Shown: positions 1 to 64,000 of the stretch, piece after piece | How positions within the stretch are numbered: position 1 is the stretch's first letter | Layout of the letters: every line of letters starts with the position of its first letter | Assembly (NCBI GenBank): GCA_963682025.1 | Contig: CAVMKG010000213.1 | Coordinates: 39,931-103,930 of the forward strand | Reading direction: 5' to 3' | DNA from: Cordilura impudica | Taxonomy: Eukaryota; Arthropoda; Insecta; Diptera; Scathophagidae | Length of the DNA: 64,000 nt | Made by a program: the position numbers and the translations under genes | Notes under the pieces: generated by a model | Seen by the model: only the letters and a program-made list of their open reading frames with translations | What the model was told of the DNA's origin: nothing | Databases searched by the model: none

Positions 1-3000
1 GCTACGCTTTGTAGGGGCCTACTTATGGGTTATCAAAGTTAAAATTTGTAGAAAAATCAATTTTATGGTAACTAAAAAAAATTATTTTTACATTTTTAGA
101 TAGTTTTTATTTTTTTTTTCTTTAGGATTTTATGTTTTAAATTATTACCCAACAAATTAAAAAAAAAATTACTTCTTTTTTAAATTTATTTTTTCAATTT
201 TCTGTAAAATATTCATCACAATTCGTAAGAGAAGGTATATCTAAAAGACTAATCATTTCTAAACTATAATTATTTTCTAACTCTATTCGTGACTTCACAT
301 GCCGCAGGAAAGAAATAAGTGGATCGGAAGATGCTGCCAACATGTTGAAGAGGTCCTCATTTTGCCTTAACCTTGATGCTTTGAATGAGTTCTGCAATCT
401 ATATTTTTTATAAAATTTGTTAAGAGACTCCTGTGCTTCTTCAGAAAGCTCTCCAATTGGCAAAGACTCAAGTACTCAATTATATCATTGCCATGCACCA
501 ATATTTTATGGACGGTCGGGGTCAACTTCTTCTGTGGATACATTTCTGCTAAAAGAGATGCAGTTTTCGATGCATATTCTCCATATTTTGTAGAATTGAC
601 ATTTTCTTTGCAGTTTAAAACATTCAAGATCGTTCCCAATCTTTCCACGATTTGATTGTCAATTCCAGTGATTCTAGTTACTGCCTCATCATTTTCAAAA
701 AATCTCCTAGAAGTGTTTCCATCGTTTGAGTTACCGTATCCGTGGTTGGGGCAGTCTACTTTTAGTTCAACTTATTTAAAAAAAGCATCCTGTATTTGCT
801 TCTTTCTGATATTTTCCTTATCATTTATTGATGTATTTTCATCGAAGTTTTCCTCCTCTTGTGGTAGGGTATACGCCAGTTTTAGCAAGAACTCCATACA
901 CCTTATCCTTGCATGCAATGGTGACATTCCATATTCGTAATTCTCCTCGTTTGTAGAATCGTTTAAATTACCAAAGTTCTTCTGACTCTTTTTGCAAATC
1001 GGGCATGACAATGTTGAGGTTGTTCCTGTCAGTTCGTTTACGACTTTTCCGTCAACCATGGTCAGGTGGAACTCGTAATTGCATTCAATATATTTTCATT
1101 CTCCAATTTGCAGCTTTGTAGGCTTAATCTTGCTTATTTGCTCTTCAATGTCCTTCACCGTGGTCCTTATGAGTTCTGCCGATTCCCTTGCAAACTGAAA
1201 CATTATTGGTCGGCAATAATGCACTGATGACGGATGTGGATTTTTCCAGTGTAGGGAAACATCAGATTTTAGCCGCAAAGGAACAACAGATGCCATAAAC
1301 ATATTTCCGTCCGATATTATAGCGTCATCGGAAGATATCCTTTGATTATAAACGCTTTGTCCGGATGATCCATCGCAGCCCCATTTGCTGATCAATGTCA
1401 GTTTCTCAGGAAGAATTTTCACTTAATTTTCAGGAAGACTCTCCAACAACCGTTTTGCTGTATGGCCCATGAGATCCTGCAGATGGGCTTTCACAGAGAC
1501 TTCCGTAAACTCCGTATGCAGTGGTCGTGAATTTATTTTGGCTTGCGTAATATGCTTGTATCCTGGTAAAACGTCAGCCCCGTATCGCATCAAGGATGCC
1601 CGTAGTATCTCATGTTTTTCTTTGGAAAGTTGTAAGTCCATAAACAAGGCCAAGGCTTCTTCGGAACCATACTTTTTAATGTGTGCGTTTGTGGGCGTGG
1701 GAATGCTTTCCTTAATCCTTTTTAGTCGCAGTGGGCTTGCATCAGCAACAGATTTTGTAATCTGCGACCTAACTCTTTCACTATCCTTTGTATATTTAAT
1801 AGACAGCGCGTCCGATAAATGCTTCGTGGTCAAGTCATTGGTGGCATCGGCAAGTTTCCTCTTCCTTGTGAAAATTGAACACTCCTCAATACTTTTTTTT
1901 GGCCTTCCTTTTGCTCCTCTGGTTGATGTGGTGAGTTTATCTACTGCCAATATATCCAGGATGGTGTCTTCATTAAGCCAGTCCTCGTATTTGGAGTTGA
2001 AGTTCTGAATGGTTCGATTAGATTTCACCCATTTTAATATTTGCATATATCAGATAAAAATTATTTTTTATAATTTCGCTTCTCTCAATATTTCCGTATA
2101 AGCTATCAAGTTCTTCTAAAGCAGCTTCCGTGAAAAACTTTGGTGTGGTTGACCTTCTAAACAGTTCAAATAATTTTAAATTGTTCAACGCCATGTTTTC
2201 TGTACTTAAATTGTTTAACGCCATGGTTTCAGTACTTGCTGCGCCAACTTTCAGTCGTAGACTAATCCAGGCACTATGCTTATTTTGCAATATATAGGCT
2301 TATGCTACCATGCCTAAAAATTTACCTGTTCCCTGCATACATATGGATTTAGGCTGAATTATGCAATTTTGATACTATGCTCGTGTCTAAATAAGATTTG
2401 TGCCTACCTGGAGGGACAATAAATCAATATTGTTCTTGACCATTTGCACTCCAAAGTAATTTTTAAGTGAGGTGCGTACCTGCGAATTTCAATGAGTATT
2501 TTTTTGTGCATCCTGTGTCTGTAACAGAATATTGGGAGTAGACTTTGGCAGAGGCTCACAGGTAGACAACCGACTTAAAATGCAATTTTCAAACTATTAG
2601 ATCAAACTACTGTCAGTCAAAACATGTAAGGGATGCACGCCATTCAATTTCTGCAACCATGTCTTTTTAAACTTTTTTACCTCTAGAAGCCAAACGGGCA
2701 CGTACGGGCAGATAAAACCTTTTGAATTATGTAAAGAAATAATCAAAGAACGTGTTTTGCAAATATGGCAAATATAGAAAAATACAGATATTTTTTATTT
2801 TCCGTCAAAGTTGAAAAATAGTGAAAAAACGGATAGTTTTTAAATAGTGATTTACCAGGAGAAACACAAAGCAAACAGTTAATTTTTTTTTATCATTATA
2901 CATTTAATAAATACATCAATCAATACAAACAAAAAATAAGGCGATTCGTTACCTATTTTTCGTGATATTACACCTGAAATCGCAACAAATTGACTAAAAA

Positions 3001-3198
3001 TTGTATGTTTTTTTGAAAACCGAAAGTCGGTCAACTTTGAACGGTTATATCTTCTAAACTAAAAATGTGATATTATTAAGAGTAGCATATTTGAAATCGT
3101 TGAAAAGTTTCCTATAACATGGGTTTATTCAAAACTTCGTCGGCGCACATGAAAATTTTGATTTTTGCAACCTAGTTTGCTCTACGGGCGCCACTGTG
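1..3198 (-). mobile_element. Transib-like DNA transposon 1 (partial, left end outside window)
   Basis: A decayed cut-and-paste element whose transposase relic (194-2290) reads on the minus strand. Its proposed end is CCACTGTG at 3191-3198, which on the minus strand is the CACAGTGG start typical of Transib ends and of the RSS heptamer in V(D)J recombination. It is followed by the 5-bp GC-rich CGCCG, matching the CGNCG target taste known for Transib. The distance from the transposase start to this end (about 900 bp) resembles that in the neighbouring element. The other end must lie before position 1, so inverted repeats cannot be compared. From 2291 to 3190 I see only non-coding 5' sequence. 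The end assignment is inference. Confidence 0.6.
194..2290 (-). pseudogene. RAG1/Transib-like transposase relic, copy 1
   Basis: This relic would encode a DDE transposase of the Transib/RAG1 group, which cuts and joins transposon ends. Reading minus, one frame runs from about 2046 to 367 with in-frame stops near 1423, 1096 and 772, then a frameshift near 463. A weaker N-terminal piece lies at 2018-2290. Motifs that align with the RAG1 core: KWGCDG (first acid, codon 1372-1374), CPIC zinc pair near 1000, NDGNTSRRFF (second acid, codon 721-723), VHKILVH with H-x4-H near 510, and the SEEAQES motif (third acid, codon 428-430) followed by an RxNED stretch. All metal-binding acids survive although the frame is broken. 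The alignment to RAG1 is from memory of the family, not from a search. Copy 2 at 3886-6655 is a diverged relative, not a recent duplicate. Confidence 0.75.
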
Positions 3199-3203
3199 CG
3201 CCG
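3199..3203. repeat. CGCCG target duplication shared by two Transib-like elements
   Basis: CCACTGTG-CGCCG-CACAGTGG: one element ends at 3198 and the next begins at 3204, with a single 5-bp CGNCG-type target between. The far end of the second element is followed by CGTCG (19839-19843), one base different. Confidence 0.65.
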
Positions 3204-3240
3204 CACAGTGGACCATTTGACGAGAATGCGGTCAAAAATC
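3204..3240 (+). repeat. Left terminal inverted repeat of Transib-like element 2
   Basis: Begins CACAGTGGACCAT and includes CGAGAA, GCGG and CAAAAATC blocks. These blocks occur in the same order on the opposite strand at 19802-19838. Confidence 0.75.
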
Positions 3241-3885
3241 TATAACTTTTGATTGGATTGGAATTTTGATATGCGTTTTTTTTTTGTTTGGTAGGTTAGA
3301 CTTTAGCCTTTAAGTTTTGCTACAAAACGTAATTCTCGACCGAAAATAAAAAAGTTACGGAGAGTTTAAAATACATTTTCATTTGTAGTTGAATTTTAGT
3401 ACAAAAGTGAAGTGTTAAAAGGTAAAAAAAGGTTTTTTTTTAATATAATGTCTTATTTTTTTCAGTTTATTTTACATCAAATACTTTTTAACAATTTTTT
3501 AAGTTTATTTTTTCAGAAAATGCCAAACTTTGGCCCCCGTAAACTTTTTAGTCCTAATGTGCACAAGGGCCAAAGGTTGTTTTTTTTTTTTTTTAAAGAT
3601 CCCGAGTTAAAATATAATTTATTAAGCAGCGAACGTAAAAGTTACCTTATCTTGGTTCAAGACAGAGAAGTTTCAATGAAAAACTCGTATGTTTTTGCTT
3701 TAGTTAAATTTTTTTTATTGTCTTTTTAAATATTTCTATATCAATTTTTATGGTAAATTTATGAAATATAACAATTTTTATTGTAAATTTAAAAATATAT
3801 ACATAAATTTTTAAATCAAGAAAATTTTTTAACTATATAAAAACAAGTGTAACTTATATTTAGTGTAATGAAAAAGTACTTTAAA

Positions 3886-6655
3886 TCAACCAATTTTAGT
3901 AAAAATTTCTTCTAAATAGCCTTGATTTTCACCTTCTAGAAGTTGCTTAGCTTCTTCGTCTAATTCAATAGTGGTAGTTTTCCATTTTTGACGAATGTTG
4001 AACATATATGGATCTGAAGTGCACAACAACATAGTGATAAGGTCTTCATTAGTACAACATCTGGACATTTTCCTTGTGTTGTGCTCGCGAAAGAATCTGT
4101 AGTCATTGTTCCTTTTTTCTTGCGCTTCTTCAGATAGATCTCCTATTGGTAGCATATTGTTTTGAATTATTTGTTCCCCATGGTACAAAATTTTATGAAC
4201 TATGGATGGCATATATCTCCAAAAGTATTTTTCATTATAAAGTATAGCTGTTTTATTGGCGTACTCTCCAATTTTTTTTGCATTCATCTTTCTGCTGCAT
4301 GCTAGAACTTGTAATATGATTTTTAATCTTCTTATTAATTCATGATCTACACCAGTGGTGGCCATCGAGAGAATTGAGTTAGTAATAGTGTTTATGAGCA
4401 AGTGTTAGTTGTACTACACTGATCGAAATCCATGGACGTAACACAACGCCAATATTAAATGGGTTTGTGTAGATTTTGTATGAATGTTTATATGAATGCA
4501 TAAAAGGGCAATTAGTTGAGTTCACGAAGAATATGGTAAAATTTTAAATATATTTTGTTGTTTTAAAATTTTAAATCTTGCATTCTGAAAATATAAAACA
4601 AAATGTGATGAACATTTAATCTCTTTTATCCATAAGTTTGTAGTTTATTAAATCAAAGAAGTAATAATAAGTAATTCATTTCTTTAAAAAACAAAAAAAA
4701 AATACAAAATAGCAAAACTTAAAAAGATAAGAAATTTCCAAGGTTATTAAGTGGTATGTTACCAAAAACTAAAAAAATTACCAGTAACTGGATATTTATT
4801 AAAATTAAAAAAATGCATAATGTTGTCAAATGGAGGCGACGTATGTTATTTATATAAAATGTTTAATTTATAGTTTATCAAGTCTTCGAAATTTTCTCAA
4901 CATTTTTGGTTTCTTTTAAACAAATATTCTCTGTGTACGTATTAAAAAAATATATATATGAATTTCAAAAGGCAATGCGACATAGACCTGCTTTGTTCAA
5001 AAGCTGTCGCAAGACTGAATGAAATTGTTGTTTACTTTTACTCTTTGGTGAGTATTTTTGTTTTCGTTCGGCTGTATACATATAAGAAGCCGAGCACCAG
5101 TGTGTTTGGCACGGCCTTCACTGATCTACACCTGTGATAGATGCTGCAGTTTCCGGATCGGAAAAAAATCTCCTTGCAGTATTTCCATCATTTGTGTTTC
5201 CTTCCCCTTGTTTTGGTTGGTCGATTACGAGGCCTAGCTGTAGATATTTTTGTTGAATTTGTTTTTTTTTTTTGCTTTCTTTTTTCTTCATTTTCTTCGT
5301 TTTTTCTCACTGTTTCGCCTAACGGAACAAATTCCAAATCATAACCCAATTTAAGAATATGCTCCATGAAACGTATTCTAGCATGAAGAGGGGACATTTC
5401 AAATTCGTAGGCTTCCTTAAAACTATCCTCTTCTGGTGGGGGTTGGCTTAATTGACTTGATGTCTTTTGGCATATAATGCAGCCTGACGTTGACTTTGTT
5501 CAAGTTAAAGCTTGTGCAACTTTTCCATCAATCATTGTGAGACACATTTTAAAATGTACTTTAATGTCTTGGTCATCAAATTTAAATATTACTGGTTGAA
5601 GTTCCTTAATTTGATCTTTTACTTTTTCAACTTCTTCAGTTATGACATCTTTGATTTCCTTTTTGAATGAAAATTTTATTGGTCTGCAATACTTTGTTGA
5701 AGAAGGAATTTCATTTTTCCATATATCAATTTCTGTTGCTCTATTAGTTGACGGCTCTAAGACGCTATACCTTTTTGTTAAGCGCAATGGAACGAAAGAT
5801 ACCATAAATAAATTAGCATCTGATGAATTTTCGGCATTAAATTGCTTGTATTGTTTCTGACCAGAGGATGCATCACATCCCCATTTAGAAATTAAGGTAA
5901 TGCTGCCATTACCAATTTTTTTAAATGATCAGTATCAAGCGTATTTAGCAATCGTTCTGCAGTATGTTCAAGGAGATCTTGCAATTTTATTTCTGCTGAT
6001 GTTGAAGTGACACTAATAGCAGATTGTGAAGGTAAGCATTCTTTTTTGGCAGAAACTAAATCTCGATACTCTGGAAAAATCCCACAATTCTTTTCATTGG
6101 TTTGCTTCCGCAATTCCTTATATTGATTTTTGGTCAATTTCAAATCCAAAAATAGGGTGAACGCTTCTTCCGGCGTAAATTTCTTATCTTCAATGGGTGT
6201 AGGAATGCTTTTCAAAATCCTCTTTGTGCGCCTTGGGCTCGCTTCTACTATTTTTTCAATTATTTCAATTTTATTTTTTTTATTTTGGGTTGGTTGAATT
6301 TGGTGCAAAAATGAATCCTTAATAATTCTATGAGAAATTTCTTCATTGATATTCTCCAGCTTGCGCCTTCGAGGTCTTTCACTTCATCCGTCAATTGGTT
6401 TTGCCGGTCGACCCTTTTTCCACTTTCGTTAGCAGTTGCAGATGCACTCTCAAAAATAAGCTCCTTTATTAACCAGTCTTCGTAACGTTTGCACATATTT
6501 GCCTTGCTATGAGGGCATTCAATGTACCGTCTTTTCAAATTCGATTCAAAATTAGTAATTTTTCCTTTGTGCATTTTGTAATGGTTTCGATGTTTTAATT
6601 TTTGAGCTATAAAAAAGAAAAAAAAAATTTTAAATACCATTGATAAATGGTCCAT
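3886..6655 (-). pseudogene. RAG1/Transib-like transposase relic, copy 2
   Basis: Main body of the transposase of element 2, minus strand. The real element sequence ends at 6576, where an LTR begins, so the ORF tail from 6577 to 6655 is LTR sequence. Domain order: basic N-terminal segment with YEDWL (near 6480), a helical segment near 6200, KWGCDA with the first acid (codon 5872-5874), a C-x2-C pair near 5480, MSPLHARIRF near 5390, NDGNTARRFF with the second acid (codon 5187-5189), then VHKILYH (H-x4-H, near 4190) and SEEAQEK with the third acid (codon 4117-4119). Lesions: frameshifts near 6300 and 5890, a stop near 5500, and the hAT insertion at 4353-5123 between the second acid and the H-x4-H motif. 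All three catalytic acids remain readable. Family assignment rests on motif order shared with RAG1. Confidence 0.78.
4353..5123. mobile_element. Non-autonomous hAT element inside the transposase
   Basis: Starts CAGTGGTGGCC and ends GGCACGGCCTTCACTG, a hAT-type pair of ends, flanked by perfect 8-bp duplications ATCTACAC (4345-4352 and 5124-5131). It has no credible ORF. The transposase reading resumes on both sides at the same codons, so the insertion is clean. The first residues of the 3886-4401 ORF are hAT sequence, not transposase. Confidence 0.88.
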
Positions 6656-9112
6656 TATTGGGCACCATATGTGATGGGTTTAGTTTTTCCTTTTTTTTTT
6701 TCTTTTATTTTGGGTTTTGCGGATGGCACTCTATGCTTCTTGGCTCCGTCTTGAGCTCGTCGGAAATGGGGGTTGTTCCGCACGCTTCCATTAACATTAA
6801 TTAAATTATAGTGCCGGTTGGTATAACCCTCACATTACAAAAAATTTAATAAACGAAAAAGGTTTGAGTACAAACCCATATGAGCGGACGGACGGACATT
6901 CTACAATTGTGATTGTGTAAAATAACATTCACCTTGTCGGCACAGTAAGATTCTCGTAAGGTTCGATGTAAATGACCTTCCAGGCTGCCCTCCCTTCGAT
7001 TGATTGGATGCCAATCATTCCATTAGGCTTCTCCTACCTGTTTGCAATGTTATTATAGAAAAGTCTCCCTGTTCACTGTGTTATACTATCTCCTTTTTTT
7101 TTTTTTTATAACTACATACTCAACCTCTTTGTTTCCTTTTAGCCGAGACAATTCATTTTTAGATTTCGGTTATTTTTGATTTATATTTTTTTTTCTTCTT
7201 AGTCTAGTTACAATTGTTATTTACTGTTATTTTACTGACCTAGTTGGTAAAGATTTGTTTATATATATATATATATCATATGAGTATATCTGTATGTTAA
7301 AGTGAATGATAAATTTTTAATGTATATATGTAAGTGTATAGGCATCAATTGGTTTTCTGTAAAAAAATACCCTTTACTTTTTTTTTGTTATTAATCGTAT
7401 TTATAAATGACTACGAAAACTTTTTTTTGGAGTTTAAAGCTATATGAATTTATGATGCCTCATTTTTTCTTCTTTTTTTTTATTTATTGTTACAAAAATA
7501 TGGATTTCGTTTATTTTTTTTTTTTTGGATTAAATATTTGGTCGATCTCTCTTTTTCTTTTGTTTTATTTTTCAATTCGAAATGGATGAAGGATCTTTAG
7601 AACTAATTGTGTAAGATAAACAGTAATATATGAAATTCAAGTGGCCTTTTTTTTTATATATATTTATATGCTAAAATTTCTTCCATAGGGTTTATTTCTG
7701 ATATTGTTATTATTTTAATTATTGCTGTAGTGTGTTTATATATGTTGCTATAGCTTGTTTTTTTTTTTTTTTTATATACATATATGTTTTTTCTTTTAAA
7801 AATTTTAAGGGTGATATGGTGAAGACAATTTTTTTTTTGTGAAAATATATTCTTGTTCTTTTACGGCTAATTTTAAATTTAAATACCTTATATATATATA
7901 TATATTATTTTTTTTCTAAATTAAACGACAAAATCAGATTCCTATACCTATGTGTAGCTCATACATATATACGTGAATATGTCTGTCGAGTTTGCCCTTA
8001 ATTTAAACTGTCGGAAATAATTAATTAAATCAACTACAGAGTACCTGGTTTTTGTGGTGGTTTGAGGGTATTATTCCTGGTGCTGTTGCTTGCTGTTGCT
8101 GGAGATACTGCTCTTGTTATTGTTGATCTAGTTATTGTTGGGATACGTATTCTATGGGTGCTGTTGGTATTTCGTTTATTGTTGTGGTGTTGTTGCTGTT
8201 GCCATGGTTAACTGTATCTGCTGTCGGGTATAACCTCGACATCGACCGGGTTCTGCGACGCGGCCGATGGAAACCCCGGCAGCAGAATTTGCTTCTATTG
8301 TCAGTCTGGGGGATGAAATGGAGCTGCTGTGGCTGTAGTTGAAGTTAAAGTTGTTAGCAAGGTATTCGAGACATTCGTGGAGGTGGTGGACTTTGGTGAA
8401 GTGGTTGGTGTAATTGCACTATCCGTTGTTGTGTGATTAATGACAGCCGTATTCTTTATAGATGCCTCCGTTGAATCTTTTTCATCGTTGATCTCGGCTT
8501 CCGCTTTAATAGCTGCTATTGCTGCTATAGGTGGTGTTCTATGTTGACGCTGAAAGTGTTGTGTCCATGGAGATGTTGGTTTGGCTATGGCATTGCCAAC
8601 ACTTAGTCCAAACTCATCAATTTCGTGAGGGTGGTGTAGATAAACAACTGCTTGCACTTGTTTTATTGCCGATCTGTGATCACACAAGTAAAAGACAACG
8701 TGGTTCTTAAATGGAGCCACATGGAGCGTCAGGTGATCGCACCAATATTTTCAGTACTTTGAATTACGGGCACTAAGACGCTGATGCCAGGTGTAATGGT
8801 TTCACAAGTGGTTTCGAGGAATTTGTCTTATAAGCACGTATCGTTATTTTATTATTTTTTTTCAGTCTTATTTTAATCAAAACCGCGCACTACACAATCT
8901 TGTCAGGCCAGACGAAACTTAAAAAAAAGGCCCCCACCACGCCGTAAATTTTCTTTTTATATGTACCTAGGGACGCCGTTTTTTCGTTCTTTTTTTTTTC
9001 TTTCTATTTTCGTTAAAAATCTCGGTTGGAATTCTATTTACTTATTTCACAAAGTCGCTTTTTGCCGTAGTATTTTCTTTAGTTGTAAATTTGGGCATAC
9101 TGAGCCGTTACA
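6577..9112 (-). repeat. 3' LTR of retrotransposon 1
   Basis: A 2536-bp LTR, TG...CA bounded, almost identical to 15919-18478. Very long for a fly Ty3-type element. It contains T-rich and AT-repeat stretches around 7100-7900 and the same 139-codon minus ORF (8301-8720) as its partner. On the minus strand TATAAAAA lies near the element-5' end, around 8955. Confidence 0.92.
8301..8720 (-). other. LTR-resident ORF (3' LTR copy), function unknown
   Basis: A 139-codon open frame within the LTR, starting at GTG rather than ATG. The predicted product has a hydrophobic-aromatic first third, then an Ala/Glu stretch and a Thr/Ser-rich tail. It matches nothing I recognise. It is duplicated in the 5' LTR only because LTRs are copies. 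The open frame may be chance. Confidence 0.2.
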
Positions 9113-9226
9113 AAGCCAGCTTTTGACTATGGAATCCATGGAATATCAAAAGTTGGGAAAGACGGATGTATATACCTCTGTTTATTTCGCGTTGGTGTAC
9201 AGCTGAATTTTATGTACAAAGAATTT
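9113..9226 (-). other. Short 3' untranslated segment, no clear polypurine tract
   Basis: Between the pol stop (about 9227) and the 3' LTR. The minus-strand bases next to the LTR are CAAAAGCTGGCTT, without the G-run seen before the LTR of retrotransposon 2. On the plus strand a 25-codon ORF at 9129-9206 contains KLGKTDVYTS, resembling the first beta strand of aldo-keto reductases. This could be a captured host fragment or chance. Confidence 0.4.
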
Positions 9227-12200
9227 TCAAAACTTAAGATGCTGGGCATGTATGTTTCCTATGAGTTGTCCTTTCATGTTTTCAATTTCGTAAATGTTTT
9301 TGCCTATGGGTCTTCGAATTCTGCATTTCAACCAAGGTTTACACAGCTTAGCGTTTACACCTTTTGAAAAATTGCTTTGAACGAAGTTTTTTCTGTAGAC
9401 TTCTTGACCTATTTTAAATCGTATTTCTCTGGCCCTTTTGTTGTAACTTTTCACATTTTTCTCATACGGCTCATGTAGCTTATTTTTGATTTTATTCTGA
9501 ATGATTTGCATTTTTGCTGCTTTCGGTAAGACCATTATTTCACCATCGCATATGGCTCCTAGTTTATATAAAATCTGATATGCTTGAGCGTGTGTGATCA
9601 TATTGTAACCGAAAAGCGCGCAATATGGGGTTAAACCTGTATATGCATGTACTGTCGATCTTAAAGCGCTTTCATTGTTTGATAGATTTTCATCCCATTT
9701 GCTTTGGTCATTTTGTAAAAAGGTTCGAATGCTGCTTAAAATGGTTTGATTCACCCGTTCACTTGCATTTGACTGTGGTGAATGTATCGCCGTGCGCATA
9801 TGATGTATGCCATAAATACTCATAAGTTCCTTAAATATGACGCTAGTGAACTGTTTACCGTTGTCTGAATGTAGGGTTTCGGGCACACCGAATTTGTGAA
9901 AGACTTCAGCCGTTAAAAATTTTATTACTGCTTTAGTCGTCGCTTTAGCCATGGCTTTAAGTAATACAAATTTGGTCTTGTGATCGAGTACGATAAAAAT
10001 GTGGGAGCTACCGGATCGGGTTCTAGGGTATGGTCCTAAAAAATCTATGTAAATCTTTTGGAAAGGTCTGTCGGTTTTAATTTCTCGTCCCATAGTTGGT
10101 CTTAAAGTTTTCCTAGGGTGTTTATTTTCTTTACAACTTTCACACTCCTTGATGAAATTTTTGACGTCTGTTGCTAAAGTCGGCCAATAGAAAAATTCTC
10201 GGATATTATATATGGTTTTTGATGTTCCGCCATGACAAGTGTTTTCGTTATGCGACCTCTTAATTATGTCTTCAGTTAATTTTTGTGGTAACCATATTTT
10301 CCATGTGTTCTCTATGTCTTGTGAGTCGTAGTTGCTAGGCATGATTCTTTTATACACTATGTTATCTAATATTTTCAGGTCTGGTAATTTTTCTTGATTT
10401 TGCTGTATAGTGTCTTTTAGATCCATATATTGTTGGCAATTAAATTCAGCTGAATTGAGGTCTATTATTGATTTTGTTTCAAATAACAATTCTTCCATAT
10501 CAAGCCTAGAAAGCATATCGGGTACAACATTTGTAGTTCCTTTTCGGTGTTCAATATTAAACTTGGATCCTTGTAACTTCAGGCTCCAGCGGGCTAATCT
10601 TCCATTCAAATCCTGCTGTTTCATCAACCATTTCAAACTAATGGTCTGTGATTACCGTGAAATTCATAAGTTCAACATATTGCCGGTATTTTTCAATAGC
10701 AAGAACCACTGCCAGGCATTCTTTTTCGGTCGTTGAATAGTTTCTTTGTGCTGGATTCAACTTCTTGGAAAAGTATTCGATGGGGTGTTCTCCTTCCTCT
10801 TTTTGGAACAAAACGGCTCCGACGCTAACATTGGAGGCATCACACTGAACAAAAAACTGTTTTTCAAAATCGGGACTGTTTAGTACAGGACTAGATACCA
10901 ATCGTTCTTTCAATATTTCGAATGATGAAATTGCTTCGGGGGTAAATTTAAATTTTGTACTTTTTTTAAACGTATCGGTTATAGGTGATGTTAATGTCGA
11001 AAAGTCTGGTACGAACCTTCTATACCAGCCTACAGTGCCTTAAAATCTTCGAACATCCTTCGGTGTTTTTGGTGGTGTTATTTTATTGATTGCCTCGATT
11101 TTGCTGGGGTCTGCTTTTAATTTTCCTTCACCGACGATATAGCCGAGATATTTCAGCTCTCTATGACAAAATCTGGATTTTTGCATATTTATAGTTAAAC
11201 CTGCTGATGTTACATGTTTTCCAACTATTTTTAGCATTTCTATATGCGACTCAAAATTCGATGAAACAACCAATAGATCGTCGAGATAAACGAAAACTCG
11301 ATCTTTGAGTTCAGATGGGATAACTTTATCCATCAATCTGCATAAACGCTGTGCAGCGTTGCATAGCCCGAAGGGCATTACTTTAAATTGATAATGGGGT
11401 CGCCCCTGAACAGTAAAAGCTGTTTTTGGCCGGCTAGATTCCTCTAAGGGCACTTGCCAAAAGGCATCTTTCAGATCTATTGCTGAAATAAAATATGTGT
11501 CTCCTAATCTGCTTAACAAGCCTTCAATGTTGGGTAGGGGATATGCGTCTTTGCGTGTGACCTTATTTAACTCCCTAGCATCTAAACACAATCTATTTTT
11601 ATTTGGTTTTATCACAAGTGTGGTTCTGTTGTTCCAATCAGATTTTGTTGCTATCTCAATAACATCTAGTGAAAGCATTCGATCAATTTCGTCAAACGTT
11701 AATTTTTGTACAGCTGGTGAAATTGGATAAAATCGCATTTTTCTTGGCTCAGCATCACCGGTATCAATAACATGTGTCTCTAGATTTGTTTTTCCTAACC
11801 CATATTTACTAAAACAGCGAAATTCCAGTTTCGCATTTTCGAGCATAATCTTTTGGTCTTGACTAAGGTCGTGAATTTTAAGGTTTTCGTTTTCGATAGC
11901 TAATTCATTTATTGAATTATTATTTAGGAAGATTTTTATCTCGAACGCGTTCCAGAAATCAATCCCTAAAATAAGTTCCTGTGACAGTGAGGGTACAACA
12001 TAAAATGTCATAATTTTTGCTTGTTCTCTACACTGGATTTCTACTCTGACTTTACCAATTATGCTTAAACCTTTACCATCTGCTGTTTTAATGACTGACC
12101 GAAAATCAAAAATGGTGGCATTCATTTTACTTAAATTATCAAAACAATTTCTACCGATACATGATACGGAAGCACCGCTATCCATGAGTCCTTTCATGTT

Positions 12201-12731
12201 TAATCCATTAACTTTTACGTCTAAATATGGTCTTATGTCGTCATCTGAAATTAAACTTGAAATTAAAATGTTTTTTCTTTCAGATTTTCTTAGACTGTAT
12301 CTGGATCTTGTTTTGATGATTTTTGGTTTTACTTCGAAATCTCTAAATATTTCTTCTCGTTTTTCATTATATTTGGCTAGTTTCTCTTCGAATGGTATTA
12401 TCTCTTTAAGTTTTTGTGTTTTGGTAATTATAGGATTATTGTTCGAGCGTAAATCATTTTTTTGTAAAATTTTGTAATTGTCGTTGGTATCATCTTGAAC
12501 GGATAAATCTTTGGCATCAGAACTGTTAACGTATACAAAAAGTTTTTCTAAAATTTCGTTGCTTCGTGAATCATTTTGATAACTTATGGGAATTGTAGAA
12601 TTGGTTTCAACGTTATTGCTTATTGGGGCTGTATGGGATCTGAACATGATGGCCCCGTTTGCGTCATGCTCTTTTGTTTGTTTCCCAGACAAGTAGGACA
12701 TTGTGGTGTAATTACGCCTTCGAACCCACAT
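9227..12731 (-). pseudogene. pol: pol of retrotransposon 1 (protease, RT, RNase H, integrase), broken
   Basis: The polyprotein copies the RNA genome and inserts the DNA. On the minus strand 12731-11040 holds the aspartic protease (DSGASVSCIG near 12180) and reverse transcriptase with YLDD near 11290. 10913-10638 holds the RNase H start (QCDASN) and 10636-9227 the integrase: HHCC zinc finger near 10230-10130, then IDFLG, SDNG and the SNASERVN glutamate of the D,D-35-E set, and a C-terminal domain. Lesions: an in-frame TAA at about 11040, just past the RT/RNase H connection, and a small indel at about 10637 in RNase H. Otherwise the frame is continuous. The gag-pol junction has a -1 frame relation. 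Clearly Ty3-type and a relative of the intact pol at 49283-52966. Confidence 0.9.
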
Positions 12732-14305
12732 CTGTAACAGAATAAGTTCCTCTGTTTAGAGTTACATTCAATAAAGGTATGGCCTGGTCCCTTGCAGTTC
12801 CAACAAGTGAGTTGTCTTGCCGGTGGAGTGCTAAATTTTAAAGCCTCTACTTTATAGTCTTCAATTGGTTGTTGTGAAAATTGTTTTGTAAAACTAATTT
12901 GATCATTTGAACTTACGTCTGAAAAATCTAACTCATTTACCCTTTTAAATTGGTTCGGTGGTTGGCGATAATGATTCCTTTTAGATACGTTTCTCTCAGC
13001 TCGTTTACATTCATATAATAGTTGATCTAAATCATATATATTAATCGGGTAGACGAGTTGAGTGATACCATCTTTCAGGTTATCTTTAACTATCATTACC
13101 AATTCTTTTTCCGGTATCATTCTTTTCATCTGATTTTTTAGTGATATTATTTCATTTATAAAGGATTCTGCACTTTCGTTATAATTTTGCCTTCGATCCA
13201 TTATAATCATAATCGCTTTCAAATTTCCTATATTTCTTTACGATTTCAGCTTTTAAACGTTCCCAGTCGGTATTTGGATTCTGCTTACGGAAATTCCAAA
13301 ACCAATCCTCGGCTGATCCAGATAAAAGATGATGAAAACTCTTTATTAAACTCGTCCATGAACAATTGTTATCTTGTCGAAGTGCTTCAACCCTGAAAAT
13401 AAAATCTTCTATGCTTGCTGATTTGTTTGAACCGTCAAACTTTATACCCCATTTATCAATGTTTACATGACTGATGGTAGAAGAATAATTATATTGAGCT
13501 GGTTGTGGAGGCGGAAAATTTGGAACTTGAACGTAATTCTGTCCCGTATTCTGTAGACGGTTCATGTGTGGAACTTGTTGTGGATGCTGCTGATAAGGTT
13601 GTTGATGTTGATGATGATTATGTGGTTGCAACGGTTGTAAATGAGGAGGTTCGTTTGGGTGGTTCGAAACGTTCTCATTCATGGTTGAATTGGAAAGACC
13701 TCTTTCAGAGCGGATTACTTCCCGCACAACTTCCAGAGTTAAGCGATGAATACTCTCGTGTACTTCCCGCATTACTGTTGCTTGCGCCGCTCCTACTGAT
13801 GCACTCACATAATCTTCAAGCGACACTCCACTGCTATTAACGACTACATTGGGATTTGTTGGTTTATTCAAAGGTTGTAAATTTTCTCTTTCTCTAGTAT
13901 TTACTCGAAACTGTTCGCGAATACCTGAGCAGTTATGCTACTATATGGTGGAGATTGAATAGAATCTTCAGCAGAGACTGAGGAAGTAGTTATCGGACCT
14001 AAATTCGTGTTTTGTTGGGTGGTTACTATTGGTGTTGCAGACAATCCATTTGTTTGGTTAGTTGAAGTTGTGGCCATTATAGATCTTGTAGTGGTAGTTG
14101 TAAACTTTGTTGTTGATGTTTCTGTAGCTACCATTTCCGGAATCGGGTCCATTTTTGGTTCTCTGGCTTTTTCTGTTGGCTTGGTTACGGTTGATTTCTT
14201 TGGTTTTGTACCAGTTGATGTACTAGCTGTTGTAGTTGTCGATGTTGCTCTAGTTCTAGCTCCTGTGGTTCTAGATCTAAGATGCATCCTATTCCATAAC
14301 GACAT
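12620..14305 (-). pseudogene. gag: gag of retrotransposon 1, frameshifted
   Basis: Structural protein for the retrotransposon particle. Three pieces read on the minus strand: 14305-13901 (Thr/Ser-rich, basic N-terminus), 13871-13179 (Gln/His/Pro-rich linker then a capsid-like domain with WGIKFDGSNKSASIEDFIFRV), and 13222-12620 (end of capsid, then nucleocapsid). The nucleocapsid has one CCHC knuckle, CWNCKGPGHTFIEC, followed by a C-x2-C-x8-C-x2-C set. Two frameshifts, near 13900 and 13200, separate the pieces. Layout matches the intact gag at 47868-49364, but its N-terminus is low-complexity where that Gag has a RING-H2 finger. Confidence 0.85.
12680..12686 (-). promoter_or_regulatory. Candidate -1 frameshift site G GGA AAC
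   Basis: On the minus strand the heptamer GGGAAAC sits in the gag frame as G GGA AAC, in the overlap of gag (ends 12620) and pol (opens 12731), and pol is in the -1 frame. A weak 5-bp stem (CATGA/TCATG) lies downstream. Confidence 0.6.
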
Positions 14306-15897
14306 AAAACTAGGTAACTGCTTTTAACTGTATGAAAAACTATTTAATCCCGATTACTAGTCCAACTATCAATAACTATTTTTGTTTCCTTTCGAGACGT
14401 AAAGAAATTGGCGAGAGAGTTTGAAGCCGACAAAAATTTGAAAATGATGAATTTGGGATCCAATAATGTAGTTATAGTTGATAAGAAAATGTTTTCACAT
14501 ATGTGAAGCTAAGAGGTTTTTTTTTTTCAAATTATGACACCAAAAGGTTTACAAAAATCTTCGAAACCAAACGTTTATGAATATATATAGACCTATCACC
14601 TATGGTTACATAAAATGGCTTTAATCGTTTATATATACAAAACTGAAAACGCTTACATATATGAATAAACCGAACCACTGATAATCATATGTGAAACAGT
14701 GGCTTTATAGGAAACCAACGTTTCGGATTAGCCCAGATTTAAATTTCAAAACCAACGTATTTAAATAAACCGAATCTATATTTGGTAACTAAAACATGGT
14801 CATATAAAACCGATCCGTTTTACGCAATCTTATTGTCAAAATCTGGTGGTTTGGAATACCCTTTCAATGTCAATTTTTCAAAAAAAATCCATTCACAGAC
14901 GTGTAATTTTGCAACTTTGAATTCATAAAATTATGTGTTATTCTTATTAATTAGGTGTTTTGTCAAGATAATTGAGTATAACAATATCTATGCCTCGGAA
15001 GAAATTTTATGTATCTCGGAAACTTTTTACTATTTTTTTTTTCATTGATTTCGATTTGTTAACAATTTTGATTTTTCTTAATTGCTATATGTATTCATAT
15101 ACCTTTTCATTTCTCTTTATAAATATGTGTATGTATGTATGTCTAAAAAAAATTCGTAATAGGTAGACATTAATGTATAACAAAAAAAATTTTGTTGTTT
15201 TGTTTTATAATTTTTTTTTAATATCTTATTTACAGATTAAAAAAAAGGTTGAGTATTTTTGTAGTACAAAAAAAAAAGAGGAGCGTTGTGTGTAATTGTG
15301 AACTTTAATAATTCCTACTGTAATCTCATGTATTAGCTTCCCTTTGCCTTTGAAAGATAAAAATAATAAAAAAATGAGATTGGTTTTTACTTTTGTATCT
15401 TGTTCGAATTTGGGATACAATTTAAACAATTGTAGAATGAGTTTAACAAAACATAACGTTTATAGACATGTTTTAGTGTAAATCAGCCAACTATCTGCCC
15501 TGTGTCATTCAAAGATGTCGCAAATGAACTCTGACCCGTGGTATGGTTCATGACTTACACCGTTGGTAACACATAACAAAAGTCAGTTGATTCTCCATCG
15601 TTCACTAGTCAATCAGGTTTTTTGTAGCAACGCAGGCATAGCATTATGACTTGCTTTCCGGGACTTACAAGACGATCATGACTTTTGAGTGATGGGATAT
15701 ACAAAAAAAATGCTCGCATTTTGGGTTTTATGTCGGTCAAAGATGTCGCGAATGAATTCCGACCCATGGTCTTATGATTCATGACTTACATCAATTAAAA
15801 AAAAAACTAACATCGTTTCCCAAAACTTGAGTCCCCTAGCTATTGTTGGGTGAAAATTGTTTGTGTCTATTTTATTTGTGGTCGACAAAAAGAATTT
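14306..15897 (-). other. Leader of retrotransposon 1
   Basis: About 1.6 kb between primer site and gag, with no credible ORF. It contains a 60-bp direct repeat about 228 bp apart (around 15505-15560 and 15733-15790, both with AAAGATGTCGC and CATGACTTACA) and a string of diverged AACCGAA/AACCAACGT motifs at 14540-14820. Confidence 0.6.
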
Positions 15898-15915
15898 GCC
15901 CCACGTTGGGCGCCA
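15898..15915 (-). other. Primer binding site, tRNA-Lys type
   Basis: Minus strand TGGCGCCCAACGTGGGGC, complementary to the 3' end of insect tRNA-Lys(CTT) as I recall it. It lies three bases (TTA) from the 5' LTR end. The identical site occurs in retrotransposon 2. Confidence 0.92.
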
Positions 15916-17668
15916 TAATGTAATGGTTTCGATGTTTTAATTTTTGAGCTATAAAAAAGAAAAAAAAAATGTAAATACCATTGATAAATGGTCCATTATT
16001 GGGCACCATATGTGATGGGTTTAGTTTTTCCTTTTTTTTTTTCTTTTATTTTGGGTTTTGCGGATGGCACTCTATGCTTCTTGGCTCCGGCTTGAGCTCG
16101 TCGGAAATGGGGGGTTGTTCCGCACGCTTCCATTAACATTAATTAAATTATAGTGCCGGTTGGTATAACCCTCACATTACAAAAAATTTAATAAACGAAA
16201 AAGGTTTGAGTACAAACCCATATGAGCGGACGGACGGACATTCTACAATTGTGATTGTGTAAAATAACATTCACCTTGTCGGCACAGTAAGATTATCGTA
16301 AGGTCCGATGTAAATGACCTTCCAGGCTGCCCTCCCTTCGATTGATTGGATGCCAATCATTCCATTAGACTTCTCCTACCTGTTTGCAATGTTATTATAG
16401 AAAAGTCTCCCTGTTCACTGTGTTATACTATCTCCTTTTTTTTTTTTTATAACTACATACTCAACCTCTTTGTTTCCTTTTAGCCGAGACAATTCATTTT
16501 TAGATTTCGGTTATTTTTGATTTATATTTTTTTTTCTTCTTAGTCTAGTTACAATTGTTATTTACTGTTATTTTACTGACCTAGTTGGTAAAGATTTGTT
16601 TATATATATATATATATATCATATGAGTATATCTGTATGTTAAAGTGAATGATAAATTTTTAATGTATATATGTAAGTGTATAGGCATCAATTGGTTTTC
16701 TGTAAAAAAATACCCTTTCCTTTTTTTTTTGTTATTAATCGTATTTATAGCTAAATGACTACGAAAACTTTTTTTTGGAGTTTAAAGCTATATGAATTTA
16801 TGATGCCTCTTTTTTTTCTTCTTTTTTTTTTATTTATTGTTACAAAAATATAGATTTCTTTTATTTTTTTTTTTTGATTAAATATTTGGTCGATCTCTCT
16901 TTTTCTTTTGTTTTATTTTTCATTTCGAAATGGATGAAGGATCTTTAGAACTAATTGTGTAAGATAAACAGTAATATATGAAATTCAAGTGGCCTTTTTT
17001 TATATATATTTATATGCCAAAATTTCTTCCATAGGGTTTATTTCTGATATTGTTATTATTTTAATTATTGCTGTAGTGTGTTTATATATGTTGCTATAGC
17101 TTGTTTTTTTTTTTTTTTTTTTTTTTTATATATATATGTTTTTTCTTTTAAAAATTTTAAGGGTGATATGGTGAGGACAATTTTTTTTTTTTTGTGAAAA
17201 TATATTCTTGTTCTTTTACGGCTAATTTTAAATTTAAATACCTTATGTATATATATATATATATATATATATTATTTTTTTTTCTAAATTAAACGACAAA
17301 ATCAGATTCCTATACCTATGTGTAGCTCATACATATATACGTGAATATGTCTGTCGAGTTTGCCCTTAATTTAAACTGTCGGAAATAATTAATTAAATCA
17401 ACTACAGAGTACCTGGTTTTTGTGGTGGTTTGAGGGTATTATTCCTGGTGCTGTTGCTTGCTGTTGCTGGAGATACTGCTCTTGTTATTGTTGATCTAGT
17501 TATTGTTGGGATACGTATTCTATGGGTGCTGTTGGTATTTCTTTTATTGTTGTGGTGTTGTTGCTGTTGCCATGGTTAACTGTACCTGCTGTCGGGTATA
17601 ACCTCGACATCGACCGGGTTCTGCGACGCGGCCGATGGAAACCCCGGCAGCAGAATTTGCTTCTATTG

Positions 17669-18088
17669 TCAGTCTGGGGGATGAAATGGAGCTGCTGTGG
17701 CTGTAGTTGAAGTTAAAGTTGTTAGCAAGGTATTCGAGACAGTCGTGGAGGTGGTGGACTTTGGTGAAGTGGTTGGTGTAATTGCACTATCCGTTGTTGT
17801 GTGATTAATGACAGCCGTATTCTTTATAGATGCCTCCGTTGAATCTCTTTCATCGTTGATCTCGGCTTCCGCTTTAATAGCTGCTATTGCTGCTATAGGT
17901 GGTGTTCTATGTTGACGCTGAAAGTGTTGTGTCCATGGAGATGTTGGTTTGGCTATGGCATTGCCAACACTTAGTCCAAACTCATCAATTTCGTGAGGGC
18001 GGTGTAGATAAACAACTGCTTGCACTTGTTTTATTGCCGATCTGTGATCACACAAGTAAAAGACAACGTGGTTCTTAAATGGCGCCAC
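17669..18088 (-). other. LTR-resident ORF (5' LTR copy), function unknown
   Basis: Same 139-codon GTG-start frame as 8301-8720, with a few amino-acid changes and no stops. It begins about 390 bp into the LTR, downstream of the TATA box, so it would lie in the transcript leader. Long TATA-less T-rich sequence follows. Coding status is doubtful. Confidence 0.2.
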
Positions 18089-18319
18089 ATGGAGCGTCAG
18101 GTGATCGCACCAATATTTTCAGTACTTTGAATTACGGGCACTAAGACGCTGATGCCAGGTGTAATGGTTTCACAAGTGGTTTCGAGGAATTTGTCTTATA
18201 AGCACGTATCGTTATTTTATTATTTTTTTCAGTCTTATTTTAATCAAAACCGCGCACTACACAATCTTGTCAGGCCCGACGAAACTTAAAAAAAGGCCCC
18301 CACCACGCCGTAAATTTTC

Positions 18320-18327
18320 TTTTTATA
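18320..18327 (-). promoter_or_regulatory. TATA box in 5' LTR of retrotransposon 1
   Basis: TATAAAAA on the minus strand about 155 bp into the LTR. Transcription would start roughly 30 bases further on, near 18290. Confidence 0.45.
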
Positions 18328-18482
18328 TGTACCTAGGGACGCCGTTTTCTCGTTCTTTTTTTTTTCTTTCTATTTTCGTTAAAAATCTCGGTTGGAATTC
18401 TATTTACTTATTTCACAAAGTCGCTTTTTGCCGTAGTATTTTCTTTAGTTGTAAATTTGGGCATACTGAGCCGTTACAATTT

Positions 18483-18663
18483 CGATGTCTTCTAGGTTAC
18501 AATTCTTAAAGAAGTCGTTGCTCACTATGTGCAAAATTACATCGTCTACATCATTTCGTTGAAAATAAATATCTGCCAGATCTCTGTAACAGTACTTAGT
18601 CATTGCACAAATTGTAATGAATAATAATTGTGGAAACATTATTATAAATACTCTTTCTTGCAA
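18483..18663 (-). pseudogene. N-terminal piece of Transib-like transposase 2
   Basis: This open stretch on the far side of the retrotransposon is in the same frame as the coding sequence that resumes at 6576, once the LTR element and one ATTT are discounted. The first residues are hydrophobic, then RDLADIYFQRNDVDDV. No motif is recognised. The ORF's last ten codons (18445-18482) are LTR and target-duplication sequence. Confidence 0.55.
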
Positions 18664-18677
18664 TTATGTAAAATAAA

Positions 18678-18935
18678 AATTTTTATCTTTTATTACCAAT
18701 TTTAGAAGCATAAAAAACCCACACTCTAACCCCTTTTAAAAGGTGAAGCATACCTGCTCATATCTTAAAGGGCTATGTCGCAATAGTTTTTTTTACCATT
18801 TACAAATTTTTTTCTTTTATTACCACTTTAGAAGCATAAAAACCCCACACCCTAACCCCTTTTAAAAGGTGAAGCATACCTGCTCATATCTTAAAGGGCT
18901 ATGTCGCAATAGTTTTTTTTTTTTTACCATTTACC
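18678..18935. repeat. Tandem duplication, about 128 bp unit x2
   Basis: Two adjacent copies (about 18678-18806 and 18807-18935) share GGTGAAGCATACCTGCTCAT and AAAGGGCTATGTCGCAATAG. They differ in a few bases and in T-run length. They lie in the 5' region of Transib-like element 2. Confidence 0.9.
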
Positions 18936-19103
18936 TGTCATTTAAATTGTTTCCCATTTTGTCAAGTATTTAAACTATATAACTCTAATTCAGACTATTA
19001 ATGTTTTTGAAAGATACCTATGTAAATGTACCTGTAACAATTAAGCGCATTATTTCTCAACCCTTTTTTATAAAAAAAAAACACCGCGGTGTACCGGTAC
19101 GAC

Positions 19104-19285
19104 CAACTTTTGTATTCATAACACTCAGACGGACGGACGGACATCGTTTAATCGACTCAGAAAGTGTTTTTGAGTCGATCCGTATAATAAAAGATGGATA
19201 AAGGTCCAATATTTTTGGCAGTTACAAACATCACCTCAAACTTAATATATCCTAACCACATAGTGGACAACTTTTGTATTCATAA
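19104..19285. repeat. 18-bp direct repeats flanking a GGACGGACGG-rich 146-bp segment
   Basis: CAACTTTTGTATTCATAA occurs at 19104-19121 and 19268-19285. The segment between carries GACGGACGGACGGACATCG and a GACTCAGAAAGTGTTTTTGAGTC hairpin of a kind common in fly repeats. It could be a short insertion with a target duplication or a local duplication. From 19286 to 19801 I see no gene. Confidence 0.6.
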
Positions 19286-19801
19286 ATTTTGCAGAAAATA
19301 TCTAGCCTTGGGTCAGAAAAATTGTTCTGGTGCACACGGGCGGAAACTGGCGGGTGTATAATGGGGTATAGGAGTATAGGGGTGGTTCGGACTATAGAAG
19401 AGTGCAAGATTTTTTCTGACTGCTTTTGATTGCCAGGAGTTATGCTCTATTAAGTAGGAGATTTTCGGAAAATTTGGACCTTTTTTAAAAAAAATTTTTT
19501 TTAGATTTCGGAATGACTCAGTGATTTTACATTTTTAACATTAATAGTACGAAAGCCACAAAATTATAAAAAATTTATTTCACTTCAAAATCTTTTAAAT
19601 CAAAAAAGTTACAGTCATTCAAAAATAAAAATTTACAAAGAAATTTTTAATTTTAGCAAAATACTGAGAAAGCCCATTTTCGAAGACCCTGTTCGCTGTG
19701 ATGTAGTTGAGATAGAGTCGCAATTTTTTGGCTCCCGAGGTTAACTAGTATTTACTTTCAAATAAATAACATAACTTTAAAATCGGTAACAAAAAAAAAA
19801 T

Positions 19802-19838
19802 GATTTTTGGCCGCCTTCTCGAAATATGGTCCACTGTA
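19802..19838 (-). repeat. Right terminal inverted repeat of Transib-like element 2
   Basis: Reverse complement begins TACAGTGGACCAT, with CGAGAA, GCGG and CAAAAATC in the same order as at 3204-3240. It is followed by CGTCG. Confidence 0.75.
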
Positions 19839-19843
19839 CGTCG

Positions 19844-20170
19844 AGTTCGCTGTCTGTTTAGGAAAATCACAAATCTTTTTCGTTAATTTTAAATATTAAA
19901 GCTATTGACCGCTAGGTGTGCTGTGAGTTTAACATGTTCACAAACTTACAGAGTTGTTGTTTTTTTAATATACAAGAATATATTAGCTATTGACAGAACT
20001 TTTTTAGTAAGCAGAATCGCCGAGTTCGTTGTCTGTTTAGCAAAATCACAAATCTGTTTCGTTAAACAAATCTGTTTCGTAAATTTTAAATATACAAGTG
20101 TATACTTGCTATTGACACAACTTTTTTAGTAAGCAGAACTGCTAGGAAAACTTTGAAAAAGTTAAAAAAA
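19844..20170. repeat. Imperfect tandem duplication, about 180 bp period
   Basis: CGAGTTCGYTGTCTGTTTAG near 19842 and 20022, and AACTTTTTTAGTAAGCAGAA near 19996 and 20121, mark two diverged units. No gene is seen. Confidence 0.7.
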
Positions 20171-20210
20171 AACTTAGGTGTTTTTTTTAATTACTACACC
20201 TTTTCCAATT

Positions 20211-20812
20211 GTGTTTCAGAAAACATCAATTGAATTTCAGAAAGTATCAATTGTGTTTCAGAACACATTAATTGATTTTCAGAAAATATCATTTGTATTT
20301 CACAAAGTATCAATTGTATTTCAGAAAACATCAATTGATTTTCAGAAATTATCAATTGAATTTTAAAAACATCAATTGAATTTCAGAAAGTATCAATTGT
20401 GTTTCAGAAAATATCAACTGTTTTTCAGAAAATATCAATTGTGTTTCAAAAAGTATCAATTGTATTTCAGAAAATATCAATTGACTTTCAGAAAGTATCA
20501 ATTGAATTTCAGAAAACATCAATTGATTTTCACTAATAATCAATTGTATTTCAGAAAGCATCAATTGATTTTAAAAAAGTATAATTTGTATTTCAGAAAA
20601 TATCAATTGAATTTCAGAAAATATCAATCAATTGAGTTTCAGAAATTATCAAATGTATTTCAGAAAATATCAAATGTATTTCCGAAATTATCAAATGTGT
20701 TTCAGAAAACATCAAATGTATTTCAGAAAACATAAAATGTATATCTGCAATTATTAAATTTACTTCAGGAAATATGAATTGAATATCAGAAAATATCAAT
20801 TGAGTCTCAGAA
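20211..20812 (-). repeat. 21-bp minisatellite array A (minus orientation)
   Basis: About 28 diverged units of ATCAATTGAATTTCAGAAAA plus one base. The same 21-bp unit occurs in plus orientation at 21398-21606 and 54889-55668. Because 21 is a multiple of three, the array gives long open frames on both strands that are not genes. Confidence 0.93.
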
Positions 20813-20890
20813 AAATAGCCAGAACGCTATATAAAAATATATTTTTTTAAGTATTACACTGGGTTTGTAATATTTCTTAAACACTACATA

Positions 20891-21145
20891 TCGTCACCTA
20901 AAATGCAAGAGGCCGTAACCAATATTTTATTTTTTTACAGGAGAAGCAAAAAACATCATAAAACAAAAACTACTTTAAACTTAATACCCAAATTTTAGAA
21001 TCAAACTGAAAAATAAAGATGGATTTTTATTTATGAAAATAAATTATTGGTAAAATTGTAGTTTTTAATAAAAGGCCGTAACTACAATACAAAAAGTCAA
21101 TTTTGAACTTTATGTTAGTTACGGCCTTTTACATTAAGGTGACGA
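20891..21145. mobile_element. Small MITE with TCGTCACC ends
   Basis: Ends TCGTCACCTAAAATGCAAGA and its inverse (TCTTTTAC...GGTGACGA form with AAGGCCGTAAC inside) make an inverted repeat of about 33 bp. TA flanks both sides (20889-20890 and 21146-21147), suggesting a mariner-like TA target. It sits between two minisatellite arrays in opposite orientation. Confidence 0.65.
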
Positions 21146-21397
21146 TATAAAAGTGTTTTTTTTTCTAAATGATGACTTCAAAATCGGTCAAAATTATATC
21201 CTGGTGTTTATATTGTAGCTGATTAACAAATGAAGCCCTCATCCTATTTCGATTAAAAGGCCGCCCTTGTTAGTTTATTTTCCAGTGCATAACAAATAAG
21301 TCCAAATATTGCTAAACATTTTCTGCGACTCCAAGTCACTAATAGAAACAATAATAACTTTTCGGTATTGTAGGGTAAACTACTTTTTAATTCTGAA

Positions 21398-21606
21398 TTT
21401 CAATAGATATTTTCTGAAATTCAATTGATATTTTGTGAAATACATTTGATAATTTCTGATATACATTTGATGTTTTCTGAAATATATTTGATACTTTCTG
21501 AAATACATTTGATGTTTTCTGAAATACATTTGATAATTGTTGAAACTCAATTGATATTTTCTGAAATTTAATTGATATTTTCTGAAATACAAATAATACT
21601 TTCTGA
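21398..21606 (+). repeat. 21-bp minisatellite array B (plus orientation)
   Basis: About ten units of TTGATATTTTCTGAAATACAT type, inverted relative to array A. Upstream at 21277 is TTTTCCAGTGCATAA, also present before the array at 54889. The 21607-21850 stretch has no recognisable feature. Confidence 0.92.
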
Positions 21607-21850
21607 AAAAATCAGCGAAATGGGTGTTTTTTTTTCTTTTTGGAGTTTATTTTTCTCTTTAAAAATTTATTTAGTCAGAACATATGTATGTAAATGAAAA
21701 AATTAATTACGAATTTAACTTAGTAATAGAAAAGAAACTAAAAAAAATTATTGTTTCAAGTCTGGGCAATTTCGCACGGCTCTCTAATATCGTCGCCATT
21801 ACAGCCTCTACATTTTCCGATATAACTCGTTTGGAAACACTAGCTAGCAA

Positions 21851-23660
21851 TTAAACGTGTCGTTCCGTTCCTTGTATGTGTGATTGAATTTTTGAATCAT
21901 TAATCGGTGGATCAACTTGATTTAAATATTCGTTCAATATATCGTACAGAATGCTTTGCGTGAATGGTGGTTCAAATACGTTATTTATATCATTCAAATT
22001 GATCATTTCCGTATAACTTGTGCAATTTAAGTTTATATCTGGTTTTTTATAAACTCTAAGTTCCGTTGGGTCGTCAACATCGGTTCGATAGCATAGAATT
22101 TTCTTTATAGCACAGTCGCGCTTTTCTTTGCTAATATCAGACAACATTGATAACAAGATATTTTCCGAATGCGCATAATATGAATTATCTGTAATTACTT
22201 GATTGACAATTCTGCATAAACGAGGTTTTAGAAATCGTGACCAGCTAATGAACTTGAAAAATAATGCACTACCGTACACGACAGGGCTGTAATACTTGAT
22301 ATTGAAGTACATTGGCACATAACATTTAATTATAAATTCAACCAGAATTCTTAAATTCTCATCTAGATTTTCCGTTGTCATATATAATCGTAATAATCTA
22401 GCGACCTTGGTGAGCCACGGAGAATATACAATTTTCCCTGGTTTGATGTTAGCCAGATCCATCGAAACCACGCCGCTAGAAATTGCATAGGCCATGTCGT
22501 ATAAGTACTCCGAATCGGTGGAAAATTCAATTTTTTGTGGAGCAGGGGGCATATTTTTCAACTCAATTTTCTGAAAGCCGTCCACCAACTGAAAATATAT
22601 AATAAAATAATTATAACCACCAATTAATGCATCCCGTGATATATTTTTATCGGTGAAAAAATCGTTTAATTTTGTTGTTTTGTATTCAGCGGTTTCATGT
22701 TCCAGTCTTACGGAACCAATCAATTCAGAATTCGGTTTTCCAAAATAACAAGATGAGGTTCTTTTACCATCCTAGTATGATACTTCTCATCAATTTGATC
22801 TCTCGTTAAATTATCATCTTTTCTGCCATCGAATGAAAACGCTAAAAAAATATGTCTCATCTAACCGTTTGCGAACTTTCGATTTATCCAAGATGAGAGG
22901 TTTGCCATGCTTATCTTTAATTTTAAAATCTTGGAAAAGAGCGGCTCCCAATGCTGATGCTACTCTATCAGGCACACCAAATATGTCACATATCAAGGCA
23001 AAGTTAAAACAATCGTATCTTTCTGTGTATTGTGAACTTGTGATTCTATCTTCTTGCGTATGTTGAATCATCGGGATCTTGGTATGTTGGCATTGATGAC
23101 ATAGACGTTGCTCCTTGCTCTTCAATTTCCATCACAAATGCATCCACTGTTAGTCTTCTCTAATTATGTTGATCGTGCATAAACTCTTTGAGCCATTCTG
23201 GAACCAAGCCGCATGTACATAGAGCTGCCTTCAAATCGCATTTACATGTTCCAATGTAAAAAATTGTTTCCAGAGATTTTACTAACTCTGCAAATTTTGG
23301 GTTTTTCTTTTTGCTCTTGATTTGGTGATGATATTTGTCAAGCAGTCTATTCAATTTAATAAATATTCTATTTTTCGGCATTATTTCCATACCAAGTTTT
23401 TCCCCAATTCCAATCAACTTATCTTGTACTTGAATAGTGAATGATTTATAGGAGAACTTTTTTTGTTCTGTTTTAGCACGTTCGCTCAAGTAAAAATAAT
23501 ATCTCAAGATATCCAGATGGGTTTGTAAATTAAGATCAGTCAAATCAGTAGACACACCAAAAACAGTAACATCATGCTTGGGTATATGACTCATTGGGTT
23601 TTCGATAGTTGTTGATGTTGTTGTTGCTTCATCTTGCGGTGTAGAGGATGGTGGATTCAT
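21851..23660 (-). pseudogene. Remnant of an insect-wide repetitive ORF family, probably transposase
   Basis: Three minus-strand pieces in order form one broken gene: 23660-23160 (166 aa, with a YIGTCKCDL...CTCGLVPEWL cysteine cluster), 23125-22814 (with SSQYTERYDCFNFALICDIFGVPDR) and 22723-21851 (290 aa, with VRLEHETAEYKTTKLNDFFT, then YLYDMAYAISSGVVSMDLAN). From memory, this order matches a protein family repeated in many arthropod genomes; I cannot name its superfamily. Relative to that family the central part with CDG/NTG acidic motifs is missing. The gap coincides with a 32-nt GT...AG stretch near 22582-22613. The likely start is ATG at 23660. It is probably a non-functional transposon relic and lies between a minisatellite and the large inverted repeat. 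No ends were found. Confidence 0.55.
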
Positions 23661-23849
23661 TGTAAACTAAACAAAATATAAAAAACGGAAAAAATCCATA
23701 TTTCAAACACTGATAACAATAACATAACAATCCAAGAAACAGTAGCAACAAAATTAAGCACACACACACACAAAAAATCTAACCGATAAAAACAAAGTTT
23801 TTATTAAAACTCTTTCTTTCCTTAAGGTGCTATTACATGATGTGTTTTT
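23661..23849. other. Intergenic spacer before large inverted repeat
   Basis: AT-rich, with a short CA run at 23760. At 23824-23840 it carries AAGGTGCTATTACATGA, which recurs inverted at 39993-40009. Confidence 0.4.
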
Positions 23850-26800
23850 ATACCCTTCACTCCAGTGTGCAGAGGGTATATATAAGTTTGTCATTCCGTT
23901 TGTAATAATTAGAAAAAAAAAATTTGGACCCCATAAATTATATATATTTGTGATCCTTATAACAACCGGAGTTGATATAGCGATGTCCGTCTGTCCGTCT
24001 GTCCATCTGTCCGTCTGTCCGTCTGTGGAAATCACGATGACGGCATCAATCGGGCAGCTAGGGTACTCGTTGACATAAAAAATGATTCACTAACATCCTG
24101 AGAAGTTTGCTATTTAAAATCGTCCAAATCGGTCGATTAGGGCCCGAGATTTGAATGAAGAACTAAAAAAAGTCTTGAAAAAATATAATTTTCTATGTTG
24201 TTCTTGTCACGATCACGCCCTCAATAGGACAGCTAGGGTGATCAGTTTTAGTGAGAATGATTCACCAAATTCATGGGAAGATTTCTATTTCAAAAATCAT
24301 TAAAATCTGTGGAGCAGGTCCAGGGAAATCTCTGAAAAAGTAAAAAAAAATATGAAAAACATTATATATCTATATTGTTCTTGTTGTTATTCTAAATGTT
24401 GCATTGTTGTCATAGCTGGACTTGTTATTTTTGTGGTCGTTGTGGTAATAATATAATAAAAACAAACCCTTTGTACATTTTTTTATCAACTCTGGTAGAT
24501 AAATTTAAAAGTTTCCATTATATTTTCATCATTTCTGTCATTGCCACGAGCCTGCCTGCAAAATTTCAGATCGATTGGGTCACGAGAAAGTGGTTAAAAG
24601 CGATCCAAAATTTTTTCGACAAGCAGACACTACGAGTTAATATAAAGGGAGTAAAAATTCACCAACATCTAAAGCGAATAATGCTAAAATACCTAGTTGT
24701 TAATAAAAAAAAAACAATTGGGCAATTCACAATGGGTAATGTATCGTTGTATCTGTTGTATCGTGTATCACTTTACAATAGTGTAAAATTGTTGTTGGTA
24801 ATTTTCACTGAAAAATCTGATACACGATCCAACTTCATTTGCTATGTTTAGTAAATGTTGTATATTGTATCATAACATATCAGTTCCAAGTGAATGCCAG
24901 TTTTTATGAAAAAGAAAAAACAAATACATAGAATTTTATCAGCATAAATAATTATAAAATAAAATATGGCATATATAAAAATTAATGTTTATATTTTTAG
25001 TATGTATTTTCTCTTTCAGTACCAACCAAAACATTTAACATTTTTTTTTTTTCATTATAAATTAAAAAGCAAGAGGTACGTAACTAACACTCCCGGGTAT
25101 ATCTCACGACCAAAAAGCAAACACTGACAAGTGTTTTCTCTTATACAAAATAGCAGAAGCGACGAAGCGATCTTTCCTCGTTGGATCGAAAATTACAAAA
25201 GAAAGCGTTTTACAATATGAAAATACAACTGAGTGTTCACAACAAATGAGTTTATTGTGTATTTCAATACAACATACAATATACAACACCTGTTGTGAAT
25301 TGCCCAAATGTAAATTTAGCAAAAAAAATTTATGTATTAATTTATTTAAAGAGAAAAACACAAAAATAACGTTTGATGTTGTATTTTTTGTGTGTAATAT
25401 TTACATATACATACATACACATATTAGATAATACAAATAATATACATATATAATATATATAGATATGTATGTATGTATATTCATAGTAACTGCATGTTAG
25501 AAATAAATCGGTATATTATTTTATTTACATAAAATTCTGCAATATTTTGTTGTGGGGAAAATACATTTTGCATTAACAGAGTGTCACTTCATTTTGCTCA
25601 GCGTGACTATGCCACAGTAGATGGCGCCACAATTTTTGTTCTAATTAGCTTTGCAATAGTTATTTCTATTTTAACATGAATGTCAATATTTTCAACTAGA
25701 TATCATACAGAACAATGTTAAGAGTATACACGGGCTGGTCTTTTATTTCATACGTTTTTTCATTATTCTTTTACAAATATGAACAGAAGTTTGACATGTT
25801 AACTTTTTGTTGTCTTTACAAAATAGAGTTACCGAGTTCATCAATGAGTTTTTTGTTTTCAAAACAGTTCTACATAGTTATATCGAACTATTATTCTGCT
25901 TTACCTACAAAATATCTGATTGCGATGCGATTACATCTAATTTTTAAAAATTGTTTATAATTAATAAAGCATTATTATTCACATAAATGCAAAATTGCAC
26001 TTTTTAAATTTTCCATTCAAATTTAAGAAAATATCAATTCTTATAAACACTGAAATTAAAATTTCCAATTATAAATTAGAAAATATTAATTGAATTTCAG
26101 AAAATCATATCAAAACGTCGGAAATAATAATTTTAAATTTAGAAGACATCAATTGCATCTTTAATATATAAATTTTATTCGTTAAACACAAATTGAAATT
26201 CCAAAAAAAAAACACCAAATATGTTTACATTTAAAAAAAATATTGCCATTCAGGAGAAATTAATAACTTTTCAGTACCGCGATTCAGTTACTTCTTTTAA
26301 CGATAGTCGAATCGTTTAAAAAAAGAAAATTGCAAAATTATCAGTAAAAATTTTAAACGATATTCGCTATTGTTAAAGTCAGCTGTTGTTGTTATCTAAA
26401 CGACAACCATTTTTGTGTTGTTTATTCAATCGATAAAAACTTAAATTTTTAGGTTGAAATGTCGTCATACATAAATAAAAATCATAAAATAGTGAAAATA
26501 TTTTGCTTCTACTAAAAAACTTTTTCATATAAATAAAAAAATTAAATAGCATATTCAATTCATTATTTCATTTTCAAATAAATAAACAGATATATTAGTA
26601 AAAAAAAATAAAGATATTAAACATCCTGTCAAACACGAAGTAATTTGTTTTTTTCTATTCTTTGTGTTTTTCGCATATTTTGACAGAGGTGCCACTAGTT
26701 TACAATTTAAATAAATAGAAAAACAGATTTGTCGACTGTCGTTAAGATGTATGTACTTAGTGAATCACTTAATCCGCACTACAGAAAATATTAATTTAAA

Positions 26801-27115
26801 TTCAATGAATTTAAGAAAACCTCAAATGATATTTAAGAATTGCTAACATAAAAATTGTTACATAAGTAAACGTAATTTGATGAGAATGTTATTTTTTATA
26901 TATAAACTAGCTGGACCCGGCAAACGTTGTTTTGCCCTCAATGAATTTTTAATTTTTGTTAGAATCTGTATATATCTATATAAAAAAACGTTTGTGCATT
27001 TGTTAATATTAAAACTGTTAAAAAAAACCATGCTTTATTTATGAAAATTAAAATAAATATTTATTGTAACATACATATGTATAAGAATGACCAATATATT
27101 TCTATCATTGTAATT

Positions 27116-27970
27116 CTAAAAAGAGTGAACAATATTTTTAGTTTCCTTATTCTGGCAGTAAATTAATAAATTTGCTTGCTTTCCGACACGCGAAAAATAA
27201 CTGTTTTCGAGGTCCAAACCACATATTTGCAATGATTGTCCTTGAGATTTATTGATGGTCATGGTAAAGCCCAATCTGTTCGGAAATTGCAATCTTTTGA
27301 ATGTTATCGGTGTGTCGGTAGGAATCGTAGGAATTCTTGGCAGCAAGACATGTTCTCCTTTAAATTTTCCTTTGAGAATTGTGGCCTCAATAACATTAGG
27401 TATTATTCTCTCAACAATTAACCTGGTTCCATTACATAGTCTCGGAGCGTTGAGGTTACGTAGCAAAATTATTGGAGAACCAACTTTTAATTTTAATAAA
27501 TGTGGAGGTAGATCGGGCACATCAAGTGAATTCAAAAATTCTGGTGGATAAATGACTGTTTCATTTTCTTCAACAACACTATCCATAGATTTGAAATAAC
27601 ACTTTCGGAATCAATCATGTCCTGAATAATAACATTATTATTATTGACATCTAAATTTTTTGCGGCTTAAATAGTTCTTTCACTTAACCAAGTAGTTGTT
27701 TTGAAAACTGGTCAGCCGTTGGATCATGGATAATAAAATGAGAGCTCCACCCAAAAGTCTTTCATTGCCTTTCAAATCTTTTAAAGTTCAATGTAGTGCT
27801 TCTAAGGAATGTTTGTGAGCTATGTTATATTCATCCCAAATAATAATATTGCATTTTTGCAGAACTTTTGACATACAGGAATGTTTTTTTAACGTAGATT
27901 TGAGTGCTGAATGAGCTGTACGACCACCATGCAATAATGTTGCGGCTATTCCGGACAAAGCAATAGCCAA
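27116..27970 (-). pseudogene. Helitron PIF1-type helicase remnant
   Basis: The Helitron replicase/helicase unwinds DNA during rolling-circle transposition. The N-side piece 27970-27788 has SGIAATLLHGGRTAHSALK and a Walker B-like IIIWDE. The C-side piece 27586-27116 has LKVGSPIILLRNLN, GTRLIVERI and TINKSQGQSL, typical of the helicase C-terminus. The intervening 200 bp keeps LLGGALILLS but has stops and a deletion. The Walker A region, the HUH nuclease and most of the protein (normally over 1000 residues) are missing. Confidence 0.85.
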
Positions 27971-28338
27971 TGCAATTTTTCCTTCCTTTTTATTCCTTCC
28001 TTTTTAGTTAGAATATTTGTATATAAAAACGTTTGTGAATTTTGGAACTTATAAAATTTAAATAAATTTGACAACTCATTATTTTTCGAACGCCAGCGCC
28101 ATCTACCGGGTCCAACAAAAAAATTTTTGGCATCATCTAACATACATATATGTACATTCTTAGTTTCAGTAAAATCGCACCGTAAATAAGAATATTCGAA
28201 ATGACTTTACCCCAGCGCCATCTATCGGGTCCATTTATACATGCAAAAATTTCCTATGATAAAACATACATACTTTCTGAATTGCAGTCAAATCGCACTA
28301 AATAAAAAAATAAAAAAAAACCAAAAAAGAGTTTAACT

Positions 28339-28719
28339 TCTTACATATAAAATTCTCGTGTCGCGGTCTCTGTAATTGAACTCCTCCGAAACGGCTTGAC
28401 CGATTCTCTTGAAATTTTGTGTGGATATTGGGTAGGTTTCAGAAACGGACAACAGGTATTTTTTTTTATTTGATATTTTAGTATTTGATATCTCAAGTGG
28501 GCGTGGCATTTATGGCTATCATAGTACTCCAGATATCTGATTTTAAAAGTTCACTTTGTATGGGGGGTACCCCTCCCAGTGGCCCTATCAAAAAAAAAAT
28601 AAACGTTGTCCGATTCTCAGACCTACCCAATATGCGCACAAAATTTCATGAGAATCGGTAGAGCCGTTTCGGCGGAATTTTACCACAAACACCGCGACAG
28701 AAGAATTTTATATATAAGA
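28339..28719. repeat. Inverted pair of Helitron 5'-end sequences
   Basis: TCTTACATATAAAATTCTCG at 28339 (plus) and TCTTATATATAAAATTCTTC at 28719 (minus) start two facing copies of the same roughly 130-bp 5' terminal sequence. Both contain GAAACGGCT and ATATTGGGTAGGT. Confidence 0.8.
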
Positions 28720-29391
28720 TTTTCACAATCTTTTTTGGATGAAAATTTTAAGTTTATCAGAAAATAAAGATAACATTAAATTATTTTATTTAAAATGTTT
28801 GGGACTTTTGGTTTCTTGCGTTTGGCATCCCTAATTTGATTATTTATTATTATAAATTTATTCTCTATGTTTTCAAAATATGGCAATATTTTACAAAAAA
28901 AGTTGAGAGAGCTTTTTTTCTTTTTGGTTATTATTTTGTTACTCCATCCGACCTATATGGCCACAATGAAGAAATATTTGGCCAGTTAAAAGAAACTATA
29001 CAGCCATCTCCAATTAGCACGATTTAATGCATATAGCCACTCTACACAACCATTACCTTTGCAATGGAGGTTAGGGCGAGCTATTTAATTAGCAAAAACT
29101 AAATTAAACGAGAAGTTATGTCATATAACCGGAAACGCATGCATATAGGTATATAACGTAAATGCATGGCGATCAGCAACCACGATGACCAAAAAGCAAA
29201 CACCGAAATAAATCCGAAATATTAGAAAAGACGAAAACCAACCCAAAGAATTTTCTTAAATAATTTGGTATTAAGTTTAACAAATTGTTTACTTTTTCCA
29301 ATATTATGTTTACATTTATTATCAATACTCAAACCGAGGTGGAGGGTATTAAAGACTCGGCACAGCCGAATTTAATACTCTTACTTGTTTA

Positions 29392-29583
29392 CATATGTAC
29401 TGTCAAATTTTCCCACAACAAAAGTTGTACACATCGTGTGATACATATAAAACATTGTTTATGTACAATACATGAGGAAAGTCACATGTACATTTTTCAA
29501 TTAGAACAGGTTCTATTTTTGTATGACAAACATATGAAAATACAACACTGCTTGTGGCGAAAGAAAAACAGAGTAAATTTTAA
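29392..29583. other. Spacer of the large inverted repeat, left side
   Basis: AT-rich unique sequence without a gene; continues after the nested element at 31527-31572. Confidence 0.4.
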
Positions 29584-29822
29584 TGCTGCCTACACACCAA
29601 GCAACGGTTGCTTCAACACAGCCATGTTGAATCAACCGTTGCCCAGTGTGTAGCTCTGTTGCCAATTGATTTTCGCGTTGTATCAACCGTTGCCAGAAAT
29701 ATCAAAAAATTTTGATATTTTGGGTTGGTTGAGGCAACCGTTGCTATGTGTGTATCATTGTTTACTACATTTACTTCTTCAGTTTATCGAAAACAAGCGA
29801 ATAGGAAGGTTCGTGCGGAGTA

Positions 29823-30056
29823 ATGTTAAGCGAAAAGCAGGAAAACAAGAAAATGGCTATTGAGAATAATGAAAATTATGTTAACTTTATTAACGAATAT
29901 AAAAATTTGAGAGAGCTATGGGACGTAACTTGTGAAAAATATAAAAATAAAAATCTAAAAAAAGCATACGAACAATTAAAAATAGAATATAATAAAAAAT
30001 TAAATTATACTTTTCTTCCGCTTGTGTCTTTTCTGTACCACAGATACACACAGTAA
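29823..30056 (+). CDS. Short MADF-like ORF
   Basis: A 77-codon ORF whose middle, FINEYKNLRELWDVTCEKYKN, matches the start of the MADF DNA-binding fold: hydrophobic helix, then LWD, then the Y-K pair. MADF/Myb-like proteins accompany transposases of the PIF/Harbinger group and help recruit them to transposon ends. Only the first half of the usual 85-residue domain is here; the rest diverges to a hydrophobic tail, so it is probably truncated. It lies wholly within the element at 29584-31526, on its plus strand, between the two sets of subterminal repeats. The first ATG at 29823 was chosen; a second ATG follows at codon 11. Function unproven. Confidence 0.4.
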   Translation: MLSEKQENKKMAIENNENYVNFINEYKNLRELWDVTCEKYKNKNLKKAYEQLKIEYNKKLNYTFLPLVSFLYHRYTQ

Positions 30057-30144
30057 TGAGGTTGCGGCATTCGTTGCCACGTGTGTAGTCAACAAACAAA
30101 ACACGTTGCTACAACATATTGAAGCAACCGTTGCCTGGTGTGTA

Positions 30145-31505
30145 ATCTGGAAATTCAAAGGCTATCCTTTACGCTGATGATTGTCTAATTTACTCTCACA
30201 ACAAATCACCAATACAAGCTCTGAATATTGCTGCTTTTCATCTGGGAGAAATAAGTGCCTTTTACATGAAATGGGGCATGAAAATCAATGCAGCCAAATC
30301 AGAGGCAATATGCATCAGGAACGCATCGGGTAAATGTCCAAGATACGTTGTGCCGGAGAGTAAACTCCTACAACTCTCACTGGATGGCGTAAATATACCA
30401 TTTAAGAACACCATTAAGTACCTCGGGGTTCACTTTGACAAATTATTGAAATTTAATGCCCACGCTAGAAATCTCCTAGAGAAAACAAAAAGAATCTCTG
30501 GAATGTTTGCAACACTAATGAACAACACATACTTACCTAAGAACACCAAGCTTTTACTCTACAAGGTCGCCATTAGATCGGTTCTCTCCTATGGATTCCC
30601 AATCTGGTTCACTATATCCCCTATAGTAGCTAAGGAATTGGAGATATTTGAACGAAAAATCCTAAGAAAATGCATCGGAAAGAATTATGAAAATTTCATA
30701 AAACGATTTTCAAATACCTACGTGTATGAAAATGCAGATGTTATACCCTTCTGTAGATACGCCATGTTGTTGCAAACCAGATTTGTGGTAAAACTTGCGC
30801 TTCACGACAACGCTCTAGTCAGCCATATATACAACACAGAGAGAAACATCATCTGGACTGGGTCTACTTACCTCTCACCTGTTGGAATCATCAACGAACA
30901 TACTGACGACGATCCAGTCCCCCGTGACCTCCCCTCATTCTATATGAGCTCAGCTGCCGGCAATCATAGGGGCTGAAAAAGAAGATTGAATTTAATTCTG
31001 CACAAAATTTACATATGACAAAGTAACTACCTACAAGAGTTTAACTCTATTCGCTGTGATATTTATATTCTATTTATTTAATTATTTTTTTACTCTGTAC
31101 CTGAACAATCTGTTTTGTTTTATTGTTAAACTTACCATTTATGCATACTCGATGTATTTTCTAATTTGATACGTCCACATGAATTGTGATATGAACATGT
31201 TTGTCAATGTATATAACAGATCTTTTGTTGATTATTATTAATTGTTATTTAGTTTTAGTATGTTAATTACAGACATTTGCTCTGTTACCGATTTTAAAGG
31301 CCGAAAGCAAGCCTTGTCAAACTATTCAGTTTGTACATTTTTTACATTTACACATCTCACTTTAGCAATGTTGCTTGTTACATTTACTTAGCTATTAGAG
31401 TAAGACAAATATAGCTCTAAGAATATTATTGTTCTCATCGTATGTAAGACAATCTATGTTATCGAAAGAAAAGAAGACTTAATAAAAATTTTACTTACTA
31501 CTTAC
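30145..31505 (+). mobile_element. 5'-truncated non-LTR retrotransposon
   Basis: Flanked by a perfect 14-bp target duplication TTGCCTGGTGTGTA (30131-30144 and 31506-31519). It starts inside the reverse transcriptase and ends after a 3' UTR with AATAAAAATTT and a short TTAC-repeat tail rather than poly(A). Target-primed insertion stopped early. Confidence 0.88.
30146..30976 (+). pseudogene. Reverse transcriptase C-terminal part of a LINE (jockey/I-like)
   Basis: A continuous open frame of 276 codons with no start of its own; any upstream reading is target DNA. It opens just before the catalytic YADD (30176-30187), then the palm and thumb segments: AFYMKWGMKINAAKSEAIC, NTIKYLGVHFDKLLKF and ALRSVLSYGFPIW-like IRSVLSYGFPIWF. 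These are typical of the end of jockey/I-clade reverse transcriptases. The endonuclease, the fingers and the first half of the palm are missing through 5' truncation. There are no internal stops, so insertion may be recent. No RNase H is evident after the thumb. Confidence 0.85.
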
Positions 31506-31572
31506 TTGCCTGGTGTGTAGGCAGCATAAAGATTAATATTGAAAGAAAAATAAATTGTTTAGTATTATTTAA

Positions 31573-34500
31573 CAATTAAACAAGTAAGAGTGTTAAATTC
31601 GGCTGTGCCGAATCTTTGATACCCTCCACCTCGGTTTGAGTCTTGATAATAAATGTAAATGAAAAAGTAAACAATTTGTTAAACTTAATACCAAATTATT
31701 TCAGCAAATTCTTTGGGTTGGTTTTCTTCTTTTCTATTATTTCGGATTTATTTCGGTGTTTGCTTTTTGGTCATCGTGGTTGCTGATCGGCATGCATTTT
31801 GGTTATATACCTATATGCATGCGTTTCCGGTTATATGACATAACTTCTCGTTTAATTTAGTTTTTGCTAATTAAATAGCTCGCCCTAACCTCCATTGCAA
31901 AGGTAATGGTTGTGTAGAGTGGCTATATGCATTAAATTGTGCTAATTGGAGATGGCTGTATAGTTTCTTTTAACTGGCCAAATATTTCTTCATTGTGGCC
32001 ATATAGGTCGGATGGAGTAACAAAATAATAACCAAAAAAAAAAGCTCTCTCAACTTTTTTTTAAAATATTGCCATATTTTGAAAACATAGAGAATAAATT
32101 TATAATAATAAATAATCAAATTAGGGATGAAAAACACAAAAAACGAAAAGTCCCAAACATTTTAAATAAAATAATTTAATGTTATCTTTATTTTCTGAAA
32201 AACTTCAAATTTTCATCCAAAAAAAATTGTGAAAATTTATATATAAAAAATAACATTCTCATAAAATTACGTTTACTTATGTAACAATTTTTATGTTAGC
32301 AATTCTTAAATATCATTTGAGGTTTTCTTAAATTCATTGAATTTAAATTAATATCGACAAATCTATTTTTCTATTTATTTAAATTGTAAAGAAAAAAACA
32401 AATTACTTCGTGTTTGACAGGATGATTTTATGTTTATGTTTAATATCTTTATTTTTTTTACTAATATTTCTGTTTATTTATTTGAAAATGAAATAATGAA
32501 TTGAATATGCTATTTAATTTTTTTTATTTATATAAAAAAGTTTTTTAATTAAAGCAAAATATTTTCACTATTTCATGATTTTTATTTATGTATGACGACA
32601 TTTCAACCTAAAAATTTAAGTTTTTATCGATTGGATAAACAACACAAAAATGGTTGTCGTTTAGATAACAACAACAGCTGACTTTAACAATAGCGAATAT
32701 CGTTTCAAAATTTTACTGATAATTTTGCAATTTTCTTTTTTTTTACAATTCGACTATCGTTAAAAGAAGTTACTGAATCGCGGTACTGAAAAGTTATTAA
32801 TATCTCCTGAATGGCAATATTTTTTTTAAATGTAAACATTTTTAAATGTAAAGATATTTCTAAATTTAAAATTATTATTTCCGACGTTTTGATATGATTT
32901 TCTGAAACTCAATTAATATTTTCTAATTTATAATTGGAAATTTTATTTTCAGTTTTCATTATAATTGATATTTTCTTAAATTTGAATGGAAAATTTAAAA
33001 AGTGAAATTTTGTATTTATGTGAATAATAATGCTTTATTAATTATAAACAATTTTTAAAAATTAGATGTAATCGCAATCAGATATTTTATAGGTAAAGCA
33101 GAATAATAATTCTATATAACTATGTAGAACTGTTTTGTAAGCAAAAAACTCATTGACGAACTCGGTAACTCTATTTTGTAAAGACAACAAAAAGTTAACC
33201 CCCCAATCTCACATCACACTGAAATTGTAAAATCGTTGTGTACGTATTATCAACGAAAAATTGTTCGAATTAGTCGAATCCATCGCCATTAAATTTTATG
33301 CTCAAACATCTGACTGCAATCTCATTTTTAAAATGTTGTCGAAGCGTAAACTTGAAAAAATTTGTATACTTCTCTCTCTTATTTTATTTTAAGTAGAGTT
33401 ACCAAGTTTATTATACAGGCACATGTTTGAGGGAAAATGTTTACATTTATTATTATTAGTATTATTTTAATAATAGTTAATAATATTTATGCTCTATAAT
33501 TAACAAACTTGCGTTTTTGTATGCGCATTTCAAAAAATAAATCATTATAATAGATTTAACAAGTTAAAACTTTAATTACAATTTTACAGAATCCAGTAAA
33601 TTTGCATTAAATTTATAACAGGGTAACATTAATCATCGTTAGTGTCTGCCACTATTCGCACGAAAAATTTGGTGCCATTAGTGTGACCACTGCGGAAAAT
33701 GTGTGTGTATTAGTAAAAAAAAATGTGAGTGTATTGAGTTTTTCGAACTTGCAGTGTGATGTGAGATTGGTGGGTAATATGCCAAACTTATGTTCATATT
33801 TGTAAAAGAATAATAAAAAAACGTATGAAATAAAAGACCAACCCGTGTATACTCTTAACATTGTTCTGTATGATATCTAGTTGAAAATATTAACATTCAT
33901 GTTAAAATAGAAATAACTATTGCAAAGCTAATTAGAACAAACAAAAATTATGGCAGCATCTACTGTGGCATAGTCACGCTGAGCAAAATGAAGTGACACT
34001 CTGTTATACAAAAGAAATGTATTTTCCCCACAACAAAATACTGCAGAATTTTATGTAAATAAAATAACCGATTTATTTCTAACATGCAGTTACTATGAAT
34101 ATACATACATACATATATATAATATATGTACATTATTTGTATTATTTAATATGTGTATGTATGTATATTTAAATATTACACACAAAAAATACAACATCAA
34201 ACGTTATTTTTGTGTTTTTCTCTTTAAATAAATTAATACATAAATTGCTAAATTTACATTTGGGCAATTCACAACAGGTGTTGTATATTGTATGTTGTAT
34301 TGAAATACACAATACAATCATTTGTTGTGAACACTCAGTTGTATTTTCATATTTCTTTAGTAATTTTCGATCCAACGAGGAAAGATCGCTTCGTCGCTTC
34401 TGCTATTTTGTATAAGAGAAAACACTTGTCAGTGTTTGCTTTTTGGTCGTGAGATATACCCTGGAGTTTTAGTTACGTACCTCTTGCATTTTAATTTATA

Positions 34501-35735
34501 ATGAAAAAAAAAATGTTAAATGTTTTGGTTGGTACTGAAAGAGAAAATACATACTAAAAATATAAACATTAATTTTTATATAAATAAACTTATCGATGTA
34601 TTTGCGTTATTTGCATTATTTGCCATATTTTATTTTATAATTATTTATGCTGATAATATTCTATGTATTTGTTTTTTCTTTTTCATAAAAACTGGCATTC
34701 ACTTGGAACTGATATGTTATGATACAATATACAACATTTACTAAACACAGCAAATGAAGTTGGATCGTGTATCAGATTTTTCAGTGAAAATTACCAACAA
34801 CAATTTTACACTATTGTAAAGTGATACACGATACAAGAGATACAACGATACATTACCCATTGTGAATTGTCCAATTGTTTTTTTTATTAACAACTAGGTA
34901 TTTTAGCATTATTTGCTTTAGATGTTGGTGAATTTTTACTCCCTTTATATTAACTTGTAGTGTCTGCTTGTCGAAAAAATTTTGGATCGATTTTAACCAC
35001 TTTCCCGTGACCCAATCGATCTGAAATTTTGCAGGCAGGCTTGTGGCAATGACAGAAATGATCTAACATATTTTTTTAGTGATGCCAAAACAATGGAAAC
35101 TTTTAAATTTTTCTACCAGAGTTGATAAAAAAATGTACAAAGGGTTTGTTTTTGTTATATTATTACGATAACGACCACAAAAACAACAAGTCCAGCTATG
35201 AAAATAAATGCAACATTTAGAATAACAACAAGAATAATATAGAAATATCATGTTTTTCATTTTTTTTTTACTTTTTCAGAGATTTCCCTGGACCTGTTCC
35301 ACCGATTTTAATGATTTTTGAAGTAGAAATCTTTCATTTATTTGGTGAATCATTCTCACTAAAAATGATCACTGTAGCTGCACTATTGAGGGCGTGATCG
35401 TGACAAGAACAACATAGAAAATTATTTTTTTTTCAAGACTTTTTTAGTTCTTCATTCAAATCTCGGGCCCTAATCGACCGATTTGGACGATTTTAAATAG
35501 CAAACTTCTCAGGATGTTAGTGAATCATTTTTATGTCAACGAGTACCCTAGCTGCCGGATTGATGCCGTCATCGTGATTTCCACAGACGGACAGACGGAC
35601 ATCGCTATATCAACTCCGGTTGTTATAAGGATCACAAATATATAAATTTTATGGGGTCCAAAATTTTTTTTCTAATTATTACAAACGGAATGACAAACTT
35701 ATATATACCCTCTGCACACTGGAGTGGAGGGTATA
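31573..35735 (+). repeat. Right arm of large inverted repeat
   Basis: Starts AACAAGTAAGAGTGTTAAAT and ends ACTGGAGTGGAGGGTATA. It is the inverted partner of 23850-29391 with roughly 10% divergence by eye. It carries one insertion (33199-33774) missing from the left arm. It lacks genes. Truncated relatives occur at 38913-39782 and 58098-58190. Confidence 0.85.
33199..33774. mobile_element. PIF/Harbinger-type MITE in the right arm
   Basis: Ends CCCCCCAATCTCACATCACA and its inverse (about 22 bp, one or two mismatches). TAA duplication at 33196-33198 and 33775-33777. The left arm has the empty site GACATGTTAACTTTTTG near 25793-25809. It has no ORF. Confidence 0.82.
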
Positions 35736-35815
35736 ACAACTCTACAACAGCAACAATGACAGTCATATGTTTTTCAAATAGGAAAAAACTGTTTATGTGT
35801 TAGTTTCGGTCATTC

Positions 35816-36599
35816 CCCAGTATGCATTGAAATATTATTTCTCCAATGTTGGAGAAAAGTTAAGTTCTTAAATTGATGTCAAATGTAATTCTCAACTTGG
35901 GTTGAACAATTTTTCTCCTTGTTTGCTTTCAACTTGACATCAAGTTGAGACTTAACATTTTTTCCAATCTTTGAGAAACATTTTTACTCTCAATTGGATA
36001 TCCAACACTTTTCTCCACTTGAGACCAAACATTTTTTCAACTTGAATACGATTTGTGTTAAGTCTGAGATATTATTTAAATATGTCATAAATAATAAATT
36101 AAATTAAAAAATGCCAAAAAAAGTACAAATAAATCATTGATATATTTTTAATTATTTCTGCTTTTTGACGAATTTTTCAAAAAATGTACAACTAATTAAT
36201 TCATTTATTTTTAATTCTAGATTTTAAAAAATGTACATAATATGTACATTTAATGTTAAATATGTACATAGTAATGTTAAATATATAATGAAATTAAATT
36301 GAAACATTAAAAAAAGTACATTGTTTTCATTTCTAAAATTAGTATAATATTTTTTAATATGGCAATTCCGTACCTTCCATTTGATACCGATTGGAAATAT
36401 TTCTTTGCTATCAAGTTGAGAATCACAAATTTCTCAATTTGATAACTATGAAAATCGCCATATAAAAAATGTGCCTTTTAAGTTGAGAAGACTATATTCG
36501 AACTATTGAGGGCATTTGAGAATTAACGTTGGAGATTTGAAAAATGTATTTGATCTCAAATGCACCTCAAGTTGATAGCAAACAAAAATGTTTATTGGG
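35816..36599. mobile_element. Putative MITE rich in CAACTTGA/TTGAGAA motifs
   Basis: Weak inverted ends CCCAGTATGCATT / AATGTTTATTGGG. Many copies of TTGAGAA and CAACTTGA in both orientations fill the two flanks. No clear target duplication. Confidence 0.4.
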
Positions 36600-36865
36600 A
36601 CATTTATTGTAGGGTCGTTTGCACACACACAAAAAATAGAAAATAAATTGTCAATAAGCAAAGCAAGTGGCTTCGAAATTCGATGATGCCAGTTAATCAT
36701 TTTTTGTTCACGCGGAATTTATAATTGGAGGAATTTTTTTCTCGAGAAATGTATTTTCCGTGAGAAAGAAATTCCTTGAGAATATTCATAATTGGGATGA
36801 ATAACTTTTAATTGGAACTTTTTAGTCAGAATAAATCATAATTCTAGTTAGATATTGGTTAATAT

Positions 36866-37411
36866 TTAATTAGAAAAAATATTGTGGTGGCATCTACGTA
36901 ATTATTGAGGCAGTCACGGAAAAATTAAATGCAAGTCTGTTTTTTTAATATAACAAAAATGGATTTTCCCTTTAACAAAATATGGCAGAATTCTTTATAA
37001 ATGAAATGCAAAATGGAAAATCAATTTTGTGCTAATTCTTAACAAAATTAATAAAATATATATATGTATTATTATATTTATTAATATTTGTAATTTTATT
37101 TGACACAATTTCACACACAGTTTTACAGATCAACTGTTTTAATTAGAAAAAATATTGTGGTGCCATCTACGCAATTATTGAGGCAGTCACGGAAAAATTA
37201 AATGCAAGTCTGTTTTTTTTAATATAACAAAAATGGATTTTCCCTTTAACAATATATGGCAGAATTCTTTATAAATGAAATGCAAAATGGAAAATCAATT
37301 TTGTGCTAATTCTTAACAAAATTAATAATATATATATATATATATATGTATTATTATATTTATTAATATTTGTAATTTTATTTGACACAATTTCACACAC
37401 AGTTTTACAGA
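36866..37411. repeat. Tandem duplication, 273-bp unit x2
   Basis: Copies start at 36866 and 37139 (TTAATTAGAAAAAATATTG) and are nearly identical, with a longer TA run in the second. The unit resembles part of the inverted-repeat arms (ATGGC..GCCATCTAC and TTTTCCC..AACAAAATA). Confidence 0.92.
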
Positions 37412-38431
37412 TCAACTGTTTTCAACTGATTTAGAAGTTTTCTGTTTTTGAAACAGTAGTGCCAATTTGTAACATTTTGTGATGTAATGAAAATCGCAGA
37501 ATAATAAGTTAATACACAATAAAAAATATTAAATTTTTAAGTTTTATATACATATTGCAATAAAAAAAACTTTGGTAAATTTACATTGAAGATGGTCAGA
37601 AATGAATGAGAAAAAATATATAGACATTTTTAGAAAAGCACATTTAATGTTAAACTTTATGCACAAAATATATGGGTTTTTGTTGTTTCGAATTTAACTG
37701 TGGCTCTAAGTGAAAAGTTTTAGACCGATCGTATATTACATCTTGAGGATCCTCACCTAATATTTTCAAATATTTTAAATTCTTTTTAACTCATTTAACC
37801 TCATTACGCAAAAATAAAACAGTAAATATGGAAAATCCACGCACCTCAAAAAATTGTTTTCTATGAAATAAATTAAAGACATTTCATATTATACAATTTT
37901 CTTTCAAAAATGTATCAATTATTGCAAATTTGAAATTTGACATATAGTATTTGTACATATATTTGTATAGATTTCGCAGTATGAAAAGAACTATTATTTC
38001 TATATTTAGAATATATGTAAGTATTGCTCGCAAAAAAATGCAACATCATAAATGAAACACATAGACGACTGCTGGCAGCAGCATTTGTAGTCGTATAGTC
38101 AGCTACTTGATTTTTCTGAATACGACAGCAACATATAATACAAATGCATTTTTATTTAAATATACAATTACTTTTACTTATTTAAAATGCATTAGTACAA
38201 CGTAAAAATAAATAAATTAGTTTAACGCCTTTTGATTATTAATGGAATTATAGCCTTTCATTTTGCCATTTTTTTTTTTAAACAAAATAAAATATTTCAT
38301 AGCACTAACTTCTTTTACATATTTTGTTATATTGTCAACACTATTTTTGTTTTGTAGCCAACAAAACACACTTGCAGTTTTTTTTTCTATTTGAAGAACA
38401 TATGACTGCCATTGTTGATGTTGTAGAGTTG

Positions 38432-38912
38432 TTTTTTTTTTTTTGATTTTGTTTCGTTAACTCTTTTGTATTAAAGCACCTCCAATATATGTATCCATTT
38501 TAGTTTGCAAATTCAGTATATTTATAATTTATTACTTACAGCAAAAAATAATAGAAACAATTTTATCAGTTATGCTTACGAAACTATATAAATAGACTTG
38601 AAGTTGGCTGCAAAAGCAGTAGCCTGTGTAAAGAACAAGTTAGCGACATGTAACTGTTACGTAACGTGTCAGCCTTTTTTTCACATGAAAAGTATTGGGA
38701 CGTTCCGGTTACGTTCGGTAACTGTTTTAAATGATTTTCATGTAAAAAAAAACAACTGACTCATTACGGTTACGGTTAGAAAACATTGACCTTTTATATG
38801 TATTATAATGCTATGAATGCATTTATCTTTATTTTATTTATATATTCTTTTTTTTTTGTATTATATATTATTTTTTTTTATTATTATTACTATTTCATTT
38901 AATTATTTTTTT
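38432..38912. other. AT-rich spacer without recognisable gene
   Basis: T-rich; includes loosely repeated GTAACTGTTACGTAACGTG and CGGTTACG motifs around 38650-38780. Confidence 0.3.
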
Positions 38913-39782
38913 CTTTAAATAAATTAATACATAAAAATTTGTTTTTTAAATTATTGGTGAACTTTTACTCCCTTTATTTACTGCCTTTATATTAACTGGT
39001 AGTGTCTGCTTGACGACAAAATTTTGGATCGATTTTTAGCCCCTTTCCCGTGAGCCAATCGATCTGAAATTCTGCATGCAGGCTCGTGGCAATGACAGAA
39101 ATGATCTAACAAATTTTTTTAGTGATGCCAAAACAATGGAAACTTTTAAAATTTTCTACCAGAGTTCACAAAAAAATTTACAAAGGGTTTGTTTTTATTA
39201 TATTATTACCACAACGACCACAAAAACAACAAGTCCAGCTATGACAACAATGCAACATTTAGAATAACAACAGGAACAATATGGAAACATCATGTTTTTC
39301 ATTTTTTTTTAATTTTTCATAGATTTACCTGGACCTGTTCCACCGATTTTAATGATTTTTGAAGTAGAAATCTTCCCATGAATTTGGTAAATCATTCTCA
39401 CTAAAAATTATCACCCTAGCTATCCTATTGAGGGCGTGATTGTGACAAGAACAATATAGAAAATTATATTTTTTCAAGACTTTTTTTAGTTCTTCATTCA
39501 AATCTCAGGCCCTAATTGACCGATTTGGACGATTTTAAATAGCAAACTTTTCAGGATGTTAATGAATCATTTTTTATGCCAACGAGCACCCTAGCTGCCC
39601 GATTGATGCCGTCATCGTGATTTCCACAGACGGACAGACGGACAGACGGACATCGCTATATCAACTCCGGTTGTTATAAGGATCACAAATATATATATTT
39701 TATGGGGCCCAAATTTTTTTTTCTAATTATTACAAACGGAATGACAAACTTATATATACCCTCTGCACACTGGAGTGGAGGG
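38913..39782 (+). repeat. Truncated third copy of the inverted-repeat arm sequence
   Basis: Matches the right arm from CTTTAAATAAATTAATACAT, then skips about 680 bp and rejoins at TTGGTGAAYTTTTACTCCCT. It continues to the same ACTGGAGTGGAGGGTATA end. It includes the CGGACAGACGGACAGACGG microsatellite. Confidence 0.85.
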
Positions 39783-40382
39783 TATAAAAATATATAACCT
39801 TTTTTAACAATAAATTTTTTTAAATTCACAAATTAAATCAGCTGTTGTTTACATTTAGAGGTTATGTCATACGGAAATGCATATGCACGTGTGATAGCAA
39901 AAATTATGAATAGTATGTAAAAGACAATTCTAACAGACATGAGGAATTTCATATGGATAAAAAAAAGTGGCAGTACATATGTAAAAAATACTTCGTGTAA
40001 TAGCACCTTTATGCATAAAATTTTGAAGTCTTATGTTTTCAGTGCATGTACTGTTATTTTATTTCTTTGTTTGATGGTTTTATTGCTATTAAATATGTAA
40101 TACATATTATGTATAGATCAAATATTGAAAGTAATACACAAAAACTTACACGTTGTTTTTCTCTTATTTTTCAATGTTTTCTTATTTTCACTGTTTTTAA
40201 ATAACACACTTAAGAACATTTCGCTATCACTTGAAAAATAACAATGACAAACATAAGTTAAAAAACGAAATTATGTTATTTTAAAATCCGTAATTGAATA
40301 AGCACTGCTTATTAAGTATGTTTTGATTTTTTTTAAATTTGCGTGATGCAGCAATAAAATTATTGAAAAAATGTTATTCATT
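39783..40382. other. AT-rich spacer
   Basis: No gene. It carries TCGTGTAATAGCACCTT at 39993-40009 and, at 40346-40382, the first part of the 267-bp tandem unit that continues at 43156. Confidence 0.4.
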
Positions 40383-40632
40383 TGTAACGACACGTTTCCG
40401 CTTTATGCTGGGGCATAACTCAGCGTGCCCAGGATTCGTTACACTAATTTATTATCGACGGAAAAGAGAAATAAATGAAACACAACACCACTTTATTATT
40501 TTACTTAATTCACTAATGGATATTTATTTATTTTTTTGTTTTGTACCCGCGTGAGCCGTTCGCTTGCAACTTGCCAAAGTATACCGTACTCGTATCTTAC
40601 CGATGCTCTCGTGAGGCGTCGGGTTGACGTGG

Positions 40633-41081
40633 CCGAGAGTGGAAACCCGTTCTCTCGGTTAGTCGGACGGTGTGGTCGGTTGACGTGGCCAAGAGTGGAG
40701 ACTCGTTCTCTTGGTTGGTCAGTTGGGCCCAGTCGAGAGTGGAGACCCGTTCTCCCGATAGGCCGTAGTGGTATGGTCAGTTGGCTTAGTCAAGAGTGGA
40801 GACCTGTTCTCTTGATAGGCCGCAGTCGGGCGTAGCCGAGAGTGGAGACCCGTTCTCTCGGTAGGCCGCAGTGGTACGGTCGGTTGGCTTAGCCAAGAGT
40901 GGAGACCCGTTCTCTTGGTAGGCCGCTGTGGGATGGTCGTTTGACTGAGCCAAGAGTGGAGACCCGTTCTCTTGGTTGGTCAGTCGGGAGTAGCCGAGAG
41001 TGGAGACCCGTTCTACCAGTAGGCCGCAGTGGTACGGTCGGTTGACTTAACCAAGAGTGCAGACCCAATTTCTTCAGTTTA
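40633..41081 (+). repeat. GC-rich minisatellite of hairpin units in the solo LTR
   Basis: Nine units start at 40633, 40689, 40733, 40790, 40836, 40893, 40950, 40994 and 41051, with spacing mostly alternating near 57 and 45 bp. Each has a 7-base arm, TGGAGACCCGTT loop and partner arm. Arms pair as CCGAGAG/CTCTCGG, CCAAGAG/CTCTTGG or TCAAGAG/CTCTTGA. The third unit has one mispair and the last two are broken. Confidence 0.9.
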
Positions 41082-41116
41082 ATACGACCTTACCTCACAG
41101 CCGGTCGCTGGCTAAC

Positions 41117-42691
41117 CAGTGTTGCCATAATTTGAAATTGAAAAGATGCTAAATTGCAAAAAAAAAAGATACTAAAACGTACTGGAGTCAAAATAAAAGA
41201 TGCTAAATTTTTTTTTAATTCCATTACATTTTGATTGAAAAATTAAGTACTTATTAATTAATTCTTTGGTTTTTAAATGGAAAAATGAATATAAAACATA
41301 AGTTTCGATTTATATTTTTAAAATTTTAAATAAAATTATTTTGATTAAATATTTTAAATTAAATATTTTTAATTTTAGAGAGACTTTTTTTAATTTCAAA
41401 TATAACAGAATTTACATTATCAAAAGATACGAGTATATCTATAATATTAATAGGCTAGGCGATTTCTTGTGACCGATGTTTTGTTTTACCGTTTTATCCC
41501 GATTTTCGTCAAACGTATATTATTTGAAAGGTACTTCTTTTTAGCCGGATTGCAGATTTACAGATTTTTAAATTTTTTCCTTTATTTTGAGTAAACTGCA
41601 TTTAAATTTGCTACTAACACATACATAAAATTAAATTATACAATTCTAAGTGTGTGTTTATTAAATTTGTTAATGTGTTTGTAATAAAAATGAATTTTTT
41701 TTGTGTTGATTTGCGAATTGGCTATAATTGATAAGCATACATTTAGGGTCTTTATTTAATGAAAAAATAAAATTTCCTAGAATTTGCACTCGAATTTCGA
41801 GGGCTGGAATCTGCTAGTTACAATAATTGGTTTATGAAAACTAATATTTCTGTGATGTCTTCATCTTCAAGTTCTTCTTGGCTCTGATATTTTTCAGACG
41901 ATCGACTTTCAACGACATCGCTCGGCATATTGTAAGTGTAACAGCACCCATTTTTCAATTTCAAACCTTCTTCTATACGTATTACAGAACATAGCAACTC
42001 GGATTTTATTCTGTTGCAAAGTTTGCTTTTAACTAAAGTCATTAAATTAAACGAACGTTCAACTCCGGCTTTTGAGAAAGACAAAACAAATAAAGACAAT
42101 ACAAATGTGGATAACTTTTTAAATGGACTTTCGCCAATAGAATTTTTGTTTACTTCAATCCATAAAGAGTTTGTATTCAGTGTTGTATCCCAATATTGTT
42201 CTGTGAGATAACTCAATTGGATTTGAATTTTTTCTGTTTCAGCTAATCTAAATTTAAACTCTTCTAATATATTGGTTATCGATTTTTTACCCGGTTAAAT
42301 GTATTTTGTATTGAAAATTTTGGAATTTTTTTTAATGCAATTATATTTTTTGGCAATCGACTTCTTAATTCATTAAAAACTGTTGTTGCTGTTTACATTC
42401 TATTTCAAAATGTTTTGTTATATATGTAGAAAGAAACGAGCAGAGTGTAAAAAGAGTAGTACACAAATTTATCGTATTACACTTTGAGAAATTTTAACAT
42501 ATCAATACCATTAAAATTAAAATTATATATTCAAAAATAATGATAAAAAATCAAAAAAAAGATGCTAAAAGCAACTTTTTATTAATAAAAGATGCTAAGT
42601 TAGCATCTAGCAACTTTTCATAAATTTTGGATGCTAAGCAACAAAAAAAGTTGCTAAATCTAGCAACTAAAATGCTAAAATGGCAACACTG
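41117..42691 (-). mobile_element. hAT element nested in the solo LTR
   Basis: Ends CAGTGTTGCCAT and ATGGCAACACTG with perfect 8-bp duplications TGGCTAAC (41109-41116 and 42692-42699). It is internally deleted: only the C-terminal dimerisation part of the transposase remains. Flanks are rich in GATGCTAAA/TAGCATC motifs, likely subterminal repeats. Confidence 0.92.
41818..42216 (-). pseudogene. hAT transposase C-terminal fragment
   Basis: A 132-codon minus ORF. Its middle, FVLSLFVLSFSKAGVERSF, followed by VKSKLCNRIKSELLCSVIRI, is the hAT C-terminal dimerisation domain (usual pattern LSIPxSNAxVERxFS). The BED zinc finger, the RNase H-like catalytic domain with the first two acids, and the insertion domain are absent. 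Normal proteins are about 600 residues. The acidic tail is not family-specific. It lies between the element's 8-bp-duplicated ends and would be transcribed towards the left end. Non-functional alone. Confidence 0.8.
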
Positions 42692-43155
42692 TGGCTAACT
42701 GATCATTTTTCACCAGTGCACTGCCTTTTATACTAATCGCTGTCTGTACGCGACACATCAATTACAGACTGCAGCTATAGCTAACATGTGCAGGTAACAT
42801 TTGGTGAGTACGTCGTATGTTAACTTAGAAGCTATGTTAAATAAATACATTATAATTGAAAGTGATGTTATAGAAATATCGCTATAGTCATTATGGTAAC
42901 ATTAAAATTGCCTGAATGTTAAAATAAATAAAAGCTTTTACTGGTTATGATTGTAACTTAAAGTGAGACAACAAACTAAACAAGTGAGTTAAATATACAT
43001 ATATAAAGTACATTATAGTTTAAATTCATTTTCTCTTTACATGTTCTTTTTTTCTAATACAAATTAGGGCGGAGAGCCAAATATAATAAAATTCAATTCA
43101 ATCGTATTGTATGTTGACGTAAAAACGAGTTTACGACTTTTACTCGTCACACATT

Positions 43156-43640
43156 CTTAAGGGGGAAATCCCAAACAAATTTTTAGAAAGAAAAATCAAT
43201 TGTGTAAAATGTACCTGGTTCATTTGACTTTTTAAAAGTGGACATAATTCTGAAAAGTCTTGTATATACCTGAACTATTTCGCTTGTTAAATTATTCAAT
43301 AGGTGCATCGCGTATGATGTAAATTAAACCGCATTTGGTTACTGTACCAAATAAACATCCTTTTAATTTTTTCAAAATTTGCCTAATGCAGCAATAAAAT
43401 TATTGAAAAAATGTTATTCATTCTTAAGGGGAAATCCCTAACGAATTTTAAGAAAAATTAATTGTTAAAATATACCTGATCCATTTGATTTTTTAAAATT
43501 GGTCATAATTCTGAAAAGACTTGTATATACCTGAACTATTTCATTAGTTAAATTATTCAATATGTGCATCGCTTATGATGTAAATTAAACCGCATTTGGT
43601 TACTATACCAAATAAACATCCTTTTATGTTAAAAAATTTG
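43156..43640. repeat. Tandem 267-bp repeat, first unit split by the solo LTR
   Basis: CTTAAGGGG(G)AAATCCC at 43156 and 43423, and GCAGCAATAAAATTATTG at 40349 and 43389, define the period. The two units are about 90% alike. The stretch to 44496 has CGTGACTATGCGTGACT motifs around 43735-43870, CAGACAGACAGACAGG at 43953 and no gene. Confidence 0.85.
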
Positions 43641-44782
43641 ACTGAAAAACTTTCCAACGATATTTTTGAAAATATATAAATAACTACCTGTGTAATCAAC
43701 CACATGTTCTTCAGGGAAGTTGGTTTTTCATCTCTCCGTGACTGTGCGTGACTATGTCAAAGTTAATCCTTTTTCACAGCAAGTGTATGGACCAAGTTTC
43801 AGATCGATCGGATGAGGGTAAATAACTTTTAGATCACTCCGTGACTATGCGTGACTCTGCGTGACTACCCCAAAATTAATCTGTAGTCACAACAAGACTA
43901 TGGGCCAAGTTTCAGATCAATTGTATGAGGGGAATGGGGTTGCCCCATGGCAGACAGACAGACAGGTCAAAAGTCCTGATATCAGAATTCGTTTTAGAGG
44001 TATGGTTCCTTGGGCAAAGTTTTTTATTCTGATCCCTGGAATATTATTTTCCTTGTCACTTGAGCGATTTTTTTACCTCCCTACAAATCGACCCGCCCTA
44101 GTACATATGTATGTATGTTATTTTAAAATAAACAATAAATCCCTATTTGATAAGAACTTTTCCCCAAAATTTCGAGAAAAAACAATTTAAATTAAGGATT
44201 TGAGTGGGCCTCGGCGGTTCATGAAATATTAAATATGCGACTTTTTCAAGTCAAAAATATCTTTTTTCTCCCGATTTGTGTATGCAATCCTTTTAAGTCT
44301 TTACCTTAAAACTAAATTAATTCATTAAAATTTACTTTAAATAAATCATTCGTTTCCACAAAATGCAATTCTGTAATAATTATAATAAAATTGTACCCAT
44401 TTGTTTACATATTAGGTCATATATTTGTATTCTTTAACTAAATTGGTAATTACCAATGTAATAAATGATAAAAAAAAAATCATGTGAGTCCGATCACAAG
44501 TGTAGAGGCGCTTGTAGCACTTCTATTTAATTCTGGAATATATCTTAACAAATATAGGAAATTGGATTTTTAATTTTTTTAAAGTGACTTTACTCTATTG
44601 TGAATATCTACAAAATATATTTGCCTAAATTTAACTAAAGATGGATAAGGCAGTGCATGTCAAAGTTTGACATTTGTTGGACTAAATAGGTATTGGTTTT
44701 TCTATGTGTGTGTGTATAAGTTACCGCTGAATAAACGGAATTTTCCAACAGTTTCCAATTTTTTTTTGTATTGTTGAAAAGC

Positions 44783-44790
44783 TATAAAAG
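44783..44790 (+). promoter_or_regulatory. TATA box of the 5' LTR
   Basis: TATAAAAG in GCTATAAAAGGGCTTTTC; transcript start expected near 44814. The same box is at 53349-53356 in the 3' LTR. Confidence 0.75.
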
Positions 44791-44880
44791 GGCTTTTCAA
44801 GATGAAAACCGGCCTCTTTTGCTGTTATTTCATCAAGTTTTGTTTTAAGGTGTTTGCGACAAAAATTTTTTGCGGAAAAC

Positions 44881-45282
44881 GTAAGTTAACCTCAATAATT
44901 TTTTTATAAATTTTTTTATTATTTTATCATAAATTTTATTTATGATATTCAAAGAATTAATCCTTTTTATTTTCAAAGGAATTTTGGGTTATTTAGATCT
45001 ATCCTCCACTACATAATTGAGTGTGGATTAAAATAATTTAAATTACCCGAAAAATTAACCAAAAGTGAGTTGAGCTTACGCCTAAAGTATTAACCTCAAT
45101 GTTTAGTTTTTTTTAAATAATAGAGGAATTCGTATTTTCTTTCATTAGAATTATTATCGTTGGCTAGCAGCAAAAGATTTAAATCACACGTACAAGGTTT
45201 TTTTTTGGCGAAGAAAAAAAAAGGTAACACACACATGCACTTGAAAGTTCAAACCAATCCTATAACAATTCTTAAATTTCAG
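44881..45282 (+). other. Candidate intron in the LTR/leader
   Basis: AAAAC|GTAAGT donor at 44881 and TTAAATTTCAG acceptor ending 45282, about 400 nt, beginning some 65 nt after the expected start site. This would shorten the leader before gag and remove LTR sequence from the mature RNA. Splicing is inferred from consensus only. Confidence 0.4.
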
Positions 45283-46257
45283 AACCCTAAAGTACAAGAA
45301 AAAGATAAAGCCTCTGATTAAGATTTTCCTTGTCATCATCGCTTGGTTTTATGAGCGGGAGGGGTCAAGCTCATACAACCCATAATTTTTTTGTGGGAAC
45401 GGGAAACCCTCAACAGAAACCCGACAGTTCTAAATGGCATCCAATAAAATTTGATAATCAATTTTCATTTACGTGATCAACAACATAGTCATCATCAAAA
45501 TCGACACATTTAGTGAGAAAAAAATGGTATCGGAAGTGTCTGTTAAATTGTTGGGTGGAAAAGTGTTTTAATGTAAAAATTATTGGCAAAAGTGGCAAGA
45601 AAATTAAATTTTAGTCCAAAAACCGAAAATTACAAAAAAAAAAAAAGAAATTAAAAAAAAAAAAAAAAAAAAAAATAGCTTAAATATTTAAATTGTTTTC
45701 CTATGTCAAATATAATAGATTTAAACGCTCGCTTCATACTTTTACATTTTAGATTAAGTTGAACTTAGTTATGTAAATATTAAATTAATAATTGATTTAA
45801 GTTATAGATCACATTTTTTTCACTTATTAATAAAATAATTTGAAGTATGAATCTATAAAAGGTTTTTGTCTTGATTTCCTGTAATCTGTTCGGATAGGGT
45901 CATTTTTTTTGGGATCATATATAAATTTATTGGCTTTCCACTATATGATCATGGTTGGGAGGGGTATAGGGGTTTCACATCAACACACCCTAAGTTAAAT
46001 ATAGGTCATCCGTTTCCGGCTAAATTAAATGTTTTCTTTCTTTTATTTTCTATCGGTCCCAAGCACGTACAAATAAAATTCTCCAAGTATCACATCTCAT
46101 CCAGTAACTCTCAAGCGAAAGTAGCAAAGAATCCTCCCTGTTTGCCGACGAGACAGAGGCCGGAGTTAAGGTGCGTGCTGCTGCTACTATCACTTGAAAA
46201 ACAAAATTGCTAATTGGTTAGACACTGATTGTGGTTACATGCTACATAGAGAATTTT

Positions 46258-46275
46258 TGGCGCCCAACGTGGGGC
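46258..46275 (+). other. Primer binding site, tRNA-Lys type
   Basis: TGGCGCCCAACGTGGGGC, eleven bases after the LTR end. Identical to the site of retrotransposon 1. Confidence 0.93.
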
Positions 46276-47273
46276 CCACACTAAAATATTATCTGAATCG
46301 TCATCTTTTTGAATTATCTTCAAATTAATTTGTGTGGCTCCTTAACTTTCCTTAAACTTTATTTTCTCATTTTGCTTCTTCTGTCCCACAGTACTTTTCT
46401 CAAATAATTTTTGCATAATTTTTTTTCTTTTGTTTTCAGCATATCGTAGTATGATTTTTTTTATGTTATGGAATCAACGTTCGGACATAATACGCAATGT
46501 TAACCAACATTTAAATTAATCTTACGTCTTCACTATCATTTTTTCCATTCTTTATTGACAATTTTGATTATTACATACCGGAAATGCTTTTGTTTGGAAG
46601 TTTCCTCTAGACTAAGACCGTATGTTTTATCATTATGTTATTAAAGTTCCTTCAATTCTTCGTGTTTAGTTAGGAAATGATTTCTCTTTTAAACTTTTAA
46701 GAAAATTACCAACTAAACATAGCAAATTACTTTCATAAGTAGTTAACTTACTTCTTTATATTTTTTTCCCTTATTTTCTTTTCCTCTTTTCTATATTCAT
46801 TTTTTTTTGGGTCCGGATGTCTAAATTATTTAACTTAAAATTATTTAAAATACCCTATCCGACAGTTACGCCAGGAAATCTGACAGGTTCATAATTCAAG
46901 TTTTTGCAGTTTTGTTTCAATTGGAAACTATTTTGTTTTATTCTGAGTGAAATTTTGCTTCTTGATAATTTTATTAATTATGTTTTCGGAACATTAATTT
47001 TTTTATTTTTTGTTTGCGGTTTGTTTCATGGTGAAACGAATTTTTTTTTAGTCTGGGTGAATTTAATATCGCTTTACGATTATATTTTTTATTTTTTTGG
47101 AACTTTGATTTTGAATTTATTTTTGGGATAACCATATTTTGGATTTTGAATAACGGTTATCAAAGTTCTCCTTGTATTATTTGCTGTTTTCGACAATTTA
47201 GATAATAAAGTAATTGGAAAATTGTAGTTTTCGATTTATTTGTCTTTCTTTTTTAAGTTCTTTTTCTTTCAAG
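46276..47273 (+). other. First part of the leader of retrotransposon 2
   Basis: T-rich; no convincing gene. A 75-codon hydrophobic ORF at 46904-47131 is most likely a product of T-rich sequence. Confidence 0.5.
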
Positions 47274-47471
47274 ATGGATGGCCCACATCCGGTCGAAGTA
47301 AATAGACCAGTTTGTGTCATTTGCAATGGTATTATGAATGACGTACAAGAATTACTAAAGATTAGACAATGCAAACATATTTTTCATATGGACTGTATAG
47401 AAGATTATTATCAATTGTGTCGAGAATGTCCCGTATGCAAACTAAAGTTAGTGAAGGAAGGAAAGATATAA
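47274..47471 (+). CDS. Stand-alone RING-H2 finger protein (65 aa) of retrotransposon 2
   Basis: Small intact ORF in the leader, upstream of gag. From ATG at 47274 (context CAAGATGG, good for flies) it encodes 65 residues that are almost all one RING-H2 finger: C14-x2-C17-x15-C33-x-H35-x2-H38-x2-C41-x10-C52-x2-C55. All eight zinc ligands are present. Ile16 lies between the first two cysteines and Pro53 follows the seventh ligand, positions used for E2 contact in known RINGs. A Lys follows the last ligand, the linchpin position. RING-H2 proteins are usually ubiquitin ligases, so a role in ubiquitylating host or particle proteins is plausible but unproven. A longer reading starts at 47214 (TTG, not ATG) and is less likely. 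Not found in retrotransposon 1. Confidence 0.85.
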   Translation: MDGPHPVEVNRPVCVICNGIMNDVQELLKIRQCKHIFHMDCIEDYYQLCRECPVCKLKLVKEGKI

Positions 47472-47867
47472 GAAATAAAATTTTGTTTTTGTTGTTGAAT
47501 TTTTTTTTTATTCAAGTTCTAAAGATAATTCTGCTCATTAGTTTTGGTTTCGAAAATTATTTTTTTTCGCTTTTTATAGATAATATTATATAGAATTTTA
47601 AAAATATTTCAAATTATTTTTTTTATTTTCTTTTTCATAATTAGTTTAGTAGTAGCATTGAATTCTGAATTGGTTACTTTAGATATAATTTTTTTCGTAT
47701 TAGAATATTTTCTTCATTGTTGAATTGCCTATTCAATTTATTAAATTTTTTTTCCTGAATAAAAGGGAAATTTATTATATTAGTTCAAATATTTTTTTTT
47801 TGAGTTTTTTTGTAAGACATAGTTCCTTGGTTTACTTACGTACAAAATATTTCAATTTTATTTCAAA
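47472..47867 (+). other. Leader between RING ORF and gag
   Basis: Very T-rich non-coding stretch of about 400 bases, ending in TTTCAAA just before the gag ATG. A frame at 47369-47593 overlapping the RING ORF is a shadow. Confidence 0.5.
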
Positions 47868-49364
47868 ATGCCTGTAGACGGGTCTGATCCTCCAACTGAT
47901 AGCACTAGTAATGAGACCGAGATTTCACTATCTTGCGGTATATGTGCAACTGCTATTTTAGAGGCTAAATTTCAAGACACCGCACAATGTGGACATAAAT
48001 TTCACAAGTCGTGTTGGGCAAAATACAAAAAGACGAACAAAATGTGCCCTAGTTGTCGTAGTGGTTTCTCGGTAACGCCAACCTCTGTAGTGACTCGTGG
48101 GCAAGTACAACGAGAGCTGATTTATGATGCCAATAGGAATGTAGAAAATTCTTCTTTAACCAACATTGATAATATACCTTCCATTTCTACACAAAATCAA
48201 AATGAACAAATTCGCAATTTAGTAACCGCTGCCGTTAGTGCGCAACAGGAGGAGATGTTTACTAGCCTTAGTCAACAGCTTAGTAAACTGGTTGAGACAA
48301 GTATTGAAGCCAGTTTTCGTAGACATAATACTTCTGTTCCATTTCAATGTCATAATGCTCAAGATGTAGCAGGAACAGTTTCTAACCCCACTTCTAACCA
48401 TTTACCTAGTGTAGAGCGACAAACCATTGATCAGTTGTTAGGTTTACCTACAGCTATGAATAACCAGCAAGGAGTATTCAATCAAAATTGGAATACCTCT
48501 GGTGGTAATATCACTCCAAGATCCAATGATTCGGTTAATTCGGAGAAAATTGGTCATATACTACATAATTGGAGAATTAAATTTACTGGGGATTCTAAAG
48601 CTATGTCGATCGAGAATTTCTTATATAGGGTAGAAGCATTGACTAAGCAAACTCTTAATGGTAATTTTAATCTACTTTGTGACCACATATCTTCGTTGTT
48701 TGATGGGAAGGCAAGTGACTGGTTTTGGCGATACCATCAGTCAGTTAGAGTGATTAGGTGGCCAGAGTTGTGCAAAGCTCTACGCGAGCAATATAAGGAT
48801 TCTCGCACCGATGTAGATTTTAGAGAAATGATCCGAGACAGGAAACAACGACCAAACGAAAATTTCGATAGTTTTTATGAGGCTATAATAAATTTAGCTG
48901 ATAGATTAACGCTGCCATTAGGTGAACAAGTTTTAGTTGAAATATTACGCAGAAATCTTCTCCCAGAAATTCAGCATGAATTATTAAATATAAAAATTAA
49001 TTCAGTCCCGGATTTGCGTGATACATGCCGTAGGCGGGAGTTTTTCATGCAAGACGTTGGCAGAAAACAGCATATTCAGAAGCAATTTTTTTCAAAGAAA
49101 CAAGTAAGTGAGATTATGGAGGACGACGAAATATCTCATGATGAGGAGGAAGTTTTAGCTGTTGCCCTTATATGTTGGAACTGCAACAAAGCAGGCCATC
49201 GGTACCATGATTGTCTAGAGGATAGGCGTGTGTTTTGTTATGGGTGTGGTGCACCAAATGTCTATAAGCCAAAGTGTGCTAAATGCAATTCAAAAAACTC
49301 CGGGTCGAGTGCACCGAAAAGTGCACGCAGACCAATGGATTCGACCTGTGTGAAAATCGATTGA
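47868..49364 (+). CDS. gag: Gag with N-terminal RING-H2 finger
   Basis: Intact 498-residue structural protein. ATG at 47868 in CAAAATG context. Residues 23-63 form a RING-H2 finger: C23-x2-C26-x14-C41-x-H43-x2-H46-x2-C49-x10-C60-x2-C63, with Ile25, Pro61 and an Arg64 linchpin. A Ser/Asn/Gln-rich, partly helical linker follows (66-230). Capsid-like domain is about 234-410 (WRIKFTGDSKAMSIENFLYR, then WPELCKALREQY). Nucleocapsid has CWNCNKAGHRYHDC (C-x2-C-x4-H-x4-C) and a C-x2-C-x8-C-x2-C set. Gag forms the particle and binds the RNA. A RING on Gag suggests that the particle or its partners carry ubiquitin-ligase activity, which is inference. The related gag of retrotransposon 1 has a Thr-rich stretch there instead. 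Ends in TGA inside the pol overlap. Confidence 0.95.
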   Translation: MPVDGSDPPTDSTSNETEISLSCGICATAILEAKFQDTAQCGHKFHKSCWAKYKKTNKMCPSCRSGFSVTPTSVVTRGQVQRELIYDANRNVENSSLTNIDNIPSISTQNQNEQIRNLVTAAVSAQQEEMFTSLSQQLSKLVETSIEASFRRHNTSVPFQCHNAQDVAGTVSNPTSNHLPSVERQTIDQLLGLPTAMNNQQGVFNQNWNTSGGNITPRSNDSVNSEKIGHILHNWRIKFTGDSKAMSIENFLYRVEALTKQTLNGNFNLLCDHISSLFDGKASDWFWRYHQSVRVIRWPELCKALREQYKDSRTDVDFREMIRDRKQRPNENFDSFYEAIINLADRLTLPLGEQVLVEILRRNLLPEIQHELLNIKINSVPDLRDTCRRREFFMQDVGRKQHIQKQFFSKKQVSEIMEDDEISHDEEEVLAVALICWNCNKAGHRYHDCLEDRRVFCYGCGAPNVYKPKCAKCNSKNSGSSAPKSARRPMDSTCVKID

Positions 49365-52300
49365 GCCCAACAAAACATTCTTTTCAAAATATTAATTATA
49401 CGTCACCTATTAAAGATTCAAGCTTACGTGAGAATAAATTTTCAAATTTTTCTGCCACCTCAAAGGATGATTTTAAATATACTGAAGCTGTTAATAATTC
49501 AAAACTAACCGCTACCAAAGATATTTCACCAAATGATCGCTTAGGAATTATACAAAATTCCAAAACTAACAGTGACAATTTTTCCCTTAATATCCCAGAA
49601 TTTTCTTCGAAACTACAGGATTCGTCAAATACAAAGTCAGAGTCCAAAAATAATTATATAAACAATACTGAAATAAACAGTACTCTTTCTTCAAAAATAA
49701 CAAATGCCAATTCAAAAACTCATCCACCCACTTATTTTAAGCCATATCATATACGGTTAGCAGAGTATAATGCTAAAAGAGCTGAGATTTTTGGTGAAAA
49801 ACCAACATCAAGGAAGAAAACGCGTTCGTTGGTGCGTATGAGAAATTATTGGCAAAATATTAGGAATACGCGCAGTAAATTGCTTAGTTCGGTATATGAT
49901 AGGCCTAACGATATAAGACCTTATGCAGATGTGTTGCTTTTTGGTAAACATTTTAGCGGATTATTGGACACAGGGGCATCTGTTAGTTGTTTGGGTTCCG
50001 ATGCTGCAAAAGAGTTTTTAGAATCAAACAGTGACTTTAGGAAAATAAAATCGGTTGTTAAAACTGCAGATGGAAGAAGTCAAGGTGTGTCAGGATGTGT
50101 TAAGACTAACATAATTTTTAGGGATGTTTCAAAACCTATAACTCTTTTCATTGTACCAAATTTGGCACAAAATTTATACCTTGGTATCGATTTTTGGCAA
50201 TCATTTGATCTCTTACCGCCCGGGTTATTAGCCGAACTGAATTTAGATTTATTTTCACCAAATTTATCAGAAATATCTGACCAAAGACCATTAGGTGCTA
50301 TTGAAAAGCAACGATTACAGGTTGTAATAAATTCATTTCCATCATTCAAGAAAGAAGGTCTTGGTCGCACTAAAGTTATTTCGCACGTTATTGATGTTAA
50401 TAACACTGTACCTATTAAACAACGCCATTTTCCAGTGTCGCCAGCGATCGAAAAGTTGATATACACCGAGCTAGATAGGATGTTGGCAATGGATGTTATT
50501 GAGGAATCCGACAGTGCGTGGTCTTCGCCAATAGTCTTGGTACGTAAGCCAGGAAAGGTTAGACTGTGTTTAGATTCGCGGAAGGTAAATTCGGTAACTA
50601 TTAAGGATGCATATCCGCTTCCGAATATTGACGGAATTTTAAGTAGGTTGCCAAAAGCCGAATTCATAACCAGCTTGGATCTTAAAGATGCGTTTTGGCA
50701 AATTCCGCTTGATAAGTTGTCGAGAGATAAAACGGCATTTACTGTTCCCGGCCGCCCTCTGTATCATTTCAAGGTTATGCCTTTTGGGCTATGTAATGCG
50801 CCCCAAACTATGACAAGACTTATGGACAAGGTAGTACCGGCGACATTACGAACAGAAGTGTTCGTTTATCTGGACGACTTGTTAATCGTATCTGATACTT
50901 TTGATAGACATGTAAAAGTTTTACAAGAGCTCTCCCATTGCATTCGTTCCTCAGGACTGACCATCAATGTCGAGAAATCGAAATTTTGCGTACGAGAAGT
51001 CCGTTATCTAGGCCATTTAGTGGGTAAGGGGGTTATTCAGACAGACCCGGATAAAATATCGGCCATTATAGAATTCCCGACTCCGCGGTCTGTTAAACAA
51101 GTCAGACGCTTTTTGGGTATGTGTGGTTGGTATCGAAAGTTCATTAAGAACTATGCTTCCGAAACTGCTCCTTTAACAGATTTGTTAAAGTCACATAGGA
51201 AATTCGTTTGGAGTGATGAAGCTCAAAAAGCGTTTGAAGGTTTAAAATCTATTTTGACAACCGCACCAGTGTTGCACAGCCCTGACTTTTCGCAGCCGTT
51301 TTATATACACTGTGATGCAAGCAATACTGGAATAGGAAGTGTATTGGTCCAAAAATCTGCGGAGGGTGAAGAGTTTCCAATCGCCTTTATGTCGAAAAAA
51401 CTCAACCAAGCCCAACGAAATTATTCAGTGACCGAACAGGAGTGCCTAGCAGCAATGCTAAGCATAAAAAAATTTCGGGCATATGTCGAAGGACATGAGT
51501 TCACCGTGATAACTGATCATGCTTCGTTAAAGTGGCTCATGTCCCAGACGGACTTGAATTCGCGGTTGGCAAGATGGGCGTTAAAGCTTCAAGGGTTTAA
51601 TTTTAAAATAGAGCACAGGAAGGGTAGCCAAAATGTAGTTCCTGATGCGCTTTCGCGTACCAACATCGAAGATTTGTTCGCACTCACTAGTCAAAACCTG
51701 CCCAATTTGGACGAGACTGGGGTTTTTGTAGATTTACAATCAGAAAAATTCAAGAGTACAGAATATAAAGAACTGTTAAATAACGTACAGAAATCAATTG
51801 ACAAAACTCCTGACCTAAAAATTATAGACGGATACTTATACCGACGAACCGAACATTGTACTGGGGAACAAGTGCAAGACGACCTGGCGTGGAAGCTGTG
51901 GATCCCAAGGGATATGGTTCCAGAGGTGCTGCAAAAAGCACATGATAGTCCGTTAAGTGCTCACGGCGGTATAAATAAGACAATTGAGCGTATAAGAAGG
52001 TTTTATTTTTGGCCGAATTTAGTATGTGATGTAAAACAATATATAAATTCATGCGATATATGTAAAGGTACTAAACATCCAAATTTCTTTATGCGACCTC
52101 CAATGGGTAAAACATCTGATACATCAAGATTTTTCCAAAAGCTATACATAGATTTTTTAGGGCCATATCCGCGTTCTAAGTCTGGAAATGTGGGTATTTT
52201 CATTGTACTCGATCATTTCTCTAAATTTTGTTTCCTTAAGCCTGTAAAAAAGTTTACGGCAGACGTAGTTATGAAATATATGGAGCAGGATCTTTTCCAT

Positions 52301-52966
52301 ACTTATGGTACACCTGAAACTGTTGTTTCAGACAATGGTTCTCAGTTTAAATCTAACCAATTTAATAAATTATTACAAAATTACGGGATCAACCACGTTT
52401 ACACTGCAGTCTATTCGCCACAGTCAAATGCATCTGAACGTGTTAATCGTTCAGTTCTTTCGGCCATTCGAGCATATATTAAACACGACCAGCGTAATTG
52501 GGATGAGCACCTCAGCAGCATCAGTTGTTCGTTACGCTCATCTGTGCATGCTTCCATAGGTACGTCACCCTATTATATGGCGTTCGGACAGCATATGGTT
52601 ACTAACGGTAACACTTATGCTTTACTACGGAATTTAGAAATGTTAGACGACAGGACGATCCGTTTTACTAGAGAAGACAGTTTTGATATTATTAGAAATA
52701 GAGCTGCTAAGAACATGGCAAAACAGCAATATCGTAATGAGAAATCGTATAATCTAAGATCACGCGAAACAAGTTTTGAAGTCGGCCAGGAAGTTTTTCG
52801 AAGGAATTTCAGGCAGAGTAATTTAGAAAAAGGATATAATGCTAAATTAGGACATCCTTTTGTAAAAGCCAGGGTACGAAAGAAAACCGGATACTGTTAC
52901 TATGAACTTGAGGACTTAAATGGGCGATCCGTAGGTATTTATCACGCGAAGGATATTCGTCAATAA
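49283..52966 (+). CDS. pol: Pol polyprotein (protease, RT, RNase H, integrase), intact
   Basis: Open frame of 1227 codons in the -1 frame relative to gag. It has no ATG requirement, since translation should enter by frameshift at 49292-49298. Protease DTGASVSCLG near residue 229. Reverse transcriptase palm LDLKDAFWQ near 465 and YLDD near 529. RNase H with HCDAS near 676, TEQECLA and ITDHASLKWL. Integrase zinc finger HDSPLSAHGG ... CDICK around 886-932, then catalytic acids in YIDFLGPYP (about 955), SDNGSQF (about 1016) and SNASERVN (about 1052). The C-terminal domain with EVGQEVFRRNF ends at the stop. No chromodomain and no env follow; the stop is 100 bp before the LTR. All catalytic residues are present, so this copy may be autonomous. 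Confidence 0.96.
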   Translation: MQFKKLRVECTEKCTQTNGFDLCENRLSPTKHSFQNINYTSPIKDSSLRENKFSNFSATSKDDFKYTEAVNNSKLTATKDISPNDRLGIIQNSKTNSDNFSLNIPEFSSKLQDSSNTKSESKNNYINNTEINSTLSSKITNANSKTHPPTYFKPYHIRLAEYNAKRAEIFGEKPTSRKKTRSLVRMRNYWQNIRNTRSKLLSSVYDRPNDIRPYADVLLFGKHFSGLLDTGASVSCLGSDAAKEFLESNSDFRKIKSVVKTADGRSQGVSGCVKTNIIFRDVSKPITLFIVPNLAQNLYLGIDFWQSFDLLPPGLLAELNLDLFSPNLSEISDQRPLGAIEKQRLQVVINSFPSFKKEGLGRTKVISHVIDVNNTVPIKQRHFPVSPAIEKLIYTELDRMLAMDVIEESDSAWSSPIVLVRKPGKVRLCLDSRKVNSVTIKDAYPLPNIDGILSRLPKAEFITSLDLKDAFWQIPLDKLSRDKTAFTVPGRPLYHFKVMPFGLCNAPQTMTRLMDKVVPATLRTEVFVYLDDLLIVSDTFDRHVKVLQELSHCIRSSGLTINVEKSKFCVREVRYLGHLVGKGVIQTDPDKISAIIEFPTPRSVKQVRRFLGMCGWYRKFIKNYASETAPLTDLLKSHRKFVWSDEAQKAFEGLKSILTTAPVLHSPDFSQPFYIHCDASNTGIGSVLVQKSAEGEEFPIAFMSKKLNQAQRNYSVTEQECLAAMLSIKKFRAYVEGHEFTVITDHASLKWLMSQTDLNSRLARWALKLQGFNFKIEHRKGSQNVVPDALSRTNIEDLFALTSQNLPNLDETGVFVDLQSEKFKSTEYKELLNNVQKSIDKTPDLKIIDGYLYRRTEHCTGEQVQDDLAWKLWIPRDMVPEVLQKAHDSPLSAHGGINKTIERIRRFYFWPNLVCDVKQYINSCDICKGTKHPNFFMRPPMGKTSDTSRFFQKLYIDFLGPYPRSKSGNVGIFIVLDHFSKFCFLKPVKKFTADVVMKYMEQDLFHTYGTPETVVSDNGSQFKSNQFNKLLQNYGINHVYTAVYSPQSNASERVNRSVLSAIRAYIKHDQRNWDEHLSSISCSLRSSVHASIGTSPYYMAFGQHMVTNGNTYALLRNLEMLDDRTIRFTREDSFDIIRNRAAKNMAKQQYRNEKSYNLRSRETSFEVGQEVFRRNFRQSNLEKGYNAKLGHPFVKARVRKKTGYCYYELEDLNGRSVGIYHAKDIRQ
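49292..49326 (+). promoter_or_regulatory. -1 ribosomal frameshift signal
   Basis: A AAA AAC at 49292-49298, in register with the gag codons TCA AAA AAC. Ten bases later a hairpin GTGCAC-CGAAAA-GTGCAC (49309-49326). Pol is open in the -1 frame across it. Heptamer, spacing and stem fit the known rules. Confidence 0.85.
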
Positions 52967-53003
52967 TTTAGTTTTTGTTTTTCTATAAATTTTATTGATT
53001 TGG

Positions 53004-53050
53004 CTACAAGCGGTATCAGCTTTGTGCTGCTTGTAGACCCCAAAGCTGAT
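53004..53050 (+). other. Interleaved stems, possible pseudoknot before the polypurine tract
   Basis: CTACAAGC (53004-53011) pairs with GCTTGTAG (53029-53036). ATCAGCTTTG (53015-53024) pairs with CAAAGCTGAT (53041-53050). The stems interleave as in an H-type pseudoknot, with loops of 3, 4 and 4 nt. They may instead be alternative structures, since the last loop is short for an 8-bp stem. Confidence 0.6.
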
Positions 53051-53053
53051 TTT

Positions 53054-53063
53054 GGCAGGGGGG
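53054..53063 (+). other. Polypurine tract
   Basis: GGCAGGGGGG followed by TTT and the 3' LTR start; primes plus-strand DNA synthesis. Retrotransposon 1 lacks such a tract. Confidence 0.75.
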
Positions 53064-53066
53064 TTT

Positions 53067-54811
53067 TGTAGAGGCGCTTGTAGCACTTCTATTTAATTCT
53101 GGAATATATCTTAACAAATATAGGAAATTGGATTTTTAATTTTTTTAAAGTGACTTTACTCTATTGTGAATATCTACAAAATATATTTGCCTAAATTTAA
53201 CTAAAGATGGATAAGGCAGTGCATGTCAAAGTTTGACATTTGTTGGACTAAATAGGTATTGGTTTTTCTATGTGTGTGTGTATAAGTTACCGCTGAATAA
53301 ACGGAATTTTCCAACAGTTTCCAATTTTTTTTTGTATTGTTGAAAAGCTATAAAAGGGCTTTTCAAGATGAAAACCGGCCTCTTTTGCTGTTATTTCATC
53401 AAGTTTTGTTTTAAGGTGTTTGCGACAAAAATTTTTTGCGGAAAACGTAAGTTAACCTCAATAATTTTTTTATAAATTTTTTTATTATTTTATCATAAAT
53501 TTTATTTATGATATTCAAAGAATTAATCCTTTTTATTTTCAAAGGAATTTTGGGTTATTTAGATCTATCCTCCACTACATAATTGAGTGTGGATTAAAAT
53601 AATTTAAATTACCCGAAAAATTAACCAAAAGTGAGTTGAGCTTACGCCTAAAGTATTAACCTCAATGTTTAGTTTTTTTTAAATAATAGAGGAATTCGTA
53701 TTTTCTTTCATTAGAATTATTATCGTTGGCTAGCAGCAAAAGATTTAAATCACACGTACAAGGTTTTTTTTGGCGAAGAAAAAAAAAGGTAACACACACA
53801 TGCACTTGAAAGTTCAAACCAATCCTATAACAATTCTTAAATTTCAGAACCCTAAAGTACAAGAAAAAGATAAAGCCTCTGATTAAGATTTTCCTTGTCA
53901 TCATCGCTTGGTTTTATGAGCGGGAGGGGTCAAGCTCATACAACCCATAATTTTTTTGTGGGAACGGGAAACCCTCAACAGAAACCCGACAGTTCTAAAT
54001 GGCATCCAATAAAATTTGATAATCAATTTTCATTTACGTGATCAACAACATAGTCATCATCAAAATCGACACATTTAGTGAGAAAAAAATGGTATCGGAA
54101 GTGTCTGTTAAATTGTTGGGTGGAAAAGTGTTTTAATGTAAAAATTATTGGCAAAAGTGGCAAGAAAATTAAATTTTAGTCCAAAAACCGAAAATTACAA
54201 AAAAAAAAAAAAGAAATTAAAAAAAAAAAAAAAAAAAAAATAGCTTAAATATTTAAATTGTTTTCCTATGTCAAATATAATAGATTTAAACGCTCGCTTC
54301 ATACTTTTACATTTTAGATTAAGTTGAACTTAGTTATGTAAATATTAAATTAATAATTGATTTAAGTTATAGATCACATTTTTTTCACTTATTAATAAAA
54401 TAATTTGAAGTATGAATCTATAAAAGGTTTTTGTCTTGATTTCCTGTAATCTGTTCGGATAGGGTCATTTTTTTTGGGATCATATATAAATTTATTGGCT
54501 TTCCACTATATGATCATGGTTGGGAGGGGTATAGGGGTTTCACATCAACACACCCTAAGTTAAATATAGGTCATCCGTTTCCGGCTAAATTAAATGTTTT
54601 CTTTCTTTTATTTTCTATCGGTCCCAAGCACGTACAAATAAAATTCTCCAAGTATCACATCTCATCCAGTAACTCTCAAGCGAAAGTAGCAAAGAATCCT
54701 CCCTGTTTGCCGACGAGACAGAGGCCGGAGTTAAGGTGCGTGCTGCTGCTACTATCACTTGAAAAACAAAATTGCTAATTGGTTAGACACTGATTGTGGT
54801 TACATGCTACA
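53067..54811 (+). repeat. 3' LTR of retrotransposon 2
   Basis: 1745 bp, matching 44501-46246 apart from T-run and A-run lengths. Confidence 0.96.
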
Positions 54812-54818
54812 CAAGGGA

Positions 54819-55831
54819 GATGTGTAAACATCTAATAATTAAAGAAAACATCAACATCATATTTTCCAGTGCATAAAAAATAAGTCGATTATGCTGTTTT
54901 CTGAAATTCAATTGATGTTTTCTGAAATGCAATTGATGTTTTCTGAAATTAAATTGATGTTTTCTGAAATACAATTAATGTTTTCAGCAATTCAAATGAT
55001 GCTTTTTGAAATTCTATTGATGTTTTCTGAAATACAATTAATGTTCTCAGCAATTCAAATAATGCTTTTTGAAATTCAATTGATGTTTTCTGAAATTCTA
55101 ATTATGTTTTCTGAAATTCAAATGGTGGTTTCCGAAATACAATTGATGTTTTCTGAAATACAATTGATGTTTTCTGAAATTCTATTGATGTTTTCTGAAA
55201 TTCTAATTATGTTTTCTGAAATTCAAATGGTGGTTTCCGAAATACAATTGATGTTTTCTGAAATACAATTGATGTTTTCTGAAATTCTATTGATGTTTTC
55301 TGAAATTCTATTTATGTTTTCTGAAATTCAAATGATGTTTTCTGAAATTATATTGATGGTTTCTGAAATACAATTGATGTTTTCTGAAATTCTGTTGATG
55401 TTTTCTGAAATTCAATTGATGTTTTCTGAAACTCGAATGATGTTTTCTGAAATTATATTGATGTTTTCTGAAATTCTATTTATGTTTTCTGAAATTCAAG
55501 TGATGTTTTCTGAAATTCTATTGATGTTTTCTGAAATTCAATTGATGTTTTCTGAAACTCGAATGATGTTTTCTGAAATTATATTGATGTTTTCTGAAAT
55601 TCTATTTATGTTTTCTGAAATTCAAATGATGTTTTCTGAAATACAATTGATGTTTTTGAAAGTCAAATGGAAAATGTTTAGAAAAGAACATATCATAATT
55701 TTTTCACCAATACAATCATAAGTCACACAGCGTTATCTGCTTCAGCTCACACCGATATGAGTTACGCTGTTTTTGTGATTGTATTGTGAAATAGAAATTT
55801 ACCCCCCTGCGCGTATAGATGTTTACACATC
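54819..55831. mobile_element. Inverted-repeat-bounded minisatellite element
   Basis: GATGTGTAAACATCTA at 54819-54834 and its exact inverse at 55816-55831 bound the 21-bp array. Just inside the array's left is TTTTCCAGTGCATAA, also found at 21277. Mobility is inferred. Confidence 0.5.
54889..55668 (+). repeat. 21-bp minisatellite array C
   Basis: About 37 units of TTTTCTGAAATTCAATTGAT plus one base, with higher-order repeats of several units (for example 55085-55200 resembling 55190-55310). The 276-codon frame across it, with a seven-residue repeat, is a by-product. Confidence 0.95.
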
Positions 55832-56149
55832 AAAAAAAGATATATCATTCTTTTTGACTGTCGTTAAAAATATACTTAATACATTGTTAATATATTGTTT
55901 TTGGGTTGTAATCTAAATTTGAGTTCATCTTAAATGTGGCAATTTGCAACTTTGTTTTTAATTTTCTCACCAGTTGTCAAAGTTCTTAGATCAGTAAATT
56001 TTTGGTATTGGGAAACCTTATAAACAAACTAATTTATTTATAAATCGACTAAATTCATTACGCCGAGATGTGGACAACGAATTTGAAAATTTCTTGGTTC
56101 TACAATGGTTAATTAGTTTGGAATCAGCAATGAACTTCCCAGAAGAGAA
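55832..56149. other. Spacer without recognisable gene
   Basis: AT-rich; may contain eroded N-side sequence of the hAT remnant that follows. Confidence 0.3.
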
Positions 56150-56715
56150 GGAACGCAAAAGTATCGCTCAAACATAAAAACAGAGAGCCCAAAGGAATAC
56201 TACGAGCAATATTATTTATTCCATTTTTAGATGAAATAATATATAGTCTAAAAGATAGATTTACCTGTCAGGAAAATATTATAAAACCTCCATACAACGT
56301 AGTTCCCAACAACGTTATAAACTACTCAAGCAATGATATCGAAGATCTCATAATTTTTTAGAAAAATGATTTGAACGGGCCACATCAAATTATATTAACT
56401 GAACTATCAATTTGGATTGAGTTTTGGAAGGATAAAGAAGGAAAACCTTCTAACCCATTAGATACCATTGGAATGTGCGATGAAAATCTTTTTCCAAATA
56501 TATTTATTTTGTTAAAAATTTTAATTGTCAGTCCTGTCACAACAGCTTCCGCAGAAAGAAGCTTTTCTACGTTAAGGACTAAAACATACCTTCATAATAC
56601 CATGTGCAAGGAAAGACTTTCTTCACCAGGATTAATAACAATATATCGGAAGGAAGTAATAATTGATCAAGTTATTGAAAGATTTTTAGCTTCAAATAGG
56701 AAATTAGATTTTTAA
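56150..56715 (+). pseudogene. hAT-type transposase C-terminal remnant
   Basis: Plus-strand frame with GILRAILFIPFLDEIIYSLK, a stop at about 56360, then 56371-56715 ending in the hAT dimerisation domain: LFPNIFILLKILIVSPVTTA followed by SAERSFSTLRTKTYLHNTM. This resembles the ZMYM/DUF4371-type hAT proteins found in many animals, which bind and cut hAT ends. The N-terminal and catalytic parts are missing or unreadable. There is no start codon of its own: the ORF's first codon lies just after the stop. It is unrelated in detail to the hAT fragment at 41818-42216. Confidence 0.75.
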
Positions 56716-57003
56716 ATTGTTCTCATATGCGTTATTCTTTAAATTAATCTCATAAACAAACAACCTCTTTCTGAAAAAACACACAAAATATACTTTTAAC
56801 AATAAAAGGTATAGATGACACGAACAATGTATTCAGCTTTCTACCGAAAACGAATATTCGAAGTTTTTCCAAGCTCATATCTCCACTTAATACCTATAGC
56901 TTTAATGCTTTCTTGATTTTGTTTATAGTTGTTTTTTTGTTGTTCATAATTAATTATTAGTTCTGATACAAAACTATAACATATATTTAGCGATGATTAT
57001 TTT

Positions 57004-58076
57004 TCATCCAACATCTCGTCCATAACATTTCTTAAAAGCAAGTGTGATGCTGGCAACCATATACTGTGGAGGAACAAGTGACATTGTCTTAGAATGGTTC
57101 TTTAGCAAAGCAACAACTCCGTTTGTTTTGCCTGTGTTAATGTTAGTTGTATCAGAAATGATAATTTTAATTGATTTCCACAAATCATATTTGTCTAAAG
57201 TTTCCTTCATACCATTAAATATATTTAAAGCTTTACCATTTTAAAGAATGAGAACACATAACTTAACTTCCCTTGTTTAATTTTTCAATACATTTACATG
57301 TATATTTTTACCATAAATTTTCTTTCCATTAAAATGAAGGCACCAATTTTCATTTTTCAATGATTTTTTTGTATATAATTTATATTTCTTCAGCAGAGTT
57401 TATTACCGCTCTGTAAAGACCTGTTTGTGATGGCGTTGAAATGTTAATGCCTGTCTTAGCCAATTGTTTGCAGATTTTAGATGCTTTTGAAGTGATTACA
57501 TTTAAATTTGTAACCAATGATGCAGCTGCCTTAACAGAAACTTTCAGCATTTCAGGAGATTTATAACCTTTGTCTTCTAGAGCCTTTTCGGCTGTCAAAG
57601 AATTTTCATTTTCATCTTCGAATATATCATCCATTTCGAAATTGTCATCTTGATCGTAATCGGATAGTGTAACTGAATCAGAGTCACGCATTACATCTTC
57701 CACGGACTGCCCATTATAAATTTTTATTGGTTATATCAAAATCTCTGTTGAAACTGTAAGCTTTAGCTCTTTTGAAACTCTTTTGATAACTTTCAATTAA
57801 GATTTTTACTTTACGTTCTATAGATGTTATCGCTATTTTCGGAACTTTAAGCTCATTCCACAAATCGAAGAATTCATTTGAAATGGTTTTATATCTTCCC
57901 TTTTTAGACTTGTGTGAAATAAATATTTGCTCGGGGATTTTGTTTAATTTATACAACGAATCTTCTATATTTGGTACGGCTTTCAACGTTGATATCCTGT
58001 TTTCAAAACTATTAAAATTTTTGCCCCAGAGTTTGCAATTTTTCTGCACAGCTTTATTACTTCTTTTTCTGACATT
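57004..58076 (-). pseudogene. Transposase-like repetitive ORF remnant, family unnamed
   Basis: Minus-strand pieces in order: 58076-57714 (starts MSEKEVIKLCRKIANSGAK; contains FFDLWNELKVPKIAITSIER), 57703-57380 (acidic stretch, then SLVTNLNVITSKASKICKQL and ISTPSQTGLYRAV), a short WCLHFNGKKI motif near 57330, and 57210-57004 (IIISDTTNINTGKTNGVV). From memory, this order matches a protein family repeated in arthropod genomes, with HFDGK and D-NTG motifs that look like an RNase H-type catalytic core. Here the first acid reads as Asn. Frameshifts and stops separate the pieces. It may be distantly related to the remnant at 21851-23660, whose family also has an acidic motif followed by NTG. Inactive. 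Confidence 0.5.
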
Positions 58077-58097
58077 ATATTGAAAAAAAATAATAAA

Positions 58098-58190
58098 AAA
58101 CAAGTAAGAGTGTTAAATTCGGCTGTGCCGAATTTTTTGATACCCTCCACCTGAGTCTTAAACTCTATATTACACCCAATGTTGAGTACG
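58098..58190 (+). repeat. Short copy of the inverted-repeat arm start
   Basis: AACAAGTAAGAGTGTTAAAT ... GATACCCTCCACCT, matching 31573-31640, then diverging. 58191-58380 is AT-rich without a feature. Confidence 0.8.
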
Positions 58191-58383
58191 GCTACCACTT
58201 TTAAGCTTTTGCCGATACTGAAACATTAATTTCGAATACCACGATTCAAATGATTCTTGGCTAAAAAGTATTATTATTAAAAATAAGCTAATTTTAAAAT
58301 ATTTTTATCTGAATTATTTTTTATTTTTATCTGCATTACATTTAATACAAAAAAAAATACATAATAATAACAGGTAAGAAACT

Positions 58384-61300
58384 AAATATTTAAACTTTTA
58401 ATATTTAATTTTTAGTTTTTAATATTTAATTTTTAGTTTCTAATTTTAAATTTAAAATTTTTAATTATTAATTTTTAATTTTCAATTTTTAATTTTTAAT
58501 TTTTAATTTTTAATTTTTAATTTTTAATTTTTAATTTTTAATTTTTAATTTTTAATTTTTAATTTTTAATTTTTAATTTTTAATTTTTAATTTTTAATTT
58601 TTAATTTTTAATTTTTAATTTTTAATTTTCAATTTTTAATTATTAATTTTTAATTTTTAATTTTTATTTTTTAATTTTTAATTTTTAATTTTTAATTTTT
58701 AATTTTTAATTTTTAATTTTTAATTTTTTAATTTTTAATTTTTAATTTTTAATTTAAAATTTTTAATTATTAATTTTCAATTTTTAATTTTTAATTTCTA
58801 ATTTTTAATTTTTAATCTTTAATTTTTAATTTTTAATTTTTAATTTTTAATTTTTAATTTTTAATTTTTAATTTTTAATTTTTAATTTTTAATTTTTAAT
58901 TTTTAATTTTTAATTTTTAATTTTTAATTTTTAATTTTTAATTTTTAATTTTAAATTTTCAATTTTTAATTTTTAATTTTTAATTTTTAATTTTTAATTT
59001 TTAATTTTTAATTTTTAATTTTTAATTTTTAATTTTTAATTTTTAATTTTTAATTTTTAATTTTTAATTTTTAATTTTTAATTTTTAATTTTTAATTTTT
59101 AATTTTTAATTTTTAATTTTTAATTTTTAATTTTAAATTTAAAATTTAAAATTTAAAATTTTTAATTTTTAATTTCTAATTTTAAATTTTTAATTTTTAA
59201 TTTTTAATTTTTAATTTTTAATTTTTAATTTTTAATTTTTAATTTTTAATTTTTAATTTTTAATTTTTAATTTTTAATTTTTAATTTTTAATTTTTAATT
59301 TTTAATTTTTAATTTTTAATTTTTAATTTTTAATTTTTAATTTTTAATTTTTAATTTTTAATTTTTAATTTTTAATTTTTAATTTTTAATTTTTAATTTT
59401 TAATTTTTAATTTTTAATTTTTAATTTTTAATTTTTAATTTTTAATTTTTAATTTTTAATTTTTAATTTTTAATTTTTAATTTTTAATTTTTAATTTTTA
59501 ATTTTTAATTTTTAATTTTTAATTTTTAATTTTAAATTTTAAATTTTCAATTTTTAATTTTTAATTTTTAATTTTTAATTTTTAATTTTTAATTTTTAAT
59601 TTTTAATTTTTAATTTTTAATTTTTAATTTTTAATTTTTAATTTTTAATTTTTAATTTTTAATTTTTAATTTTTAATTTTTAATTTTTAATTTTTAATTT
59701 TTAATTTTTAATTTTTAATTTTTAATTTTTAATTTTTAATTTTTAATTTTTAATTTTTAATTTTTAATTTTTAATTTTTAATTTTTAATTTTTAATTTTT
59801 AATTTTTAATTTTTAATTTTTAATTTTTAATTTTTAATTTTTAATTTTTAATTTTTAATTTTTAATTTTTAATTTTTAATTTTTAATTTTTAATTTTTAA
59901 TTTTTAATTTTTAATTTTTAATTTAAAATTTAAAATTTTTAATTTCTAATTTTAAATTTTTAATTTTTAATTTTTAATTTTTAATTTTTAATTTTTAATT
60001 TTTAATTTTTAATTTTTAATTTTTAATTTTTAATTTTTAATTTTTAATTTTTAAGTTTTAATTTTTAATTTTTAATTTAATTTTTAATTTAATTTTTAAT
60101 TTTTAATTTTTAATTTTTAATTTTTAATTTTTAATTTTTAATTTTTAATTTTTAATTTTTAATTTTTAATTTTTAATTTTTAATTTTTAATTTTTAATTT
60201 TTAATTTTTAATTTTTAATTTTTAATTTTTAATTTTTAATTTTTAATTTTTAATTTTTAATTTTTAATTTTTAATTTTTAATTTTTAATTTTTAATTTTT
60301 AATTTTTAATTTTTAATTTTTAATTTTTAATTTTTAATTTTTAATTTTTAATTTTTAATTTTAAATTTTAAAATTTTAAATTTTTAATTTTTAATTTTTA
60401 ATTTTTAATTTTTAATTTTTAATTTTTAATTTTTAATTTTTAATTTTTAATTTTTAATTTTTAATTTTTAATTTTTAATTTTTAATTTTTAATTTTTAAT
60501 TTTTATTTTTAATTTTTAATTTTTAATTTTTAATTTTTAATTTTTAATTTTTAATTTTTAATTTTTAATTTTTAATTTTTAATTTTTAATTTTTAATTTT
60601 TAATTTTTAATTTTTAATTTTTAATTTTTAATTTTTAATTTTTAATTTTTAATTTTTAATTTTTAATTTTTAATTTTTAATTTTTAATTTTTAATTTTTA
60701 ATTTTTAATTTTTAATTTTTAATTTTTAATTTTTAATTTTTAATTTTTAATTTTTAATTTTTAATTTTTAATTTTTAATTTTTAATTTTTAATTTTTAAT
60801 TTTTAATTTTTAATTTTTAATTTTTAATTTTTAATTTTTAATTTTTAATTTTTAATTTTTAATTTTTAATTTTTAATTTTTAATTTTTAATTTTTAATTT
60901 TTAATTTTTAATTTTTAATTTTTAATTTTTAATTTTTAATTTTTAATTTTTAATTTTTAATTTTTAATTTTTAATTTTTAATTTTTAATTTTTAATTTTT
61001 AATTTTTAATTTTTAATTTTTAATTTTTAATTTTTAATTTTTAATTTTTAATTTTTAATTTTTAATTTTTAATTTTTAATTTTTAATTTTTAATTTTTAA
61101 TTTTTAATTTTTAATTTTTAATTTTTAATTTTTAATTTTTAATTTTTAATTTTTAATTTTTAATTTTTAATTTTTAATTTTTAATTTTTAATTTTTAATT
61201 TTTAATTTTTAATTTTTAATTTTTAATTTTTAATTTTTAATTTTTAATTTTTAATTTTTAATTTTTAATTTTTAATTTTTAATTTTTAATTTTTAATTTT

Positions 61301-64000
61301 TAATTTTTAATTTTTAATTTTTAATTTTTAATTTTTAATTTTTAATTTTTAATTTTTAATTTTTAATTTTTAATTTTTAATTTTTAATTTTTAATTTTTA
61401 ATTTTTAATTTTTAATTTTTAATTTTTAATTTTTAATTTTTAATTTTTAATTTTTAATTTTTAATTTTTAATTTTTAATTTTTAATTTTTAATTTTTAAT
61501 TTTTAATTTTTAATTTTTAATTTTTAATTTTTAATTTTTAATTTTTAATTTTAAATTTAAAATTTAAAATTTTTAATTTTTAATTTTTAATTTCTAATTT
61601 TAAATTTTTAATTTTTAATTTTTAATTTTTAATTTTTAATTTTTAATTTTTAATTTTTAATTTTTAATTTTTAATTTTTAATTTTTAATTTTTAATTTTT
61701 AATTTTTAATTTTTAATTTTTAATATTTAATTTTTAATTTTTAATTTTTAATTTTTAATTTTTAATTTTTAATTTTTAATTTTTAATTTTTAATTTTTAA
61801 TTTTTAATTTTTAATTTTTAATTTTTAATTTTTAATTTTTAATTTTTAATTTTTAATTTTAAATTTTAAATTTTTAATTTTTAATTTTAAATTTAAAATT
61901 TAAAATTTAAAATTTAAAATTTTTAATTTTTAATTTTTAATTTTTAATTTTTAATTTTTAATTTTTAATTTTTAATTTTTAATTTTTAATTTTTAATTTT
62001 TAATTTTTAATTTTTAATTTTTAATTTTTAATTTTTAATTTTTAATTTTTAATTTTTAATTTTTAATTTTTAATTTTTAATTTTTAATTTTTAATTTTTA
62101 ATTTTTAATTTTTAATTTTTAATTTTTAATTTTTAATTTTTAATTTTAAATTTTAAATTTTAAATTTTTAATTTTTAATTTTTAATTTTTAATTTTTAAT
62201 TTAAAATTTAAAATTTAAAATTTTTAATTTTTAATTTCTAATTTTAAATTTTTAATTTTTAATTTTTAATTTTTAATTTTTAATTTTTAATTTTTAATTT
62301 TTAATTTTTAATTTTTAATTTTTAATTTTTAATTTTTAATTTTTAATTTTTAATTTTTAATTTTTAATTTTTAATTTTTAATTTTTAATTTTTAATTTTT
62401 AATTTTTAATTTTTAATTTTTAATTTTTAATTTTTAATTTTTAATTTTTAATTTTTAATTTTTAATTTTTAATTTTTAATTTTTAATTTTTAATTTTTAA
62501 TTTTTAATTTTTAATTTTTAATTTTTAATTTTTAATTTTTAATTTTTAATTTTTAATTTTTAATTTTTAATTTTTAATTTTTAATTTTTAATTTTTAATT
62601 TTTAATTTTTAATTTTTAATTTTTAATTTTTAATTTTTAATTTTTAATTTTTAATTTTTAATTTTTAATTTTTAATTTTTAATTTTTAATTTTTAATTTT
62701 AAATTTTAAATTTTAAATTTTTAATTTTTAATTTTTAATTTTTAATTTTTAATTTTTAATTTTTAATTTTTAATTTTTAATTTTTAATTTTTAATTTTTA
62801 ATTTTTAATTTTTAATTTTTAATTTTTAATTTTTAATTTTTAATTTTTAATTTTTAATTTTTAATTTTTAATTTTTAATTTTTAATTTTAAATTTTAAAT
62901 TTTAAATTTTAAATTTTTAATTTTTAGTTTTTAATTTTTAATTTTTAATTTTTAATTTTTAATTTAAAATTTAAATTTAAAATTTTTAATTTTTAATTTC
63001 TAATTTTAAATTTTTAATTTTTAATTTTTAATTTTTAATTTTTAATTTTTAATTTTTAATTTTTAATTTTTAATTTTTAATTTTTAATTTTTAATTTTTA
63101 ATTTTTAATTTTTAATTTTTAATTTTTAATTTTTAATTTTTAATTTTTAATTTTTAATTTTTAATTTTTAATTTTTAATTTTTAATTTTTAATTTTTAAT
63201 TTTTAATTTTTAATTTTTAATTTTTAATTTTTAATTTTTAATTTTTAATTTTTAATTTTTAATTTTTAATTTTTAATTTTTAATTTTTAATTTTTAATTT
63301 TTAATTTTTAATTTTTAATTTTTAATTTTTAATTTTTAATTTTTAATTTTTAATTTTTAATTTCTAATTTTAAATTTAAAATTTAAAATTTAAAATTTTT
63401 AATTTTTAATTTTTAATTTTTAATTTTTAATTTTTAATTTTTAATTTTTAATTTTTAATTTTTAATTTTTAATTTTTAATTTTTAATTTTTAATTTTTAA
63501 TTTTTAATTTTTAATTTTTAATTTTTAATTTTTAATTTTTAATTTTTAATTTTTAATTTTTAATTTTTAATTTTTAATTTTTAATTTTTAATTTTTAATT
63601 TTTAATTTTTAATTTTTAATTTTTAATTTTTAATTTTTAATTTTTAATTTTTAATTTTTAATTTTTAATTTTTAATTTTTAATTTTTAATTTTTAATTTT
63701 TAATTTTTAATTTTTAATTTTTAATTTTTAATTTTTAATTTTTAATTTTTAATTTTTAATTTTTAATTTTTAATTTTTAATTTTTAATTTTTAATTTTTA
63801 ATTTTTAATTTTTAATTTTTAATTTTTAATTTTTAATTTTTAATTTTTAATTTTTAATTTTTAATTTTTAATTTTTAATTTTTAATTTTTAATTTTTAAT
63901 TTTTAATTTTTAATTTTTAATTTTTAATTTTTAATTTTTAATTTTTAATTTTTAATTTTTAATTTTTAATTTTTAATTTTTAATTTTTAATTTTTAATTT
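58384..64000. repeat. (TTTTTAA)n 7-bp satellite, runs off the window
   Basis: About 5.6 kb of near-perfect 7-bp repeats. Variant islands with AATTTAAAATTTAAAATT and TTTCTAATTTTAAATT recur near 59130, 59925, 61550, 62205, 62965 and 63365, showing larger duplications inside the array. No gene. Confidence 0.97.

Follow-up and report, generated by a model that had tools for sequence, protein, structure and literature searches.

The window is a 64,000-nucleotide stretch of the genome of the fly Cordilura impudica (contig CAVMKG010000213.1, positions 39,931 to 103,930, forward strand). It contains a young Ty3-type retrotransposon with a complete layout, and all features given here lie on the forward strand. 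The 5' LTR (44501..46246, 1746 bp) has a TATA-like box near 44783 and a donor-like GTAAGT site at 44881. A PBS-like sequence follows at 46258..46275, which we take to be of the tRNA-Lys type. Next come a free-standing RING-H2 ORF of 65 codons from ATG to stop (47274..47471), an interval of 396 nt with 0 ATGs between the RING stop and the gag start (47472..47867), and a gag ORF of 498 codons (47868..49364). The pol ORF (49283..52966) overlaps gag in another frame and encodes protease, RT, RNase H and integrase. The 3' LTR (53067..54811) is 1745 bp long. The two LTRs align over 1744 bases with 0 mismatches and 3 gap positions, and the TSD CAAG flanks the element on both sides. The initial annotation called this Ty3-type element intact. 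It was right in that the LTRs, TSD, gag and pol are all present, but the LTR is shortened and the Gag has 498 codons. An env was looked for after pol and none was found. Only 100 nt separate the pol stop from the 3' LTR, and the element lacks the env after pol that is expected of an errantivirus. A 21-bp tandem repeat (54787-55700) adjoins the 3' side of the element. A repeat with the same translated motif is found near a RING fragment on C5 (L044 6793-7386, reverse strand).

The window element is one copy of what we call family A. About 1.5 kb of LTR is missing from it that is present in 10 other family A copies with LTR and RING matches. The distance from the LTR start to the RING is 2773 nt in the window versus ~4160-4340 nt in those 10 copies. 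Both window LTRs share the loss, so the short-LTR copy itself was transposed. Seven other copies have a Gag of 508 codons rather than 498. The best named database relative of the window Gag comes from Lucilia cuprina (54% identity).

The initial annotation described a free-standing RING-H2 gene. The gene is real, but its spread over seven lineages was missed and so was a second RING-H2 in the same element, at the start of Gag (residues 22-64, zf-RING_2 2.4e-7), ahead of a Retrotrans_gag domain at residues 274-362. The RING pattern is matched by 90 of the 120 best Gag relatives out of 177, some of which are short. A Gag RING is already known for Osvaldo-lineage elements. It is present in Osvaldo and Isis-like and absent in Isis (PMC3630058). 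Published descriptions give LTRs of 997-2055 bp for the Osvaldo lineage in Culex and a PBS complementary to tRNA-Lys (PMC3286476), and LTRs of 2574-2577 bp for Isis-like in Calliphora vicina (PMC3630058). The window element has a RING finger in Gag, long LTRs (1746/1745 bp) and a 4-bp TSD (CAAG). By Gag RING, LTR length and TSD its group fits the Osvaldo-type Ty3 retrotransposons. The Gag RING is the known part. No mention of a separate, transferable RING gene upstream of gag was met in the freely accessible papers searched. The available parts of PMC3630058, PMC12910113, PMC2774666, PMC12992720, PMC3286476 and PMC2577118 do not mention one before gag.

It is worth considering the free-standing ORF on its own. 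Reading the frame confirms the 65-codon ATG-started ORF that had been placed at 47274-47471 in the leader. Pfam zf-RING_2 recognizes it above the model's cut-off (E 1.9e-8), and its ligands are C3H2C3 (C14 C17 C33 H35 H38 C41 C52 C55). This bears out the earlier claim of eight RING-H2 ligands at canonical spacing. The start was said to be in a good context, and it reads AAG-ATG-G. The basic linchpin is a different matter. Residue 56 of the window protein is indeed K, but a basic residue is kept in only 2 of the 7 lineages that have the ORF. Directly after the last ligand, A and B have K, and D or E takes its place in C, D, E, G and H. All eight ligands are invariant among the 11 rows chosen for alignment, and the protein is 57-72 residues long across lineages. 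A RING fold is near certain from the sequence. Homologues outside this genome were sought in three ways. Among 5.8 billion predicted proteins a single-sequence search gave none and an alignment search gave none at E <= 10 (242 candidates), and in viral contigs 81 stretches fit a pattern with 0 confirmed.

The distribution of the ORF was examined by searching the fly's own genome with the RING protein. The best 150 of 669 candidates were scored, which makes the lists lower bounds. At least 20 matches are assigned to family A (L001-L017 and L022-L024), the least sure being L022 (76%). Counting the window, 13 of the 20 family A copies of the ORF are full-length with a start and all eight ligands. 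L012 has no start, L015 is short of one ligand, and L017, L022, L023 and L024 are broken. L016 keeps the start and ligands, but a deletion truncates its RING at residue 60 and joins it in frame to reverse transcriptase, leaving a 553-codon open frame. A search with Gag found at least 18 family A loci at 92% identity or more, and all 18 have a RING match upstream. The match is close by at 17 of them; at the other (C6:14653082) it is 3.9 kb upstream of gag and contains stops.

Other families of element have the ORF as well, and it is more widespread than the initial annotation supposed. Family B (71-75% Gag) has a RING match at 3 of 4 loci. A free-standing RING also precedes a RING-Gag in lineages C (L027, L052), D (L046, L047), E (L059, L065) and G (L060). 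In C the L027 gag is broken and the L052 RING has no start, and each D copy read (L046, L047, L056) has lost one ligand. With family H, described below, this gives seven lineages (A, B, C, D, E, G, H) with a free-standing RING upstream of gag. At least one relative with a RING-Gag, the family of L070, shows no RING within the 1 kb that precedes gag. Two sites in the genome (G000 C4:1846152-1867290 and C1:156966975-156988165) hold three LTRs and two RING-bearing internal regions in a row. These arrays look like products of LTR-LTR recombination.

Within the leader the RING ORF is an island of conservation. Between the window copy and a family B copy (L040) the ORF is 75.3% identical at the DNA level (53.5% when shuffled). 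From the RING stop to the gag start the identity is 52.5% (shuffled 52.3%), and in the 500 nt upstream of the RING it is 60.6% (shuffled 58.9%). This island and the RING match at 18 of 18 family A gag loci mean that the ORF is not a chance frame. In the same pair Ka/Ks is 0.21 for the RING ORF (0.18 for its core) at a Ks of 0.96, with 0.14 for the whole Gag and 0.16 for Gag residues 1-70. About 19 of 35 synonymous sites differ versus 28 of 157 non-synonymous sites (Fisher p 3.9e-5). The initial annotation would have given up its claim if the ORF were broken in most copies or free of purifying selection. Neither was found, with 13 of 20 copies intact and a Ka/Ks of 0.21 against 0.14 for gag.

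Other comparisons extend this. The E lineage against family H gives a RING Ka/Ks of 0.10 and 0.11 (p 5.3e-10 and 3.6e-8), C against H gives 0.24, and the window against L038 gives 0.17. Constraint is weaker or absent in other pairs, with ratios of 0.28 and 0.38 within E, 0.36 and 0.39 between G and D, and 0.61 and 1.34 for D copies. A pair of H copies has three non-synonymous changes and 0 synonymous ones. Close pairs offer few changes to count. Three further pairs are saturated at synonymous sites and yield no ratio. Between lineages these ratios demonstrate purifying selection on the free-standing RING. Judged by its codons the ORF is functional, and a function at the protein level is very likely.

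One can imagine that the ORF began as a tandem copy of the RING in the Gag of its own element. The trees do not favour this. In the main RING tree (54 rows, 46 columns) there are nine free-standing rows from seven lineages, and they form one side of a branch (100/100). They group with the Gag RINGs of another clade (95/90) and apart from the RING of their own Gag. In a 38-row tree the free-standing set has 98/100, and a separate branch (100/100) unites the Gag RINGs from the window's own group. Monophyly of the other clade's Gag RINGs is not rejected there (p-AU 0.61), and the free-standing RINGs may or may not come from within that clade. RING trees are short of data at 46 columns. What these trees demonstrate is that the free-standing RINGs are one clade, distinct from the Gag RINGs.

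Family H is the most distant carrier. Its copies L051 and L055 have a free-standing RING before a different gag, with a gap of 41 nt in L051. L053 has the RING too, and the nearest matches to H gag are ~5 kb downstream. The H Gag has a weak Retrotrans_gag match, no RING by Pfam, and no likeness to the window Gag by BLASTP (best E 1.4). The H RT is 37% identical to the window RT. We take H to be errantivirus-like (gypsy/17.6 type), as its Gag and Pol have the look of that type, but the H copy L068 differs from such elements in having no env. In this one copy the integrase frame ends ~130 nt before repeated LTR sequence, so there is no env after pol. We know of no RING gene in the errantivirus-like group.

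A search for the H RING scored the best 150 of 603 candidates, so that these lists are again lower bounds. At least 9 matches, all with 92% identity or more, are free of stops from residue 2 or earlier to residue 64 or beyond, and seven of these start at residue 1. The other matches are broken or partial. An H gag match lies within ~0.6 kb of 8 of these 9 H RINGs. Eight relatives of the H Gag (84-88% over residues 1-200) are absent among the best 150 of 669 and best 150 of 603 RING candidates. The leader of one of them (C5:89121666) was read directly and has no RING, and C1:210469122 has a broken RING with an 86% partial Gag. The free-standing RING is thus present in an errantivirus-like family that is only distantly related, and near siblings of that family yielded no match to it.

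A direction of transfer can be proposed. H RINGs nest inside the free-standing clade of the 54-row tree, which makes Osvaldo-type elements the most likely donors and H the recipient. At the DNA level, H strongly matches the E lineage over a stretch that begins at the ATG or at most 17 nt before it and runs to near the RING end. We argue that the free-standing RING likely moved from Osvaldo-type elements to family H. L057 is a second sign of exchange between element families. Over its nt 1-683 it resembles the E lineage at 97% (with a gap), and from position 862 the resemblance, mostly at 82-83%, is to the leader of the L070 family. Here an E-lineage leader, RING included, runs into another RING-Gag family's leader and gag. 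This mosaic may be a rearrangement at one locus. As far as sequence comparison can tell, the free-standing RING is a transferable accessory gene of LTR retrotransposons.

How the ORF might be translated can be approached through its leader. With A, B, E and G represented by a single copy apiece, there are 5 ATGs between RING and gag versus 18.4 expected from summed dinucleotide shuffles. The single-lineage shuffle fractions are 0.0115 (A), 0.084 (B), 0.017 (E) and 0.092 (G). The sum leaves out L057 as a mosaic (with it, 7 versus 32.0, and 0 of 2000 shuffles as low), L065 for its early RING stop (5 ATGs in 507 nt), and L046 and L047 as decayed (20 versus 28.1 and 6 versus 10.8 expected). Other A and B copies were left out as near-duplicates (A all 0, B all 1). 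Three leaders from PBS to RING have 32 ATGs versus 30.5 expected. Taken as special to the RING, the scarcity must be rejected. RING-less leaders are also ATG-poor (7 versus 13.9 expected in L070, 4 versus 11.7 in L069), as is the stretch of H leader ahead of the RING (5 versus 10.1). All that the scarcity says is that ribosomes probably reach gag by scanning. The RING ORF itself is not depleted (9 ATGs versus 7.0 expected), which would favour re-initiation over leaky scanning. The RING ORF is likely to be translated as the upstream cistron of an mRNA that also serves gag.

Splicing could also play a part. The LTRs of A and B copies contain a 12-nt palindrome, GAAAGATCTTTC, followed at 19-27 nt by a GTAAGT donor. 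D copies have GAAAGCGCTTTC, a paired change relative to GAAAGATCTTTC, likewise 19-27 nt before a GTAAGT donor. Such palindrome-GTAAGT sites are found at L031 625-657 and, on the reverse strand and counted from the locus end, at L040 830-864 and L046 1085-1120. Besides the window, 12 long A loci were looked at and 11 contain the palindrome, as do 3 of 4 B and 2 of 2 D loci. It was searched for in the window and is nowhere there; the LTR stretch that holds palindrome and GTAAGT in A, B and D copies is missing from the window LTR, and the GTAAGT at 44881 is another one. In retroviruses a dimerisation signal is followed by the major splice donor, and the A, B and D layout resembles this. The LTR donor of these copies suggests a spliced mRNA, and splicing from it to the RING is possible. 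Several lineages have AGs in the 40 nt ahead of the RING ATG, though AGs are frequent in DNA of this kind. A splice acceptor may also lie between RING and gag.

RING-H2 proteins usually recruit E2 enzymes for ubiquitin transfer. A profile of the 11 aligned rows finds RING finger protein 38 (RNF38) as its best solved structure (9.3e-10), and RING E3 proteins rank first among solved structures. This makes ubiquitin-ligase activity of the free-standing RING plausible. A basic linchpin residue after the last ligand is a criterion for a RING-type E3, and its presence in no more than 2 of 7 lineages weakens the case for canonical E3 catalysis. We put the chances of E3 catalysis at about even.

We argue that the best explanation is an accessory gene of the Osvaldo-type Ty3 group. 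A minimal RING-H2 protein is encoded upstream of gag and kept by selection across lineages, and its gene likely passed from Osvaldo-type elements into the errantivirus-like family H. It would be translated first from the gag mRNA, after which ribosomes would scan on to gag or re-initiate there. With about even odds, the protein would be an adaptor of the E3 type: it would recruit E2 enzymes of the host, and the ubiquitin would go to a host restriction factor or to Gag. Where Gag has a RING, the two might pair. Selection, transfer to H, the upstream cistron and the E3-type adaptor, taken together, seem to us on balance probable. One can go further and propose a mobile one-domain ubiquitin ligase that spreads by leader recombination between families, is followed by re-initiation on the Gag mRNA, and counters a host restriction factor. 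We entertain this fuller proposal only tentatively.

The rival that survives best makes the RING protein a structural or regulatory partner of Gag, one that pairs with the Gag RING, for example, and adjusts assembly, with no ubiquitin being transferred. The Gag of these elements carries a RING too, the basic linchpin is absent from the free-standing RING in 5 of 7 lineages, and in L057 the E-lineage leader with its RING precedes a different RING-Gag. However, family H keeps the RING while its Gag has none by Pfam, so the protein must have some use besides pairing with a Gag RING. We regard a pure Gag partner as rather unlikely. Even so, our two best guesses at the function are that the protein recruits E2 enzymes against a host factor and that it partners Gag. 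It is also conceivable that the ORF is a cis-acting upstream ORF controlling how much Gag is translated, and that the peptide matters little. Its position before gag and the ATG-poor interval after it would suit this role. But it is the amino acids that are conserved and not merely the frame (Ka/Ks 0.10-0.24 for A-B, E-H and C-H), and the eight zinc ligands do not vary in the 11 chosen rows, which makes an effect in cis improbable. Least probable by far is a useless remnant of recombination with another RING-Gag element: the grouping with single-RING Gags of another clade (95/90), the mosaic leader of L057 and the decayed D copies would fit it, but not purifying selection at a Ks near 1 and beyond, a single clade in seven lineages, or 13 of 20 intact family A copies.

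Retrotransposons without env are usually described as having gag and pol only, and a conserved third gene departs from this. A third gene with a ubiquitin-pathway domain, common to distant families, would mean that such retrotransposons carry accessory functions like those of retroviruses. It would also be a way to study the post-transcriptional restriction of retroelements by insect hosts.

The nearest known system is the Osvaldo lineage. Osvaldo and the Isis-like elements of C. vicina share long LTRs, a 4-bp TSD, gag and pol ORFs, a Gag RING and a PBS of the tRNA-Lys type, putative in the window, with the window element, but Isis-like is described as two ORFs with a Gag RING, and the available parts of these sources mention no separate RING gene before gag (PMC3630058, PMC3286476). 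If the RING gene is mobile in the way proposed above, it can be compared to the small accessory genes of complex retroviruses. RNF38-type RING-H2 E3 ligases give the best solved match to the free-standing RING, but they are larger host proteins with a basic linchpin. The Z protein of arenaviruses is also a very small free-standing RING protein, a viral one, but it belongs to an unrelated virus and has a matrix role.
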